A stretch of DNA of 64,000 bases from an uncultured Algibacter sp. (GTDB lineage: Bacteria; Bacteroidota; Bacteroidia; Flavobacteriales; Flavobacteriaceae), in NCBI GenBank assembly GCA_947502405.1, contig CANMZT010000016.1, forward strand, positions 1-64,000. The letters run 5' to 3'. The translations under genes and the position numbers were made by a program. This document shows positions 1 to 64,000 of this stretch, piece by piece (position 1 is the stretch's first letter; the number at the start of each line of letters is the position of its first letter). A model generated the notes under the pieces. That model ran no database searches. It worked only from the letters and a program-made list of their open reading frames with translations, and was not told the DNA's origin.

Positions 1-1
1 C

Positions 2-34
2 CCATATGTGGATACCATGAAGTTTGCTGCTTAA
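2..34 (+). CDS. Possible C-terminal end of a gene cut by the window edge
   Basis: The first bases read in frame 2 as a ten-codon open stretch (PYVDTMKFAA) ending in TAA at 32-34. It could be the tail of a rightward gene lying mostly outside the window. It is too short to identify and may be chance; nothing else supports it. Confidence 0.2.
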   Translation, partial: PYVDTMKFAA

Positions 35-110
35 AAAAAATTAAATTTTATTTGGTTTAATCATAGAATACGCGGAATTTGATAACATCATTCAAATATG
101 ATAAAAGATT

Positions 111-374
111 TTACTGTGTTATAAATAAGATAAAAGCTAAAGCTCCAAAAAACATTATAAGAAATATTGATATGTTCTTAATTCTAGCCTCTCTATTTTC
201 TCTTTCAAGTCTTTTCTTTATTTCTAATAATTGTTCAGGAGTTGCTTTTGGTAAATCTTTAAGTTTAATATTTGCATAACTACCTCCTAATGGACTTTTT
301 CCTTTTCTCTTTAAAAGATTTCTATTATTACTTAATGACTTTATAGCAGCCATCATTGAGCCTTCTCCACCCAT
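111..374 (-). CDS. Small membrane-anchored protein of unknown function
   Basis: This 87-residue protein has no function I recognise. It starts with a glycine/methionine-rich segment (MGGEGSMMAAIKSL), then a basic stretch, then a charged helix of about 20 residues (ATPEQLLEIKKRLERENRE), and one hydrophobic segment at the C-terminus (about residues 68-86). This suggests a short cytoplasmic helix tethered to the inner membrane. I chose the internal ATG at 374 because MGGEGSMM looks like a natural N-terminus; an ATG nine bases upstream is possible. It stands alone, with the DoxX-like gene downstream on the same strand side. The opposite-strand open frame over it is a shadow. Confidence 0.55.
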   Translation of the reverse strand: MGGEGSMMAAIKSLSNNRNLLKRKGKSPLGGSYANIKLKDLPKATPEQLLEIKKRLERENREARIKNISIFLIMFFGALAFILFITQ

Positions 375-426
375 AATTATCACATTTAATATATAAGTAA
401 GGTTTTTTCAGAAAATGTTACAACCA

Positions 427-1041
427 TCAGTAAGCTTTCCTTCGCTTCAACCCAATAATTAAACCTACTAATGACGTAATAAGAACTACTAAAAAGATAA
501 CTAAGAGACTTTTTTGATTTGCAAAAATGTTAGCCACTACAATTATTACAAACAATAATAAACCAAGAATTTGCCAAATGATATCACTTTCAAGTCTTGG
601 TTTTAAATTGAATGATGGTTTTTTATTGATTAATACTTTTAGTGTATTCCAATCCCAAACAATAAGTGTAATATTAGCCAATAACATTAAGCCTGTAACA
701 ACTGGTGTATAAGCAAAATAATAAGATAAAGTAATCACAAACACGTTGGCTATAATAGGAAGATTGATAAGAGCTCCTAGTTTAGCATAACGCTGCGACA
801 TTAATAAAAACCCAGAAACTAATTGAGCTACTCCTAAAAATTTCCAGTACAAACCTGATTGGTATAAGGTTTCAAATAGATGCCACGAACTATCAATTGG
901 ATTTTCTGCTCCACTTTCAGCTGTAAACCTGCCGCCTTTAATTTTTACTATACTTGCGAATACAAAGGCGCTACCTATTAAATATCTGGTATAAATGATA
1001 AAGATTTGTAACCAAACGTTTTCTTTTAGGCGCAATAGCAT
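427..1041 (-). CDS. DoxX-like integral membrane protein
   Basis: The product is 204 residues with about six hydrophobic segments. The N-terminal part (RYLIGSAFVFASIVKIKG) and the loop plus second helix pattern (YWKFLGVAQLVSGFLLM) resemble the DoxX/MauE-like quinone-interacting membrane family, although this is a fold-level resemblance only. The last third carries two more helices and a basic end (GLKRRKAY), longer than a minimal four-helix DoxX protein. No substrate can be inferred. It lies 17 bases downstream of the next leftward gene, so the three small genes between 427 and 1666 may be cotranscribed. Confidence 0.55.
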   Translation of the reverse strand: MLLRLKENVWLQIFIIYTRYLIGSAFVFASIVKIKGGRFTAESGAENPIDSSWHLFETLYQSGLYWKFLGVAQLVSGFLLMSQRYAKLGALINLPIIANVFVITLSYYFAYTPVVTGLMLLANITLIVWDWNTLKVLINKKPSFNLKPRLESDIIWQILGLLLFVIIVVANIFANQKSLLVIFLVVLITSLVGLIIGLKRRKAY

Positions 1042-1058
1042 TTTTATTAATTAATTAT

Positions 1059-1403
1059 TTAGTTTAGAATTAAGTATTTTTCACTAATTTCTTGAATACG
1101 GAAAGAAACGATTTTTTCCTTAGCAAACTGCATCAATTGAATCTTTAAAATTGAATCCTTTAACTCCCATTTCCCTTCTCTCATTCTTGGCTTTTCATTA
1201 CCACAAATACCTGCAATATAAGGATACAAACATCTCCCTTTTTCAAGAAATTCAATATAAAATCTATTCTTTCTGTGATTATTAGTTTTTACTAAATTGT
1301 CTTCTTTTGGGTTAAACTCCCAATTACCAATTAACTTTTGTTCTATCTGAGATTGATTAAATCCTAAAAAAGAAATTAAAAGACAGATAAAAAACACTTT
1401 CAA
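1059..1403 (-). CDS. Secreted lipocalin-like protein of unknown function
   Basis: This 114-residue protein begins with a clear Sec signal peptide (MKVFFICLLISFLGFNQS, about residues 1-18). The mature part has the pattern 'IGNWEFNP ... FYIEFLEKGRC ... MREGKWELKDSILKIQ', typical of small lipocalin-like or DUF-type beta proteins common in Bacteroidota: GxW near the start, then alternating strands. It is predicted to be periplasmic. Two cysteines (in GRCLYP and AGICGNE) could form a disulfide. No ligand or function can be assigned. Confidence 0.5.
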   Translation of the reverse strand: MKVFFICLLISFLGFNQSQIEQKLIGNWEFNPKEDNLVKTNNHRKNRFYIEFLEKGRCLYPYIAGICGNEKPRMREGKWELKDSILKIQLMQFAKEKIVSFRIQEISEKYLILN

Positions 1404-1411
1404 ACTAAAGA

Positions 1412-1666
1412 TTAATTAAAAATTATTAGCATCACTACTAAGAATAGCGACAATTTTAATGTAGTTTCTGCCACACAACTTGTTGCATAACTTTTACTTT
1501 TAATGCGTTGTCTGATTCCGAAAATTGAGGTTTTATTTTTACGTTTATAACTACGCTCTACAACATTTTTATATTGCGAATTTAAAAACCCTGAAGGCTC
1601 ATTTACGTAGTTTTCCTTTTGCTTTGTTAAACGCCCTAATTTTTTTGATGTTAATACTAATTCCAT
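1412..1666 (-). CDS. Small basic protein with C-terminal membrane segment, unknown
   Basis: I do not recognise this 84-residue protein. The first 60 residues are hydrophilic and strongly basic (KKLGRLTKQKENY, RSYKRKNKTS, RQRIKSKS). The last 18 are a hydrophobic segment ending right at the C-terminus (LKLSLFLVVMLIIFN), suggesting a tail-anchored protein facing the cytoplasm. It begins 206 bases from the end of trkH and reads in the same direction as the two genes after it. Confidence 0.45.
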   Translation of the reverse strand: MELVLTSKKLGRLTKQKENYVNEPSGFLNSQYKNVVERSYKRKNKTSIFGIRQRIKSKSYATSCVAETTLKLSLFLVVMLIIFN

Positions 1667-1759
1667 GATTGATTGTTTTTTGATTGATATATTATATCGA
1701 CGAGGAACTTAGAAAAATGTTACAATACCCTTATTGAAAACCACACTATTAGCAAACAA

Positions 1760-1802
1760 GCCCGAGTTAATCCCGATAGCTATCGGGATTGTGGTAACGC
1801 CC
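1760..1802 (+). repeat. 3' remnant of the dispersed structured element (copy D) with a perfect palindrome
   Basis: The stretch reads GCCCGAG, then a perfect inverted repeat at 1769-1790 (arms AATCCCGATAG and CTATCGGGATT), then TGTGGTAACGCCC. It matches the 3' part (GCCCGA ... GGTAACGCCC) of the full elements at 13699-13782, 52785-52937 and 11034-11144. The 5' part (GCGTTAGGGAT) is not found upstream, so this looks like a truncated or decayed copy. Confidence 0.55.
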
Positions 1803-1832
1803 AAAAAGAAAATTAAGATTTATTATTTATAT

Positions 1833-1859
1833 GATTTCCATCTTCATGGAAATGACAAA
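1833..1859 (+). repeat. Short palindromic dispersed repeat (family 2)
   Basis: GATTTCCATCTTCATGGAA followed by ATGACAAA. The same layout (GATTYCC, a centre with TTC, then RGAATGACAAA) occurs at 37163-37189 and 44830-44856, all in the same orientation. The TTTCCAT/ATGGAAA arms form a small hairpin. Confidence 0.5.
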
Positions 1860-1871
1860 CAAACGCATTGA

Positions 1872-3365
1872 TTACCTGTTTCGCCAGAAAAAAGGCGTAA
1901 GTAGAATAAGAACTGTAAAGAGTTCTAAACGACCGATAAGCATTAAAAACGATGCCCACCATTTGCCTGCTGCAGGTAATGGGGCGTAATTATTTACTGG
2001 ACCAAAATCGCCTATTGCTGGCCCTACATTGCCTAAAGTAGATGCTGCCAAACCTATGGCTGATTTAAACTCTATTCCCATAATAGAAAACCCAAGCGAG
2101 CCTATTATAAATGACAACATATATAAGATAAAAAACCCAAGTATATTAAAAACGATATCTCCTGAGATGGCGCGTTTATTATAACGCACTGGCAATATGG
2201 CACTTGGATGCAAAGTACGCTTGAATTCTAGAAATCCATTTTTTATAAGAATTAAATGGCGAACTACTTTTACACCTCCTGAAGTACTTCCTGCCGAACC
2301 TCCTAAAAACATAAGACCAAAAAAGAAAACAACTAAAAAGGGCGTCCACATGGTGTAATCTGCCGTTACAAATCCTGTTGTAGTTACAATGGCTAGTACC
2401 TGAAATAAGGCGTGCCTAAATGCGCTTTCTCCTTCACCCCAAACCATAGGATGGTTTACTGAAGATGCCGAAACATCTGCCCTAAAATATATAATTAATG
2501 CTGCTATAATAGTGAATATGGCAATAAACCAGAAATAGAGTTTAAACTCATCGTCCTTAATTATTTTTTGAACCTTGCCTTTAAAAGCAAAATAACTTAG
2601 CACAAAGTTAGTTCCTGCCAGAAACATAAAAAAGATAATAATATACTGTATAATGGGTTGCCCATTCCAATAGGCAACACTTGCATTTTTAGTTGAAAAC
2701 CCTCCTGTTGATAATGTACACAACGCATGATTTATGGCATCAAAAAAAGACATACCTGCAACACTTAACAACAAGGTTTCTGTTGCGGTATACCCAAAAT
2801 AAATAAGCCATAATCGTTTTGCTGTATCGGTAATTCTAGGATGCAATTTATCGGCACTTGGCCCTGGCGCTTCGGCTGCAAAAAGCTGCATACCTCCAAT
2901 ACCCAGTAGTGGTAGTATAGCTATAGCCAATACGATAATACCCATACCCCCTATCCAGTGGGTTAAACTTCGCCAAAATAAGACACCTTTGGGTACAGCT
3001 TCAATATCGTTTAAAATAGACGCCCCAGTAGTTGTATATCCAGACATCGTCTCAAAAAAAGCATTTGTAAAATTAGGGATGCTTTCTGTAAACACATATG
3101 GTAGCGTGCCTGATAATGACATAATTATCCAACCAAAACTTACTACAATATACCCCTCTCTTTTGTTCATTTCTTTGTTATGCTTTCTGGTAAAAAGCAT
3201 AGCAACAACCCCCACTATTAACGTTGTGATTCCTGCTAAAAAAATTTGAAGCGACACACCGTCTTTATAAATAAGACTTATTAATGAGGACAACAACATA
3301 AAACCACCATTAAACAGCAGTAATAGACCTAAAAAATGAAAAATAATTTTGTAGTTGAGCTTCAT
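1872..3365 (-). CDS. trkH: TrkH-type potassium uptake channel subunit
   Basis: This is the ion-conducting membrane subunit of a Trk/Ktr potassium uptake system (497 residues, about the usual TrkH length). Four selectivity-filter-like P-loops are visible: YTTTGASIL (about residue 110), STGGFSTKN (about 220), TTTGFVTADY (about 330) and TLGNVGPAIG (about 440), each flanked by hydrophobic helices. The glycine in each filter is present. The start codon overlaps the trkA stop by one base (TAATG), so both subunits are translated from one message, matching the known need for TrkA to gate TrkH. No oddities were seen. Confidence 0.93.
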   Translation of the reverse strand: MKLNYKIIFHFLGLLLLFNGGFMLLSSLISLIYKDGVSLQIFLAGITTLIVGVVAMLFTRKHNKEMNKREGYIVVSFGWIIMSLSGTLPYVFTESIPNFTNAFFETMSGYTTTGASILNDIEAVPKGVLFWRSLTHWIGGMGIIVLAIAILPLLGIGGMQLFAAEAPGPSADKLHPRITDTAKRLWLIYFGYTATETLLLSVAGMSFFDAINHALCTLSTGGFSTKNASVAYWNGQPIIQYIIIFFMFLAGTNFVLSYFAFKGKVQKIIKDDEFKLYFWFIAIFTIIAALIIYFRADVSASSVNHPMVWGEGESAFRHALFQVLAIVTTTGFVTADYTMWTPFLVVFFFGLMFLGGSAGSTSGGVKVVRHLILIKNGFLEFKRTLHPSAILPVRYNKRAISGDIVFNILGFFILYMLSFIIGSLGFSIMGIEFKSAIGLAASTLGNVGPAIGDFGPVNNYAPLPAAGKWWASFLMLIGRLELFTVLILLTPFFWRNR

Positions 3366-4714
3366 TAACGGAATAGTTTTTCAACACCTTTTATAGATTG
3401 TAACAAACTACAAACTACAACTTTATCTCCTTCTTGAATTTTAAAATCCCCCAAAGCGATAACACCTTTATCGTCTCGTATTACGCCACCTATAATGGCA
3501 GATCGAGGGAAGTCTACTTTTCTAATATATTTGTTACAGATTGAAGACGTTGCCTTTACCTCAAACTCTAATAACTCAGCATTCATATTACTAAGCTTCG
3601 TCATAGCTACTACTTCTCCTTTACGGATATATCTAAAGATATTGTTTGCTGCCAATAATTTTTTATTGATGAGTGTTTCAATACCAACCGAATGTGAGAG
3701 TTCAAAATAATCCATATTTTCAACTAAAGCCACACTCTTTTTAACACCTTTAGATTTAGCCATTAAACACGACATGATGTTGGTTTCAGAGTTATCTCCA
3801 ACTGCAATAAATGCATCCATATCTGCAATATTCTCTTCATCTAAAACATCTACATTTCTACCATCACTTTGTATAACAAGTACGTTTGGCAAATCATCAG
3901 CTATATCAAAAGCACGCTCTTTATTAGCTTCAAAAAGTTTCACATTAAACCCTTTATCACTCAAATCTCTGGCAGATTTATAACCTATTTCGCTTCCACC
4001 CAAAATCATAACATTTTTAATCTCGCTGTTAGACTTACCTGTCATAGTACATAATTCTTCAGCGCCGCCTTCAGAAGTAATAAACACTACATTATCACCT
4101 CTTTTAAATTGAGTATCTCCTCTTGGAATAATTGTGTATTGCGTCCCGAAACGTTGTATAGCAATAGGTATAAAATGTATTTCTGGAAAAATTTTGGCAG
4201 CTTCTTTAACGGTTTTCCCAACAAAAGAAGCCGAACTAGATAGTGTTAAACCTACCATAGTTAAGGCGCCATCTTCAAACTCATACGTATCGTTAAATGA
4301 AGATTGTTTTAAAGACAATTCTATCTCTGACGCTGCTAAAGACTCTGGTGAAATTAACTCATCAATACCAAACTTGGTAAAGCCTACTTCATCTTTATGA
4401 CTAATAAACTCTGTATTTGTAATTCTAGCAATAGTCTTTTTTGCTCCTAATTGTTTAGCTAAAACACATGCTGTAATATTAGTTGTTTCACTCGCTGTAA
4501 CGGCAATAAACAAATCACAATTATCTACATGTCCTTCTTTTAAAATAGCTATAGAAGTGGCATCACCTCTTATAACTTTAATATCTAAATGCGTATCTGC
4601 GTATGCTAAACCTTCCTTGTCTATATCAATTAAGGTAATCTCTTGAGATTCGTAAGACAATAATTTTGCTAAATGAAACCCGACTTCACCTGCACCAGCA
4701 ATTATTATTTTCAT
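3365..4714 (-). CDS. trkA: TrkA, regulatory NAD-binding subunit of potassium uptake
   Basis: TrkA is the cytosolic regulatory subunit that binds nucleotides and gates TrkH. The 449-residue protein carries two RCK (KTN) halves. The first starts at the N-terminus with the Rossmann motif IIIAGAGEVGFHLAKLLS; the second starts near residue 230 with VMILGGSEIGYKSARDLS. Each is followed by a TrkA-C domain (about 140-220 and 370-449). It is the first gene of a two-gene operon with trkH. A TAnnTTTG-type -7 element (4740-4747, complement) lies 25 bases upstream. Confidence 0.94.
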   Translation of the reverse strand: MKIIIAGAGEVGFHLAKLLSYESQEITLIDIDKEGLAYADTHLDIKVIRGDATSIAILKEGHVDNCDLFIAVTASETTNITACVLAKQLGAKKTIARITNTEFISHKDEVGFTKFGIDELISPESLAASEIELSLKQSSFNDTYEFEDGALTMVGLTLSSSASFVGKTVKEAAKIFPEIHFIPIAIQRFGTQYTIIPRGDTQFKRGDNVVFITSEGGAEELCTMTGKSNSEIKNVMILGGSEIGYKSARDLSDKGFNVKLFEANKERAFDIADDLPNVLVIQSDGRNVDVLDEENIADMDAFIAVGDNSETNIMSCLMAKSKGVKKSVALVENMDYFELSHSVGIETLINKKLLAANNIFRYIRKGEVVAMTKLSNMNAELLEFEVKATSSICNKYIRKVDFPRSAIIGGVIRDDKGVIALGDFKIQEGDKVVVCSLLQSIKGVEKLFR

Positions 4715-4739
4715 TTTTCTTTATTCATAAAAAGTAGAA

Positions 4740-4747
4740 CAAATATA
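4740..4747 (-). promoter_or_regulatory. Candidate -7 promoter element for trkA-trkH
   Basis: On the complement the bases read TATATTTG, a perfect match to the Bacteroidota -7 consensus TAnnTTTG, about 25 bases before the trkA start. No convincing -33 TTTG is visible at the usual distance, so confidence is limited. Confidence 0.35.
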
Positions 4748-4814
4748 CTACAAATTAGATATTAGAACATGGAATTAATTTAGAATAGCTTTATGTATTG
4801 CTTTCATATTAGCT

Positions 4815-4822
4815 TATATTTG
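4815..4822 (+). promoter_or_regulatory. Candidate -7 promoter element for ubiE/menG-porT
   Basis: TATATTTG matches the Bacteroidota -7 consensus TAnnTTTG and lies 16 bases before the TTG start of ubiE. A TTG at 4798-4800 could serve as the -33 element, but the 14-base gap is shorter than the usual 17-23. Confidence 0.35.
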
Positions 4823-4838
4823 CCAAAAAATTTCGAAT

Positions 4839-5564
4839 TTGTCAAAAGTAAAACCATACAAAAACAGCGATTTAGGTAAAAAAGAACAGGTTACCCAAAT
4901 GTTTGACACTATTTCTGAAGATTACGATGGTTTAAATCGTGTAATATCTTTTGGAATAGATATAAAGTGGCGAAAAAAAGTAGTACAGATGGTTAAGAGT
5001 ACTAATCCGGATACCATTCTAGATATTGCTACTGGCACAGGTGATTTAGCCATAAATCTAGCAGAAACTAATGCCTCAAAAATTGTTGGTTTAGACATAA
5101 GTAGTGGTATGCTAGAAATTGGGAAAGAAAAAATCAAGAAAAAGAATTTAGATTCTAAAATTGAAATGGTTTTAGGTGATTCTGAAAACATGCCTTTTGA
5201 AGATAATACTTTTGATGCCATAACCGTAGCCTTTGGTGTTAGAAATTTTGAAACACTAGAAAATGGCCTAAAAGAAATACATCGTGTGCTTAAACCTGGT
5301 GGCGCTTTTTTAATTTTAGAAACTTCTATACCAACAAAAACACCTTATAAACAGGGTTATAAGTTTTATACCAAAAATATTTTACCACTTATAGGGAAAG
5401 CCTTTTCAAAGGACAGAAGTGCATACAAATATCTATGTGAATCGGCTTCAGTTTTTCCTTATGGTGAAGCGCTAAACAATATTTTACGTAAAATTGGGTT
5501 TATTAATGTTGAAGATTTTCCACAAACTTTGGGTGTGGCAACCATTTATAAATCGTCTAAGTAA
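4839..5564 (+). CDS. ubiE: Demethylmenaquinone methyltransferase (UbiE/MenG)
   Basis: This SAM-dependent C-methyltransferase makes menaquinone from demethylmenaquinone. It is 241 residues, the usual length. SAM motif I is [16 protein letters not shown] (about 60-75). The UbiE signature [13 protein letters not shown] and the post-motif [12 protein letters not shown] follow. The start is a TTG (TTG TCA AAA GTA), since no ATG fits the family N-terminus ([10 protein letters not shown]). Bacteroidota respire with menaquinone, so the menG role is expected rather than ubiquinone synthesis. The stop is followed after four bases by porT, an arrangement I know from other Flavobacteriaceae. Confidence 0.93.
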
Positions 5565-5568
5565 TCGT

Positions 5569-6300
5569 ATGAAATACTTTTTTGCATTATTATCATTTTT
5601 ATTTATCATTGAAACATCTAGTGCTCAACTTTTTAAAAAAGAAAAAGTAACTTATGATGCAAATCAAGGACGAGGTTCAACTGATAACAATTTACTGCGT
5701 TGGGGTTATTTTTTAGGGATAAACAGTTATGATTTTAATTTTGATTATAATGATGATTTACGCGATATCTATGTAAAGAAGAGTACTGGATTCAGTGTTG
5801 GTTTAATTGGTAATTTACGTGTAAATAGTTTTATTGATTTACGCCTAGAACCGGGCTTATTGATAACAACCAGAGAACTTTATTATGGTCAAGAATGGTT
5901 TCAAGGTGTTCCTGACACCAAAGCTTCAGACCTTATTAGAGAAGTAAAATCCACATACATTCATATTCCATTACTTATTAAAGTTTCAACAAAACGTATC
6001 AATAACTTTAAACCGTTTGTTGTTGGTGGTTTTTCTACTGCACTTAATTTATCAAGTAACGAAGACAACCCTGAGGACAATAGTAACGGACAATTTAGAA
6101 GCACAAGAAACTCTCTTTTTTACGAGATTGGTTTTGGTATAGATTTTTACCTATATAATTTCAAGTTTACGCCTTCAATACGTGGTCTTTTTGGTATTAA
6201 TGATGAATTAGTAAGAGATAACGACCCAAACAGCCCATGGACCACTAATATTGCCAACATGCAAACTCGTGGTGTATTTATTAACTTTACGTTTCAATAA
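5569..6300 (+). CDS. porT: PorT/SprT, outer-membrane protein of the type IX secretion system
   Basis: PorT (SprT in gliding flavobacteria) is an outer-membrane beta-barrel component needed for type IX secretion. From the ATG at 5569 the product is 243 residues with a signal peptide (MKYFFALLSFLFIIETSSAQ). Alternating beta-strand patterns follow, ending in a typical outer-membrane C-terminal strand with terminal aromatic (GVFINFTFQ). The open frame extends 25 codons upstream into ubiE, but that extension lacks a signal peptide and was rejected. The position directly after ubiE/menG agrees with known flavobacterial gene order. A substrate of this system is encoded in the window at 22984-27051. 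Confidence 0.85.
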   Translation: MKYFFALLSFLFIIETSSAQLFKKEKVTYDANQGRGSTDNNLLRWGYFLGINSYDFNFDYNDDLRDIYVKKSTGFSVGLIGNLRVNSFIDLRLEPGLLITTRELYYGQEWFQGVPDTKASDLIREVKSTYIHIPLLIKVSTKRINNFKPFVVGGFSTALNLSSNEDNPEDNSNGQFRSTRNSLFYEIGFGIDFYLYNFKFTPSIRGLFGINDELVRDNDPNSPWTTNIANMQTRGVFINFTFQ

Positions 6301-6307
6301 ATTTATT

Positions 6308-7027
6308 TTATTGTCGTCTGAATTCACTCAGCAAAATAGCTGTTGCAGTAGCTACGTTTAAACTCTCCGTAGCCTGTAAATCTCCAAATCTAGGTATTGA
6401 TACTTTTTCAGTAACTACAGCTTCGATTGCTTTTGAAACACCATTGGCCTCATTACCCATAACAAGAACACCCTGCTCTGGCAAAGCTTTACTGTAAACA
6501 TCCTGTCCTTGCATAAAAGCTCCAAAAACTGGCATTTCAATTTCCTTAAGAAAACCTTCTAAATCAACATAAGACACATTAACTCGGGTTATGGACCCCA
6601 TAGTAGCCTGAATCACTTTAGGATTATAACAATCTACAGTTTCATTACTACAAACTAATTCTTTTATTCCAAACCAATCGCACAACCTAATAATAGTTCC
6701 TAAATTACCAGGGTCTCGAATAGCATCTAACGCCACTATTATTCCTTTTTCATCTATAGGTTTTTCTTCTGGTATTTCAAAAATAGCCAAAGATTTGTTT
6801 GGCGTTTTTAAGTAACTAATGCGTTTTAAATCAGAATCTGAAATTATAACTTCGTCTTTGGCATCAATATTGAACGACTCTGTGCTATATAACTTATGAA
6901 GTTTTAAATTGGAGTTTAAAAGCTCAGTTATAGTTTTCACGCCTTCAACAACAAAAAAACCATGTTGTTGTCTATATTTTTTTTGCTTTAAACTCGTTAT
7001 TAATTTGATTTGACTTTTAGAAAGCAT
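6308..7027 (-). CDS. TrmH/SpoU-family RNA 2'-O-methyltransferase
   Basis: The product is a 239-residue SPOUT methyltransferase that should methylate ribose in rRNA or tRNA with SAM. An N-terminal substrate-binding part (about 1-90) is followed by the SPOUT knot with its three motifs: ALDAIRDPGNLGTIIRLCDW (motif 1), VMGNEANGVS (motif 2) and IPRFGDLQATESLNVATATA (motif 3). The exact target cannot be read from sequence. It converges on porT with only seven bases between stops and is divergent from tamL. Confidence 0.88.
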   Translation of the reverse strand: MLSKSQIKLITSLKQKKYRQQHGFFVVEGVKTITELLNSNLKLHKLYSTESFNIDAKDEVIISDSDLKRISYLKTPNKSLAIFEIPEEKPIDEKGIIVALDAIRDPGNLGTIIRLCDWFGIKELVCSNETVDCYNPKVIQATMGSITRVNVSYVDLEGFLKEIEMPVFGAFMQGQDVYSKALPEQGVLVMGNEANGVSKAIEAVVTEKVSIPRFGDLQATESLNVATATAILLSEFRRQ

Positions 7028-7121
7028 GCAACTTTGATTAATTTTTTATAAAGAAAAGAAATTATTGATAAGTTAAGCTAAGAGACTGTTTATTTAAATA
7101 TATTTTAAGAGTAAAAAAATG

Positions 7122-7129
7122 TATTTTTG
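7122..7129 (+). promoter_or_regulatory. Candidate -7 promoter element for tamL
   Basis: TATTTTTG fits the TAnnTTTG consensus and lies 70 bases upstream of the tamL start. No clear -33 element was found. Confidence 0.3.
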
Positions 7130-7199
7130 ATTCCAGAAACTCGGTATTTTTAACCAAACCAATCTTTTAAAAATATGCATTGAGCAAATTAGGATAAAT

Positions 7200-9719
7200 T
7201 TGAATAAACAACTTATAAAAATATCAGTTTTCATATTTTTCACAATGATTTTACACTCTTGTGATGTTGTAAAAAGAGTTGCTGAAGATGAACATTTACT
7301 AACAAAAACATCAGTAACTGTTAATGGTAAAAACAATAATACTGAAACCATTAATAATCTACTATATCAAAAACCCAACAGAAAAATAGCTGGTATTCCG
7401 CTTCGGCTATATATTTACAACACAGCTCGACCTAACAGAGATTCTCTTTTTGAAGCTTGGTTAAATAAAAACCCCAAACGAAAGGCACGATTGATTCGCA
7501 GATATTCAAAAAAACAAGTAGATAAGTTAAAACAATCAGCTGTCGGTTTTAATAAATGGCTTAAAAAAACTGGTGAAGCCCCTGTTATCTTGAGTGAAAA
7601 TAAAACTAAACGCTCAGTAAGACGCATTAAGGATTATTACTTTAACAATGGCTGGTTTGATGTTGAAGCAGATTACGACATAGAAAAAAAAGATAATAAA
7701 CGGGCAGAAATAAAATATAACATTGAAACCAAACAGCCCTTTTTAATTGATTCGATTACAGAAACTATTAAATCGCCAATTGTTGATTCCCTATATCAGA
7801 ATATCAAAAAAAACACACTAATAACAGCAGGTCAGCAGTATAGAACTTCAGATTTTGAACAAGAACGTGACAGAATATCTTCCGAACTTAGAAACTCTGG
7901 TGTCTACCATTTCAATCAAGATTACATTGCTTTTGAAATGGATACTATCGGTACAAATAAAAAAGTTAATGTTAGTCTAAAAATTCAAAACAGAGCAATA
8001 AGAACTCCAGATTCTATAAGGCGTGAACCCTTTAAAGTGTATACTATTAACGATGTTAATATCATAACAGACTACACCTTTGAGAATCGAAATAAGCCCT
8101 TTAAAGATTCTATTTCCTATGGTGGCTATAAAATATATAGTTATGGAGATATGCGCTTTAGGCCAAAAGCTTTAACGGATGCTATGTTTATAGCGCCCGG
8201 TCAAGTTTTTCGTGATATTGATAGAACTAGAACGTACAGATACATAAACGAACTTAGAACTTTTAAATATCCCAATATTGAATATATTGAGAATCCTGAC
8301 AATACCTTAACTGATACTATCAGGTTAACACCACTGAAAAAATTTAGTTTAGGTTTCAGAACAGATGTATCTACTAGCGATATTCAAACTGTTGGTTTTT
8401 CGCTAAACCCGAGTTTAAAAATCAGAAATGTTTTTAGAGGAGCCGAAACACTAGAAATATCAGGAATAGCCTCAATTGGAGCTTCTGATGACCTTAGAGA
8501 GGAAGACGACCCTTTCTTTGATATTAATGAATTTGGAGCAGACTTAAGACTTACTATACCACGAATTTTTTCTCCTTTCTACACTGAGAACATCATACCA
8601 AAATACATGTCCCCTAGTACACGTATTGGTTTAGCAGCTACAAGTCAAACTAATATTGGTTTAGACAAACAAACTCTAAGTGGTAATTATAGCTACAACT
8701 GGTTTCCTAGTAAAAAAGTAACAAACCAATTAGACGTATTCAACGTACAATATGTTAGAAACTTAAACACTAATAATTATTTTAACGTTTATAATAATTC
8801 TTTCAATTCATTAAATCAAATTGCCAAAGATGTAGGTTTTACCACAGAAAACTTAGATATTCCTGATGGTGCTGACGCATTTATTGATTATGCATTAGGT
8901 AATCCTACACCAAACGAAATTTCTGCAGATCAAAGGCAAACTATTAATAATATTGATGAACGTCAAGATAGGTTAACAGAAAACAACCTTATTTTATCTT
9001 CTAGTTTTAGTTTTACTAGAGATCAAAGAACGAATCTTTTTGATAACGATTTTTCTATATTTAGATTTAAACTAGAATTGGCTGGAAACTTACTAGCTAC
9101 AACTTCAAAAATTTTAGGCCTTCAAAAAGATAATGATGGGCGTTTTGAGCTCTTAAACGTAGCTTTTTCTCAATACGTAAAAACAGAATTCGATTATATA
9201 AAACACTGGGATTTAGGCAAGAAAAATGTACTAGCAACACGTGCATTTTTTGGTATTGCTATACCCTACGGAAACTCAAACAGTATTCCTTTTGCAAAGA
9301 GTTTTTTTGGTGGAGGACCAAATGATAATCGTGCGTGGACAGCCTACAACCTAGGCCCTGGAAGTTCTGAAACCACAAACGAATTTAACGAGGCAAATTT
9401 AAAAATTGCTTTTAGTGCAGAACAGCGGTTTAATATTTTTGGCGATCTTAATGGTGCGCTTTTCGTTGACGCTGGGAATATTTGGAATGTTTTAGATAAT
9501 GTTGAAGATGATAGAGCCACGTTTTCGAGTTTTAAATCGCTAGAAGATATAGCTATTGGTTCTGGCTTTGGATTACGCTACGATTTTAGTTTTTTTATTT
9601 TCAGATTTGATGTTGGTTTCAAAACCTACGACCCATCTTACAGAGATGAAAACAGATGGTTTAATGACTACAATTTTGCAAATGCTGTATACAACATTGG
9701 TATAAACTACCCGTTCTAA
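7200..9719 (+). CDS. tamL: TamL-type lipidated Omp85/BamA-family protein
   Basis: This 839-residue outer-membrane protein belongs to the Omp85 superfamily that inserts or exports proteins at the outer membrane. The start is TTG at 7200. The N-terminus (MNKQLIKISVFIFF ... ILHSC) ends in a lipobox with Cys21, so it should be an outer-membrane lipoprotein, as described for Bacteroidota TamL. POTRA-like segments occupy roughly residues 30-370 and the 16-strand barrel the rest. Typical late features are the lid-loop-like FFGGGPNDNRAWTAYNLGPG (about 695-715) and the C-terminal GINYPF ending in Phe. Its place near porT and the RNA methyltransferase matches the tamL locus I know from Flavobacterium. 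A plain BamA paralog is the alternative. Confidence 0.82.
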   Translation: MNKQLIKISVFIFFTMILHSCDVVKRVAEDEHLLTKTSVTVNGKNNNTETINNLLYQKPNRKIAGIPLRLYIYNTARPNRDSLFEAWLNKNPKRKARLIRRYSKKQVDKLKQSAVGFNKWLKKTGEAPVILSENKTKRSVRRIKDYYFNNGWFDVEADYDIEKKDNKRAEIKYNIETKQPFLIDSITETIKSPIVDSLYQNIKKNTLITAGQQYRTSDFEQERDRISSELRNSGVYHFNQDYIAFEMDTIGTNKKVNVSLKIQNRAIRTPDSIRREPFKVYTINDVNIITDYTFENRNKPFKDSISYGGYKIYSYGDMRFRPKALTDAMFIAPGQVFRDIDRTRTYRYINELRTFKYPNIEYIENPDNTLTDTIRLTPLKKFSLGFRTDVSTSDIQTVGFSLNPSLKIRNVFRGAETLEISGIASIGASDDLREEDDPFFDINEFGADLRLTIPRIFSPFYTENIIPKYMSPSTRIGLAATSQTNIGLDKQTLSGNYSYNWFPSKKVTNQLDVFNVQYVRNLNTNNYFNVYNNSFNSLNQIAKDVGFTTENLDIPDGADAFIDYALGNPTPNEISADQRQTINNIDERQDRLTENNLILSSSFSFTRDQRTNLFDNDFSIFRFKLELAGNLLATTSKILGLQKDNDGRFELLNVAFSQYVKTEFDYIKHWDLGKKNVLATRAFFGIAIPYGNSNSIPFAKSFFGGGPNDNRAWTAYNLGPGSSETTNEFNEANLKIAFSAEQRFNIFGDLNGALFVDAGNIWNVLDNVEDDRATFSSFKSLEDIAIGSGFGLRYDFSFFIFRFDVGFKTYDPSYRDENRWFNDYNFANAVYNIGINYPF

Positions 9720-9807
9720 TAACAATCTATAAATATAAGCTATAACGTTTTAGTCTATTTTTAACCGTATATAGCTCAAAAACAACCACTCATTACTTAA
9801 AAATGAT

Positions 9808-9815
9808 TACTTTTG
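9808..9815 (+). promoter_or_regulatory. Candidate -7 promoter element for fbaA
   Basis: TACTTTTG matches TAnnTTTG and lies 37 bases before the fbaA ATG, a usual leader length. No TTG is seen at the -33 distance. Confidence 0.3.
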
Positions 9816-9852
9816 AAATTCATTAAATTATTAATCATTTTAAATTAAAACA

Positions 9853-10920
9853 ATGGCACATAATATAAAACCAGGAGTAGCTACAGGAGACGAAGTTCAA
9901 GCTATTTTCAATCATGCAAAAGCTAATGGTTATGCCTTACCTGCTGTTAATGTAATAGGCTCAGATAGTATCAATGGTGTTTTAGAAACAGCAAGAGATT
10001 TAAATTCGCCAGTAATTGTACAATTTTCAAATAGCGGCGCTCAATTTAACGCTGGTAAAGGTCTAAGTAATGAAAACCAAAAATCAGCCATTGCTGGTGC
10101 TATTGCTGGAGCAAAACACGTACATACTTTAGCCGAAGCTTACGGCGCAACAGTTATTTTACATACAGACCACTGTGCAAAAAAATTATTGCCTTGGATT
10201 GATGGGTTGTTAGATGCTAGCGAAGTTCATTATAAAGAAACTGGTAAATCGTTATTCAGTTCTCATATGATAGATCTTTCTGAAGAGCCAATCGAAGAAA
10301 ATATTGAAATCTGTAAACAATATTTAGAGCGTATGGCAAAAATGGACATGACTTTAGAAATTGAATTAGGAATTACAGGTGGTGAAGAAGATGGTGTAGA
10401 CAATACAGATGTTGATGCATCGAAATTATACACACAACCTGAAGAAGTTGCCTATGCATATGAAGAGCTTAGTAAGGTAAGCCATAGGTTTACTATTGCT
10501 GCTGCATTTGGTAATGTACATGGCGTTTACAAACCAGGTAATGTAAAACTAACTCCAAAAATACTTAAAAACTCTCAGGAATATATCACAAAAAAATATG
10601 GTGTAGAACATAATCATATTGATTTCGTATTCCATGGTGGCTCTGGTTCTACTGTTGAAGAAATTCGTGAAGCCATCGGTTATGGTGTAATTAAAATGAA
10701 TATTGACACCGATTTACAATATGCATTCATGACTGGTATTAGAGACTACATGGGCTCTAAAGTAGAGTATTTAAAAGCTCAAATCGGAAATCCTGATGGT
10801 GACGATGTACCAAACAAGAAGTTTTACGATCCAAGAGTATGGTTACGTGAAGGTGAAAAAACATTTGTTACACGTTTAAAAAAGGCATTTGAAGATTTAA
10901 ACAATGTAAATTCACTATAG
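9853..10920 (+). CDS. fbaA: Class II fructose-bisphosphate aldolase
   Basis: The enzyme cleaves fructose-1,6-bisphosphate to GAP and DHAP (and the reverse) in glycolysis and gluconeogenesis. At 355 residues it is a type A class II, zinc-dependent aldolase. The zinc and catalytic residues are visible: TDHCAKK (Asp-His near residue 107), LEIELGITGGEEDG (Glu), GNVHGVYKPG (His near 225) and FHGGSGST (His near 262, phosphate loop). NIDTDLQYA is the other conserved substrate loop. A rho-independent terminator follows at once, so it is likely a single-gene transcript. Confidence 0.95.
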   Translation: MAHNIKPGVATGDEVQAIFNHAKANGYALPAVNVIGSDSINGVLETARDLNSPVIVQFSNSGAQFNAGKGLSNENQKSAIAGAIAGAKHVHTLAEAYGATVILHTDHCAKKLLPWIDGLLDASEVHYKETGKSLFSSHMIDLSEEPIEENIEICKQYLERMAKMDMTLEIELGITGGEEDGVDNTDVDASKLYTQPEEVAYAYEELSKVSHRFTIAAAFGNVHGVYKPGNVKLTPKILKNSQEYITKKYGVEHNHIDFVFHGGSGSTVEEIREAIGYGVIKMNIDTDLQYAFMTGIRDYMGSKVEYLKAQIGNPDGDDVPNKKFYDPRVWLREGEKTFVTRLKKAFEDLNNVNSL

Positions 10921-10946
10921 TTTAAAGAAATTTACTATGTCCTCAC

Positions 10947-10978
10947 AAAAAGGTTCTGTATTAAGCAGAACCTTTTTT
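10947..10978 (+). terminator. Rho-independent terminator of fbaA
   Basis: The arms AAAAGGTTCTG (10948-10958) and CAGAACCTTTT (10966-10976) pair over 11 bp with a 7-base loop and a T-run, 28 bases after the fbaA stop. Confidence 0.85.
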
Positions 10979-11033
10979 ATTTACACTACTAAAAAACAAG
11001 TAGTTATAAAAACACAATCAAATAAAATCATTA

Positions 11034-11144
11034 GGGCGTTACCACAAAATTAAAAAAAGGTTTAATTTTGTGGTCAGGCTTTCGGCAGTCGCTTCCCAAT
11101 AAAAATTGGGAGAGCTTCAACAAATGCCTCAATCCTTAACGCAA
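11034..11144 (-). repeat. Dispersed structured element (copy C), reverse orientation
   Basis: Read on the complement it begins GCGTTAAGGATTG and ends GACC...GGTAACGCCC, the same flanks as copies A (13699-13782) and B (52785-52937). Terminal bases GCGTTA and TAACGC pair. The inner hairpin arms are TCCCAAT/ATTGGGA. The second hairpin (plus-strand 11041-11074) has 14-bp arms ACCACAAAATTAAA and TTTAATTTTGTGGT around six bases. The hairpin sequences differ from A and B but stay complementary, which suggests a selected RNA structure. Confidence 0.6.
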
Positions 11145-11203
11145 TTTATCGATTCATCGGATAATTTGAGTCTAAAATTGAAAATCTAAAATCGCAGAGC
11201 ATT

Positions 11204-12058
11204 ATGTCTTGGTTTAAAAGAAAAACAAAAGGAATTACAACAACAACTGAAGAGAAAAAAGACACACCAAAAGGGCTTTGGTACAAGTCTCCTACAGGTA
11301 AAATTGTTGACACCGAAGAATTAGAGCAAAACTTTTACGTAAGTCCAGAAGATGGATACCATGTAAGAATTGGCAGTAAAGAATATTTTGAAATTCTTTT
11401 TGACGATAATAAATTTAAAGAACTAGATGCTAACCTAGAATCTAAAGATCCTCTTAAATTTGTAGATACAAAAAAATATCCTGAGCGTTTAAAAGCAGCG
11501 CAAAGCAAGACAAAATTAAAGGATGCTGTAAGAACAGCCGTTGGAAAATCAAAAGGTAAAAACTTAGTTGTTGCTTGTATGGATTTTGCATTCATTGGTG
11601 GCTCTATGGGAAGTGTTGTAGGAGAGAAAATTGCTAGGGCTGCAGATTATGCATTAAAACATAAATTACCTCTAATGGTAATTTCAAAATCTGGGGGTGC
11701 TCGTATGATGGAAGCAGCATTATCATTAATGCAATTAGCAAAAACATCTGTAAAATTAGCGCAATTAGCTGATGCAGGTTTACCATACATATCATTATGT
11801 ACAGACCCAACAACTGGAGGCACAACAGCATCATTTGCTATGTTAGGCGATATAAACATTAGTGAACCTGGAGCTTTAATTGGTTTTGCAGGTCCAAGAA
11901 TTGTTCGTGATACAACAGGAAAAGAATTACCTGAAGGTTTCCAAACCTCAGAATTCCTTCTTGAACATGGTTTTCTAGATTTTATAACACTTCGAAAAGA
12001 TTTAAAAGATAAAGTGAATCAATATTTAGATTTAATTTTGAATCAACCTTTACGTTAA
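11204..12058 (+). CDS. accD: Acetyl-CoA carboxylase carboxyltransferase subunit beta
   Basis: AccD together with AccA transfers the carboxyl group from carboxybiotin to acetyl-CoA, the first step of fatty-acid synthesis. The 284-residue protein shows the carboxyltransferase core: [40 protein letters not shown] (oxyanion region) and [17 protein letters not shown]. Oddly, the N-terminal zinc ribbon of the E. coli enzyme is not intact: the four cysteine positions read Lys-Ser-Pro-Thr-Gly and Val-Ser-Pro-Glu-Asp instead of CxxC pairs. I recall the same in other Flavobacteriaceae, so it is a lineage trait and not damage. A bidirectional terminator separates it from the histidine kinase. Confidence 0.93.
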
Positions 12059-12064
12059 TAAAAT

Positions 12065-12093
12065 AAAAAAAAGAGCCACTGGCTCTTTTTTTT
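12065..12093. terminator. Bidirectional terminator between accD and the histidine kinase gene
   Basis: A 13-bp perfect stem (eight A then GAGCC at 12065-12077; GGCTC then eight T at 12081-12093) with a three-base loop ACT. It gives a T-run on either strand and touches the stop codon of the leftward kinase gene. Confidence 0.85.
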
Positions 12094-13207
12094 ATGCTTT
12101 TTTGAAAAATATACAAAACTCTGTACCAACGTCAACTTCACTGGTTACTTCTACTTTTCCTCCCATAGATTCTATATGGTTTTTTGTAATAAAAAGCCCA
12201 AGACCAATCGAGTCTTTATTTGTATGAAAGGTTTTGTAAAGCTGGAATAATTTATCACCATACATATCCAAATCTATACCCATACCATTATCTGCAATTC
12301 TTAAAACAATATATGCATCCTCCTCTTGTGTTGTTAGTTCTATCTGCGGTGTCCTATCATCAGATCTGTACTTAATAGCATTAGTTAAAAAATTAAGTAC
12401 AATACTATCTACATAGGCTGGTAACCCTTTAATACAAAACTCTTCATTAACATCATTTATAATGGTAGTATTCGTGTTTCTTGCAACTGCAGCTACGTTA
12501 TAAATTGCCTTTTCTACGTAATCATATAAATTTAAGACTTGTAGTTCTGTAACCTCAACAGGTTTGATTTTTGCAACTTCGGTTAAATGAGATACCGTTT
12601 CTTCAAGGTTGTCTATCGCCTTAGTAAGTAGTCCAAAACTTTCATTGTCTTTTAACCATGAAAATTCTTCCTCTAAAAAACCCTTTACAATTGATAAATT
12701 CCCAGAGTGTGAACGTAAATTGTGCGTTATAATATCTGCAAATGAAGATAACCTTTCATTCTGTTCTCTAACTACTCTAAGCATTAATTTAAGCTTATCT
12801 TGGTTTAACTTTCTACTAGTAATATCAGAAAATTGCCAAATCATTTGAGTTGGGTTACCATCAATTGCAGATATTAACGAAACCGATATTAAAAACCATA
12901 TAATCGAACCATCCTTATGAAAATAACGTTGCATAACACGATATCTATCAATATTTCCCTGCATCAATCGTTCGTACTTTTTAAGGTGTACACCCAAATC
13001 GTCTCTAAAAACAATATTATCTATCAACATATTATATAATTCATGCTTGGTATACCCTAGCATATCACACAAACTATCATTAACCTTTATCCAATCACCG
13101 TCTAGTGTTAGGATGGCTATACCATTGTATGTATTGTTGAAAATTTTTTCTAAGGAATCGTAAGAATCTGGAAAGCTTTTTTGTGGAAAAAGAGACTTCA
13201 TGGGCAA
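12092..13207 (-). CDS. PAS-domain sensor histidine kinase (orphan)
   Basis: This 371-residue soluble kinase has no signal peptide or membrane helix, so it should sense a cytoplasmic cue. A PAS fold with PAC extension covers about 20-140 (YNGIAILTLDGDWIKVNDSL ... FHKDGSIIWFLISVS). The histidine phosphoacceptor is in ADIITHNLRSHSGNL (about 160-175), an unusual H-box variant common in Flavobacteriia. The HATPase has N-box NFLTNAIKYRSDD, G1 DNGMGID and G2 GLGLFITK. No response regulator is nearby, so its partner is unknown. Confidence 0.88.
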   Translation of the reverse strand: MPMKSLFPQKSFPDSYDSLEKIFNNTYNGIAILTLDGDWIKVNDSLCDMLGYTKHELYNMLIDNIVFRDDLGVHLKKYERLMQGNIDRYRVMQRYFHKDGSIIWFLISVSLISAIDGNPTQMIWQFSDITSRKLNQDKLKLMLRVVREQNERLSSFADIITHNLRSHSGNLSIVKGFLEEEFSWLKDNESFGLLTKAIDNLEETVSHLTEVAKIKPVEVTELQVLNLYDYVEKAIYNVAAVARNTNTTIINDVNEEFCIKGLPAYVDSIVLNFLTNAIKYRSDDRTPQIELTTQEEDAYIVLRIADNGMGIDLDMYGDKLFQLYKTFHTNKDSIGLGLFITKNHIESMGGKVEVTSEVDVGTEFCIFFKKA

Positions 13208-13317
13208 GTGAACTTCATATTATTCAATTTAAAGCCTTTAAATAGCTGCCTTAGGGGGTGCTTTTAAAAATCAATGTAAAAGTTACATAAAAAAACATTT
13301 ATATACAAAAAAGATAC

Positions 13318-13325
13318 TATATTTG
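13318..13325 (+). promoter_or_regulatory. Candidate -7 promoter element for rpsO
   Basis: TATATTTG, a perfect TAnnTTTG match, 56 bases upstream of the rpsO ATG. Confidence 0.4.
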
Positions 13326-13380
13326 CGGCTTGAAAGAATGACTTTCATAGTACATAAAAATCATTTACAATAATATTAGC

Positions 13381-13650
13381 ATGTATTTAACAAAAGAAAA
13401 GAAAGAAGAGATTTTTGCAAAACACGGTAAAGGTAAGAACGATACTGGTACTGCAGAAGGACAAATTGCGTTATTTACGCAGAGAATTAACCATTTAACA
13501 GAACACTTAAAAAATAATCGTAAGGATTATAACACTGAGCGTTCGTTAGTAAAATTAGTAGGTAAGCGTCGTGCTTTACTTGACTATTTAACTAAGAAAG
13601 ATGTCTTAAGATATCGTGCAATAGTTAAAGAATTAGGATTAAGAAAATAA
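13381..13650 (+). CDS. rpsO: Ribosomal protein S15
   Basis: S15 is an 89-residue primary binding protein of the small subunit that contacts 16S rRNA helices 20-22. The hallmarks are present: GTAEGQIALFTQRINHLTEHL, the conserved KDYNTERSL segment and LVGKRRALLDYL near the C-terminus. Length and start are the family norm. It is followed by its own strong terminator and then by pnp, the classical rpsO-pnp order, here separated by a 338-base spacer. Confidence 0.97.
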   Translation: MYLTKEKKEEIFAKHGKGKNDTGTAEGQIALFTQRINHLTEHLKNNRKDYNTERSLVKLVGKRRALLDYLTKKDVLRYRAIVKELGLRK

Positions 13651-13662
13651 ACAAGAATTAAG

Positions 13663-13695
13663 ACCACGCTTTAAATAAAAGCGTGGTTTTTTCTT
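13663..13695 (+). terminator. Rho-independent terminator of rpsO
   Basis: Arms ACCACGCTTT (13663-13672) and AAAGCGTGGT flank a five-base loop and are followed by a T-rich run (TTTTTTCTTTTT), starting 13 bases after the rpsO stop. Confidence 0.88.
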
Positions 13696-13698
13696 TTT

Positions 13699-13782
13699 GC
13701 GTTAGGGATTGTAGCGGCATCCTTTTTTGATTTTTATTCAAAAAAGATATAGCGGAAAGCCCGACCCTTTAGGGTAACGCCC
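13699..13782 (+). ncRNA. Dispersed structured element (copy A), candidate structured RNA
   Basis: This is the most compact copy. The terminal stem is GCGTTA (13699-13704) with TAACGC (13775-13780). A first hairpin pairs TTTTTTGA with TCAAAAAA, flanked by constant GGGATTGTAGCGGCATCC and GATATAGCGGAAAGCCCG. A second hairpin is ACCC/GGGT around TTTA. Copies B and C keep the constant parts and replace both hairpins by other complementary sequences. It might be the published flavo-1 RNA motif (Rfam), which I cannot confirm without a covariance-model search. It lies directly after the rpsO terminator. Confidence 0.55.
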
Positions 13783-13988
13783 AAATAAATATAACTCGAG
13801 CGTAGGAGTTTAAACCGCGCATTAGAAGAAGCTAGATCCTGAAATGAATTCAGGACTAAAGGTTTTTCATTGGTCGAGACTTTACAGTCGCACACACAAC
13901 AACTACACACAACACAACGACCATTGTTTAACATGTTTTTTGGCGGCCTAAACACTTGTGGCTGCACAAATTACAAACTAAAAAATTT

Positions 13989-16250
13989 ATGATTCCACAA
14001 ACATTTAAAGAGGTTATAGACCTTGGTGACGGTAGAGAAATTTCTATTGAAACCGGAAAATTGGCAAAACAGGCGCATGGTTCTGTTGTTGTTCAATCTG
14101 GAAAATGTATGCTTTTGTGTACAGTTGTTTCCAACTATCACGCTGCAGATGTAGACTTTTTACCATTAACGGTAGACTACAGAGAGAAATTTGCTGCGGC
14201 AGGAAGGTACCCAGGCGGGTTCTTTAAAAGAGAAGCAAGACCGAGTGACGGGGAAGTTTTAACGATGCGTTTGGTAGACCGCGTTTTACGCCCATTATTC
14301 CCAAAAGATTACCATTCTGAAACTCAGGTAATGATTCAGTTAATGTCTCATGATGATGAGGTTATGCCAGATGCTATGGCAGGTTTAGCGGCTTCGGCAG
14401 CTATTCAATTATCTGATTTCCCTTTTGAATGCCCAATCTCTGAAGCTAGAGTTGGTCGTATTAATGGTGAGTTTGTTATCAACCCAACTAGAGCACAATT
14501 AGAAGAATCTGACATTGATATGATGATTGGTGCTTCTGCCGATTCTGTGATGATGGTTGAAGGTGAAATGGATGAGATTTCTGAAGAAGAAATGGCTGAT
14601 GCGATTAAGTTTGCACATGAAGCTATTAAGGTACAATGTGCTGCCCAAGTTAGGTTAGCAGAAGCTTTTGGTAAAAAAGAAGTACGTGAGTATGAGCCAG
14701 CTGTTGAAGATGAAGCTTTGGCTGAAAAAATAAAAGATATGGTTTACGATAAAACGTATGCCATTGCTAAAGCAGGTTCTGCTAAGCACGAAAGAGGTGC
14801 TGCTTTTAGTGAGATTAAAGAAGAAGTTTTCGCAGCTTTCTCTGAAGAGGAGCAAGCTGAGTTAGGAAAATTGATTCATAAGTATGTAGCGAAAGCTCAA
14901 AAATCTGCTATTAGAAACTTAACCTTGGATGAAGGTTTACGTTTAGATGGTAGAAAAACTGATGAAATTAGACCTATTTGGTGTGAGGTTGATTATTTAC
15001 CTTCTACACACGGTTCTTCTATTTTTACACGTGGGGAAACTCAGGCTTTAGCTACGGTTACTTTAGGTACAAGTAGAGAAGCTAACCAAATAGATATGCC
15101 ATCTTACGAAGGTGAAGAGCGTTTTTATTTACATTATAACTTCCCACCTTTTTCAACGGGTGAAGCTAGACCTATTCGCGGAACGTCTCGTCGTGAGGTT
15201 GGGCACGGTAATTTAGCGCAACGTGCTTTAAAAGGTATGGTACCTGAAGATTGCCCATATACTGTTCGTGTGGTTTCTGAGATTTTAGAATCTAACGGAT
15301 CGTCATCTATGGCAACAGTTTGTGCTGGTACTATGGCAATGATGGACGCTGGTGTACAACTTAAGAAACCTGTTTCGGGTATCGCCATGGGATTAATTTC
15401 TGATGCTGATACTGGAAAGTATGCTGTACTTTCTGATATTTTAGGTGATGAAGATCACTTAGGAGATATGGACTTTAAAGTGACAGGTACTGCTGATGGT
15501 ATTACGGCTTGCCAAATGGATATTAAAGTAAAAGGATTATCATACGAGATTCTTGTGAATGCTTTAAAACAAGCACGTGAAGGTCGTTTACATATTTTAG
15601 GTAAAATTACCGAAACTATTGAAACACCAAATGCAGAGGTTAAAGATCATGCGCCTACAATGGTGACAAGACGTATACCTAATGAATTTATTGGTGCATT
15701 AATTGGTCCTGGTGGAAAAGTAATTCAAGAATTACAAAAAGAAACTGAGACTACCATTGTTATCAATGAAGATCCTGTTACAGAAGAGGGTATTGTTGAA
15801 GTTTTAGGTGTTGGTAGTAAAGGTATTGATGCTGTAATGGCAAAGATAGATTCTTTATTATTTAAGCCTGAAGTTGGTAGCGTATACGAAGTAAAAGTGA
15901 TTAAAATGCTTGACTTTGGTGCCGTAGTAGAATATACTGAAGCTCCAGGAAACGAAGTGCTACTTCACGTTAGCGAATTAGCTTGGGAACGTACTGAAAA
16001 TGTAAGCGATGTTGTAAACATGGGTGATGTATTTGATGTAAAATACTTTGGTGTAGATTCTAGAACACGTAAAGAAAAAGTATCTCGTAAAGCTATTTTA
16101 CCAAAACCTGAAGGTTACGTTGCAAGACCACCTAGAGATAACAATCGTGGAAGAGACAACAGAGGTAGAGATAATCGTGGACGTGATAATCGCGGAAGAG
16201 ATAATCGCAGAGACGATAGAAAACCTAGAGAAGATAAAAAGGAGGATTAA
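13989..16250 (+). CDS. pnp: Polyribonucleotide nucleotidyltransferase (PNPase)
   Basis: PNPase degrades RNA 3' to 5' phosphorolytically and works in mRNA turnover. From the ATG at 13989 it has 753 residues, starting [15 protein letters not shown]; the longer frame adds 11 codons with no family match. Domain order: first RNase PH core ([20 protein letters not shown]), helical linker, second RNase PH core ([15 protein letters not shown]-like region and GILEGD-type aspartates in [15 protein letters not shown]), KH ([16 protein letters not shown]) and S1 ([20 protein letters not shown]). After S1 comes an odd low-complexity tail with RGRDN repeated four times, then [12 protein letters not shown], likely an RNA-binding arm. 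A strong terminator follows. Confidence 0.96.
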
Positions 16251-16271
16251 ACTCTTATTATTTTTTAATAT

Positions 16272-16305
16272 AAAGGCCGTTTCAAAACTTTTGAAACGGC
16301 CTTAT
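16272..16305. terminator. Terminator between pnp and the LysR gene
   Basis: A perfect stem of about 15 bp (AAGGCCGTTTCAAAA with TTTTGAAACGGCCTT) around one base, 22 bases after the pnp stop; flanking A and T runs let it work in both directions for the convergent genes. Confidence 0.85.
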
Positions 16306-16309
16306 TTAG

Positions 16310-17233
16310 TTAGTAATTATTCATCCATCCAAAATCCCTTTCCATTACTGCCTCCTTATTCTCGGTTATATGCTTAATTAGACTTTTAGCAATAGTAGAC
16401 ATGTTTTTGGAACTCAACCAAATCAAATTCCAGTTAGTAACTATTGGTAAACCTTTCACTGGTATAATTTGCAAATCGCCATTGGCTATTGCATTTTTTA
16501 TTCCAATTAATGGCATAATGGAGAAACCTAAACCAGATATTACGGCTTGTTTGAGCGCTTCATTTGATGTTAATTCCATTTTTTTAATTGAAGATATTTT
16601 CTTTGAATCAATAAACTTTTCCATAGCCAAACGTGTAGCAGAACCCTGCTCTCTATAAATTAAGGGTAAATTCTGAAATTCTAATTTAGACAAATACTCC
16701 CCCTTATGTTTATAATCTTTACTTCCCACCAGGTATAACTCATTCTTCATAAGCTCTATACGATTTATATTTAGCTTTTTAGGTATGGTTGATACCATAG
16801 CAAAGTCAATTTCATTATTTTCAAGAGCCTTTATTACCGAAGCTTTATTTGTTACATCCATTATTAAATCAACTCCACGATTTTCATTTATAAAATCAGA
16901 CAAAAAATAAGGCATTACATATTTAGCAGTAGATACAATAGCTATTTTTAGTTTACCCGCTAATTCACCTTGATACGATAAAGCTTTGTATGATATAGCC
17001 TTTACTTCTTCCATAATTTTTTCAGCAGCTAAAGCAATTTCTTCTCCAAATTCTGTGATATAAATACGTCGCCCAACGATTTCAAACAAAGGAATTTTAA
17101 ACTGTTCTTGAAATTTTTTTAGTTGAATTGAAACGGCTGGCTGAGTGAGATACAAAGCTTCGGAAGCCTTGGTAACACTATGCAATTCGACTACTTTTAA
17201 AAATATTTCTAACTGGTGTAACGTGTAATTCAT
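16310..17233 (-). CDS. LysR-family transcriptional regulator
   Basis: This 307-residue regulator has the standard N-terminal winged helix (YTLHQLEIFLKVVELHSVTKASEALYLTQPAVSIQLKKFQ, split here only by description) and a periplasmic-binding-protein-like effector domain from about residue 90 (KLKIAIVSTAKYVMPYFL). It is divergent from the SbtA-type permease operon with an 83-base AT-rich gap, the usual layout for a LysR protein that controls its neighbour. In cyanobacteria LysR proteins (CcmR/CmpR) control bicarbonate transport; the same role here is inference. The effector is unknown. Confidence 0.88.
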   Translation of the reverse strand: MNYTLHQLEIFLKVVELHSVTKASEALYLTQPAVSIQLKKFQEQFKIPLFEIVGRRIYITEFGEEIALAAEKIMEEVKAISYKALSYQGELAGKLKIAIVSTAKYVMPYFLSDFINENRGVDLIMDVTNKASVIKALENNEIDFAMVSTIPKKLNINRIELMKNELYLVGSKDYKHKGEYLSKLEFQNLPLIYREQGSATRLAMEKFIDSKKISSIKKMELTSNEALKQAVISGLGFSIMPLIGIKNAIANGDLQIIPVKGLPIVTNWNLIWLSSKNMSTIAKSLIKHITENKEAVMERDFGWMNNY

Positions 17234-17316
17234 AATTATATCTAATATATTTCATAATAAATATAAATAAAAATATATAAAAATTAAATATAAACTTTGC
17301 ATCAAATTTAAAAACC

Positions 17317-17508
17317 ATGAAAGAAAAAATTTTAAAAGTAATTAAACAAAAATCATTAGCTACAAATCAAATCATCTTAAGTATGATGTTTTTGTGTCCT
17401 ATTTTACTTTCCTTAAAAAATGATGGATTGTTTTTAAAGGAGCTAGTTCTTTTAGGTGTTATAGTATTCTTTGCAATACTTGGAGCGCAATCTAAAAAAT
17501 TAAAATAA
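17317..17508 (+). CDS. Small membrane protein in the bicarbonate-transporter operon
   Basis: The 63-residue protein has a basic N-terminus (MKEKILKVIKQKS) and two hydrophobic segments (about 20-33 and 42-57), ending in a basic tail. I recognise no family. It is the first gene of the rightward unit, 23 bases before the SbtA-type permease gene, so it may be an accessory subunit or leader product. It starts 83 bases from the divergent LysR gene. Confidence 0.6.
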   Translation: MKEKILKVIKQKSLATNQIILSMMFLCPILLSLKNDGLFLKELVLLGVIVFFAILGAQSKKLK

Positions 17509-17531
17509 TAGAAATTAACTAAAACCAGCAA

Positions 17532-18500
17532 ATGGATTTACATTTACTAATTGACAACCTAACCAACCCCGCTTTATTATTCTTTTTCTTAGGCATTATT
17601 GCAGTACAACTTAAAAGTGATTTAAAAATTCCTGAGAATTCATCAAAATTTATTTCACTTTACCTTTTACTTGCTATTGGATTTAAAGGCGGACAAGAAT
17701 TGGCACATAGCCAATTTGATATGGAGATTCTTTGGTCTTTATTATTTGGTATTTTTCTAGCGGTAACAGTTCCAGTTTACGCTTACTTTATCTTGAGAAG
17801 AAAGTTTAATATTGAAAACGCTGGAGCTATTGCGGCTTCTTACGGATCTGTGAGTGCTGTTACTTTTGTAACTGCAATCTCTTTTCTAGAAATAGAGCAG
17901 ATACCTTTTAGTGGCCACATGGTTGCGGTAATGGCTTTAATGGAAGCACCGTCAATTATGGTTGGACTTTTACTTATCATGTTGTTTAAAGGAGGAAAAG
18001 GAAAATCTGAGATTCCTATGAAAACTGTATTACAACACGCCCTTTTTAACGGTAGTGTATTACTAATATTAGGAAGTTTAGTTATAGGGTTTCTAGCAAG
18101 TGATGCTCAAGCTGAGGGCATAAAACCTTTTACAACAGATATTTTTAAAGGATTTTTGGCAGTATTCCTTTTAGATATGGGTATTACTAGTGGTAAAAAA
18201 CTCAATGAGTTTATAAAAAAGGGATGGTTTGCACTGGTATTTGCTATTGTAATACCTATAATTAATGGTGTAATAGTAGCATTTGTTAGCGGAACATTTA
18301 TTGAAGGCATAGGTAACCGATTACTATTTGCCATATTAGCTGCTAGTGCTTCATACATTGCTGTTCCAGCAGCAATGAAAATAGCAGTACCAAAGGCAAG
18401 CCCCAGCTTATATATACCTATGGCCTTAGCCATCACTTTTCCCTTTAACATTACACTGGGGATGCCACTTTACTTATGCATTATTCAAAACTGTTATTAA
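17532..18500 (+). CDS. sbtA: SbtA-type sodium-dependent bicarbonate transporter
   Basis: The 322-residue membrane protein belongs to the SbtA (DUF897) family of Na+/bicarbonate symporters. The family pattern is clear: an N-terminal helix with NPALLFFFLGIIAVQLKSDL, then KFISLYLLLAIGFKGGQEL (first repeat, also the KGG motif), GSVSAVTFVTAISFLE, and in the second half the related LLDMGITSGKKL and SYIAVPAAMKIAVPKASPSL. About ten helices form two inverted repeats. Uptake of HCO3- could feed carboxylases. The neighbours are a LysR regulator and two small unknown genes. The typical PII-like SbtB partner is not encoded next to it. Confidence 0.85.
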   Translation: MDLHLLIDNLTNPALLFFFLGIIAVQLKSDLKIPENSSKFISLYLLLAIGFKGGQELAHSQFDMEILWSLLFGIFLAVTVPVYAYFILRRKFNIENAGAIAASYGSVSAVTFVTAISFLEIEQIPFSGHMVAVMALMEAPSIMVGLLLIMLFKGGKGKSEIPMKTVLQHALFNGSVLLILGSLVIGFLASDAQAEGIKPFTTDIFKGFLAVFLLDMGITSGKKLNEFIKKGWFALVFAIVIPIINGVIVAFVSGTFIEGIGNRLLFAILAASASYIAVPAAMKIAVPKASPSLYIPMALAITFPFNITLGMPLYLCIIQNCY

Positions 18501-18531
18501 AAATAAAATTATAATCTAAAAACAAAACATT

Positions 18532-18846
18532 ATGGAAACAGTAGAACAAAAAAACAAAGAGAATAAAATTGAAACACAATATATTAAACTTGTGGAGGGT
18601 CAATTTAAACCATCAGAAGCTGCTGATATTATTGATTCTATTTTAGATGTGAAAATTAACTTTCATAAATTGAAAAGACTTTCTATAACAGAAGGTAATT
18701 GTGATGATCTATGCGAGTATGACAATGGAAGAATTAATGAGTTAATTAATGCAAAATTAGACGCAAAATCTTTCTTTAATGATGCAAGATTACATGGAAA
18801 GAAACTAAAGATAAATGGTACACTTTCTATAGAAATTGTAGATTAA
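18532..18846 (+). CDS. Unknown soluble protein cotranscribed with sbtA
   Basis: I do not know the function of this 104-residue acidic, soluble protein. A helix-rich middle carries FKPSEAADIIDSILDVKINFHKLK, and the end has ARLHGKKLKINGTLSIEIVD, probably a beta hairpin. Similar small proteins occur in other Bacteroidota. There is no T-loop or PII-like pattern, so it is not an SbtB homolog. It follows the permease by 31 bases and is closed by a terminator, making it the last gene of the three-gene unit. Confidence 0.7.
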   Translation: METVEQKNKENKIETQYIKLVEGQFKPSEAADIIDSILDVKINFHKLKRLSITEGNCDDLCEYDNGRINELINAKLDAKSFFNDARLHGKKLKINGTLSIEIVD

Positions 18847-19228
18847 TTTATATAAATGCGTATTAATATTTAGCCTATTATTTATCTAATAGGCTATTTT
18901 TGATTAGTAGCATGCTTCAACAGTATTTGTATTAGGGGTTGAATAGGATGTTTTAAATACTCGCTCCCGATAGCTATTGGATTTGGATTGATACTTGGGT
19001 ACTAAAATGGTATATTGCCAAATTCATTAATTTTAAATAAAAATCAATAACCAAAGTGTATCTCTGTAAGGTAATAACCAAATAAATTATTTGTGACTAA
19101 TAACACATTTTAGGGTCTAATTATTAAAGAGTTAAAAATAATTTAATCTTTTTGTAACAAAATGTATCATATTAACGTATAACTATTGAACGACCTATTT
19201 ATTCATAATTAAATTCAGGACACATTAG
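18847..19228 (+). other. Intergenic region before rpoD
   Basis: The region holds the terminator of the sbtA unit, then a possible decayed copy of the structured element (TATTAGGGGTTGAATAGG near 18928-18946 and CCCGATAGCTATTGG at 18966-18980), then about 200 AT-rich bases leading to rpoD. I see no open frame and no clear TAnnTTTG promoter for rpoD. Confidence 0.4.
18871..18901 (+). terminator. Rho-independent terminator of the sbtA operon
   Basis: Arms TAGCCTATTA (18871-18880) and TAATAGGCTA (18887-18896), loop TTTATC, then five T; 25 bases after the stop of the 104-residue gene. Confidence 0.85.
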
Positions 19229-20092
19229 ATGAGACAACTTAAAATTACGAAGCAGGTTACTAATAGAGAAACTGCATCGTTAGATAAATATCTACAGGAA
19301 ATTGGTAAGGTTGATTTAATTACAGCCGACGAGGAAGTTGAATTAGCGCAACGAATTAAAGCTGGCGACCAGATAGCTTTAGAAAAGCTAACGAAAGCTA
19401 ATTTACGTTTCGTTGTATCTGTAGCTAAGCAATATCAAAACCAAGGACTTACATTACCTGATTTGATTAATGAAGGTAATTTAGGTTTAATTAAAGCAGC
19501 GCAACGTTTTGATGAGACGCGTGGTTTTAAATTTATATCTTACGCGGTTTGGTGGATTCGTCAATCGATTCTTCAGGCATTAGCTGAACAATCACGTATT
19601 GTACGTTTACCATTAAATAAAATTGGTTCTATTAACAAGATTAATAAAACGTTTGCTTTTTTAGAGCAAAGTCATGAACGCCCGCCTTCTGCTGAAGAAA
19701 TTGCAAAAGAGTTGGATATGACGATTAATGATGTTAAGGAGTCTATGAAAAACTCTGGACGCCACGTAAGTATGGATGCGCCGTTAGTTGAAGGTGAAGA
19801 CTCTAACTTATATGATGTATTAAATTCTGGTGAGTCGCCAAATCCTGACAAAGAATTATTACATGAGTCTTTACGTACAGAGATTGAGCGTGCATTGGAA
19901 ACGTTAACGCCGCGTGAAGCAGATGTAATTCGTTTATACTTTGGTTTAGGAAACCAACACCCAATGACTCTTGAAGAAATTGGTGAAACTTTCGATTTAA
20001 CACGTGAGCGTGTAAGACAAATTAAAGAAAAAGCTATTCGTAGACTGAAACATACGTCTAGAAGTAAAATATTAAAAACATATTTAGGTTAG
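19229..20092 (+). CDS. rpoD: Primary sigma factor RpoD/SigA (Bacteroidota type)
   Basis: This is the housekeeping sigma factor, 287 residues, short because region 1.1 and the non-conserved insert are missing, as is normal for Bacteroidota. Region 1.2 is [20 protein letters not shown]; region 2 includes [40 protein letters not shown] and the -10 recognition part [20 protein letters not shown]; region 3 follows; region 4 ends with [26 protein letters not shown]. It should recognise the TTTG/TAnnTTTG promoters noted in this window. A strong GC-rich terminator follows. Confidence 0.96.
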
Positions 20093-20173
20093 TAATTTTT
20101 TGATGATAATTACGACTAAATTAAGGTAACAACAGTTACAAAACATAACTGTTCGTTTTTTGATTGATGAAAG

Positions 20174-20206
20174 AACCCCCGGCTGATTACCGGGGGTTTA
20201 TTTATT
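20174..20206 (+). terminator. Rho-independent terminator of rpoD
   Basis: Arms AACCCCCGG (20174-20182) and CCGGGGGTT (20190-20198) with loop CTGATTA and a T-rich tail, about 80 bases after the stop. Confidence 0.85.
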
Positions 20207-20314
20207 CTATTAATTTTACTTTATAAAAGCTTAAAAGGGTTTTATATTTACATAAATAAAAACTCAGTAATAAATCACAAAGTTTTTATTTTAACCAACC
20301 TAATAAATAATTTA

Positions 20315-20725
20315 ATGTTAAAAACCATATGTTATATTAGTAGCTCTACTAGTAGTGAATCAATTGATAATATTAAGAACATTTACGAAAAGGCAAAAGC
20401 TAATAATTTTAAAAATAACATAAGTGGTATTTTAATATTTCATAAAGGTAATTTTTTACAGGTTCTAGAAGGTAAAACAGAAAATATCGATAAAACCTTT
20501 AATAAAATTAAGAATGATACTAGACACAAAAACATCATAAAAGTTATTAATATAAATATAGATGAGCGCATTTTTGAAGACTACAATTTTGGCTTTACCA
20601 TAGTTAAAACTAGTAGTGAATTTAAAGAATTAAACGAATATTTAGACTGGTTAAAAAATGCAGATCATACAATAGCAAACAAATTAATAACCATGGTGGA
20701 AAATTTTATTAAAACAGTAGGATAA
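20315..20725 (+). CDS. BLUF-domain blue-light sensor protein
   Basis: BLUF proteins bind FAD and sense blue light through a hydrogen-bond switch. This 136-residue protein is a stand-alone BLUF domain. The photocycle residues align exactly with AppA spacing: Tyr7 (ICYIS), Asn31 (24 later) and Gln49 (18 later, in NFLQVLEG). NDTRHKNI is the conserved DxRH segment. At the AppA Trp104 and Met106 positions it has Tyr90 and Phe92 (EDYNFGF). There is no output domain and no GGDEF/EAL gene next to it, so signalling must go through a partner. It lies between rpoD and rpe. Confidence 0.88.
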   Translation: MLKTICYISSSTSSESIDNIKNIYEKAKANNFKNNISGILIFHKGNFLQVLEGKTENIDKTFNKIKNDTRHKNIIKVININIDERIFEDYNFGFTIVKTSSEFKELNEYLDWLKNADHTIANKLITMVENFIKTVG

Positions 20726-20742
20726 TAGATATATTAAAAACT

Positions 20743-20750
20743 TATTTTTG
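20743..20750 (+). promoter_or_regulatory. Candidate -7 promoter element for rpe
   Basis: TATTTTTG fits TAnnTTTG, 16 bases before the rpe ATG; no -33 TTG at the usual distance. Confidence 0.3.
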
Positions 20751-20766
20751 CAAAAAATCATTATTT

Positions 20767-21429
20767 ATGAATTCTAAATTAATTGCGCCATCTATTTTAG
20801 CTGCTGATTTTGCCAATTTACAACGTGATATTGAAATGGTTAACAATAGCAATGCAGACTGGTTTCACATTGATATCATGGACGGTGTTTTTGTTCCGAA
20901 TATATCATTTGGAATGCCTGTATTGAAAGCAATTAGCAAACATGCAAAAAAAACCATTGATGTTCATTTAATGATTATTGATCCTGATAGATATATAAAA
21001 ACTTTTGCTGAACTAGGCAGTGATATATTAACTGTACATTATGAAGCATGTACACACTTGCACAGAACATTACAAACTATAAAATCTCAAGACATGAAAG
21101 CTGGTGTGGCATTAAATCCGCATACCAATGTAAGCTTATTAGAAGACACTATTAATGATATTGATTTAGTATGCTTGATGAGTGTAAATCCTGGTTTTGG
21201 TGGGCAAAGTTTTATTGAAAGCACATTTAATAAGATAAAACAATTAAAAGACCTAATTACTCGCAAAGGTGCATCAACAAAAATTCAAATTGATGGTGGA
21301 GTAACCAACAAAAATGCAAAACAATTGGTTGATGCTGGCGCAGATGTTTTGGTTGCTGGTAGTTATGTTTTTAAAAGCACTAATCAGCTAGAAACCATAA
21401 AAGATTTAAGAGCCATTGCAAACTCTTAA
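20767..21429 (+). CDS. rpe: Ribulose-phosphate 3-epimerase
   Basis: Rpe interconverts ribulose-5-phosphate and xylulose-5-phosphate in the pentose phosphate pathway. The 220-residue TIM barrel has all conserved segments: APSILAADFANL at the start, FHIDIMDGVFVPNISFG (metal His and catalytic Asp), DVHLMI (metal His), TVHYEA (metal His), LMSVNPGFGGQSFI and QIDGGV (second catalytic Asp) with phosphate loop VAGSYVFK. Length is normal. Confidence 0.96.
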   Translation: MNSKLIAPSILAADFANLQRDIEMVNNSNADWFHIDIMDGVFVPNISFGMPVLKAISKHAKKTIDVHLMIIDPDRYIKTFAELGSDILTVHYEACTHLHRTLQTIKSQDMKAGVALNPHTNVSLLEDTINDIDLVCLMSVNPGFGGQSFIESTFNKIKQLKDLITRKGASTKIQIDGGVTNKNAKQLVDAGADVLVAGSYVFKSTNQLETIKDLRAIANS

Positions 21430-21474
21430 GCCTTCTTCGGCATATTTACTTTTCTTATAGTTACTACTAAAATA

Positions 21475-21894
21475 TTAAAACTGTTTAAGTAAATAATTTA
21501 TTAAGTCTGTAGTGGTTACAATCCCTGTTAACTTATTGTTATCAACTACTGGAAGCGCATGAAACTCTTTTGCAGCTAAAATTTCTGCTACTTCTTTTAT
21601 TGAATTTGAAGATGATACGGTAACTATGTTTCTTTTCATTACTTGCTCAATAGTAAACATATTGTAAACCATCACATCTGCATAACTATCATTATCATTA
21701 GTAATATCTGCAAAACTTAATCTAAGTAAATCGGTATAACTTAACATACCAAGAATAACATTATCGCTAACCACAGGAATATGTCTTATTCTATGTTGTT
21801 TAAATAATTGTTCTGCTTTTTCTAAGCTGTCGGTTTTTTCTAATGTTATGACATCCTCAGTCATTATCATTGAAATTGGTGCTTTTCGTATCAT
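21475..21894 (-). CDS. CBS-domain pair protein
   Basis: The 139-residue protein consists of two CBS domains and nothing else. The first runs from MTEDVITLEKTDSLEKAEQL to VILGMLSYTDLL; the second from MKRNIVTVSSSNSIKEVAEI to KLTGIVTTTDLINYLL. Such pairs bind adenine nucleotides and regulate partners. No enzymatic domain is fused and the neighbours (rpe, the peptidase pseudogene) do not suggest a target. It converges on rpe. Confidence 0.88.
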   Translation of the reverse strand: MIRKAPISMIMTEDVITLEKTDSLEKAEQLFKQHRIRHIPVVSDNVILGMLSYTDLLRLSFADITNDNDSYADVMVYNMFTIEQVMKRNIVTVSSSNSIKEVAEILAAKEFHALPVVDNNKLTGIVTTTDLINYLLKQF

Positions 21895-21974
21895 GACATT
21901 TAATATTTAGTTTAGTTTTCTAAAACTACTTAACCAAAACCTAAAATTGTATGATAAATGTCATAACTACTTAA

Positions 21975-22877
21975 TTAATAGCCTAAAAAGTTAAAATTGA
22001 GCATTTGCTTAATCTTTGTATAAATCTCTGGGAATTGTTCTCTAAATGTTATTGGTGTCTCAATAAAAGTTTCAATTAATACTGCTAATAGCTCTGAGTC
22101 GTTATTAAAGGCGTAATCTCTTAATAAATTAGAATTCTCTAATCTTTTTTTAAGTATGTCATCTTCATTCAACGCAATTCTTAATGCATTAAATGTATCC
22201 ACAAAAATAATAGAGTTTATATCTTCGCTTTTTACACTATTAAAATGGATAGCATGAGCAAACTCATGAATTCCCAAATTAAGTTTATCATCTTCAATTC
22301 TATACCCTTCTAAAAAGTTATCCCATCAAAGCACAAGAGTTTTAAGACGAGGATTAAACTCTCCTTTATTATGAGTTTTACTAAATATTGAATAATATTC
22401 TGTTGGATAAATTAAAATATGCTTCACAAACTGAATGAGGTAATTTCTAAAACCGAAAGTTAACATAACAGCTGTTGCAGACACTAAGATTTTAGCTTCA
22501 TCGGTAATTACAAACCCTTCTTTACCTTCAAATTTCTTTTTCTTTAAAAATACTGCTACACGATGCTGAAAAAAACGTTTATACCTATCATCTAGTTTAT
22601 TGTAAAAGCTAAATTCATGTTGTAAAATGAAAATTTGACTTGGTTTTAATTTTCTCTTAAATAAATAAAAGTGAATAAAAATAGGACGCTTAGCAAATAA
22701 AGCATACAGCATTTCTATTCCATCTAAAATGGTTGTTATAACTTTTCTAATTAATAAAATTATAAGGAATAAAACACCGCACAAAAGAATTCCTAGAATT
22801 ATATTTCCAACATAAGAGTAGTCATTAGATTTAAGTGTTAATACCATAATAGGAATTCTAGACAATACAAATAACAA
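21975..22877 (-). pseudogene. mtfA: MtfA-like zinc peptidase gene interrupted by an in-frame TGA
   Basis: Two open pieces lie in the same frame with a single TGA between them (22326-22328). The upstream part (183 codons) has a membrane segment (IILGILLCGVLFLIILLI) and the MtfA pattern LDDRYKRFFQHRVAVFL ... ITDEAKILVSATAVMLTFGF. Directly after the TGA the frame continues WDNFLEGYRIEDDKLNLG and then the metallopeptidase motif HEFAHAIH and the C-terminal half. Intact relatives have a residue such as Ser at the stop position (LVL-S-WD). The full reading would be about 300 residues. Interpretation: a recent nonsense mutation or a sequencing error; the catalytic motif lies after the stop, so the truncated product would be inactive. 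Confidence 0.8.
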
Positions 22878-22983
22878 AAATGCACAAAAAGGGGTGATAA
22901 ATCATTTGTTAAAAAAATTCAATTCTTGAAGAAGCTACTTTATAAAAAATATTATATGTTTTGCTAAATAAACTTAAAGCTAT

Positions 22984-25900
22984 CTATCGCTTAATCAGAA
23001 TTTCATTTACATTTTCAGAACCACTAGTGACTTTTAAAATATAAACACCTTGCGCTAATGTTTTTAAATCAAAGCTACCTGATGTTTCCGAAATTGTGCT
23101 ATTGAATAAAAGTTGTCCATTAATGGAGTATAACTGTATGGTACTAGTACCTCTTAAATTTTTTAAATAGAGATTATCCTCAATAGGGTTCGGGTATAGT
23201 ACAATCTCAAATTCGTCATCAGAAGTATTACTTTTTTCAAAATAAGGTAAGGCAAAATTGTAAGCATCAATACCAATTTGTTTACCTATTAGCCTTCCTG
23301 GAATGTCATCAACTGGTGGGTGAATACCTCCCCAAATTCTAGACAAACTCGTTTGATCTGAAGCATCTCTATATGTTGCCCATTGTAAGATTACATCTAC
23401 TGAAGGACCTTTTTCGAATACCAAAAACTCATCTTTTTTGGCTACAAATTCTCCCATGCCTCCAGGAAAAAACTCATCTCCAGTAATTAAGGTCATTACC
23501 TCTGCAGCTGCTCTTGAAAAAGTAGAGTGCCCTGACACAAAACCTGCAAAAGGCGGTGTTACAAAGCTCGGACGTTGGTAAGGCCACCAGTTTTCTGCCA
23601 AGATCCAACCTACACCAGCTACATCGGTTGTGGTATTATCTATAAAATCATGACCTCTCCATGCCTTTAATTTTATTTTACCAACATGCTCATCGTTTAT
23701 TCCACTTAATGGATCTCCATCTTGAACAACTTCTATATAGCCAACTTTTAATTCTATTCCTTCTGGGTTATAGTTTGGCAAACTATTATCTGTACTTTGC
23801 CCTAACTCGCACATATATCGTATCGCTGATATAGGGCGTATATAATCATGCCATCCTTTTATGCCCCATGCGGCTACTGCAGAATCATGTAAGGCTCCAC
23901 CTAATATAAAATATGCCTTTATATCCCATTCTAAGGGACTTAATTCATCTCCTTGTCCATTAAACTTTCGTTCAAAGAGTTCATGGTCTGTCACATAATT
24001 CAGTATGGTAAACCAATGTCCTGGTGGTGTTTCAGAATCTGGACCATCCGCCCAAAACTCTGCCAATACTCTTGCATAATCTGCTCTTGGCACCATTTGA
24101 GTATCATAGGCTTTTCCTGTTACTGGATTTATAGTATGACCTAAACTGATATCACCACCCTCCAGCTCATTATAAAAATCGGGATAGTTATCATATGAAT
24201 TAGGAAACAAGTCAATATCGATATTTCCAATGGACTTTGGGGATATATCCCACATCACTCCATCTGTAGGATCTAAATGAGAGCTCCATATAGACACCAA
24301 TTCAAAGTTCCATTTGTACTGTTCTCTGGAGGATTCACTAACTCCACTTAAGTGAGGAGGTGCCTCTGGATTATGGTATAAGGTATAATTATTTCCATTT
24401 TCACTAAAAGTTTCCTTATCTGAATCTGATAAAGCAAAAGGATGTACTGCTCCCCATTCAGGACTCAAAAATTCTGGGGTAGATCCTTCTATTAAATTAC
24501 CACTCTGATCAATAAAAGTATTAAAGGCTAATGGCTGCCATTTGCTAGAAGCTACAATACCTGTAGAAGAGTTTCCTGATCCATTTAAATCCAATGCTGG
24601 ATTTACTGGTTGATAAAAGGCATTATCGTAGCCTGTTATTTCTCTAGAGTTGTCGGTAAACCCATAATTAATAATGGTTTGTGCAACATAATTTCCTAAA
24701 GCAGCTGCATCTCCTGATTGATAATCCATAGAAGTATTACTAATATCATAGCCTAATTGTTTCATGATTAGATTAAAGCGTTCTAAAGATGTATCTGCAC
24801 TTGGAGAATCTTCAAATCGATGAACAAGCAAACGATATGCGGCATAACTCATAGCTTTTTCTTTAGATGCAGCTATTGATTCAGTTGGTTCAAATTCAAC
24901 CAAATCACTCGCAAACCCATGTACTTCATTACCTATTAAATAAGGCTTAGCGCTTTCGTAAATGGCCCAAACATCATACAAGGCAACTGAGGCATGAAAT
25001 AAGTTTCTAGCATGTACTGTAGGTCTTGCATAATCACCACGAATAGCCTCTAACAATGCTTCATTCCAGATTCTAGCAATAGAAATATCTTCTGATAAAT
25101 TATCGATATGAAGATTTACAATTAGTTCTGCTTCACTATTAGAACAAGAGTTGCTACTTTCTAAAGCAATGACTCTTCCTTGTTCTACAAAGTCCCATGT
25201 TACTTGTATGCTGTTTGTTCCTTGACCATTGATAATTTCACCTCCTTCTACTGTCCAAGATACTTGCGAATCAGCAGGGACATTGTAAGTGTAAGTTTCT
25301 GTGTTGTAAAATCCAGAATCTGTATTTCCTAAAATGTCATTTGGTGGTAAGTATTGACAACTACCATCATCAATAGTTGCAGCTGGATTGTATGTACAGG
25401 AATTAGGGTCTGTACAGCCAGGAATAGCTATTGAAAGATTATTCCCCTCCTTGATCCTGTAACGTTGATTAGGAGTGACATCATCGAAATTTTGACTATA
25501 ACCATCAGACCAAATGATTTCCACATTATCAATCACCTCATTATTGGCTAAACCAAAATGTACAACCAATGAATGTTGACTACAGTGACTCCCCTGACCA
25601 TGGATTTCTTGGATTAGTTGCTCACCATTTACTGTAAGCTTCACCTTTGCTCCAATAGCATCCTTGTTAATTGATACGCCTTCAAGTTTAAATTGCACCC
25701 AGTTTTTACCCTGAGTACTACCAGGGTTTAATTGGTTTTGGTATAAGGTTGTACGCGCATTCGTATCAGCCGAATGGGTTTGCACAACAACTACAATATC
25801 TAAATCACCATCCCTATCATAATCACAATATGCCATCCCTCTTCCTCTATTGGAATCACTAATTCCAGATTCGAAAGATATATCAGTGAATGTTATACCA

Positions 25901-27051
25901 TTATTATTAATATAGAGTTTATTTGGGTCGTCCTCTCCAGTTGAAATTGAATTTGCTGATGGTATTTTTCCATTAGCAACAAATAAATCTGGCCATGTAT
26001 CATTATTTACATCTAAAAAAGCCGTTCCCCAACCTGTAGCAAGAAACTCACCTCCAGTACCGTCTTGTGCATAGGTGTTTTCAACATTTGCTGATGTACT
26101 ATCATCAGTAAATGTTTGGTCCCCATTATTTCTTAGAAGCACATTCCTACCTAGGTTTGTGAGATAGTAATCAAAATCATTATCCTTATCGATATCAGCA
26201 TATGCAATGCCCATAGCGAATATTCCAATGTCGGTTCTTGTCTGTTGAGATACATTACTATATAAACTTTGTGGGTAATTGTTAGCATATAATGCATTGG
26301 GTTCAATATAAGCCCCAAAATCATTTGCCAGATATATATCTTGATCGTGATCTAGATCAAAATCGGTTGGCATTACAGCCAAAGCACATCCTGTATTGTC
26401 TAATCCTAATATTTGAGCTTTTTCACTAAATGTTCCATCTCCATTATTCTCGTAAAAATAATTTTCAAAACAAGTATGACTAAATATTACATTTCCTTGA
26501 TCATCTTCCGAAACAGCTTCATCCTCAATATAATTAACCACATAAACATCTAAAAAACCATCTTTATTATAATCTAATACTGATGCTCCCATAGAAAAAC
26601 TAACCTCAGTAATACCTGCAACTAAACCTGACTCAGTAAAAGTACCATTCCCATTGTTTAAAAAAAGTAGATTTCTTTTTAAATTACTTCCATCATTACG
26701 CCCTCCCCAGGTAGTTATAAATAAATCTCTATAACCATCATTATTTACATCTGCGCTTACAACACCTGTTGTATAGAAATTATCTGTTATATCAAATCCA
26801 GCATTTGGAACAATTTCAAAAGTTCCATTAGCCATATTTTTATACAAGACATCTCTTGTTTTACCACCTACAATATATAAGTCTTCCCAACCATCATTAT
26901 CATAATCAAAAAACACACAACCACCACCCAAAGTTCCAATTTGATCATAGATATGATCTATTCCAGAAATAGCACTTACTTCTGCAAATGTTTGTGCATT
27001 TAGACCTAAGGAAGCTATTAGTAACAAACCTAATAATTGTATCGTTTTCAT
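22984..27051 (-). CDS. Secreted FG-GAP/ASPIC and vanadium-haloperoxidase-like fusion with T9SS tail
   Basis: From the ATG at 27051 the protein has 1355 residues; the frame extends 31 codons further but the signal peptide starts here (MKTIQLLGLLLIASLGLNAQ). Order: seven FG-GAP/VCBS calcium repeats (for example DVNNDGYRDLFITTWGG, DYDRDGDLDIVVVVQ), an ASPIC/UnbV domain (about 450-535), a cysteine motif GCTDPNSC ... DDGSC (about 542), a PKD-like segment, then a vanadium-haloperoxidase/PAP2-like domain (about 655-1240) with VSGHSTFSR and SRIWGGIHPPVDD. The first PAP2 motif reads ENWWPYQRP, with Glu where KX6RP expects Lys. A type A T9SS sorting domain closes it (YPNPIEDNLYLKNL ... GVYILKV). Secretion through the PorT machinery is expected. 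Haloperoxidase activity is not proven. Confidence 0.85.
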   Translation of the reverse strand: MKTIQLLGLLLIASLGLNAQTFAEVSAISGIDHIYDQIGTLGGGCVFFDYDNDGWEDLYIVGGKTRDVLYKNMANGTFEIVPNAGFDITDNFYTTGVVSADVNNDGYRDLFITTWGGRNDGSNLKRNLLFLNNGNGTFTESGLVAGITEVSFSMGASVLDYNKDGFLDVYVVNYIEDEAVSEDDQGNVIFSHTCFENYFYENNGDGTFSEKAQILGLDNTGCALAVMPTDFDLDHDQDIYLANDFGAYIEPNALYANNYPQSLYSNVSQQTRTDIGIFAMGIAYADIDKDNDFDYYLTNLGRNVLLRNNGDQTFTDDSTSANVENTYAQDGTGGEFLATGWGTAFLDVNNDTWPDLFVANGKIPSANSISTGEDDPNKLYINNNGITFTDISFESGISDSNRGRGMAYCDYDRDGDLDIVVVVQTHSADTNARTTLYQNQLNPGSTQGKNWVQFKLEGVSINKDAIGAKVKLTVNGEQLIQEIHGQGSHCSQHSLVVHFGLANNEVIDNVEIIWSDGYSQNFDDVTPNQRYRIKEGNNLSIAIPGCTDPNSCTYNPAATIDDGSCQYLPPNDILGNTDSGFYNTETYTYNVPADSQVSWTVEGGEIINGQGTNSIQVTWDFVEQGRVIALESSNSCSNSEAELIVNLHIDNLSEDISIARIWNEALLEAIRGDYARPTVHARNLFHASVALYDVWAIYESAKPYLIGNEVHGFASDLVEFEPTESIAASKEKAMSYAAYRLLVHRFEDSPSADTSLERFNLIMKQLGYDISNTSMDYQSGDAAALGNYVAQTIINYGFTDNSREITGYDNAFYQPVNPALDLNGSGNSSTGIVASSKWQPLAFNTFIDQSGNLIEGSTPEFLSPEWGAVHPFALSDSDKETFSENGNNYTLYHNPEAPPHLSGVSESSREQYKWNFELVSIWSSHLDPTDGVMWDISPKSIGNIDIDLFPNSYDNYPDFYNELEGGDISLGHTINPVTGKAYDTQMVPRADYARVLAEFWADGPDSETPPGHWFTILNYVTDHELFERKFNGQGDELSPLEWDIKAYFILGGALHDSAVAAWGIKGWHDYIRPISAIRYMCELGQSTDNSLPNYNPEGIELKVGYIEVVQDGDPLSGINDEHVGKIKLKAWRGHDFIDNTTTDVAGVGWILAENWWPYQRPSFVTPPFAGFVSGHSTFSRAAAEVMTLITGDEFFPGGMGEFVAKKDEFLVFEKGPSVDVILQWATYRDASDQTSLSRIWGGIHPPVDDIPGRLIGKQIGIDAYNFALPYFEKSNTSDDEFEIVLYPNPIEDNLYLKNLRGTSTIQLYSINGQLLFNSTISETSGSFDLKTLAQGVYILKVTSGSENVNEILIKR

Positions 27052-27401
27052 AATAGTTAGTTGCCTTAAAGTATTTATAGTTGCACTAGAATTGATGAGA
27101 ATATTCTTTTCCTTCCTCAATGCTTTTATAATATCACAAAACATTCATTTTTCATCATTGCCTTCTAGTTTATTTAAAAGGAATTTTTTATTTCTGTTTT
27201 AAAGATTCCTAAAAATAACATTTTGCTCTTACTTATAATCACTGGTGTGTGTTACATTCTTTTTGAGTCATTTCGAAAAAGCTAATTATAGGGCTAGTTA
27301 ATGTGAGACATAATGACTAACCAAAAAAAACAAAAAACCCGAAGATATCGAGTTTTAACGTCTTTTATTAGACTTTTGTAAACTTTATTAGTCTAAAGTA
27401 G
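27052..27401 (-). other. Intergenic region upstream of the fusion gene
   Basis: It contains the leader of the fusion gene and, at 27334-27356, the terminator of tRNA-Arg. Otherwise I see only AT-rich sequence with no open frame and no clear -7 element. Confidence 0.4.
27325..27356 (-). terminator. Rho-independent terminator after tRNA-Arg
   Basis: On the complement, arms AAAACTCGA and TCGGGTTTT (plus-strand 27348-27356 and 27334-27342, one G-T pair) enclose TATCT and are followed by a T-rich run. Confidence 0.65.
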
Positions 27402-27475
27402 TGACCCCGGAGGGATTCAAACCCCCAACCCTCAGAGCCGAAATCTGATGCGCTATTCAGTTGCGCCACGGGGCC
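27402..27475 (-). tRNA. tRNA-Arg (anticodon UCG)
   Basis: The complement folds as a cloverleaf: acceptor GGCCCCG/CGGGGTC, D stem GCGC/GCGC, anticodon stem TCAGA/TCTGA with loop TTTCGGC giving anticodon TCG (reads CGA/CGN), variable loop GGGTT, T arm GGGGG-TTTGAAT-CCCTC, discriminator A. CCA is not encoded. It is 33 bases downstream of yqeY and may be cotranscribed with it. Confidence 0.93.
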
Positions 27476-27508
27476 GTTAATTCCTACAAAAGCAGAAGCC
27501 TTATTTTT

Positions 27509-27958
27509 TTATGATAATTTTGATTTTACAATATTAGAAATAGTTTTTCCGTCAGCTTGTCCTGCAAGTTCTTTACTTACTATTCCCATTACCTTGCCCA
27601 TATCTTTCATGCCTTCGGCACCAATTTGGTCTATAGTAGCAACTACTACTTTTTCAATTTCCTCATCACTTAAAGCTTCTGGCAAAAATTGACTAATCAC
27701 TTCTGCTTCATCAATTTCAGGCAATGCTAAGTCTTTTCTACCTTGATCTAAATAAATTGCAGCACTATCTTTACGCTGTTTTACTAACTTTTGAAGTATT
27801 TTTAGTTCTTGCTCTTCAGTTAAATCTTCTTTAGCTCCACTTTCTGTTTGTGCTAATAAAATAGCTGATTTTACAGCACGCAATGCTGTTAAAGCTGTTT
27901 GATCCTTAGATTTCATAGCTTCCTTTAATGCCGACATTATATCTTGTTGTAAACTCAT
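27509..27958 (-). CDS. yqeY: GatB/YqeY-domain protein
   Basis: The 149-residue protein is a stand-alone YqeY/GatB tail domain: helical N-terminal half (IMSALKEAMKSKDQTALTAL, KLVKQRKDSAAIYLDQGR) and helix-bundle C-terminal half (AEVISQFLPEALSDEEIEKV, KDMGKVMGIVSKELAGQADG). The GatB tail binds tRNA in the amidotransferase; the role of the free form is not known. It sits between the end of the dcw operon (after the ftsZ terminator) and tRNA-Arg. Confidence 0.9.
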   Translation of the reverse strand: MSLQQDIMSALKEAMKSKDQTALTALRAVKSAILLAQTESGAKEDLTEEQELKILQKLVKQRKDSAAIYLDQGRKDLALPEIDEAEVISQFLPEALSDEEIEKVVVATIDQIGAEGMKDMGKVMGIVSKELAGQADGKTISNIVKSKLS

Positions 27959-28021
27959 AACTCATTGTTTTGAAGGAATTGCGAAGATAAAAAATAGATT
28001 CCTCCTTAAACAGAAAACGGT

Positions 28022-28060
28022 AGAAAAAAACCCGAAAAATTGAGGGAATTTTTCGGGTTA
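28022..28060 (-). terminator. Rho-independent terminator of the dcw operon (after ftsZ)
   Basis: A perfect 13-bp stem, AACCCGAAAAATT (28029-28041) with AATTTTTCGGGTT (28047-28059), five-base loop, and on the complement a run of seven T. It lies 32 bases after the ftsZ stop. Confidence 0.85.
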
Positions 28061-28091
28061 ATAAATAGCACACTAAGTTAAATTCGGAAAA

Positions 28092-30074
28092 TTAGTCTAC
28101 ATTATCATGTAAAAACGAATTATTATTTCTTAACTGTATATCATCATTATCATCTAGCCCTATACTTGTTCTAGACAAATCATTACTTTCAGAAGAGTGC
28201 TTAGTTTCATCCAAGTCAACTCCTTGTCGCTTATAAGCTGGCACCTTTTCTATATCATCAATTTTAGCATTATTGAATTTATAGTTAAAGTCTTTCATCT
28301 TACGTCTGCGTTCTTCAGCTCGCTCTTTCAATAATTCAGAAATCGGGCTATTCATAGGATCAATTTCCTCAACCTCATCATCAACCGCGAGTTCGTTTAC
28401 TATCTTCTTTTCAAAAACAACTTCTTCATCAACTTCTTCCAATACCTCTTTAGACTTTTGCTGTGTTTGATTTATAGCAGATTCAACTTCAATATAATCA
28501 TCTAATGCATAACGAATATCTCCTTCTTCATTAGTTTCGTTGACCGTAATTAACTCAACATAATCATTTACTGCAATATCTTTTACTTCATCTGTTAAAT
28601 CATGAGAGATTATATCGTCCTTTGGCTCTTCAACTTCATCACTTGTAGAAGATAATGGTAAATCAAAAGTCAATGTAATTTGCTGCTCTTCTTCAACATT
28701 ATCAGATATCACTTCAATATCCTGAACATCTTCAAGATCAGTTGCCATTCTTGTAACAGGCTTAATGATAAAATCTTCATCCTCTTCAATAATATTAATA
28801 TTTGCGCTTACTTCATCATAAACTACATCTATATTCTTGATAATTTCCGAGGTAGGAATCAAGTCAATATTTTCAGGAATATTTTGTATTTCTTCCTTTT
28901 TCACAAAAGAAACTTCCTCTTCTTCTATATCTAAAGTATGACGCACCACTGGCGTTTCTTTCTTTTCTTCAAGTTCAATGATTGGTTCAATAATTACTGG
29001 TTCTTTTTCTTTAGAATCTAATTCTTGTTCTTCTCCTAAAGCATGAACTACTTTTTTTGTTTCAGTATTAGAGATTTCGTCTTGCTGTTCAATATCGAAA
29101 CCAGTTGCTATTATAGTAACAGCAATGGATTCTTCTAAAGCTTCATCTTCACCAACACCCATGATAATATTGGCTCCATGACCTGCTTCATTTTGAATAT
29201 GATCATTGATTTCTCCGATTTCATCAATTGTGATTTCTTGAGACCCAGAAACTATGAGTAATAATACGTTTTTAGCTCCTGTAATCTTATTATCATTTAA
29301 TAATGGAGAGTCAAGTGCCTTACGAATGGCATCTTGAGCACGATTCTGACCTGATGCTAATGCTGACCCCATAATAGCTGTACCACTATTACTTAAAACG
29401 GTTTTAGCATCTCGTAAATCAATATTTTGTGTATAGTGATGTGTAATAACTTCTGCTATTCCACGAGCAGCTGTGGATAATACCTCGTCTGCTTTTGAAA
29501 ATCCAGCTTTAAAACCAAGATTCCCATATACTTCACGAAGTTTGTTATTGTTTATTACAATTAACGAATCAACTACATCTCTTAGTTTTTCAATACCTTT
29601 TTGAGATTGCTCGATACGCATTCTTCCTTCAAATTGAAACGGCATAGTCACGATACCTACTGTTAGAATATCTAAATCCTTCGCCATTTTCGCAATTATA
29701 GGAGCAGCTCCAGTACCTGTTCCACCACCCATTCCAGCTGTAATAAATACCATTTTAGTATTGGTATCTAACATCTGAGAAATATCGTCAAAACTTTCCA
29801 CCGCAGATTGCTCTCCGATATCTGGATTTGCTCCAGCACCTAATCCTTCAGTTAAGTTAACACCTAATTGGATTTTATTTGGAACACCACTGTTTTGTAG
29901 GGCTTGGGCATCTGTATTACAAACGTAAAAATCTACGCCTTTTATGCCTTGTTGAAACATGTGATTAATGGCATTACTACCACCGCCACCAACACCAATG
30001 ACTTTAATAACATTTGACTGATTTTTAGGTAAATCAAATGAAATGCTTGTTTCGAATTCTTTCTTGCTGCTCAT
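28092..30074 (-). CDS. ftsZ: Cell-division GTPase FtsZ with long acidic tail
   Basis: FtsZ polymerises with GTP to form the division ring. The tubulin-like core occupies about residues 1-330: [20 protein letters not shown], the GTP loop [10 protein letters not shown], and the T7 loop region ([11 protein letters not shown]). At 660 residues it is far longer than the usual 380-400. The extra length is an acidic, Glu/Asp/Ile/Val-rich linker (about 335-600). The FtsA-binding peptide of other FtsZ proteins seems to be KVPAYKRQ at about 610-617, followed by an unusual 40-residue polar tail to the end. It is the last gene of the dcw operon. Confidence 0.96.
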
Positions 30075-30129
30075 AAAATTCTATTTTTCTGGGGTTTTGT
30101 ACTTTATATTTTTAATTCAATGGATTTAA

Positions 30130-31440
30130 TTACTCTGCGTTATCTAAAAAATCTTTAACGCGTTCTGTTAACTTATCAAGAAATGAGCGTCTTTCCTTGA
30201 TAGGTTTCTCTTTAACTTCTTCTTCAATTAGCGGTGTTTCTTCTTCTTCAACTTGCTCTTGCAGTTCAATCTTTTTTCTTTCCTGCCTTTTTAAACCATC
30301 TAAAACCAAACCAACTGCTGTAGCAAATAGAGGACTCGTGATATTATCATCACTATCACCAGCAAGGTGCTCATTAGGATAACCAATTCTGGTATCCATT
30401 CCTGTAATATATTCTACTAACTGTTTTAAGTGTTTAAGTTGGCTTCCTCCTCCTGTTAAAACTATACCTGCAATTAGTTTTTTCTTTTGCTCTTCATGCC
30501 CATAATTTTTAATCTCAACATAAACCTGTTCTACAATCTCAACAACACGAGCATGGATAATCTTAGACAGGTTTTTTAGTGTAATTTCTTTAGGCTCTCT
30601 ACCTCTCAAACCAGGAATAGAAACAATCTCGTTATCTTTATTTTCTCCAGGCCATGCAGAACCAAATTTTATTTTTAATAATTCTGCTTGCTTTTCAATA
30701 ATGGAGCAACCTTCTTTTATATCTTCAGTAATCACGTTTCCTCCAAAAGGAATAACAGCTGTATGACGGATAATACCATCTCTAAAAATTGCTAAATCAG
30801 TCGTTCCACCTCCTATATCAATTAAAGCTACTCCAGCTTCTTTCTCTTCTTGACTTAATACTGCATTTGCTGATGCTAAAGGTTCTAGTGTAATACCTTC
30901 AAGATTTAACCCAGAACTTTGAACACAACGCCCAATATTTCTGATAGAAGACACTTGACCAACTACAACATGAAAATTAGCCTCTAAACGACCTCCATAC
31001 ATGCCTATAGGTTCTTTTATTTCTGCTTGACCGTCAACTTTATACTCTTGAGGCAATACATGAATAATCTCTTCTCCTGGAAGCATTACTAACTTATGAA
31101 CTTGATTGATTAGCCTATCAATATCATCATCATCAATAACTGTTTCGGAATTTGAGCGGGTTATATAATCACTATGTTGCAAACTACGGATATGCTGTCC
31201 TGCTATACCAACAGTAACCTCATTAATTTTCATTTCTGCTTCAGCTTCTGCTTCTTGAACCGCTTGCTGAATAGACTGAATAGTTTGCGTAATATTATTT
31301 ACCACACCACGATGAACACCTAAACTTTTAGATTTACCAATACCTAAAATTTCAACCTTGCCGTACTCATTTTTACGACCAATCATGGCTACTATCTTTG
31401 TAGTTCCAATGTCTAACCCTACTGATAAATTATGCTCCAT
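30130..31440 (-). CDS. ftsA: Cell-division protein FtsA
   Basis: FtsA is the actin-like ATPase that tethers FtsZ to the membrane. It has 436 residues with phosphate 1 motif VGLDIGTTKIVAMIG, SHS2 insertion 1C (about 85-165), phosphate 2 ALIDIGGGTTDLAIF and adenosine motif AGIVLTGGGSQLK. The C-terminus has a Glu/Lys-rich linker and an amphipathic helix (RSFLDKLTERVKDFLDNAE) fitting a membrane-targeting sequence. It begins three bases from the ftsQ stop and is 55 bases before ftsZ. Confidence 0.96.
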   Translation of the reverse strand: MEHNLSVGLDIGTTKIVAMIGRKNEYGKVEILGIGKSKSLGVHRGVVNNITQTIQSIQQAVQEAEAEAEMKINEVTVGIAGQHIRSLQHSDYITRSNSETVIDDDDIDRLINQVHKLVMLPGEEIIHVLPQEYKVDGQAEIKEPIGMYGGRLEANFHVVVGQVSSIRNIGRCVQSSGLNLEGITLEPLASANAVLSQEEKEAGVALIDIGGGTTDLAIFRDGIIRHTAVIPFGGNVITEDIKEGCSIIEKQAELLKIKFGSAWPGENKDNEIVSIPGLRGREPKEITLKNLSKIIHARVVEIVEQVYVEIKNYGHEEQKKKLIAGIVLTGGGSQLKHLKQLVEYITGMDTRIGYPNEHLAGDSDDNITSPLFATAVGLVLDGLKRQERKKIELQEQVEEEETPLIEEEVKEKPIKERRSFLDKLTERVKDFLDNAE

Positions 31441-31443
31441 AGT

Positions 31444-32175
31444 TTATATTTTGGTACATATTACTTGGTTCTCAAACTGCAAATTCACTTTACTATAGTT
31501 ATTCAGTGTCTTATCCTTTTGATTTTTTTTATAAAATGCTTTTAGATTATTTATTTTTTTATCCAAAAACATATCATCACCTAGTTGCACTAAAAAATTA
31601 CACTTTCTAAGCCTTAAATAAAGGCTTTTATTAATATCCTGATGAATCTCAAAAACATGCTTTTTCAAAAACTCATCAGTTTTAATTTTACGTGCTACTT
31701 TGTAAACGTTTTTTAAATTATTTTTTTCAACATAACCAGTAACCAGTGGCACTCTAGCGGAATAATTTTTTGACAAAGGCATAAATGAACCATCATCATC
31801 AATGTAATAAGACGCATTAGTACTTACTCTTGCAATAGGTGTTTTCTGTTCAATATCAGCGCTAAGCGTACCATTTACAGCAACATACACTTCTGCAGTT
31901 TTTATCATGGGATTAGATTTGAGGGCATTTTCTAATTCATTCAAATCTAAAGTTTCTTTAGGCACGTTTTTAAAGCTACCATAATTTTGTATTAACAATT
32001 TACTAACAGTCTCATTGGTAATAAAAAGGTTGTTTTCTCCAATAAATTTGATATTAGGTTGTGATAAATTTCTACTAGCATTTCTATGGGATGAAAATGC
32101 AAATAAAAACACCACCAATACTAATAAAACAGGCAACTTTATGTAACTCCAATTAACTCGCAATACTAAACTCAT
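31444..32175 (-). CDS. ftsQ: Cell-division protein FtsQ/DivIB
   Basis: FtsQ is a bitopic divisome protein. The 243-residue product has a short cytoplasmic start, one membrane helix (LPVLLVLVVFLFAFSS, about 14-29), then a POTRA domain (IKFIGENNLFITNETVSKLL ... NPMIKTAEVYVAVNGTLSADI) and the beta domain (RVSTNASYYIDDDGSFMPLS). Sequence conservation is low, as normal; the call rests on layout and position between murC and ftsA. Its start overlaps murC by 23 bases. Confidence 0.9.
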   Translation of the reverse strand: MSLVLRVNWSYIKLPVLLVLVVFLFAFSSHRNASRNLSQPNIKFIGENNLFITNETVSKLLIQNYGSFKNVPKETLDLNELENALKSNPMIKTAEVYVAVNGTLSADIEQKTPIARVSTNASYYIDDDGSFMPLSKNYSARVPLVTGYVEKNNLKNVYKVARKIKTDEFLKKHVFEIHQDINKSLYLRLRKCNFLVQLGDDMFLDKKINNLKAFYKKNQKDKTLNNYSKVNLQFENQVICTKI

Positions 32176-33505
32176 TTTTTATATGTTTTACTTCTTCACC
32201 AATATCACCTGCACCTATAGTCAATATGACTTTAGCACTGCTTTGACGAATTTTATTTATTATCTCGTTTTTTCTAACCAACTGCTTATTTTTATTATCT
32301 ATTTTATTCAGTAACCACGATGATGTTACACCTTCAATAGGCAACTCTCTAGCTGGATAAATATCTAATAAAATCAATTCATCAAACTGAGATAAGCTTT
32401 TCGCAAAAGCATCAGCAAAATCTTTAGTTCTACTATATAAATGCGGCTGAAAAATAGCAAGTACTTCTTTACTAGGGTACATTTCTCTTACCGCCTGATA
32501 AACAGCATTTATTTCTTCTGGATGATGTGCATAATCATCAATAAAAACAAATTCTTCTGTTTTAATATGATAAGTAAATCGTCTTTTAACGCCTTTATAA
32601 GATGCTAAAGCTTTGGCGAGCTGTTGGTGCGGGCAACCAAATTCCACAGCCATCGCCAAGGCTATTAATGCATTCGACAAATTATGTCTACCTGGTAGGT
32701 TAAATTGTATATTTTTAAGTACAGTTTTTGGCATTTTCACATCAAAAACATAAGTCCCACTTTCTACTTTTATATTTTGGATGGTATAATCTGAATCATC
32801 TTCTATACCATAAGTAATCCCTTTTAAGGGTAATCCGCTTTTAACAAATAATTTTCCATTAGGTTTTATCCTTTTTGAAAAATCTTCAAAAGTTTTTTTC
32901 AATTCTGAAGCATCTCCATATATATCTAAATGATCTGCATCCATTGAGGTTATGCAAGCTAGATCTGGTGAAAGTGTTAAAAATGAACGATCAAACTCAT
33001 CGGCTTCAACTACAGAAACTTCAGTTCCGTTAAGAATCAAATTCGAATTATAATTTTCGCTAATACCACCTAAAAAAGCTGTCATAGGCACATTACAAAC
33101 CCTCATAATATGCCCTAAAATACTTGTTGTAGTGGTCTTTCCATGAGTCCCAGCCACAGCTAAACAAAATGTATGTTCAGTAATTAAACCTAAAACCTCA
33201 GAACGTTTTAAAATATTAAAACCGTTCTCTTTAAAATAACTTAACTCTTTATGATTTTTTGGTATAGCAGGTGTGTAAACCACTAATGTGTTTTCAGGGT
33301 TCTTAAAACCTAAATTTATATTCTCAATAGCATCATTAAAATGAACGTCAACACCTAAATCTATCAAACTATCCGTTATTTCAGTTTGCGCCTTGTCATA
33401 GCCAGCAACTTGCTTTTTATTAGCATAAAAATATCGTGCTAAGGCACTCATACCTATACCACCAATGCCAATAAAATAGATATTATTTACTCCTTTTAAA
33501 TTCAT
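32153..33505 (-). CDS. murC: UDP-N-acetylmuramate--L-alanine ligase
   Basis: MurC adds L-alanine to UDP-MurNAc with ATP. The 450-residue ligase has the N-terminal Rossmann part ([17 protein letters not shown]), the ATP loop [24 protein letters not shown], and the C-terminal domain with [12 protein letters not shown] and FQPHLYSRT, both diagnostic for MurC. It overlaps murG by four bases and ftsQ by 23. Confidence 0.96.
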
Positions 33506-34602
33506 TTACTATTATTCAAAAGTTTTTCAACCTCATCTGCTATATCTTTTGTTGCATTTACTAATGCTAATTTTTTAATATTCTCGCCTAATTGTTTTTG
33601 CTTTTCTGTTGAAGCCACTAGCTGAGAAAATTTATTTTCAAAATCTGCCTCTAAATCTTCCTCTTTAATCATCAAAGCTGCATCTTCGTTTACAATAGAC
33701 ATGGCATTTTTAGTTTGATGGTCTTCAGCAACATTTGGAGATGGTATAAATATTACTGGCTTCCCAACAATACATAATTCTGAAACAGAACCTGCTCCCG
33801 CTCTAGAAATAACAATATCTGCTGCAGCATAAGCTAAATCCATATTGTTTAGAAACTCATAAACTTGAACATCTTTAGTATTCTTGTATATCTTGTATTG
33901 TTGATAATACAACTTACCGCATTGCCAGATAATTTGAATATTCTGGGTATCAAAAAAATCTAATTCTTTTTCTATTAGCTCATTGATTCTTTTAGAACCT
34001 AAACTACCGCCTATAATAAGTAAAGTAAATTTTCCGTGTTTTAAATCGAAAAAATCTTTTGCCTTAACAGCTTTTGTTTCAATATCTAACAAACCTTGTC
34101 GTACAGGATTACCAGTTTTAATAATTTTATCTTCTGGAAAAAATCGTTCTAAACCGTCATAAGCAACACATATTTTTTTTGCTTTTTTAGATAATAGTTT
34201 ATTTGTAATTCCAGGATAAGAATTCTGTTCTTGAATCAATGTTGGAATATTATTTGAAGCAGCTACTTTCAATAGTGGACCACTCGCAAAACCACCTGTA
34301 CCTATAGCCACATCGGGCTTAAAAGATTTTATAATTTTACGAGCTTTCCAAAGACTACTAATCACTTTAAAAGGAAAACTTAAATTTTTTAAAGTCAGCT
34401 TACGCTGAATACCTGAAATCCATAAACCCCTGATATCATATCCAGCTTGAGGAACTTTCTCCATTTCCATTCTATCCTTAGCACCAACAAATAAAAAATC
34501 AGCATCAGGATAACGAGATTTCAACTCGTTTGCAATGGCAATTGCTGGATAAATATGACCTCCTGTTCCACCTCCAGATAATATGATTTTATAATTACTC
34601 AT
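33502..34602 (-). CDS. murG: Lipid II synthase MurG (GlcNAc transferase)
   Basis: MurG transfers GlcNAc to lipid I on the inner face of the membrane. It is 366 residues, GT-B fold: N-terminal [18 protein letters not shown], the Leloir motif region [15 protein letters not shown] (about 175), and the donor site [20 protein letters not shown] ... EDHQTKNA. Spacing to ftsW is zero bases, consistent with translational coupling. Confidence 0.96.
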
Positions 34603-35796
34603 TTAAATTGTTTCGCTAAGAATTTCCAGCGGGTTTTCTTCGTTTATTTCTTTCTCTTTTATTTCTTCTCGTTTCGCACTAACACTAAGTATAATTCCTA
34701 TAGCCAAACAAGTCATCCAGATGGATGTTCCTCCACTACTTATTAGAGGTAATGTTTGACCCGTAACTGGAAATAATTCCACAGCTACAGCCATATTAAT
34801 TAAGGCTTGAAAAACAATTGGGAGTCCAACGCCTAATACCAACAACTTTCCAAATATGGTATCAGACTTTTGAGCTACTATAACAACACGGAATAGTAAC
34901 CATAAGTATAAAATCATAATTACAAAACCACCTACTAATCCGTACTCTTCAATAATAATTGCAAAAATGAAATCTGATGACGATTGTGGTAAGAAATTCT
35001 TTTGCATACTTTTTCCTGGACCTACTCCTTGTATTCCGCCTGTTGCAATGGCAATTTTTGCTTTTTCTATTTGATAATCTGCTTCTGTATCTTCTGGATT
35101 TGCAAAGCTTTCAATCCTCCCCATCCAAGTATCAATTCTATTTGGCATAGCATCAGGAAAAGCCTTAGCTACTAAAATAAATAAGGTTAACACTAAAATC
35201 CCTGAGCCAATAATTACAGCTAGATAACGTAAAGGATAGCCTCCTAGAAACACGAGCATAACTACCATTAAAAACATGATTGCCGCAGTAGAGAAATTTG
35301 CTGGAAGTATAAGAATTAAGACTAAAAATACAGGAATCCAAAGCGGTAAAATAGAGGCTTTAAACGTTATAATTTCATCTTTAATCTTAGACATATATCT
35401 TGCCACATAAACCATAAGCACAACTGCAGCTAGTGTTGATGTTTGAAAAGACATCCCAACAAACGGAATTTGAATCCATCGGCTAGCATTAGCACCATCA
35501 ATAGTTTTCCCTTGAAGTATTGTTAAACCTAACAAAGCCAATACAACAGGAATCATTATCAAAGATAAACCTTTAAAATACCTGTAAGGAATTTTATGTA
35601 CCCCATACATAATAGCAAAACCTAGCACTAAATGCACAAAATGCTTAACAAAAAAAGTAAATGTACTACCACCCGCGCCTTTATACGCCAAATTACTAGC
35701 AGCACTATAAACAGGCAAAAACGATAGTATAGCTAATAGAGCTGCTATTGCCCATATTAACCGATCTCCTTTTATATTTTTAAATACCGCCTGCAC
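34603..35796 (-). CDS. ftsW: Peptidoglycan glycosyltransferase FtsW
   Basis: FtsW is the SEDS-family polymerase of septal peptidoglycan. The 397-residue protein has about ten helices. Family motifs are ANASRWIQIPFVGMSFQTST (SEDS W-I-x-I-P-F region), GGIQGVGPGKSMQKNFLPQS, SSSDFIFAIIIEEYGLVGG and the C-terminal TGQTLPLISSGGTS. It works with the FtsI penicillin-binding protein encoded in the same operon. The C-terminus is a short charged tail. Confidence 0.95.
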   Translation of the reverse strand: MQAVFKNIKGDRLIWAIAALLAILSFLPVYSAASNLAYKGAGGSTFTFFVKHFVHLVLGFAIMYGVHKIPYRYFKGLSLIMIPVVLALLGLTILQGKTIDGANASRWIQIPFVGMSFQTSTLAAVVLMVYVARYMSKIKDEIITFKASILPLWIPVFLVLILILPANFSTAAIMFLMVVMLVFLGGYPLRYLAVIIGSGILVLTLFILVAKAFPDAMPNRIDTWMGRIESFANPEDTEADYQIEKAKIAIATGGIQGVGPGKSMQKNFLPQSSSDFIFAIIIEEYGLVGGFVIMILYLWLLFRVVIVAQKSDTIFGKLLVLGVGLPIVFQALINMAVAVELFPVTGQTLPLISSGGTSIWMTCLAIGIILSVSAKREEIKEKEINEENPLEILSETI

Positions 35797-35806
35797 TTAT
35801 ATTATT

Positions 35807-37144
35807 TTACAGATTTCTTACCGCATCTTTAAATTGACGCCCTCTATCTTCGTAATTCTCAAACAAATCGAAACTCGCACATGCTGGAGACAGCAATACA
35901 TTATCACCAGCATCAGCCACTTTATAAGCTATTTTTACAGCTTCGCTCATAAACTGCGTTTCAACTATAATATCAACCATATTTCCAAAAGTGTTTATCA
36001 ATTTTTCATTATCAACACCCAGACAAATAATAGCCTTTACCTTCTCGTTTATAAACGGAAATAACTCTTCGTAATTATTCCCTTTATCAACACCTCCAAC
36101 AATCCAAACAGTTGGTGCATCCATACTTTCTAGAGCATAATATGTTGCATTCACATTGGTTGCTTTAGAATCGTTTATGTATTGCACTTTATTAATTTTA
36201 AGCACTTGCTCTAAACGATGTTCTACACCTTGAAAGTTCTCTAAACTTTCTCTAATAGTTTGCTTTCTTATTTTAAGTAAATGCGCCACAGTAGAAGCAG
36301 CCATGGCATTTTTAATGTTGTGCTTTCCTTCTAAAGTTAAGTTTGCTGTTGGCATAATAATTTCGTTGTTATTTATTGTTAGTTTAATATTTTCTTTATC
36401 TAAATACACTCCATTTTCAAGGATTTTTTCTAATGAAAATGGCAATAATGTGGATTGAACTGGATTGTTTTTCAAGTGATTAACTATAACTTCATCATCG
36501 GCATCATAAATCAAGTAATCAGCTTTAGTTTGATTCATTGCTATTCTAAATTTAGAATGGATATAATTTTCAAACTTGTAATCATATCTATCTAAATGAT
36601 CTGGAGTAATATTCAACAGAACCGCTATGTTTGGCTTGAAATCAATAACATCATCTAACTGAAAACTGCTAATTTCAAGCACATAGTTTTTAAAATCTGA
36701 TTCTAAGATCTGTTTAGCAAAACTATCCCCAATATTTCCTGCCAGCCCTACATTTAATTCTTGTTTTAAAATGTGATGCGTTAACGTTGCCGTAGTTGTT
36801 TTTCCATTGCTACCAGTAATACCAACAATAACAGCATCAGTAAATTTTGAAGCAAACTCAATTTCTGAAACAACTAAAATTCCTTGTTTTCTAATTTGTT
36901 TTACCAAATCAACCTTATCAGAAATTCCAGGGCTTTTCATAACCATATCTGCATTTAAAATCTTAGACTCCGTATGCTTTCCATCTTCCCATTCAATCTC
37001 ATTATGTATAAGAACTTGCTTGTACTTTTCTTTTATTTTTCCTTTATCGGAAACAAAAACCTCATAGCCTCTTTCCTTACCTAAAAGTGCTGTTCCAACA
37101 CCACTTTCTCCTCCGCCCAATATGACTAATCTTTGTTTTGTCAT
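35807..37144 (-). CDS. murD: UDP-N-acetylmuramoylalanine--D-glutamate ligase
   Basis: MurD adds D-glutamate to UDP-MurNAc-L-Ala. It is 445 residues: RLVILGGGESGVGTALLG at the start, ATP loop GITGSNGKTTTATLTH, ISSFQLDDVIDFKPNIAVLL, NDSKATNVNATYYAL and the end LLSPACASFDLFENYEDRG, the MurD signature. Upstream lies a 49-base spacer holding a family 2 repeat, unusual in this tightly packed operon. Confidence 0.96.
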   Translation of the reverse strand: MTKQRLVILGGGESGVGTALLGKERGYEVFVSDKGKIKEKYKQVLIHNEIEWEDGKHTESKILNADMVMKSPGISDKVDLVKQIRKQGILVVSEIEFASKFTDAVIVGITGSNGKTTTATLTHHILKQELNVGLAGNIGDSFAKQILESDFKNYVLEISSFQLDDVIDFKPNIAVLLNITPDHLDRYDYKFENYIHSKFRIAMNQTKADYLIYDADDEVIVNHLKNNPVQSTLLPFSLEKILENGVYLDKENIKLTINNNEIIMPTANLTLEGKHNIKNAMAASTVAHLLKIRKQTIRESLENFQGVEHRLEQVLKINKVQYINDSKATNVNATYYALESMDAPTVWIVGGVDKGNNYEELFPFINEKVKAIICLGVDNEKLINTFGNMVDIIVETQFMSEAVKIAYKVADAGDNVLLSPACASFDLFENYEDRGRQFKDAVRNL

Positions 37145-37162
37145 TCTGTTATCATTTCATAA

Positions 37163-37189
37163 GATTCCCGCCTTCGCGAGAATGACAAA
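37163..37189 (+). repeat. Short palindromic dispersed repeat (family 2) in the mraY-murD spacer
   Basis: GATTCCCGCCTTCGCGAGA followed by ATGACAAA, the same layout as 1833-1859 and 44830-44856. The arms CCCGC/GCGAG partly pair. It fills most of the 49-base gap between mraY and murD. Confidence 0.6.
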
Positions 37190-37193
37190 TTTG

Positions 37194-38435
37194 TTATCGT
37201 ATTTTCAGTGTTACTATTGAAAGAATTGCTAGCAGAATACCCACAATCCAAAACCTAGTCACTATTTTACTTTCGTGATATCCTAATTTTTGATAATGAT
37301 GATGCAATGGTGACATTTTAAAAATCCGACGCCCCTCACCGTATTTTTTTTTGGTGTATTTAAACCAACCCACTTGCATAACCACAGATAAATTCTCAGC
37401 TAAAAAAATGCCACACAACACAGGTATTAACCATTCTTTACGGACTGCTATAGCGATTACCGCTATAATCCCTCCAATAGTCAAACTCCCTGTATCACCC
37501 ATAAACACTTGCGCTGGAAAAGTATTATACCACAGAAAACCAATTAGCGCCCCCACAAAAGCGGCGATATATATAGTGATTTCCTCTACCATGGGGATAT
37601 ACATGATATTGAGATATTCTGAAAAGATGATATTACCTGAGACCCATGCAAAAATCCCTAAGGTTAATACGATAATTGCTGAAGTTCCCGCTGCTAAACC
37701 GTCTATACCATCCGTTAAATTAGCTCCATTAGATACTGCTGTGATAATGAAAATAGCAACCAAAATAAAAATCACCCATGCGTATTTCTCCAAATCAGGA
37801 CTAATCCAAGTAATTACTTTAGCATAATCAAACTCATTACCTTTTATAAAAGGAATGGTTGTTTTGGTAGATTTTACTTCATCCTTAAATAATTTCGAAG
37901 CTTCTATATCTGGATTTTCTGCTAGCAGAACACGTTGTTGTTCAATTGGCAATTTCTCCTTCATGGTAACATCTTGATGAAAAAACAAAGTAGCGCCAAC
38001 AATAATCCCTAAGCCTATTTGACCCAATACCTTAAACCTTCCTTTTAGGCCTTCTTTATCATTTTTAAATTTTTTGATATAGTCATCAATAAATCCAATA
38101 GTCCCCATCCAAACGGTAGTAACCAACAAAAGAATGATATAGATATTCTCAAGTTTTGCCAGAAGCAAAACTGGTATCAATGTTGCTAAAATGATAATTA
38201 TACCACCCATAGTTGGGGTTCCTGCTTTTTCTTTTTGACCGTCTAAACCTAAGTCTCTTATAGTTTCACCTACTTGCTGCTTTAACAAAAAGCGAATAAT
38301 TCTTTTACCATATATTGTAGAAATCAACAGTGATAAAATCATAGCCAAAGCTGCTCTAAAGGTTAAAAACCCAAAAAGTGTAGCTCCAGGAAGCTGAAAC
38401 TGTTTTTCTAAATACTCAAATAGGTAGTACAACAT
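37194..38435 (-). CDS. mraY: Phospho-MurNAc-pentapeptide transferase MraY
   Basis: MraY makes lipid I from UDP-MurNAc-pentapeptide and undecaprenyl phosphate. The 413-residue membrane protein has [20 protein letters not shown], the catalytic aspartates in [13 protein letters not shown] and [12 protein letters not shown], and the HHH motif in [14 protein letters not shown]. It is longer than the usual 360 because of an extra loop of about 50 residues (about 165-220), typical for Bacteroidota. It is flanked on both sides by spacers with palindromic repeats. Confidence 0.96.
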
Positions 38436-38454
38436 TTAATTCTCTACTTTTATT

Positions 38455-38482
38455 AACCCCTCGACTGCCCTTGGGGAGGCAT
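38455..38482 (+). repeat. Palindromic sequence in the murE-mraY spacer
   Basis: ACCCCTCGACTGCCC then TTGGGGAGGCA; CCCC and GGGG arms pair around about 11 bases. Like the repeat on the other side of mraY it fills a spacer (55 bases) in an otherwise compact operon. A dispersed repeat is likely, but I found no second copy in this window. Confidence 0.4.
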
Positions 38483-38490
38483 TTTGTTTA

Positions 38491-39954
38491 CTATTTTTGT
38501 AATTGTTTTAAAAACTCTTTTACTATTTTAAGGTCATCAAAATCAAATCGCTCTCCATTTATTTCTTGATAAGTTTCATGCCCTTTTCCAGCAATCAAAA
38601 TAATATCTTTAGGTTGCGCCATCTGACACGCCGCCTTAATTGCTTGTTTTCTATCTTGTATGGTTAATGCTTTTTTGAAATTTTGTGGCTCAACTCCAGC
38701 CTCAATCTCATTTAAAATATCCTCTGGATTTTCACTCCTAGGATTATCATTCGTAAAAATCACCTTGTTACTTAAAGCTGTTGCTATATGTCCCATTTTA
38801 GGGCGCTTTGTTTTATCTCTATCACCGCCACAACCAACTACAGTAATAAGCGCTTCATTTTTAGTTCTAATACTATTTACAGTCTCTAATACATTTTTTA
38901 GTGCATCAGGTGTATGCGCATAATCCACAATAGCGGTGATTTTATCATCAGAAACCACATATTGAAAACGCCCACTAACGCTCTCTAAATCACTTATTAA
39001 TCGAAGTATTTCAACTTTTTCAAGACCTAATAATTCCGCAGTAGCATAAATTGCTAGAACATTATATGCATTAAAGTTTCCAATAAGCTTGGTCCAAACT
39101 TCACTATCGTTAACTTTTAACAATAGACCTCCAAACTGATTTTCTAAAATCTGAGTTTTATAATCAGCATACTGCTTTAAAGCGTAGGTATACTTTTTAG
39201 CTTTCGTATTTTGCAACATCACCAAGCCATTTTTATCATCCACATTTGAAAGCGCAAATGCTTGACTTGAAAGCTCATCGAAGAATTTCTTTTTTACATC
39301 CCTATATTCAGCAAATGTTTTATGATAATCCAAATGATCGTGAGACAAATTCGTAAAAATACCGCCCTCAAAATGCAAACCTTCCGTTCTATGTTGGTGA
39401 ATTCCGTGAGAACTCACTTCCATAAAACAAAACTCTACACCTTCAGTATTCATTTTACTCAAGTACTTGTTGATAGTTAAAGAATCTGGTGTAGTATGGG
39501 TTGCTTTATATTCAGTTTCATCTACCATAATTTTTACAGTAGACAACAACCCTACTTTGTAACCTGCTTTTTTAAATAGCTGATACAATAAACTTGTTAC
39601 TGTAGTTTTTCCATTTGTACCAGTAACACCAACCAGTCTTAAGTTTTGCGATGGGTTATGATAAAAATTCGAAGCTATAATAGCCAGCGCTTTACTAGAA
39701 TTATCAACTTCAATATAAGCAACACCATCTATTAGTTTTTTTGGCAGGGTTTCACACACAATACTTGTTGCGCCTTTTTCAATAGCCAAATCAATGTAAT
39801 CGTGCCCATCTGTAACCAAACCACGAATAGCAACAAACAAATTGCCTTTTTCAATTTTACGTGAATCAAAATTAACAGCATCAACCCCTATGCTTGTGCT
39901 TCCAACTACAGCATTTAAAGTAACCTTATACAATATATCCTTGAGAGCTATCAT
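38491..39954 (-). CDS. murE: UDP-MurNAc-tripeptide synthetase MurE (meso-DAP adding)
   Basis: MurE adds the third stem-peptide residue. It is 487 residues: VTGTNGKTTVTSLLYQLF (ATP loop), EVSSHGIHQHR, AIVDYAHTPDALKNVL and the substrate-selecting motif DNPRSENP. DNPR marks meso-diaminopimelate, so the wall should be of the Gram-negative DAP type. It overlaps ftsI by four bases. No murF follows; that gene must lie elsewhere. Confidence 0.96.
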   Translation of the reverse strand: MIALKDILYKVTLNAVVGSTSIGVDAVNFDSRKIEKGNLFVAIRGLVTDGHDYIDLAIEKGATSIVCETLPKKLIDGVAYIEVDNSSKALAIIASNFYHNPSQNLRLVGVTGTNGKTTVTSLLYQLFKKAGYKVGLLSTVKIMVDETEYKATHTTPDSLTINKYLSKMNTEGVEFCFMEVSSHGIHQHRTEGLHFEGGIFTNLSHDHLDYHKTFAEYRDVKKKFFDELSSQAFALSNVDDKNGLVMLQNTKAKKYTYALKQYADYKTQILENQFGGLLLKVNDSEVWTKLIGNFNAYNVLAIYATAELLGLEKVEILRLISDLESVSGRFQYVVSDDKITAIVDYAHTPDALKNVLETVNSIRTKNEALITVVGCGGDRDKTKRPKMGHIATALSNKVIFTNDNPRSENPEDILNEIEAGVEPQNFKKALTIQDRKQAIKAACQMAQPKDIILIAGKGHETYQEINGERFDFDDLKIVKEFLKQLQK

Positions 39955-41966
39955 GATGCTTTTAAAACTACTGTTTGATTATCCTTTAATTTGGTATTCT
40001 TGTTTATGGATTGGGCTTTCACTAAGCCATTACCTTCTAACCGCACCTTTACATTAATCTGCATATTTTCTAACAAAACCAAAGCATCCATAGCAGGCAT
40101 CCCTACTACATTAGGCATAATTGTTTTATATTTTTGCGCTTTTTCATAGAAGCTTTCATAATCCTTTTCTACCGCACCCATTTTCACTTCTAACGATTCA
40201 ACCTCATCAACAATAGGTGTATCTGTAAAAATCTTTTGCGCCACCCTTTTAAACACGGGGCCAGAAACATCTGCACCGTAATACCCAACACTTTTATCTG
40301 GCTCATGAATAACCACAATGCAAGAATATTTTGGATTATCAGCTGGAAAATAACCTGCAAAAGACGAGATGTAATTCAGCTTTTCTTTATCGCGATAATC
40401 TTTTTGACATGTTCCCGTTTTACCCGCCATCGAGAAGTTTTTAGAATACAATCGGTGACCTGTTCCATGTTTTTTTTCTACTACATTTTTAAGCAATGCT
40501 TGTAATTTTGAAATAGTTTCTTTTGAACAGATTTGTTTGTTAATCACTTCTTTTTCAAAAGGCTTAATAATTTTATCAAACTCCTTAACTTCTTTTAAAA
40601 ACCTAGGTTTAACCATAACACCATCATTCGCAACAGCATTATAGAATGTAAGTGTTTGTAGAGGCGTAAATGACACACCATAACCATAAGCCATCCACTG
40701 TAAAGCAATTCCACTCCAACGACCATTCTTTACTCTCGGATCTGGAATAATGGGTTTAGGCTCCCCTATAATTGGTAGATTTAAGCTGTCTTGAAGATTC
40801 ATCTCATATAACCTATCTACAAACTTTTCAGGCTGTTTTCTATAGGCCTTATCAATAACCTTTACAATTCCTGTGTTTGAAGACACTTCGAAAGCTTTTG
40901 AAACCGTTATCTTTCCATAACCACCATGTTTTGAATCTCGAACTTTTTTTCCATAGAAACTCAAAATCCCATTTTCAGTATCAACCACATCACTAGTGTC
41001 TACAACCTTATCTTCAAAAGCAGCAGCAAGCGCCATCAACTTGAATGTAGAACCCGATTCATGACTTTCACCTACCGCATAATTCAACCGCTCATAATAA
41101 TGTCCATTTTTATTCCTTCCCAAATTTGAAATGGCTCGAATCTCTCCAGTTTTGGTTTCCATAACCACTACACATCCGTGGTCTGCTTTATATTTTTCCA
41201 ATTGTGCCAAAAGTGCATGGTGCGCAATATCTTGAATATTAACATCTATGGTAGTATAAACATCATAACCATCTTGTGGTTCAATTTCATTAGCATCACT
41301 CAACGGTTTCCACTGGCCTTTTCCTATTTGTTGCTTTTTACGTTGTCCATCTACACCACGCAAATATTTTACCCCAAAAGCACCATCAATACCTGGCCTT
41401 GTCACATTTCCTTTATCATCAATACGCTCATAACCTATTGTTCTTTGCGCAATACCACCCATTGGATGTTCCCGTTTTGTAGTTTGCTCAACAATTAAAC
41501 CTCCTTTAAACGCCCCTAACTCTAATAATGGAAAATTTCTTAATCGAATATAATCTGAATACCCAATATTTCTAGCTAATAAAAAATACCTGTTTCTATT
41601 AGCTCGTGCTCGTCTTAAGTCTTTTTCTAATGCGTTTGAAGATTTACCAGAATATTTTGAAAGCGAATCACAAAGTGGCTTGATATACTTTTCAAAAGTT
41701 TTTGCTTTTGGAGTTAGAGCATCAAAACGAATATCGTACTTAGGAATTGAGGTAGCTAGTAAATTCCCATTTACAGAATACACATTACCTCTATTTGCAG
41801 GAATCACAACATTTTTAACAACACGCTCTGTAGCTTTTGCTCTATACACATCGCCTTGAAGAAATTGAATACTTAAAAGCTTAAACACCACAGCAAGCCC
41901 GAAGATGAACATACATCCAGCTATAAAGTACAAACGGTTTAATATGTTTCTTTCGTTTACTGCCAA
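39951..41966 (-). CDS. ftsI: Septal penicillin-binding protein FtsI/PBP3 with PASTA domain
   Basis: This is the class B transpeptidase that cross-links septal peptidoglycan. The 671-residue protein has a membrane anchor (YFIAGCMFIFGLAVVFKLLS, about 11-30), a dimerisation part with RGNVYSVNGNLLATS, and the transpeptidase with SGSTFKLMA (active Ser), SSNTG and AGKTGTCQK. A single PASTA domain closes the protein (PNVVGMPAMDALVLLENMQI ... VVLKAS). It works with FtsW from the same operon. Confidence 0.95.
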   Translation of the reverse strand: MAVNERNILNRLYFIAGCMFIFGLAVVFKLLSIQFLQGDVYRAKATERVVKNVVIPANRGNVYSVNGNLLATSIPKYDIRFDALTPKAKTFEKYIKPLCDSLSKYSGKSSNALEKDLRRARANRNRYFLLARNIGYSDYIRLRNFPLLELGAFKGGLIVEQTTKREHPMGGIAQRTIGYERIDDKGNVTRPGIDGAFGVKYLRGVDGQRKKQQIGKGQWKPLSDANEIEPQDGYDVYTTIDVNIQDIAHHALLAQLEKYKADHGCVVVMETKTGEIRAISNLGRNKNGHYYERLNYAVGESHESGSTFKLMALAAAFEDKVVDTSDVVDTENGILSFYGKKVRDSKHGGYGKITVSKAFEVSSNTGIVKVIDKAYRKQPEKFVDRLYEMNLQDSLNLPIIGEPKPIIPDPRVKNGRWSGIALQWMAYGYGVSFTPLQTLTFYNAVANDGVMVKPRFLKEVKEFDKIIKPFEKEVINKQICSKETISKLQALLKNVVEKKHGTGHRLYSKNFSMAGKTGTCQKDYRDKEKLNYISSFAGYFPADNPKYSCIVVIHEPDKSVGYYGADVSGPVFKRVAQKIFTDTPIVDEVESLEVKMGAVEKDYESFYEKAQKYKTIMPNVVGMPAMDALVLLENMQINVKVRLEGNGLVKAQSINKNTKLKDNQTVVLKAS

Positions 41967-41976
41967 GGTTGCGTTA

Positions 41977-42294
41977 TCAATTTTGTGTTTTAACTTTTAT
42001 TTTTTTTGGCGGAATTACCGAAGGCGCCAATCCTTTTTCTTTCATTACTGCTATAACATGAGATTCCATTTTGAGCCTCATGAGTTTGGAGCGACCATCA
42101 ACAAAAGCAGATCGCATTTCTTTTACTTCATTTTTTAATCTTGCAATTTCATAGACCTTTTTATCAGCACTGTGCGAACTTGCAATCATTATTATAGCTA
42201 ACACCGAAACAAACAAAATGAATCGCCAATTCTTAAATGAATCATCACTTACTAAAAATGTTCCTTTTAATATGTTATGGATATTTTTCTTCAT
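41977..42294 (-). CDS. ftsL: FtsL-like division protein
   Basis: The 105-residue bitopic protein has a cytoplasmic start (KKNIHNILKGTFLVSDDSFK), one membrane helix (WRFILFVSVLAIIMIASSHS) and a periplasmic coiled-coil part (VYEIARLKNEVKEMRSAFVD). FtsL is poorly conserved in sequence; size, topology and the place between rsmH and ftsI carry the call. Confidence 0.85.
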   Translation of the reverse strand: MKKNIHNILKGTFLVSDDSFKNWRFILFVSVLAIIMIASSHSADKKVYEIARLKNEVKEMRSAFVDGRSKLMRLKMESHVIAVMKEKGLAPSVIPPKKIKVKTQN

Positions 42295-42336
42295 TCTGAT
42301 AATTTTGTAGTTTCGATTTCTCTCAATTCCTAAAAA

Positions 42337-43233
42337 TTATATTTTTTCAGCTATCCTAAGTTTCGCACTTCTTGCCCTATTATTTATTTTTATTTCTTCT
42401 GCTGTTGGAACAATTAGCCCGTTTACTTTTTTAAGCGGCACTTCAAAATTTCCGAACATATCTCTTTCCGGCTCCCCCTCAAACATCCCATTTCTTATAA
42501 AACGTTTCACCAATCTATCTTCAAGCGAGTGGTAGGATATAAAACTCAGCCGCCCTCCAACTTTTAACACTTCTGGTGTTTGCAACAAAAACTCTTTTAA
42601 AACCTCAATCTCTTGGTTTACCTCAATTCTAATCGCTTGATAAATCTGAGCTAACACTTTATTTTCATGTCTTGGCGGTAAAAATTTCCTCAAAACTGTT
42701 TTTAACTGCTTACTTGTAATAATTGGTTCATCTCTTCGAAACTCAACAATTAATCTTGCCATAGCTGGGGCTGCACGCAATTCACCATATTGCAAAAAGA
42801 CTTGCTTTAATCGTTCTTCTTCATATTCATTAACTACATGAAAAGCAGATAGTTCATTTTCTTGGTTCATTCGCATATCTAAATCCGCTTCAAAGCGTGT
42901 AGAAAAACCACGTTCAGCTACATCAAATTGATGTGATGACACACCAAAATCAGCCAAAACCCCATCCACTTGTTTCACACCATGAAATCTCAAAAATCGT
43001 TTCACGTACCTGAAATTCTCATGAATCAAGGTAAACCTATCGTCATCAATTGTATTTTTAAGAGCGTCTAAATCTTGATCGAAAGCAAAAAGCTTTCCTT
43101 TATTACTAAGCCGTTTTAATATTTCTCTACTATGTCCGCCACCACCAAATGTTACATCTACATAAATACCGTCTGGATTAATATTTAATCCATCAACCGT
43201 TTCTTTAAGAAGTACCGGGTTATGATATTCCAT
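42337..43233 (-). CDS. rsmH: 16S rRNA (cytosine-1402-N4)-methyltransferase RsmH
   Basis: RsmH (MraW) methylates N4 of C1402 in 16S rRNA. From MEYHNPVLLKETVDGLN it has 298 residues; two further ATG codons lie up to 12 bases upstream. Motifs: VDVTFGGGGHSREIL (SAM), GVLADFGVSSHQFDVAERGFS, MRMNQ and SYHSLEDRLVKRFIR near the end. The start overlaps the end of mraZ, so the two are translationally coupled. Confidence 0.95.
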   Translation of the reverse strand: MEYHNPVLLKETVDGLNINPDGIYVDVTFGGGGHSREILKRLSNKGKLFAFDQDLDALKNTIDDDRFTLIHENFRYVKRFLRFHGVKQVDGVLADFGVSSHQFDVAERGFSTRFEADLDMRMNQENELSAFHVVNEYEEERLKQVFLQYGELRAAPAMARLIVEFRRDEPIITSKQLKTVLRKFLPPRHENKVLAQIYQAIRIEVNQEIEVLKEFLLQTPEVLKVGGRLSFISYHSLEDRLVKRFIRNGMFEGEPERDMFGNFEVPLKKVNGLIVPTAEEIKINNRARSAKLRIAEKI

Positions 43234-43690
43234 AATCGTCATCATCTTGCCCCATTACCTCTTCTGCTAAATCAGCAAAATCAACAGCTGCATCATCTAT
43301 AGCTTGTTCGTATAAATCCTTATCCCAAATCTCAATAATATTGATTGCAGAAGCCACCACTATATTTTTTGAAATATTTGCAAAAACCGTCAAATCCTTT
43401 GGTATCAAAACCCTACCATTAACATCTACCTCAACCATTTTTGCTCCAGCAGTAAATCGTCTAATAAAATCGTTATTCTTCTTTTTAAACTTATTAAGCT
43501 TATTCATCTTTTGCATAAGCACCTGCCATTCTCCCATAGGATAAAGCTCTAAACACTGCTGAAACACTGAACGACGAATAACAAAACCATCTTGTAAAAT
43601 CGCAGAAAGCTGCTTCTTGATTGCAGCAGGCATCATTAATCTGCCTTTTGCATCAACTTTACAATCGTATGTTCCTGTGATTAAATCCAA
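43220..43690 (-). CDS. mraZ: Transcriptional regulator MraZ
   Basis: MraZ is a ring-forming AbrB-like DNA-binding protein that controls the dcw operon. The 156-residue protein has two copies of its fold: GTYDCKVDAKGRLMMPAAIK at the start and AKMVEVDVNGRVLIPKDLTV in the middle, each with the DxxGR signature. It is the first gene of the operon. Three boxes with GTGG cores at 10-base steps lie 52-78 bases upstream, fitting autoregulation as known for MraZ in other bacteria. Confidence 0.95.
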   Translation of the reverse strand: MDLITGTYDCKVDAKGRLMMPAAIKKQLSAILQDGFVIRRSVFQQCLELYPMGEWQVLMQKMNKLNKFKKKNNDFIRRFTAGAKMVEVDVNGRVLIPKDLTVFANISKNIVVASAINIIEIWDKDLYEQAIDDAAVDFADLAEEVMGQDDDDYGIS

Positions 43691-43722
43691 AGTGATTTAC
43701 TGACTTTTAAACGTTTAAGTTT

Positions 43723-43730
43723 CAAATATA
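43723..43730 (-). promoter_or_regulatory. Candidate -7 promoter element of the dcw operon
   Basis: On the complement TATATTTG, a perfect TAnnTTTG match, 33 bases before the mraZ ATG and directly downstream of the GTGG boxes. Confidence 0.5.
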
Positions 43731-43741
43731 TTGAAAAATAT

Positions 43742-43769
43742 CCCACATTCTACCACTTAATACCACTTT
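43742..43769 (-). promoter_or_regulatory. Candidate MraZ operator: three direct repeats with 10-base period
   Basis: On the complement the sequence reads AGTGGTATTA, AGTGGTAGAA, TGTGGGATAT: three GTGG cores whose complements (CCAC) begin at 43743, 43753 and 43763, exactly ten bases apart. MraZ is known in E. coli and Mollicutes to bind direct repeats with G-rich cores and a helical-turn spacing before its own gene. The boxes cover the place where the -33 element should be, so binding would repress. Confidence 0.6.
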
Positions 43770-43980
43770 GTTAATAAATTTTAAATCTAGACTGTTTTTT
43801 ATCGGATACGAAAACCTACAACCCCTTACCAATAAACACGAAATATAAACTTCACTCTAGAACTTTGAAATCTTTAGGTTGTTGATATTTTAGTTTTGAA
43901 ATTTCAAGAATTTTTATTCTAGCAAAAGAGCAGTTTTATCTGAAAAGAATTATTAATAAGGGAAATATGAATGAAATAAC

Positions 43981-43988
43981 TATATTTG
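43981..43988 (+). promoter_or_regulatory. Candidate -7 promoter element for the alpha/beta hydrolase gene
   Basis: TATATTTG, perfect TAnnTTTG match, 29 bases before the ATG at 44018. Confidence 0.4.
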
Positions 43989-44017
43989 TTTTTAACGAAT
44001 GAATGACTAACTGATTA

Positions 44018-44782
44018 ATGACGCATCGTTTAAAAAAAGAAAAAAATTATAGCTACATTGAAGCAGGGGAAGGCACACCTATAATTGTGCTACATGGATT
44101 AATGGGTGGACTGAGCAATTTTGACGCTGTGACCGATTTTTTTAGCTGTAAAGGCTATAAGGTAATTATCCCAGAACTCCCTATTTACAAGATGTCTTTA
44201 ATCAAGACAAACGTAAAGCATTTTGCTAAGTATTTACATGAGTTTATAAAATTTAAAGGCTTTGAAGAAGTTATTTTACTTGGTAATTCTTTGGGTGGAC
44301 ACATTGGGTTATATCACACTAAACTTTACCCAGAAAGTGTAAAAGCATTAATTATTACTGGAAGTTCTGGACTTTATGAAAACGCAATGGGTGGTGGCTA
44401 CACAAAGCGTAGTGATTATGAAGTAATTAAAAAGAAAGCACAAGATGTTTTTTACGACCCAGAAGTTGCTACTAAAGAAATAGTAGATGAAGTCTACGAA
44501 ACTGTAAATGACCGCAATAAACTTATAAAAACACTTGCCATTGCAAAAAGTGCCATTAGACATAATATGTCTAAAGATTTACCCAATATAAAAACTCCAA
44601 CATGTATTATTTGGGGTAAAAACGATAGTGTTACACCTCCTGAAGTTGCTGAAGAGTTTAATGAATTACTACCTGATTCTGAATTGCATTGGATTGATAA
44701 ATGTGGACATGCTGCCATGATGGAACACCCACAAGAATTTAATAAGATTCTTGATACATGGCTAGAAAAAAGAGGTTTTTAA
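44018..44782 (+). CDS. Alpha/beta hydrolase
   Basis: The 254-residue protein is a soluble alpha/beta-fold hydrolase. It has the oxyanion segment VLHGLMGGLSNF, the nucleophile elbow LGNSLGGHIGL (Ser near residue 92), the acid in IWGKNDSVTP and the catalytic His in DKCGHAAMMEHP. No cap that would define a substrate is recognisable. It stands between the dcw operon and ysxC, divergent from mraZ. Confidence 0.88.
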   Translation: MTHRLKKEKNYSYIEAGEGTPIIVLHGLMGGLSNFDAVTDFFSCKGYKVIIPELPIYKMSLIKTNVKHFAKYLHEFIKFKGFEEVILLGNSLGGHIGLYHTKLYPESVKALIITGSSGLYENAMGGGYTKRSDYEVIKKKAQDVFYDPEVATKEIVDEVYETVNDRNKLIKTLAIAKSAIRHNMSKDLPNIKTPTCIIWGKNDSVTPPEVAEEFNELLPDSELHWIDKCGHAAMMEHPQEFNKILDTWLEKRGF

Positions 44783-44829
44783 AAATTTATTCAAAAAAAA
44801 CATCTGGAAACATTGGATTCCTTTAATGA

Positions 44830-44856
44830 GATTTCCTTCTTTGAGGGAATGACAAA
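44830..44856 (+). repeat. Short palindromic dispersed repeat (family 2) in the ysxC leader
   Basis: GATTTCCTTCTTTGAGGGA followed by ATGACAAA; same layout and orientation as 1833-1859 and 37163-37189. Its ATG is in frame with ysxC and creates a false upstream start. Confidence 0.6.
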
Positions 44857-44866
44857 AAAACTTGTC

Positions 44867-45469
44867 ATGAAAATAAAGTCTGCTGAATTTGTTATGAGTA
44901 ACTCAGATGTTGCTAAATGCCCAAAAAGCAGATTGCCAGAATATGCTTTTATAGGCAGAAGTAATGTAGGCAAGTCTTCTCTAATCAATATGCTTACAAG
45001 TCGAAAAAGTTTAGCAAAAACCTCCGGAAGACCTGGGAAAACTCAACTTATTAATCACTTCTTGATTAATAAAAATTGGCATTTGGTAGATTTACCTGGC
45101 TATGGTTATGCGCGAGTATCAAAAAGTTCAAAAAAAGTATTTCAAAAATTTATTACGCAATACTTTGCACTAAGAGAACAATTAGTAACCGCTTTCGTTT
45201 TAGTAGACATAAGACACAAACCTCAGTCTATTGATTTAGAGTTCATGCAATGGCTAGGAGAAAATGGCATTCCTTTTTCTATTATTTTCACTAAGGCTGA
45301 TAAATTAAAACCCAAGGCAATAGAAAATCATGTTAAAGATTACAAAACCATTCTATTAGAATCTTGGGAAGATATGCCTAATTACTTCATAACATCATCT
45401 TCAAAAAATATTGGAAAGGACGAAGTTTTGGGATATATAGATGAATTAAATCTAAATATGGAAACTTAA
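44867..45469 (+). CDS. ysxC: Ribosome-assembly GTPase YsxC/EngB (YihA)
   Basis: EngB is an essential GTPase in assembly of the large ribosomal subunit. From the ATG at 44867 ([14 protein letters not shown]) it has 200 residues. G1 is [15 protein letters not shown]3 [14 protein letters not shown]4 FTKADKL and G5 SSSK. The open frame runs 18 codons further upstream, but that part is made of a dispersed repeat and lacks family similarity. Confidence 0.95.
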
Positions 45470-45531
45470 TTCTGATAATTATGAGTCTCACATAAAATAA
45501 ATTACTTTCAACAAAACCTTTTTGGAAATTC

Positions 45532-46548
45532 ATGAAACAAACAAAAATAGTTTCTCAAGAACTTATGTCAAAAACGCTTTTTGATATTTTTGTGAAATAT
45601 AAGTTTACTAATGAAAAAGCAAACCTACTATCTGAAGTTTTTACAGAAAACTCATTATGTGGGGTTACTTCTCACGGCATAAATAGAGTTCCTGTTCTAC
45701 TTGACTTTATTAATAAAGATTTAGTTGATATAAACGCTGAAGCTGAAAAAGTAGAAACTTTTGGGAATATTGAAAGGTGGGATGGCAATAATGGAGTTGG
45801 AATTATTAATGCGGTTAAATGCACTAATCGGGCTGTTGAATTAGCTAAAAACCACGGTATGGGTATTGTAGCCCTTAGAAATACGAATCACTGGATGCGT
45901 GGAGGTTATTATGGGTGGCAAGCTGCAAAAAAAGACTGCATAAGCTTACTATTTACCAATACAAAACCTAATATGCCAGCTTGGGGAGGAAAAGAATTGA
46001 GACTTGGTAATAACCCTTTTATAATCTCAATCCCTAGAAAAAAAGGACATATTGTTTTAGATATGGCAATCTCTCAGTTTTCATTTGGGAAAATAAACGA
46101 TTATAAATTAAATAATAAAATGCTTCCTTATGAAGGCGGATGGGACAACAACAATAATTTAACTAAAGACCCAGATGCTATACTAAAAAGTGAACGCAGC
46201 TTACCTATTGGACTTTGGAAAGGCTCTGCACTCTCAATGGTTTTGGATATGCTGGCTACAATTTTATCAGCAGGTAAATCAACCTATAAATTAGGGTTAG
46301 ACGAATACGAAACAGGAGTTTCTCAAGTTTATATGTGTATACATCAAAAGACTTTTAACGATTCTAATCTTCAAGAAAACCTGTTAAACGAAATTATAAA
46401 TTTCACACATAACATAACCCCAACCGAAACAGGCCAAAAAACTTATTATCCTGGTGAGCGCACTTTACAAGTTCGACAAAATAATTTAGAAAAAGGAATA
46501 CCTGTAGACCATAGAATTTGGAATACTGTTTTAGAGTTTTTAAAATAA
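45532..46548 (+). CDS. YiaK-like NAD(P)H-dependent 2,3-diketo-L-gulonate reductase
   Basis: The 338-residue enzyme belongs to the LDH2/MDH2 oxidoreductase family. It resembles E. coli YiaK closely in several places: ALRNTNHWMRGGYYGWQAA, GVTSHGINRVPVLL, LPIGLWKGSALSMVLDMLAT and the end PVDHRIWNTVLEFLK. The likely reaction is the NADH-linked reduction of 2,3-diketo-L-gulonate to 3-dehydro-L-gulonate, or a related keto sugar acid. None of the other yia genes is nearby, so the pathway is uncertain. It is convergent with the next gene (seven-base gap). Confidence 0.82.
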   Translation: MKQTKIVSQELMSKTLFDIFVKYKFTNEKANLLSEVFTENSLCGVTSHGINRVPVLLDFINKDLVDINAEAEKVETFGNIERWDGNNGVGIINAVKCTNRAVELAKNHGMGIVALRNTNHWMRGGYYGWQAAKKDCISLLFTNTKPNMPAWGGKELRLGNNPFIISIPRKKGHIVLDMAISQFSFGKINDYKLNNKMLPYEGGWDNNNNLTKDPDAILKSERSLPIGLWKGSALSMVLDMLATILSAGKSTYKLGLDEYETGVSQVYMCIHQKTFNDSNLQENLLNEIINFTHNITPTETGQKTYYPGERTLQVRQNNLEKGIPVDHRIWNTVLEFLK

Positions 46549-46555
46549 AGTACCC

Positions 46556-47650
46556 TTAACCCTTAACATCAAGAGCGTCTCTGAGTGCATTTCCTATAAG
46601 CATAAAAGCCATAACCAGACTCATAATACAAAGCCCAGGAATTATTGCTAAATAGGGTTTCCCAAGAATAATATAATTATAATGATCTTTAATCATAGCA
46701 CCCCAACTTGCCATGGGCGGTTGAGCTCCAATACCCAAAAAACTTAAACCACTTTCAATTAAAATAGCAGCTGCAAAATTAGCTGCCGAAATAACAATAA
46801 CAGGCGCCATTATATTTGGTAATATATGCTTAGTTATAATTCTGTAATCATTGTAGCCTAAAGCTCTTGCCGCAGTAACATATTGCATTTCTTTTGCACT
46901 AATTATTTGTCCTCGCACTACTCTTGCAACTTCTACCCACATGGTTAAACCTACCGCGATAAATACCTGCCAAAAGCCTTTTCCTAATGCCAGAGTAATA
47001 GCTATTACCAATAACAATGTAGGGATAGACCATGTTACATTAATAATCCACATGATGATTGCATCAACTCTTCCTCCAAAATAGCCAGCAATACTCCCCA
47101 TAAGAATTCCAATAATTAATGAAATAAGAACCGCTACAAAACCAATAAAAAAAGATATTCTAGCGCCTACTAAAATTCTACTAAGTAAATCACGACCATA
47201 TTTATCAGTTCCAAACAGAAAGGTTTTTTCAACAATATAGTCTGTAGATGCATTATTAGGAAATGTGTTTAATTTTACACTTTTCTCCGCTCCTTCTAAT
47301 CCATCAGAAGCATATTCCTTATAAACCAGTACATCATCTTCTATAGCGTAATCTGAAATTGGGATTTCTGTATTAGCATTTTTCTTTCCAAAAAACAATT
47401 TATCAAAACCACTTTGTTCGTTTGAAATTTCCGAGGGCATTGTTAACATGTTTACCTTAAAACCAGGTTTTTTAGAATGAATTGCCAAATGCATTTGATT
47501 AGCATATTGAGAATCGTCTGGCGCCAACACATAAGCAAAAACAGAAATTACTCCAACCAAAATGATAAAACAAAAACTAAAAACGCCCCAAAAGTTCCTT
47601 TTAAACTTTTGGAGCGCTAAGTGTTTTAGTGAGTTTGATTTATGACTCAT
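46556..47650 (-). CDS. OppC/DppC-type ABC transporter permease
   Basis: This 364-residue permease has the N-terminal OppC-type segment with first helix (FWGVFSFCFIILVGVISVFA), a long periplasmic part of about 100 residues (about 45-145, including FGTDKYGRDLLSRIL) and five more helices. The EAA loop is AARALGYNDYRIITKHILPN. The periplasmic insertion is longer than in E. coli DppC. No partner permease, ATPase or binding protein is adjacent; they must be elsewhere. Ten bases separate it from the Prc protease upstream, so the two are likely cotranscribed. Confidence 0.88.
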   Translation of the reverse strand: MSHKSNSLKHLALQKFKRNFWGVFSFCFIILVGVISVFAYVLAPDDSQYANQMHLAIHSKKPGFKVNMLTMPSEISNEQSGFDKLFFGKKNANTEIPISDYAIEDDVLVYKEYASDGLEGAEKSVKLNTFPNNASTDYIVEKTFLFGTDKYGRDLLSRILVGARISFFIGFVAVLISLIIGILMGSIAGYFGGRVDAIIMWIINVTWSIPTLLLVIAITLALGKGFWQVFIAVGLTMWVEVARVVRGQIISAKEMQYVTAARALGYNDYRIITKHILPNIMAPVIVISAANFAAAILIESGLSFLGIGAQPPMASWGAMIKDHYNYIILGKPYLAIIPGLCIMSLVMAFMLIGNALRDALDVKG

Positions 47651-47659
47651 AAACGTTTA

Positions 47660-49798
47660 TTAATTCTTTACTGTAGAAGCCACTTTTTTAATTGGATATG
47701 CAGTTTTTAAATCCTCCAATACATTTAATGCTTCTTCAATATAAACATCTTTACTTAAGCTTTCATGCCAACGTTTACGCTTCTCTTTTAAATCTGTGGC
47801 ATCTTTTGCAATAAGTTCTTTTTCGAAACTCGTAGAATCAAAAGTTAGATTTGTATCGTAATCACTAATAGCATCATATTTCTTTGATTCTATTTCATTT
47901 TCTTTTAACTGAGCCTTATACTTATCATAATTAAGCGAATAAACCGTCTCATCAATCTTAGTTTTTACCCATTTAGCATTTTCTTCAATAAGCTTTAATT
48001 GGGCATTATTACTCATACGTTGTTGGCTTTTTTTAATAGTAGCATCATAATCAAAATAATACTCCCAAGGCGTGAATTGTGCTTCATCAATTTCATCATA
48101 AGGCAATGGATTTTCTTTATCCTTTTCACCAACATCAATAAAGCTAAAACGCCCAGGCACTTTAATATCACTCTTAACACCTTCCAGCTGCACAGAGCCA
48201 CCATTAATTCTATAATACTTTTGTCTTGTTAATGCAAGCGCTCCCATATCTCCATTTGTACTATTTTTTATCATGTTATTCAAATCAATAACATTTTGCA
48301 CAGTTCCTTTACCGTAAGTTTGCTTACTACCAATTATAATGGCACGTTTATAATCTTGCATTGCAGCTGCCAAAATCTCTGAGGCTGACGCTGAAATTTC
48401 ATTTACCAAAATAACTAACGGGCCATCCCACGCAATAGATTTATCCCTATCCTTCAAAACCTCTTTTGGTGTATCTGTTGAGCGCACTTGTACAATAGGA
48501 CCATCTTTTATAAATAAACCTGCCATCTCAACTACCGTAGGCAATGATCCTCCTCCATTATTGCGTAAATCGAGTACAAGCCCTTCAATACCATCTTCTT
48601 TCAACCTTTCGATTTCCTTTTTTACATCTTTAGCTGCGTTAATATTTTTATAATCATTAAAATCAGCATAAAATGCAGGTAAGTTTATAACACCAAAAGT
48701 TTTGTCGTCTTTTTTAACTACAGATGATTTGGCATAAGTATCAAAAACCTCAACAATATCTCTTGTAATGGTTATATCTTTTACAGTACCATCAACTTTT
48801 TTAACAGTAAGGGTTACTTTGGTTCCTTTTGGGCCTTTTATATACTTAATAGCGTCATTAATACGCATACCAACAATATCTACAGGAAATTCTTCATCTT
48901 CTTGCTTCACTTTAAGAATTAAATCTTCAACTTCTAGCTCGTTACCCCTCCAAGCAGGTCCACCAGAAATAAGCTCTACAACTTTAATGTAATCCATACG
49001 TTTTTGAAGTCTTGCTCCGATACCTTCTAACTTACCAGACATACGAGTATCAAAATCTTCTTTTCCTTTTGGAGCTAGATAGTATGTATGAGGATCAAAC
49101 TCCTCAACAATTGTATTAACATAAACAGCAAACCAATCTTCACGTCTTTGATCATCTATATAATCTTGAAAATAGATATCTAAGGATCGTAATGTAGCCT
49201 CACGAGCTTCTTTTTCAATTTCTTTCTCAGACTTCATTACATAATTTGGATCTTTTTCTTTCGCTCTTTTTTCATCTTCATAAAGATCATCATAGTTAGA
49301 GATTGTAGAAAACTTAAGTTGCTTCCTCCAACGATCTTTCATTTCTTTTTTGTTCTTTGGAAAGCTAATTTTATCATAATCTGTATCAAAAGCTTCATCT
49401 ATAGTGTAATCAAAAGGTTCAGACAAAATGGCTTTATAAAGTTCTTTAGACTCCTCTATTCGTTTTACAAAACGCTCATGAACTACATTAAAAAACGTAA
49501 TATCCGTTATTTTAAGTTGATCATCAATAGTCAATTTATACTTCTCAAAATCTTTGTAATCAGATTGATAAAAATATCGTTTAACAGGATCCATCACTTC
49601 AACAAAATCAGAAAATAATTCTGCAGAAAACGCATCATCCATGGCAATCGGATCAAAATGACCTTGCTCAATAACAAATGTGATGATTTGAATTAGAAGT
49701 TTATCTTTATCAGGATTACTGAATTTATTTGATGTGAAACTGCAAGATGCAAACGCCAACAATAATAAAAGAGAGAGTACTTTATAATTCCTTTTCAT
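47660..49798 (-). CDS. prc: Carboxy-terminal processing protease Prc/Tsp
   Basis: Prc is a periplasmic S41 serine protease that trims or degrades proteins from the C-terminus. From the ATG at 49798 it has 712 residues; the N-terminus ends in a lipobox (LLLLLAFASC), so it is probably a lipoprotein. Then come an N-terminal domain typical of Tsp, a PDZ domain (about 235-320; GIGARLQKRMDYIKVVELIS), and the protease core with LRNNGGGSLPTVVEMAGLF, NEISASASEILAAAMQDY (Ser) and SKQTYGKGTVQ (Lys). The C-terminal Tsp domain (about 550-700) is complete. An alternative ATG lies 12 bases upstream. Confidence 0.94.
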   Translation of the reverse strand: MKRNYKVLSLLLLLAFASCSFTSNKFSNPDKDKLLIQIITFVIEQGHFDPIAMDDAFSAELFSDFVEVMDPVKRYFYQSDYKDFEKYKLTIDDQLKITDITFFNVVHERFVKRIEESKELYKAILSEPFDYTIDEAFDTDYDKISFPKNKKEMKDRWRKQLKFSTISNYDDLYEDEKRAKEKDPNYVMKSEKEIEKEAREATLRSLDIYFQDYIDDQRREDWFAVYVNTIVEEFDPHTYYLAPKGKEDFDTRMSGKLEGIGARLQKRMDYIKVVELISGGPAWRGNELEVEDLILKVKQEDEEFPVDIVGMRINDAIKYIKGPKGTKVTLTVKKVDGTVKDITITRDIVEVFDTYAKSSVVKKDDKTFGVINLPAFYADFNDYKNINAAKDVKKEIERLKEDGIEGLVLDLRNNGGGSLPTVVEMAGLFIKDGPIVQVRSTDTPKEVLKDRDKSIAWDGPLVILVNEISASASEILAAAMQDYKRAIIIGSKQTYGKGTVQNVIDLNNMIKNSTNGDMGALALTRQKYYRINGGSVQLEGVKSDIKVPGRFSFIDVGEKDKENPLPYDEIDEAQFTPWEYYFDYDATIKKSQQRMSNNAQLKLIEENAKWVKTKIDETVYSLNYDKYKAQLKENEIESKKYDAISDYDTNLTFDSTSFEKELIAKDATDLKEKRKRWHESLSKDVYIEEALNVLEDLKTAYPIKKVASTVKN

Positions 49799-49972
49799 AA
49801 TATTCTTCATGTTTTATTCTTTTTTGCTTCAAAAAGCACAGCATATTTTTTCACTAAAATAAAGAAAAAACCATGCCAATACTTCGATTCTCTACTAATT
49901 TTTTGTTAAACCAAAGAAATTACGGGTTAACTGGCTAAATTATGTATTTTAGCGATGACTTTTAATACTAAA

Positions 49973-50743
49973 ATGAGTAAAAAACCGCTTATACTTGTTA
50001 CAAATGACGATGGCATTAATGCACCCGGAATACGTTCATTAATTTCAGTAATGAATACTATTGGAGATGTGGTAGTTGTAGCACCAGACAGCCCACAAAG
50101 TGGTATGGGACACGCCATTACTTTAAATTCTACTTTACATGCTAAAGAGGTGCATTTAGACGAAGGACCACAAAAAGAGTTTAGCTGTTCCGGAACACCT
50201 GCCGATTGTGTAAAACTTGCCATCAGAGAGCTTGCTGATAGAGTTCCTGATATTTGTGTTTCAGGAATTAACCATGGTTCAAACTCTTCAATAAACGTTA
50301 TTTATTCAGGAACAATGAGTGCTGCAATTGAAGCTGGGATTGAAGGGATTCCAGCAATTGGTTTTTCGCTATTAGATTACGGATGGGATGCAGATTTTGA
50401 AGCCTCAAAGCCTTTTGTAAAGATTATTACAGAACAAGTTTTGAAACACGGCTTACCAAATGGTGTAGTTTTAAATGTAAATATCCCTAATATCTCTGAA
50501 GACACTATAAAAGGCATAAAAATTTGTAGACAAGCTAAAGCGAATTGGGTTGAAGAATTTGACAAACGTAAAACACCACAAGGTAAAGACTACTATTGGC
50601 TTACAGGGAAATTTGTTAATTTGGATGGCGGAGAAGACACTGATGAGTGGGCGCTTGAAAACGGTTATGTTTCTGTGGTTCCTGCACAATTCGATTTAAC
50701 TGCTCATCATTTTATAAAAGATTTAAATAGTTGGGATTTATAA
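49973..50743 (+). CDS. surE: 5'/3'-nucleotidase SurE
   Basis: SurE is a metal-dependent phosphatase for nucleoside monophosphates. It has 256 residues from MSKKPLILVTNDDG; six upstream codons are also open. Metal and active-site motifs are LVTNDDGINAPGI, APDSPQSGMGHAITL, SCSGTPADCVKLAI and SGINHGSNSSINVIYSGTM. It is the first of four closely spaced rightward genes ending with the NlpC/P60 lipoprotein. Confidence 0.95.
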   Translation: MSKKPLILVTNDDGINAPGIRSLISVMNTIGDVVVVAPDSPQSGMGHAITLNSTLHAKEVHLDEGPQKEFSCSGTPADCVKLAIRELADRVPDICVSGINHGSNSSINVIYSGTMSAAIEAGIEGIPAIGFSLLDYGWDADFEASKPFVKIITEQVLKHGLPNGVVLNVNIPNISEDTIKGIKICRQAKANWVEEFDKRKTPQGKDYYWLTGKFVNLDGGEDTDEWALENGYVSVVPAQFDLTAHHFIKDLNSWDL

Positions 50744-50765
50744 TACTGAAACACGTACTTAATAC

Positions 50766-51047
50766 ATGAAGAAAGATATTTTTATAGGCATGTTTGTTGG
50801 TTTAATAGCTAATGCCATTGGTTTATTTTTAGCAGCTAATTTATTAGGGAAAGGAGATGACTTTACCGTTGTAATAGATGCTGCCGCTAAAGAAGGGTTT
50901 TTAGGTAAACTTATAAGTTTAGGTGCTATTTTAAACCTTATTGCTTTTTTTATCTTTATAAAAAGAAGACAAGATTATCGTGCTAGAGGCGTGTTATTAA
51001 TTACCGTTTTTATTGCTGTTTTTACATTTGTTTTTAAACTCTTCTAG
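50766..51047 (+). CDS. Small membrane protein between surE and lpxB
   Basis: The 93-residue protein has three hydrophobic segments (about 6-24, 52-67, 76-91) and a basic loop KRRQDYRARG. I recognise no family with known function; the gene is often found in this place in Flavobacteriaceae as far as I recall. Its stop touches the lpxB start without a gap, so it should be translated together with lpxB, perhaps with an envelope role. Confidence 0.7.
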   Translation: MKKDIFIGMFVGLIANAIGLFLAANLLGKGDDFTVVIDAAAKEGFLGKLISLGAILNLIAFFIFIKRRQDYRARGVLLITVFIAVFTFVFKLF

Positions 51048-52160
51048 ATGAAGTATTATATTGTAGCTGGAGAAGCATCAGGTGATTTACATGGCTCTAA
51101 CTTAATGAAGGCATTGCAAAAGATTGATGCAAATGCAGATTTTAGGTTTTGGGGTGGTGATCTCATGCAAGCTACTGGTGGTAATTTGGTAAAACACTAT
51201 AAAGAGCGTGCTTTTATGGGTTTTATTGAAGTTATTATGAACCTGAATAAAATTTTCAAAGACATTTCTTTTTGTAAAAAGGATATTGCAAATTTCAACC
51301 CAGACGTGATTATTTTTATAGATAATTCTGGTTTTAATTTACGCATAGCAAAATGGGCAAAACAGGAAGGTTTTAGAACCCACTATTATATATCGCCGCA
51401 GGTTTGGGCATCAAGAGCTAGCAGAGTAAAAGCTATAAAACGTGATATTGATGCCATGTATGTTATACTCCCTTTTGTAAAACCTTTTTACAAAAAACAC
51501 GGATATGAGGTTACTTTTGTTGGCCACCCATTAATTGACGCCATAGCAAACAGGGAACAGGTTAGCGAATTTAAGTTTAGGGAAACACATAAATTAGGAA
51601 ACAAACCAATAATAGCTTTACTCCCCGGAAGCCGGAAACAAGAAATTACAAAGATGCTCTCTGTGATGTTGGGTATTGTAGATTACTACCCAGACCACCA
51701 GTTTGTTATTGCAGGTGCACCAAGTCAGGATTATAGTTTTTATAAAACTTTCATTAAATCGAGAAACGTTAAATTTATTTCTAACAAAACATACGATTTA
51801 CTTAGTATATCTACTGCTGCATTGGTTACATCTGGAACGGCAACTCTTGAAACAGCTTTATTTAAAGTCCCTCAAGTTGTTTGTTACAAAGGAAGCAATA
51901 TTTCTTACCAGATAGCGAAACGTATAATAACTTTGAAATTTATTTCGTTAGTAAACTTGGTAATGGACAAAGAAGTTGTTACTGAGCTTATCCAGAATGA
52001 CTTCAATAAAAAACGACTTAAACAAGAACTCGATAAGATTCTTAACCCAGAAACTCGCAAACAGTTGTTTTTGGATTATTATGAATTAGAAAAAGCCTTA
52101 GGTGGTAAAGGCGCTAGTGAAAAAACTGCTAATTTGATTTATGAATCTATTAAATCTTAA
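51048..52160 (+). CDS. lpxB: Lipid-A-disaccharide synthase LpxB
   Basis: LpxB joins lipid X and UDP-2,3-diacylglucosamine in lipid A synthesis. It is 370 residues with YIVAGEASGDLHGSNLMKAL at the start, FWGGDLMQATGG, FIDNSGFNLRIAKWAK, YYISPQVWASR, FVGHPLID and LLPGSRKQEI, all family hallmarks, and VTSGTATLETALFKVPQVV in the donor site. Its end overlaps the next gene by 20 bases. Confidence 0.96.
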   Translation: MKYYIVAGEASGDLHGSNLMKALQKIDANADFRFWGGDLMQATGGNLVKHYKERAFMGFIEVIMNLNKIFKDISFCKKDIANFNPDVIIFIDNSGFNLRIAKWAKQEGFRTHYYISPQVWASRASRVKAIKRDIDAMYVILPFVKPFYKKHGYEVTFVGHPLIDAIANREQVSEFKFRETHKLGNKPIIALLPGSRKQEITKMLSVMLGIVDYYPDHQFVIAGAPSQDYSFYKTFIKSRNVKFISNKTYDLLSISTAALVTSGTATLETALFKVPQVVCYKGSNISYQIAKRIITLKFISLVNLVMDKEVVTELIQNDFNKKRLKQELDKILNPETRKQLFLDYYELEKALGGKGASEKTANLIYESIKS

Positions 52161-52725
52161 AATAACTCGAGTACTTTTAATCCTTTTAGTCGTTACAAAC
52201 CTTAGTAATTGTAAATCTTCTAAACGCTCTAAAACTAGAAAATCTACTAAAATTATTACTAAGAAACGTGAAACAAGAACCTCTTCAGATAAAAACGCAA
52301 CTATTACTACAGTTCCTGTTAACAAAGGCTCCTCAACTAAATATAAAGCTGATTTTATTATTGATTATGCTAAACAGTTTGAGGGTGTGCGTTACAAATG
52401 GGGAGGCACAACAAAATCTGGAATGGACTGTTCTGGCTTAGTTTATGAATCTTTTAAAACTCATGATATTTTACTACCAAGAATTTCAAGAGACATGGCC
52501 AAAAAAGGTACAAGAATTAAACTCAACAAAGTATTCAAAGGCGACCTGCTTTTTTTTAAAACTGGAAACAGAAGAAACTCAATAAATCATGTTGGTTTAG
52601 TTGTAGATATTAGAGATAATGACATTAAATTTATTCACGCTACAACCAGCAAAGGCGTCATTATTTCTGGTTTAAACGAAGCTTATTGGCTAAAAGCATT
52701 CCATGAAGCTCGTCGTATTTTATAA
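52141..52725 (+). CDS. NlpC/P60 (C40) peptidoglycan hydrolase lipoprotein
   Basis: The 194-residue protein has a lipoprotein signal (ITRVLLILLVVTNLSNC, Cys near residue 24), a basic Ser/Lys/Thr-rich linker (about 25-70), and a C40 cysteine peptidase domain with the catalytic residues in MDCSGLVYESFK, NHVGLVVD and FIHATTSKGV. It should cut the stem peptide of peptidoglycan at the cell surface side of the periplasm. The start lies inside lpxB (20-base overlap). Confidence 0.9.
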   Translation: MNLLNLKITRVLLILLVVTNLSNCKSSKRSKTRKSTKIITKKRETRTSSDKNATITTVPVNKGSSTKYKADFIIDYAKQFEGVRYKWGGTTKSGMDCSGLVYESFKTHDILLPRISRDMAKKGTRIKLNKVFKGDLLFFKTGNRRNSINHVGLVVDIRDNDIKFIHATTSKGVIISGLNEAYWLKAFHEARRIL

Positions 52726-52784
52726 ACTTGCCAAATTAAACAAACTACACAATGGTTTTGAGACAGACCCTAGCTGACCAACCC

Positions 52785-52937
52785 GCGTTAGGGATAGTAG
52801 TGGCATCCTTTTTAAAACCTTAGAAAAAATAATTTGCTTAAAAACTTTAGTTTAACAGATTGTTACGGTTGTTCCTCCCTCGCAATGACGTTTTAAAAAG
52901 ATATAACGGATAGCCCGACCCCTTGTGGGTAACGCCC
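52785..52937 (+). ncRNA. Dispersed structured element (copy B), enlarged first hairpin
   Basis: Constant flanks GCGTTAGGGATAGTAGTGGC and GATATAACGGATAGCCCGAC ... GGGTAACGCCC match copy A. The first hairpin is closed by TTTTTAAAAC paired with GTTTTAAAAA, a different sequence from copy A but still complementary. Inside this hairpin lies a 70-base insertion ending GTTCCTCCCTCGCAATGAC, which resembles the family 2 repeat. The element fills the spacer between the NlpC/P60 gene and comEC. Confidence 0.5.
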
Positions 52938-52987
52938 AAATTATTTATTGATTTGAAATTATAAGATATTTTATATCTTTCAAAAGT

Positions 52988-55027
52988 ATGCGGCTACTCA
53001 ATTTTACTATAATTAAACTAAGTATTTGCCTGATTCTGGGCATTATTATTGGCTATGTATTCAATTTTCCTTTAAACACCTCAATACTTTTATCAGTTTC
53101 GCTTCTTATTGCTTTGCTTGTTTTTTATTTTATTGCCAAAAAGCAATTTTTACAATCTATTTGGTTTGGTGCTTTTGCGTTTTTAGTTATGATTTCTGTT
53201 GGTATTTTAACAACCAGTTTTCATAATCAAAAAAACTTTTCAAATCATTACACGAAATTAATACCGATAGAACGCGATAGCTTAAACACTGTAACTTTTA
53301 GAATACGAGAAATTTTAAAACCTGGAAATTACTATGACAAATACATTATTGATCTTTTAGAAATCAATCAAAAAAAAGTTACTGGCAAAACACTTTTAAA
53401 CATCCAAAAAGACACTTTATTTTCACCTTTAAAAATTGATGACATTTATGTAAGCAGAACCGATTTTAAAGATCTTATTCACCCACTAAACCCTAATCAA
53501 TTTGACTATAAAAACTATTTAGAAAAAAAATACATTTATCATCAGCTCTTTACATCAAACGAAGCATTATTAGATACTAAATTGGAAGCAAGAACTCTTT
53601 TTGGAATTGCTGATAATATTAGACAACATATCAATAAAAAACTTAGGCCTTACAATTTTAAATCTGATGAACTCGCCATAATCAATGCTCTTTTGTTAGG
53701 GCAAAGGCAAGATATTAGCGAAGACGTTTACACCAGTTACACAAACGCAGGTGCTATACATATTTTGGCTGTTTCGGGTCTTCATGTTGGTATAATTCTA
53801 ATTATTCTGAGCTTCGTTTTTAGGCCCTTAGAACAATTTAAACACGGTAAACTCATAAAAACAATTCTTTTAGTGAGTATGCTTTGGAGTTTTGCATTAA
53901 TTGCAGGATTATCAGCTTCGGTTACAAGAGCAGTTACCATGTTTAGTATTGTAGCTATTGCATTAAACCTTAAACGACCTACCAACATATTCAACACTTT
54001 AGCCATTAGCATGTTTGTTATTTTACTTATAAAACCGTTATTCTTATTTGATGTAGGGTTTCAGTTAAGTTATTTGGCTGTATTTGCTATAGTTATAATT
54101 GACCCGTATTTGTATAGCTTTTGGAAACCAAAATATTGGGTTACTGATAAATTATGGCATACGTTTACAATTACTGTTTCTGCTCAATTCGGAATTATAC
54201 CAGTTAGTCTATATTACTTTCATCAGTTTCCGGGTTTATTTTTTATCTCAAACCTATTTATAATTCCGTTTTTAGGCCTTATACTCGGTTTTGGCATTGT
54301 AGTCATTCTGTTAGCTATTTTAAACTTGCTTCCTCAGTTTGTAGCTGATAGCTTTGGATGCATTATAAGTGCTATGAATGGCTTTGTAAGTTGGGTATCT
54401 AAACAAGAAGCCTTTTTATTTAAAGGTATTTCTTTTAGTCTTCTATTAGTCATCACATCTTATTTATTAATTATAGCATTCTTTAGGCTTGTTTTTAAAA
54501 GAAATTACTTAAATCTTAAATTGTTTTTAATAGCCTTTCTCATTATTCAAAGCACTTTTATTTTTAACAAATTTTACAAACCCACCAATACCTTTATTGT
54601 TTTTCATAAAAGTAGATTTAGCTTACTAGGAAATACCACAAATAATAAAATTATAGTTGCTAGCGATTTTGATAGTATTACAAATACAAAAAACAAGATT
54701 ATTAAAGATTATACCGTTGGTAATAATATAGCTGAAATTGAAGAACAAAAAATAGCTTCAGTTTACCAACTGAACGATAAAAACCTATTAGTGATCGATA
54801 GCCTTGGAATTTATAATATTAAGACATTCAAACCAGATTATGTTTTGCTCAGGCAATCACCAAAAATCAATTTAAGTAGGCTAATTGATTCTCTAAAGCC
54901 GAAACATATTATTTCTGATGGAAGTAATTACAAATCCTACATAGAGCGTTGGGAACATATATGTAGAAAAAGAAAAATCCCTTTTCACCAAACTAGTAAA
55001 AAGGGTGCGTTTGTTATAGATTATTAA
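52988..55027 (+). CDS. comEC: ComEC/Rec2-family DNA uptake channel protein
   Basis: ComEC forms the inner-membrane channel for single-stranded DNA in natural transformation. The 679-residue protein has N-terminal helices, a DUF4131-type soluble part (about 95-210), the competence domain with NALLLGQRQDISEDVYTSYT, AGAIHILAVSGLHVGIILII and FQLSYLAVFAIVIIDP, then more helices up to about residue 530. The C-terminal 150 residues are soluble but do not show the HxHxDH motif of the metallo-beta-lactamase domain found in longer ComEC proteins. Confidence 0.9.
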   Translation: MRLLNFTIIKLSICLILGIIIGYVFNFPLNTSILLSVSLLIALLVFYFIAKKQFLQSIWFGAFAFLVMISVGILTTSFHNQKNFSNHYTKLIPIERDSLNTVTFRIREILKPGNYYDKYIIDLLEINQKKVTGKTLLNIQKDTLFSPLKIDDIYVSRTDFKDLIHPLNPNQFDYKNYLEKKYIYHQLFTSNEALLDTKLEARTLFGIADNIRQHINKKLRPYNFKSDELAIINALLLGQRQDISEDVYTSYTNAGAIHILAVSGLHVGIILIILSFVFRPLEQFKHGKLIKTILLVSMLWSFALIAGLSASVTRAVTMFSIVAIALNLKRPTNIFNTLAISMFVILLIKPLFLFDVGFQLSYLAVFAIVIIDPYLYSFWKPKYWVTDKLWHTFTITVSAQFGIIPVSLYYFHQFPGLFFISNLFIIPFLGLILGFGIVVILLAILNLLPQFVADSFGCIISAMNGFVSWVSKQEAFLFKGISFSLLLVITSYLLIIAFFRLVFKRNYLNLKLFLIAFLIIQSTFIFNKFYKPTNTFIVFHKSRFSLLGNTTNNKIIVASDFDSITNTKNKIIKDYTVGNNIAEIEEQKIASVYQLNDKNLLVIDSLGIYNIKTFKPDYVLLRQSPKINLSRLIDSLKPKHIISDGSNYKSYIERWEHICRKRKIPFHQTSKKGAFVIDY

Positions 55028-55032
55028 TTTTT

Positions 55033-55503
55033 CTATATCGTTTTTTTGACTATGTTATTCGCCACTTCAAGCCATTTTTTTGCGCCTCCACGCACATAAC
55101 CTGTTTTACCCAAATTATTCAAATTCATTCTTCCGTCAGGCAGCTTTTCAGGGCTTACAAAATGAACAGAAGGATATCCTCTTACTTTAAACATAGCTTG
55201 CAGTTGTCGGTTTTGCCCTTTTATTTTTTCATCTTGTGGTGTTCTTCTAGGAAAGTCTAATTCTACTAAAACCATATCATTAGACCATTTTTCAAAATCG
55301 GAAGTTTTAAAAACTTCATTTTGGAGTTTGATACACCATCCACACCAGTCTGATCCTGTAAAAAATAGCATCACTTTTTTATTTTCCTTAACTGCAATTT
55401 CTAGAGCTTCATTAACATCAGTATGCCAAGTAACTCTTTCTTGAGCAATACTAACACTAGAGACAAAACCTGTTAAGAATAAAGTAAATATAAACTTCTT
55501 CAT
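55033..55503 (-). CDS. Secreted thioredoxin-like protein (CGWC)
   Basis: The 156-residue protein has a signal peptide (FIFTLFLTGFVSSVSIAQ) and a thioredoxin fold of the DUF255/Thioredoxin_7 type with active site GSDWCGWCIKLQNEVF (about 50-65) and a cis-proline region RGYPSVHFV. It should act as a periplasmic thiol oxidoreductase. It follows a second thioredoxin-like gene after 16 bases. Confidence 0.88.
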   Translation of the reverse strand: MKKFIFTLFLTGFVSSVSIAQERVTWHTDVNEALEIAVKENKKVMLFFTGSDWCGWCIKLQNEVFKTSDFEKWSNDMVLVELDFPRRTPQDEKIKGQNRQLQAMFKVRGYPSVHFVSPEKLPDGRMNLNNLGKTGYVRGGAKKWLEVANNIVKKTI

Positions 55504-55519
55504 ATATTATTATTTTTAC

Positions 55520-56068
55520 TTAGCCTTTAAACTCAGGCTGAAATGCTTTATAGTATTCATTAAACTTTTCTTGAGTATCTAGTTTTTTATGCTCATCCTT
55601 ATCAAACATTTTTAAATACAACTCCATTTGAGAAACTGTTTTATACCCTATCAAAGGAAAGATTAAATCACCTTTTTCATCCAAAAACATCACCGTTGGA
55701 TAGGATCTTATTTGAAAATATCGAGCCAATTCATGAGCAGAATTTCTTCTATTAGCAAAAGCAGGATTATAATTTGGATTAGAAAACGATTTACCATTAT
55801 AATTTACAACCTCATTACCTTCTCCATTAAACTTTACCGCATAATAATTTGCATTTACATAATCTGCCACATCTTTATTCTGAAATGTATTTTTATCAAG
55901 CATTTTACATGGTCCACACCAATTGGTGTAAACATCCATCATAATTTTCTTTGGATTTTTCTTCTGAAGTTTAATAGCCTCTTCAAAAGTGACCCAGTTA
56001 ATCTTTTGCGCTATAGCATTTAAGCTTAAGAATGCTAATGCTAGTGTAAAAAGTATAGTTTTCTTCAT
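55520..56068 (-). CDS. Secreted thioredoxin-like protein (CGPC)
   Basis: The 182-residue protein has a signal peptide (ILFTLALAFLSLNAIAQ) and a thioredoxin fold with active site TNWCGPCKMLDKNTF (about 48-62), the cis-Pro loop IRSYPTVMFLDEKG and a C-terminal helical extension. It is a likely periplasmic disulfide reductase. It is 87 bases after the frameshifted POT gene, at the downstream end of the peptide-utilisation unit. Confidence 0.88.
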   Translation of the reverse strand: MKKTILFTLALAFLSLNAIAQKINWVTFEEAIKLQKKNPKKIMMDVYTNWCGPCKMLDKNTFQNKDVADYVNANYYAVKFNGEGNEVVNYNGKSFSNPNYNPAFANRRNSAHELARYFQIRSYPTVMFLDEKGDLIFPLIGYKTVSQMELYLKMFDKDEHKKLDTQEKFNEYYKAFQPEFKG

Positions 56069-56155
56069 AACCTATAAGTTGCAAATGGTATGCCGAACTT
56101 ACAAAAAATGCCCCTAAATAGGGACATTTTGAATATTTTTTAACGATTTATTCGA

Positions 56156-57939
56156 TTATCGAACACCGTGCATGAGCTTTTTGAGTAGTGGATTTAAGAC
56201 AATTGAAATTATACCAACCCCTATTGGAATTAATGTAAATATCAAGAAAAAAGTTCCTAGAGAATACTGCTCTGAAATTTTATCAATCATCCCTCCCATT
56301 GTACCTGCAGCCTTTTGACCAACAGCAATTGCCAAGTACCACACACCAAACATAAAGCCTATCATTCTGGGAGGCACTAGTTTACTCAAATACGACAACC
56401 CTACTGGAGAAATACACAACTCACCCATAGTATGCAATAGGTAAGCAAAAATTAGAAAAATCATACTCACAGAAGCTGTTTTTGCGCCCGATGGGATTTC
56501 TGAAGCACCATAGGATAGAAAAGCGAAACCAAGCCTTAGTAAAATTAAACCTATACCGTATTTCATTGCAGCACTAGGATTATATTTACTTTCCCACCAT
56601 CTTGAAAATAAAGGTGCTAACGTAATTATGAAAAATGAATTTAAAATTCCAAACCAAGTTGCATCTACCTCATTACCTTCTTGAGAAAATTTATCAGCTA
56701 ATCTAAATATCACCAAAAACCATAGTCCAGCAAAAGCAATTCCTAAAATAATATTTGATAAACCTATTCTGGAAAATGTCTTTTTAGCTAATAAAACAAG
56801 TACCCAAGTAATTATTATTAATGGTACAGTAGTTAATAAGGCATCAATAATTTTAAAAATCATTGCTGAATTCCCAATTAAATCTCGCTCGGTATAATCT
56901 CGAGCAAATAAAGTCATAGACCCCAATGATTGTTCAAAAAAAGCAAAGAAGAAGACCGTAAATATTCCAAAAATAGAGACTGCAATAATTTTATCTCTTA
57001 CCACTTTAATATATCTTGAAATTCTAGTTACTAGTAGTATTAAGAACAATACAAGAGCACAAAGCACTACAACATTTGAACCACTTAAGTTCCCAATTTG
57101 AAATGGTAATAAGTTTGTTCCTCCTATCTTCTCCAATGGGTCATTAAACAAATATAATAGTCCACCAACCGATGATAGGATAATTAAAACCTTATCAAAT
57201 AAGGTAAATGGATTAAGTTTTTCTTCTGTTTGATTTGCACTACTATCAGCTGGACTTTCTTCATTTATATTTTGAGGTAATTCAACCTCATATACTTTAC
57301 TAGGTTTTGCCCCAACACTTCCAAATAAACTTCCTGCCAACCAAAACTGAAGCATACCTAAAAACATAAATATACCAGCTAAACCAAAGCCCCAAGACCA
57401 ACCAAAATTTTCGGCTAAATATCCACAGAGCATCATTCCAAAAAATGCACCTGCATTTACCCCCATGTAAAATATGGTATAAGCTCCATCTTTTTTTGAC
57501 TCCTTCCCTTTGTACATTTCAGAAATTATCGAAGTAATATTTGGCTTAAAGAAGCCTGTTCCGATAATCAAAAGCGCTAAACCAATATAAAATGTAGTAG
57601 TAGTTTCTAAAGCCATTGATGCATGCCCTAAAGTCATTATCGTACAACCAATTACAACTGCTATTCTATAACCTGTGATTTTATCTGCTACCCAGCCTCC
57701 AATTATTGGTGTTAAGTATAAGAGCGACGCATAAGTACCTATTAAAGCCAGTGCATTCTCTCTAGCCCATCCCCATCCTGGATTATCGTCAATTATTGGT
57801 GCCGTTAAAATATTACTAGTAGAATTCTCATCCCATAGAATGAAAACCGTTCCCACATTTCAGTAAAAAACAACACAAATAGTCCTGCAGGATGACCTAT
57901 TACTTTATCCTTAAAAAGATTTTCAATATCCGTATTCAT
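56156..57939 (-). pseudogene. POT/PTR-family peptide transporter gene with a single-base frameshift
   Basis: The main frame (56156-57856) codes most of a proton-coupled oligopeptide transporter but lacks the N-terminus. That N-terminus is found upstream in another frame: ATG at 57939 reads [20 protein letters not shown], then [20 protein letters not shown] and stops. One extra base in the TTTT run (plus strand AAAA 57807-57810) would join it to [15 protein letters not shown] of the main frame. The rest looks intact, including YMGVNAGAFFGMM and GELCISPVGLSYLSKL. So it is a very recent frameshift or a homopolymer sequencing error. The intact neighbour at 57964-59538 is a paralog. Confidence 0.85.
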
Positions 57940-57963
57940 AAAAGAAGATTTCAAATTTAATTA

Positions 57964-59538
57964 TTAATGCTTTTCATCCATGAGTTCAGAGCCATCGTCA
58001 CCGGGGTTATCTGCATCAACACCATGCATCATTTTTTTTACTAATGGTGAAAACAACAATAAAATAAATCCGAATCCAACTCCTGTATATAGTAAATATT
58101 CAAAAAGCTGTAAATAACTTTCTTTAGCAATACTTAAGTCTAAAGTAGTACCGTTAGATGTATCAACTGAAGCTATATTTGCTAAAACTGAAGCTATAAA
58201 CTCTGAACTTGCAGTAGCTAAAAACCATACACCCATCATAAATCCAACTATCTTTGGTGGAGACAATTTTGTTACAGCTGATAAACCTACAGGTGATAAA
58301 CACAATTCTCCGCAAGTATGTAAAAAATAAGTTATTACTAACCAATAAATAGCAACCTTACCTATTCCTGAAGCATTAATACCTAACACTAAAGACCCAA
58401 AACCTAAACCTACAAGCATTAATGCTAATGAGAACTTAACTGCTGTATTAGGGTTATACTTACCTAATTTAACCCATAACCAAGCAAAGACTGGTGCTAA
58501 AAGAATTATGAATAAAGCATTTAAACTTAAAAAAGTTCCAGCAGCTATATCGCCCCTATCTAAAACTCTATCAGCGAATAAATTTAAGGATGTATAAGCT
58601 TGCTCAAATAATGCCCAAAATATTACAGTAAAAACTATTAGTACGGTTAGCGCGAATAATTGTTCCCTTGCTATCTTATCCAATTCTTTAATAGCATAAT
58701 AAATTATATATATAAATGAAGCTGCTCCAGCTATCATCAAAGACATTGATACAGCCTCATGCCTTTGTACCATCTGCCAAAAAATAACAGTTGACAGTAT
58801 ACTAGCTATATAAATTAGCCATTCATTTTTAACACCAAATGTAAGTTGATTCAAAAAATCTGGAACAGAAGATTCACCTTTACCCATCAAGTATTTTTTA
58901 CCTAAAATAAATGTTATTAAACCTAAGGTCATTCCTATTCCTGCAGCCCCAAAACCATAACTCCATCCAAATTTCTCGCCTAACCAAACACATATTATAG
59001 TAGCAAAAAAAGAACCTAGATTAATACCCATATAAAAAATTGTAAATCCCGAATCACGTCTCTTATCACCAACTTTGTATAACTCCCCCACTAGAGATGA
59101 TATATTTGCTTTTAAAAATCCTACCCCCAAAATTATTAGAGCTAGTGAAAAATAAAATACTTGAAGTGCAGTATCATCTCTTGTTATAGCTCCTGTCAAA
59201 GATTGTGTAGCTGCATTTCCTTCATAAGCCATTCCTAAGTGCCCTAAAACGAGCATGACTCCTCCAAATACAATCGCTTTTCTAAATCCTAAATATTTAT
59301 CCGCTATAAATCCACCTATTACAGGAACAGCGTATACTAAAGCAGCATAACTACCTATTATTAAATTCCCTGCACTATCTGAGAACAAGTGATACTTAGT
59401 CAAATAAAAAATCAAGAGTGCTTTCATTCCATAAAATGAAAAACGCTCCCACATTTCTGTAAAAAATAATATATATAAACCAACAGGGTGTCCAAATAAT
59501 TCTTTTTCTTGAGATTGTTTTAATGCCGAAGTAGCCAT
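57964..59538 (-). CDS. POT/PTR-family proton-coupled peptide transporter
   Basis: POT transporters bring di- and tripeptides into the cell with protons. The 524-residue protein has about 14 helices. The family signatures are [20 protein letters not shown] near the start (ExxER motif nearby), FTIFYMGINLGSFFATIICV in the centre and CGELCLSPVGLSAVTKL later. Its gene lies 21 bases downstream of the dipeptidyl peptidase gene, so peptides released outside or in the periplasm can be imported by the product of the same message. Confidence 0.93.
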   Translation of the reverse strand: MATSALKQSQEKELFGHPVGLYILFFTEMWERFSFYGMKALLIFYLTKYHLFSDSAGNLIIGSYAALVYAVPVIGGFIADKYLGFRKAIVFGGVMLVLGHLGMAYEGNAATQSLTGAITRDDTALQVFYFSLALIILGVGFLKANISSLVGELYKVGDKRRDSGFTIFYMGINLGSFFATIICVWLGEKFGWSYGFGAAGIGMTLGLITFILGKKYLMGKGESSVPDFLNQLTFGVKNEWLIYIASILSTVIFWQMVQRHEAVSMSLMIAGAASFIYIIYYAIKELDKIAREQLFALTVLIVFTVIFWALFEQAYTSLNLFADRVLDRGDIAAGTFLSLNALFIILLAPVFAWLWVKLGKYNPNTAVKFSLALMLVGLGFGSLVLGINASGIGKVAIYWLVITYFLHTCGELCLSPVGLSAVTKLSPPKIVGFMMGVWFLATASSEFIASVLANIASVDTSNGTTLDLSIAKESYLQLFEYLLYTGVGFGFILLLFSPLVKKMMHGVDADNPGDDGSELMDEKH

Positions 59539-59559
59539 ATATAAAGTTTTGGTTAGTTT

Positions 59560-61785
59560 TTAGCCTTTAATATTAATCTGATTCACTTTAGTTTCTTTTT
59601 CTTCTTGAATTTTATCGCCAAGTGTTTCATGAATAAAATTGGTCATTTTTTTGTATAGATGCAATCTAGTGTTTCCGCCATATATGCCATGGTTTTTATC
59701 TGGATAAATAGCCCAATCAAATTGTTTATCAGCTTGAATTAAAGCCTCTGCTAAACGCATAGTGTTTTGTAAATGTACATTATCATCTCCAGATCCATGT
59801 ACTAAAAGAAAATCACCTTTTAATTTATCTACATGATTTATAGGCGAGTTTTCATCATAGCCACTAGGATTTTCTTGTGGCGTGGTCATATAGCGTTCAG
59901 TATAAATAGTATCATAAAAACGCCAGCTACTTACAGGAGCCACAGCAATAGCCATTTTAAATACATCATTCCCTTTAAACAAGCAGTTACTACTCATAAA
60001 ACCACCATAACTCCATCCCCAAATACCAATTCTGGCAGCATCAACATAGGGTAATTCTCCTAATTGTTTTGCTGCTGCAATTTGGTCTTCAACTTCATAT
60101 TTACCTAATTCATTTTGAGTTACCTTTTTAAAATCTGCACCTTTCAACCCCGTTCCACGTCCATCTATACAGGCAATAATATAGCCTTGTTGGGCTAAGT
60201 GTTGGTACCAGTAATCATTAGCACTATTCCAACTGTTAGCAACCTGTTGAGACCCAGGACCTGAATATTGATACATAAATAGCGGATAGGTTTTTGAAGC
60301 ATCAAAATTTGCAGGTTTAATCATCCACATATTTAAATCGTTTCCATTAACATTAATAGTACTAAATGTTTTCTTGGATGTTTTAAACTCGGATAGTTTT
60401 TGGGCTAACTTATCATTGTCTTTGATACTTTTTATCAAATTACCAGAAGCTGCACTATTCAAAGTATATTCTGGTGGCGTAGTAGCACTAGAAAATGTAT
60501 TTATAAAGAATGAAAAATCAGCGCTAAATGCTGCATTATTAGTTCCTTCACTCTTTGTTAATCGGTTTTTATTTCTACCGTTTAGCTTTATAGAGTAAAC
60601 ATCTCTATTTATCGAACCATTTTCAACCGATTGATAAAAAATGGTATTTGTTTTATCATCATAACCATAATAGTCAGTTACCTCCCAATTACCTTTAGTT
60701 ACTTGGTTAATCAAATTTCCTTTCTTATCGTAGTGATAAATATGATTATAACCATCTTTTTCACTTGTCCAAATAAAACTATTATCCTTTAAAAAAGTTA
60801 AGTTATCAGTAACATCAATATAAGCTTTGTCTTTTTCAGCTAATACCAAACTAGATGAGTTTGTTTTTGCATTAATCATCCATAAGTCCAACTCGTTTTG
60901 ATGCCTATTCATATATTGAGCACTTAAAATATCTGGATTTTTTGTCCATTTAATTCTAGGAATATAAAAGTCTTCGTAAGCTTTATCTACTTTGACTTCA
61001 TGCGTTTTTCCTGAGTTTAAATCGTAAAGATGTAAAGTTACTAATGAATTAGCTTCACCAGCTTTTGGGTATTTAAAAACCTGTTGTGTTTGATATAATT
61101 CTGAACCATAAACATCCATAGAAAACTCTGGTACATTGGTCTCGTCAAAACGAATAAAGGCAATTTTATTACTATCTGCATTCCAATCAAAAGCACGAAC
61201 AAAACTAAATTCTTCTTCGTACACCCAATCGGTAATACCATTTATAATTTTATTCTTTTCACCATCAGAAGTAATCTGAGTGATTTCACCAGAACTTAAA
61301 TCTTTCATATAAAGGTTGTTATCTTTAGCAAAAGCCACTTTTTTTCCATCAGGAGAAAATGTTGGCTCTTGTATTTTATCTTCAGAAATTAAGTCTAAAT
61401 CGCCGCTCTTTACATTATAAACGAAATAATTTCCTAATGCTGAACGTCTATAAATGGCTTTTTCATTAGTAGCTAGAATAACCTGCTGCTCATCTTCACT
61501 AAACGTATAATCCGTAAAATAAGGGATAGCTTCCAAATCTGCTGAACTAACCAATGTTTTAACCTTCTTCAATGTTTTATAATCATAAATATCAATAGAT
61601 GTGCTTCTAGACGCTCTATCAAAATTTAAAACAGAATATTGTTGACCATTGTCCATAGAATGCAAAGCATCCATTCGTTCTGTTCTAAACGTACCGTCTT
61701 TCCAAATTTCTTCAAGTGTAATATTTTTAGTTTGTGCTGCTAAAATTGTAGTGATAAAAAGACAAACAAAAAGGGATAATTTCAT
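59560..61785 (-). CDS. Dipeptidyl peptidase IV (S9 family)
   Basis: The enzyme removes X-Pro or X-Ala dipeptides from peptide N-termini. From the ATG at 61785 it has 741 residues with a signal peptide (MKLSLFVCLFITTILAAQ). The beta-propeller covers about 40-480 and the alpha/beta hydrolase about 490-741. Active-site residues are Ser in WGWSYGGFMSS, Asp in HGSGDDNVH and His in YPDKNHGIYG. The double-Glu motif of DPP-IV is visible in TDWVYEEEFSFVRAF. It is the first gene of the peptide-utilisation unit. Confidence 0.93.
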   Translation of the reverse strand: MKLSLFVCLFITTILAAQTKNITLEEIWKDGTFRTERMDALHSMDNGQQYSVLNFDRASRSTSIDIYDYKTLKKVKTLVSSADLEAIPYFTDYTFSEDEQQVILATNEKAIYRRSALGNYFVYNVKSGDLDLISEDKIQEPTFSPDGKKVAFAKDNNLYMKDLSSGEITQITSDGEKNKIINGITDWVYEEEFSFVRAFDWNADSNKIAFIRFDETNVPEFSMDVYGSELYQTQQVFKYPKAGEANSLVTLHLYDLNSGKTHEVKVDKAYEDFYIPRIKWTKNPDILSAQYMNRHQNELDLWMINAKTNSSSLVLAEKDKAYIDVTDNLTFLKDNSFIWTSEKDGYNHIYHYDKKGNLINQVTKGNWEVTDYYGYDDKTNTIFYQSVENGSINRDVYSIKLNGRNKNRLTKSEGTNNAAFSADFSFFINTFSSATTPPEYTLNSAASGNLIKSIKDNDKLAQKLSEFKTSKKTFSTINVNGNDLNMWMIKPANFDASKTYPLFMYQYSGPGSQQVANSWNSANDYWYQHLAQQGYIIACIDGRGTGLKGADFKKVTQNELGKYEVEDQIAAAKQLGELPYVDAARIGIWGWSYGGFMSSNCLFKGNDVFKMAIAVAPVSSWRFYDTIYTERYMTTPQENPSGYDENSPINHVDKLKGDFLLVHGSGDDNVHLQNTMRLAEALIQADKQFDWAIYPDKNHGIYGGNTRLHLYKKMTNFIHETLGDKIQEEKETKVNQINIKG

Positions 61786-61974
61786 GTGTTGCATATATTT
61801 ATTTAACCAGTTTTATTAAGTGAAATATTAATCAATTATATGAATTAAGCTTAAAAAGCTATTTTTTTCATAAAATGTTGTCAAGTTTACTAAAAATTAT
61901 GCAAAAAACCCTATTTATTAACACTTAAATAAGGTAGTTTAGAGTTGGCTATTCAATATTCATACCAAGAGTCT

Positions 61975-61982
61975 TATCTTTG
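61975..61982 (+). promoter_or_regulatory. Candidate -7 promoter element for the HMG-CoA reductase gene
   Basis: TATCTTTG, perfect TAnnTTTG match, 19 bases before the ATG at 62001. A TTG at 61945-61947 is 27 bases away, longer than the usual spacer. Confidence 0.35.
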
Positions 61983-62000
61983 CTATGCAAATTTTATAAT

Positions 62001-63326
62001 ATGAGTAAATCTATTGCTGGTTTTTCTAAATTATCAAAGTCAAAAAAAATTGATTGGATTGTTGACACCTATTTTTCAAATGCTGATGATACCAAACGTG
62101 TTTTAAAACAATATTGGAATTCAGATGACAAATTACAACAGCTTCATGATGAATTTATTGAAAACACCATTACCAACTATTATTTGCCTTTAGGTGTTGC
62201 ACCTAATTTCTTGATAAATAATACGTTATACACAATCCCTATGGCTATTGAGGAAAGCTCAGTAGTTGCTGCAGCAAGTAAAGCAGCTAAATTCTGGCTT
62301 GAACGAGGTGGATTTAAAACCAAAGTAATTTCAACCACAAAAATTGGGCAAGTTCACTTTATATATAAAGGTGATTTTGATAAACTAGTAACATTTTTTA
62401 ATCAAGTTAAATCGAAGCTTATAACAGAAAGTGAAGCTATCACCAAAAACATGAAAAAGCGAGGTGGTGGCATTCTTGATATTGAATTACGCAATAAAAC
62501 GGCAGATATTGAAAATTACTATCAGTTACACGCATCTTTTGAGACTTTGGATGCTATGGGTGCCAATTTTATAAATTCTTGTTTAGAGCAATTTGCAAAA
62601 ACATTTAAAAAAGAAGCCTTATCCTTTGATTTGTTTTCTGATAAAGAAAAAGAGATTGATATTGTGATGAGCATTTTATCTAACTACGTTCCGAATTGTT
62701 TAGTTAGAGCCGAAGTGAGTTGTAATGTTGAAGATTTAACTGAAGGCTCTGATTTTTCAGGAGAAGCTTTTGCAAGTAAATTTATTCAAGCAGTTAATAT
62801 TGCTGAAGTTGAACCATATAGAGCTGTGACACATAATAAAGGCATCATGAATGGTATTGATGCTGTAGTTTTAGCAACAGGAAATGATTTTAGAGCTGTT
62901 GAGGCAGGTGTACATGCTTACGCTTCAAAAGACGGACGATACAGTAGTTTATCTCATGCTAAAGTGGAAAATAACATATTCACCTTTTGGATGGAAATCC
63001 CCCTAGCTTTGGGAACCGTTGGCGGACTAACAGGATTACACCCGCTAGTAAAATTAGCTTTAGAGTTACTACATAAACCATCTGCAAAAGAACTTATGCA
63101 AATTGTAGCTGTAGCAGGATTAGCTCAGAATTTTGCAGCGTTACGCTCATTAACAACTACTGGCATCCAACAAGGACACATGAAAATGCACTTGATGAAT
63201 ATTTTAAACCAATTTGAAGCTAATGAGTTTGAAAAACAAACCTTAGTAGAACATTTTAAAAATAACACGGTAACACATAGTGCTGTTACAGAAGCACTAA
63301 AAAACCTACGAGTTTCCAGTGAATAA
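62001..63326 (+). CDS. Hydroxymethylglutaryl-CoA reductase (class II type)
   Basis: HMG-CoA reductase makes mevalonate (or runs in reverse in degraders). From the ATG at 62001 it has 441 residues (MSKSIAGFSKLSK); seven upstream codons are also open. Class II features: MAIEESSVVAAASKAAKFW (catalytic Glu), GGGILDIELRN, IDAVVLATGNDFRAVEAGVH (catalytic Lys/Asp region) and GGLTGLHPLVKLAL. The GHMP kinase gene overlaps its end by eight bases, so both serve the mevalonate route to isoprenoids. Confidence 0.93.
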   Translation: MSKSIAGFSKLSKSKKIDWIVDTYFSNADDTKRVLKQYWNSDDKLQQLHDEFIENTITNYYLPLGVAPNFLINNTLYTIPMAIEESSVVAAASKAAKFWLERGGFKTKVISTTKIGQVHFIYKGDFDKLVTFFNQVKSKLITESEAITKNMKKRGGGILDIELRNKTADIENYYQLHASFETLDAMGANFINSCLEQFAKTFKKEALSFDLFSDKEKEIDIVMSILSNYVPNCLVRAEVSCNVEDLTEGSDFSGEAFASKFIQAVNIAEVEPYRAVTHNKGIMNGIDAVVLATGNDFRAVEAGVHAYASKDGRYSSLSHAKVENNIFTFWMEIPLALGTVGGLTGLHPLVKLALELLHKPSAKELMQIVAVAGLAQNFAALRSLTTTGIQQGHMKMHLMNILNQFEANEFEKQTLVEHFKNNTVTHSAVTEALKNLRVSSE

Positions 63327-64000
63327 TAAAACCTTTTACAGCCACGGAAAACTACTTCTATCAGGAGAATATGTTGTGCTTGATGGTGCTTTATCACTCG
63401 CAATTCCAACAAAATTTGGGCAATCTTTAAATATCACACATACGGAAGATCAAGTTTTGCACTGGAAAAGTTTTGATGACATTAAGCAAGTTTGGTTTGA
63501 AAATAAATTTGATATCATGAGTTTTAAAGCTCTTAATCGAGCTCCGGATGAAAACATATCAAACATGCTGGTTAAAATACTAAAGACTGCACATAACTTA
63601 AACCCTGAATTTCTGAATAATAATTCAGGACTTAAAATTGAAACTCACTTAGAGTTCCCTAAAAACTGGGGTTTAGGCACTTCATCAACACTTATTAATA
63701 ATGTAGCCCATTGGGCTAATATTGATGCTTATACCTTATTAGAAAATACTTTTGGAGGCAGTGGCTATGATATAGCATGTGCTCAGAACGATTCTGCTAT
63801 TACGTATCAATTAAAAAATGAAAAGCCAATAGTTGAAAAAACAGATTTTAATCCTGTTTTTAGAGAGCATATATATTTTGTTCATTTAAATAAAAAACAA
63901 AATAGTCGAGACGGTATAAAATACTATCATCAAAACAAAGTAAATGCCAAATCTGCCATGAAAGAGATTAATACCATTACGCGTGAAATGATAACTTCTA
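63319..64000 (+). CDS. GYDIA-family GHMP kinase, cut by the window end
   Basis: The frame starts with GTG at 63319, overlapping the HMG-CoA reductase stop, and stays open to the end of the window (227 codons). It reads MNNKTFYSHGKLLLSGEYVV (GHMP N-terminal motif GKLLLSGEY), then the ATP loop WGLGTSSTLINN and the naming motif GGSGYDIACAQ. The family belongs to the galacto-, homoserine-, mevalonate and phosphomevalonate kinases; next to HMG-CoA reductase, a mevalonate-pathway kinase is likely. The C-terminal part is outside the window. Confidence 0.9.
   Translation, partial: MNNKTFYSHGKLLLSGEYVVLDGALSLAIPTKFGQSLNITHTEDQVLHWKSFDDIKQVWFENKFDIMSFKALNRAPDENISNMLVKILKTAHNLNPEFLNNNSGLKIETHLEFPKNWGLGTSSTLINNVAHWANIDAYTLLENTFGGSGYDIACAQNDSAITYQLKNEKPIVEKTDFNPVFREHIYFVHLNKKQNSRDGIKYYHQNKVNAKSAMKEINTITREMITS

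Follow-up and report, generated by a model that had tools for sequence, protein, structure and literature searches.

The 64,000 nucleotides of uncultured Algibacter DNA analysed here (the window) hold three copies, A, B and C, of a repeat family that has well over 100 copies in this genome. Our reading is that they belong to a structure-selected, REP-like dispersed intergenic repeat with exchangeable inner hairpins, of which the catalogued Flavo-1 is one part, and we would give this reading a probability of somewhat under 60%. The new observation is that the inner module is swapped from one related species to another while site, orientation and frame stay as they were. No mention of such an in-place exchange of the inner hairpin within a conserved frame was found in those parts of the literature that were searched, and a search by sequence words returned, among the matches listed, no paper on the element by title. 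The exchangeable inner hairpins together with the kept outer fold suggest a REP-like DNA repeat and not an ordinary small-RNA gene.

Three copies and a common frame

The original prediction had placed three copies in the window, and a frame detector run at a score of at least 40 returns exactly these (A 50, B 48, C 47; next candidate 37.5). The predicted coordinates were correct within a few bases, and ours take in the CCAAA-like tail. The features are as follows.

13699..13785, plus strand: copy A, full element with inner module I (Rfam Flavo-1), in the rpsO-pnp spacer
13699..13704, plus strand: copy A, P1 5' arm GCGTTA, partner TAACGC at 13775-13780
13705..13710, plus strand: copy A, P2 5' arm GGGATT, partner within AAAGCCC at 13756-13762, A.G mismatch inside
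13714..13753, plus strand: copy A, P3 and inner hairpin (the exchangeable module)
13764..13774, plus strand: copy A, 3' hairpin P4 (ACCCTTTAGGG)
52785..52940, plus strand: copy B, full element, module I with a long loop, a Flavo-1 match
11031..11142, minus strand: copy C, full element with module VI, below the Rfam Flavo-1 cut-off
13318..13383, plus strand: neighbour outside the element, S15-Flavobacteria leader RF03161 upstream of rpsO (Rfam scan; ordinary annotation)
13381..13650, plus strand: neighbour, rpsO (ribosomal protein S15)

A hairpin with a T-run follows rpsO, and copy A starts directly 3' of that run. Copy B lies between an NlpC/P60 gene and a Competence-domain (ComEC-like) gene, and copy C, which carries a long 3' hairpin specific to its locus, between a class II aldolase gene and a carboxyl-transferase (accD-like) gene. 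The rpsO-pnp spacer also contains a second small palindrome, GATCCTGAAATGAATTCAGGAC, at window positions 13835-13856, whose presence or absence between species is independent of copy A.

Setting the copies side by side gives a frame made of an outer helix P1 (GCGTTA/TAACGC), a helix P2 (GGGATT/AAGCCC, with a conserved A.G mismatch), a conserved internal loop with G-N-A opposite G-G-A, and a 2 bp helix P3 between this loop and the inner hairpin; a 3' hairpin, GACC..GGT, and the tail CCAAA follow. The end pairing of GCGTTA with TAACGC that had been proposed is found in A, B and C, and the inner arms that had been listed for them are present and complementary in each. The inner hairpin comes in about six kinds, numbered here as modules I to VI; I to IV are as in Rfam, and V and VI are absent there.

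A three-way junction is predicted when A is folded as RNA or as DNA and when C is folded as DNA; the RNA fold of C came out without P1, from an input stretch that was one base short there. Compared with shuffles, RNA folding stability is z -1.8 for A and -5.7 for C, and for B, because of its long loop, the fold is no better than shuffles (z -0.3). Since stability is weak for A and B, the case depends on repetition and covariation.

By eye, other dispersed repeats or hairpins appear to be nested in the loops or arms of the element, in copy B (window 52785-52940) and at L026, L033, L015, L016, L037 and L045. These are a TCATTGCGAGGA..GCAATCTG-like repeat, a terminator-like hairpin and the palindrome CCCGATAGCTATCGGG.

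Covariation and the folding strand

Helix P2 was tested with independent patterns for its left and right halves, in which both letters were free at the tested positions. Of 148 left half-sites 100 were listed and 93 used, the places on contigs C11 and C12 being left out; of 159 right half-sites 100 were listed and all were used. Among the places listed, a right half lies within 121 bases for 81 of the 93 left ones, and both tested pairs compensate in 81 of 81 paired halves with no exception, the first being G-C in 71 and A-T in 10 (Fisher 5e-13) and the other T-A in 64 and A-T in 17 (Fisher 8e-18).

A second line of evidence comes from an alignment of the module-III copies under 112 nt (53 of 56). 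Here 97.1% of cells pair, and 11 of 23 pairs show changes on both sides, a value that 0 of 500 shuffles reached; 60 cells were changed on both sides, compared with 12.7 +/- 2.6 in shuffles and at most 6 when the partners were slid by 1-3 columns. The detector scores P1/P2 pairing, so that pair counts on detected copies, including these and the wobble counts (126 copies) and strand folding (79 copies) given below, lean towards pairing. In 14 of the 53 module-III copies the second pair of P3 is broken. For modules V and VI (27 of 29 copies, C included), RNAalifold returned the same topology unaided, and both sides have changed in 11 of its 22 pairs. Pairing in P3 is poor, with 192 of 234 cells Watson-Crick, which counts against a fully selected helix there. 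P1 positions 4-5 occur as TT, CT, CA, TA and TG, each with matching partners, and arms of wholly different sequence are still complementary. The covariation that had been read from the three copies alone is thus borne out, at the two P2 pairs as in module III.

The copies are related, so these counts of both-side changes do not represent independent events. Under a tree-aware null over 35 frame columns (2 of 81 parses dropped as false alternates), the five best of 595 column pairs are predicted base pairs, with E values of 0.15-0.7 for the top pairs and a tree built from the same few columns. Orthologous sites give cleaner evidence than pooled counts. At site C the stem is CCCAAT/ATTGGG in G000 (our own genome) and G006 and CCCGAT/ATCGGG in G002 and G004, and at site L001 AGCGG/TAGCGG has become AACGG/TAGTGG in G009.

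Covariation could also be mutational, if template switching between the arms of extruded hairpins maintained the palindromes of a neutral repeat. This would account for single-pair changes that are matched on the other arm, and for wholly different arms that stay complementary. However, the mismatched frame positions (A.G; G-N-A opposite G-G-A) are conserved, and in the ten comparisons described in the next section copies at the same site are more alike than their flanking genes. Arm correction predicts neither, which counts against template switching, and we find it quite improbable.

Among wobble-type cells of P1-P3 in the 126 copies, which lean towards pairing as noted, G.T outnumbers A.C by 19 to 5 (there are 53 other mismatches), and of the 79 copies folded as RNA, 61 do better on the plus strand. 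From these two asymmetries the plus strand is probably the folding one, which is compatible with RNA and with single-stranded DNA alike. The main rival to the DNA-repeat reading is a role at the RNA level, as a structured RNA (the Rfam type is sRNA) or as an mRNA 3'-end or intercistronic structure, the transcript of which would fold and bind a protein or protect mRNA ends. We take this as a real if unlikely possibility. Both asymmetries would suit it, as would the conserved G.A-flanked internal loop, where the minus strand would have C and T. The inner modules are replaceable, though, which speaks against it, and further points on both sides come from the genomic context.

Copies in the genome and in its relatives

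Our own genome comprises 3.79 Mb in 81 contigs, and the window is part of contig C16. The right half-site, the 11-mer AWAGCCYGACC, occurs 159 times genome-wide, compared with once for the pattern read backwards, so that the search for further copies that had been proposed turned up at least 159 exact right half-sites. In 400 kb of contig C1 the detector finds 19 distinct frames at a score of 40 or more (21 raw, 2 dropped as second parses of the same places) and none in the reversed sequence, which reached 38 once and 40 never; two more exact right halves lie outside the 19 frames. Summed over the window and these 400 kb, the element fills about 5% of intergenic bases.

The suggestion that the element could be the Flavo-1 RNA held for A and B, which match Rfam RF01705 with 63.1 and 50.9 bits (gathering cut-off 42), and not for C, which is unlisted for Flavo-1 at gathering in a scan of the window with all Rfam families. 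Rfam at gathering reports 5 of the 22 frames (2 in the window, 3 in the 400 kb of C1). At E <= 0.001 the genome has at least 74 Flavo-1 matches, a lower bound because only 150 of 917 candidates were scored; B itself is missing from the set. Flavo-1 and modules I-IV have in common P2, the AGYGG/ARCGG internal loop and the inner hairpin, whereas the outer helix and the 3' hairpin of the present frame are missing from the Rfam model, which is 76 positions long. The plain Rfam form, TAGCCCCGAT..AAGCGGGAAAAAGCTCC without the GCGTTA frame, is found at the order level in G040, G048 and G053. In G048 (L101-L107), near-alike Flavo-1 copies seem by eye to share about 60 upstream bases, which could code for a short hydrophobic peptide entering the element.

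All 22 copies in the 400 kb of C1 and the window are intergenic, in DNA that is about 90% coding. With genes called by a simple codon-score script, 12 of them lie in tandem gaps in the sense of the genes, 7 in tandem gaps antisense, 2 in divergent and 1 in convergent gaps. When relatives are pooled, 0 of 95 copies lie in a called ORF, and the gaps are tandem antisense for 31, tandem sense for 25, divergent for 19 and convergent for 15, with 5 at contig edges; the 95 are distinct sequences that include orthologues of one site. Of 46 cases in which a stop codon faces the 3' tail of the element, 18 have the two no more than 5 nt apart. Adjacency to a terminator was rejected as a general rule; it holds for A but not in general. 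Relative to replication, judged from local GC skew, 33 copies are oriented with the leading strand and 29 against it (p 0.70). C1 alone looked biased (15 plus and 4 minus, all in positive skew), and 20 further stretches cancelled the bias. IS200/IS605-like insertion into the single-stranded lagging strand was rejected on the same 33 to 29, which show no orientation bias.

The numbers for tandem gaps, antisense 31 and sense 25, argue against the RNA-level role. The published record bears on it as well. Flavo-1 is described, in the part of PMC2864571 available, as probably an RNA and probably not cis-regulatory, and in the available part of PMC9029176 it is merely listed. For F. psychrophilum the available part of PMC9723704 reports hits that are indistinctly sense or antisense, many of them not in transcribed regions, which speaks against an RNA; the same source reports Flavo-1 hits at several 5' transcribed regions, which speaks for one. 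Functional support for the Rfam label sRNA was not found in the portions of the literature examined.

With strict filters and 65 candidates scored per genome, Flavo-1 matches occur in 35 of 60 genomes, our own included. Each of the ten genomes of the genus has 20-47 of them, the 27 further members of the family have 0-23 apiece, and five genomes from three families outside this one have 7-32. Among plasmid records, 80 of 72,556 match a module-III query (57 from Bacteroides, 12 from Phocaeicola and 9 from Parabacteroides); among phage records, 1 of 50,697 does. A 112-base unit on a B. ovatus plasmid has counterparts, 93.8-95.5% like it, on two P. massiliensis plasmids; its flanks in B. ovatus are unlike those in P. 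massiliensis, and the two P. massiliensis flanks resemble each other. Two kinds of Bacteroides plasmids have a common sequence from about the first base of the element on and are wholly different before it. The full frame is present on a Moraxella ovis plasmid, and two more Moraxella plasmids match most of it (97.5 and 76.8%). An exact-pattern scan of a species-genome collection gave 7 places, all in Bacteroidota as judged from record titles. At loci L175, L177 and L182, on Bacteroides plasmids, DUF3575 and DUF5119 genes stand beside a LuxR-type gene that runs up to the element and seems to take its stop codon from the element's first bases.

The history of single sites is where the exchange of modules becomes apparent. 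At five sites (A, C, L012:360, L014 and L030) the inner module is swapped in place with the frame kept. At site A the element follows the terminator, in the same place and orientation, in seven members of the genus, with module I in G000, G006 (long loop), G008 and G005 (worn), module III in G002 and G004, and a V/VI-like module in G007. It was not seen there in G009 and G003 of the genus or in G010, G011 and G014-G018 of the family; the comparison left out G001, and G012, G013 and G040 were not parsable. By eye, G037 has at this site a stretch that resembles the 3' half of the plain Rfam form. Site C has module VI in G000, G006, G002, G004 and G005 (worn, interrupted), and in G007 and G008 a module-I-like inner part with an extra hairpin, so that the frame and the unusual locus-specific 3' hairpin are kept as the inner part changes. 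G015 has a worn remnant at this site, the G014 spacer is 35 nt long, and G009 and G003 are not comparable. L012:360 has module IV in G000 and II in G006, L014 has module I or V/VI depending on the species, and L030 has module II, compared with III in G009. At L002 and L003 the difference is confined to the loop.

In ten chosen comparisons of copies with the same module, from seven sites, identity is 93.6-99.1% versus 78-93% for the mostly coding flanks; site A in G000/G008, where the 3' hairpins differ, was left out of this set. This conservation is also a point in favour of the RNA-level role. Swaps within a kept frame and high identity at the same site together mean that replacement and long persistence both occur, and the best reading is that the element is old at many sites. 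Homologous (ectopic) exchange between copies may cause the swaps, which we infer from their products. The conservation of locus-specific parts (C, L010) favours a host function over a purely selfish repeat, and the worn copies (C in G005 and G015; A in G005) argue against an essential one. Occupied and empty sites are too unlike to place the ends of the element to the base, and neither a clean empty site nor a target-site duplication was resolved.

Known systems, exchange and meaning

Features of REP, MITE and RAYT systems were taken for comparison from the available parts of PMC3733652, PMC9769881 and PMC6006769. Like REP and BIME sequences, the element has more than 100 copies and is extragenic, palindromic and found in either orientation; unlike them, it has a larger three-way-junction frame, exchangeable modules and no link to a RAYT. 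The REP foot GT[AG]G is not kept, being absent at P1, and inside the element the base before AG varies. The element resembles MITEs in being short, dispersed, non-coding and patchy in copy number. The original suggestion of a MITE-like element stood in part. The copies are dispersed, patchy in number, carried on plasmids and present in some species but not in others, all of which agrees with it. The anatomy does not, as the P1 ends covary where MITE ends are conserved inverted repeats, and no parental transposon or transposase was found among the half-sites listed.

Mobilisation of a REP by a REP-associated tyrosine transposase (RAYT/TnpA-REP) would fit the high copy number, the extragenic position and the palindromic form, and Bacteroidetes are described, in the available part of PMC6006769, as having a TnpA-REP subclass with atypical flanking secondary structures. 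Against this, a Y1_Tnp match is absent in 6 of 18 genomes with at least 12 Flavo-1 hits, 0 of 20 Y1 loci chosen among the strongest matches have a frame or Flavo-1 match, the only Y1 domain of our own genome (L031, G000:C22 ~30159-30461) is inside a restriction-modification protein, and the foot is not conserved. RAYT mobilisation was rejected on this want of association; it is already largely refuted, and we give it hardly any weight. No mobilising enzyme was found for the element. An autonomous version, with its left and right halves 250-4000 bp apart, was looked for among the 93 left and 100 right half-sites listed on C1-C10 and did not turn up.

Two observations on Y1 domains were made along the way. 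The L031 domain is in frame within an Eco57I/N6-methylase protein, between its methylase parts, and the Y1 matches in G001-G004 are also in open frames of more than 1000 aa. The Acido-Lenti-1 RNA (RF01687, sRNA type) matches at L231:1628-1673 (39.4 bits), about 35 bases from a Y1 gene, and at L226:1744-1788 (35.5 bits, below the cut-off of 37), about 100 bases from one; this "sRNA" may be the REP of those Y1 transposases.

The attC site of integrons is a selected imperfect hairpin with a variable terminal part and a conserved AAC/GTT core. The element could be an attC-like folded recombination site for a tyrosine recombinase, as it too is an imperfect hairpin with conserved ends and a variable inner part, this part is exchanged in place, and on Bacteroides plasmids different upstream DNA stops at its first bases. 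Unlike attC, the core triplets vary, with P1 positions 4 and 5 changing as pairs, no cassette arrays were seen, and the replication-strand bias is absent (33 versus 29). An attC site was rejected on the core and on these paired positions, and we think a role as such a site very unlikely.

For the REP-like DNA repeat that we prefer, we can outline how copies might arise and change. The plus strand would fold as single-stranded DNA into the three-way junction, and an enzyme or host protein would read this folded strand. New copies would be rare, some of them brought by plasmids, and recombination across the frame arms that all copies share would let one resident copy be rewritten from another. 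Near the 3' ends of genes the element may be tolerated, or adopted as a folded 3' region. One could go further and see the frame as the address of a dedicated exchange system, in which an enzyme recognises the folded single strand and swaps inner hairpins between copies. We regard this stronger version as doubtful; if true, the genome would keep more than 100 docking sites with interchangeable hairpin cassettes, and the Flavo-1 "sRNA" would be one cassette set of a new kind of folded-DNA repeat.

Flavo-1 has been in the catalogues since 2010 as a probable RNA whose function is unknown; it appears to be the partly visible core of a repeat that is larger, modular and DNA-like. If the element is such a repeat, annotations of a "Flavo-1 sRNA" would mislead, and each genome would offer more than 100 natural replicates in which the copying, exchange and upkeep of folded repeats could be tested.
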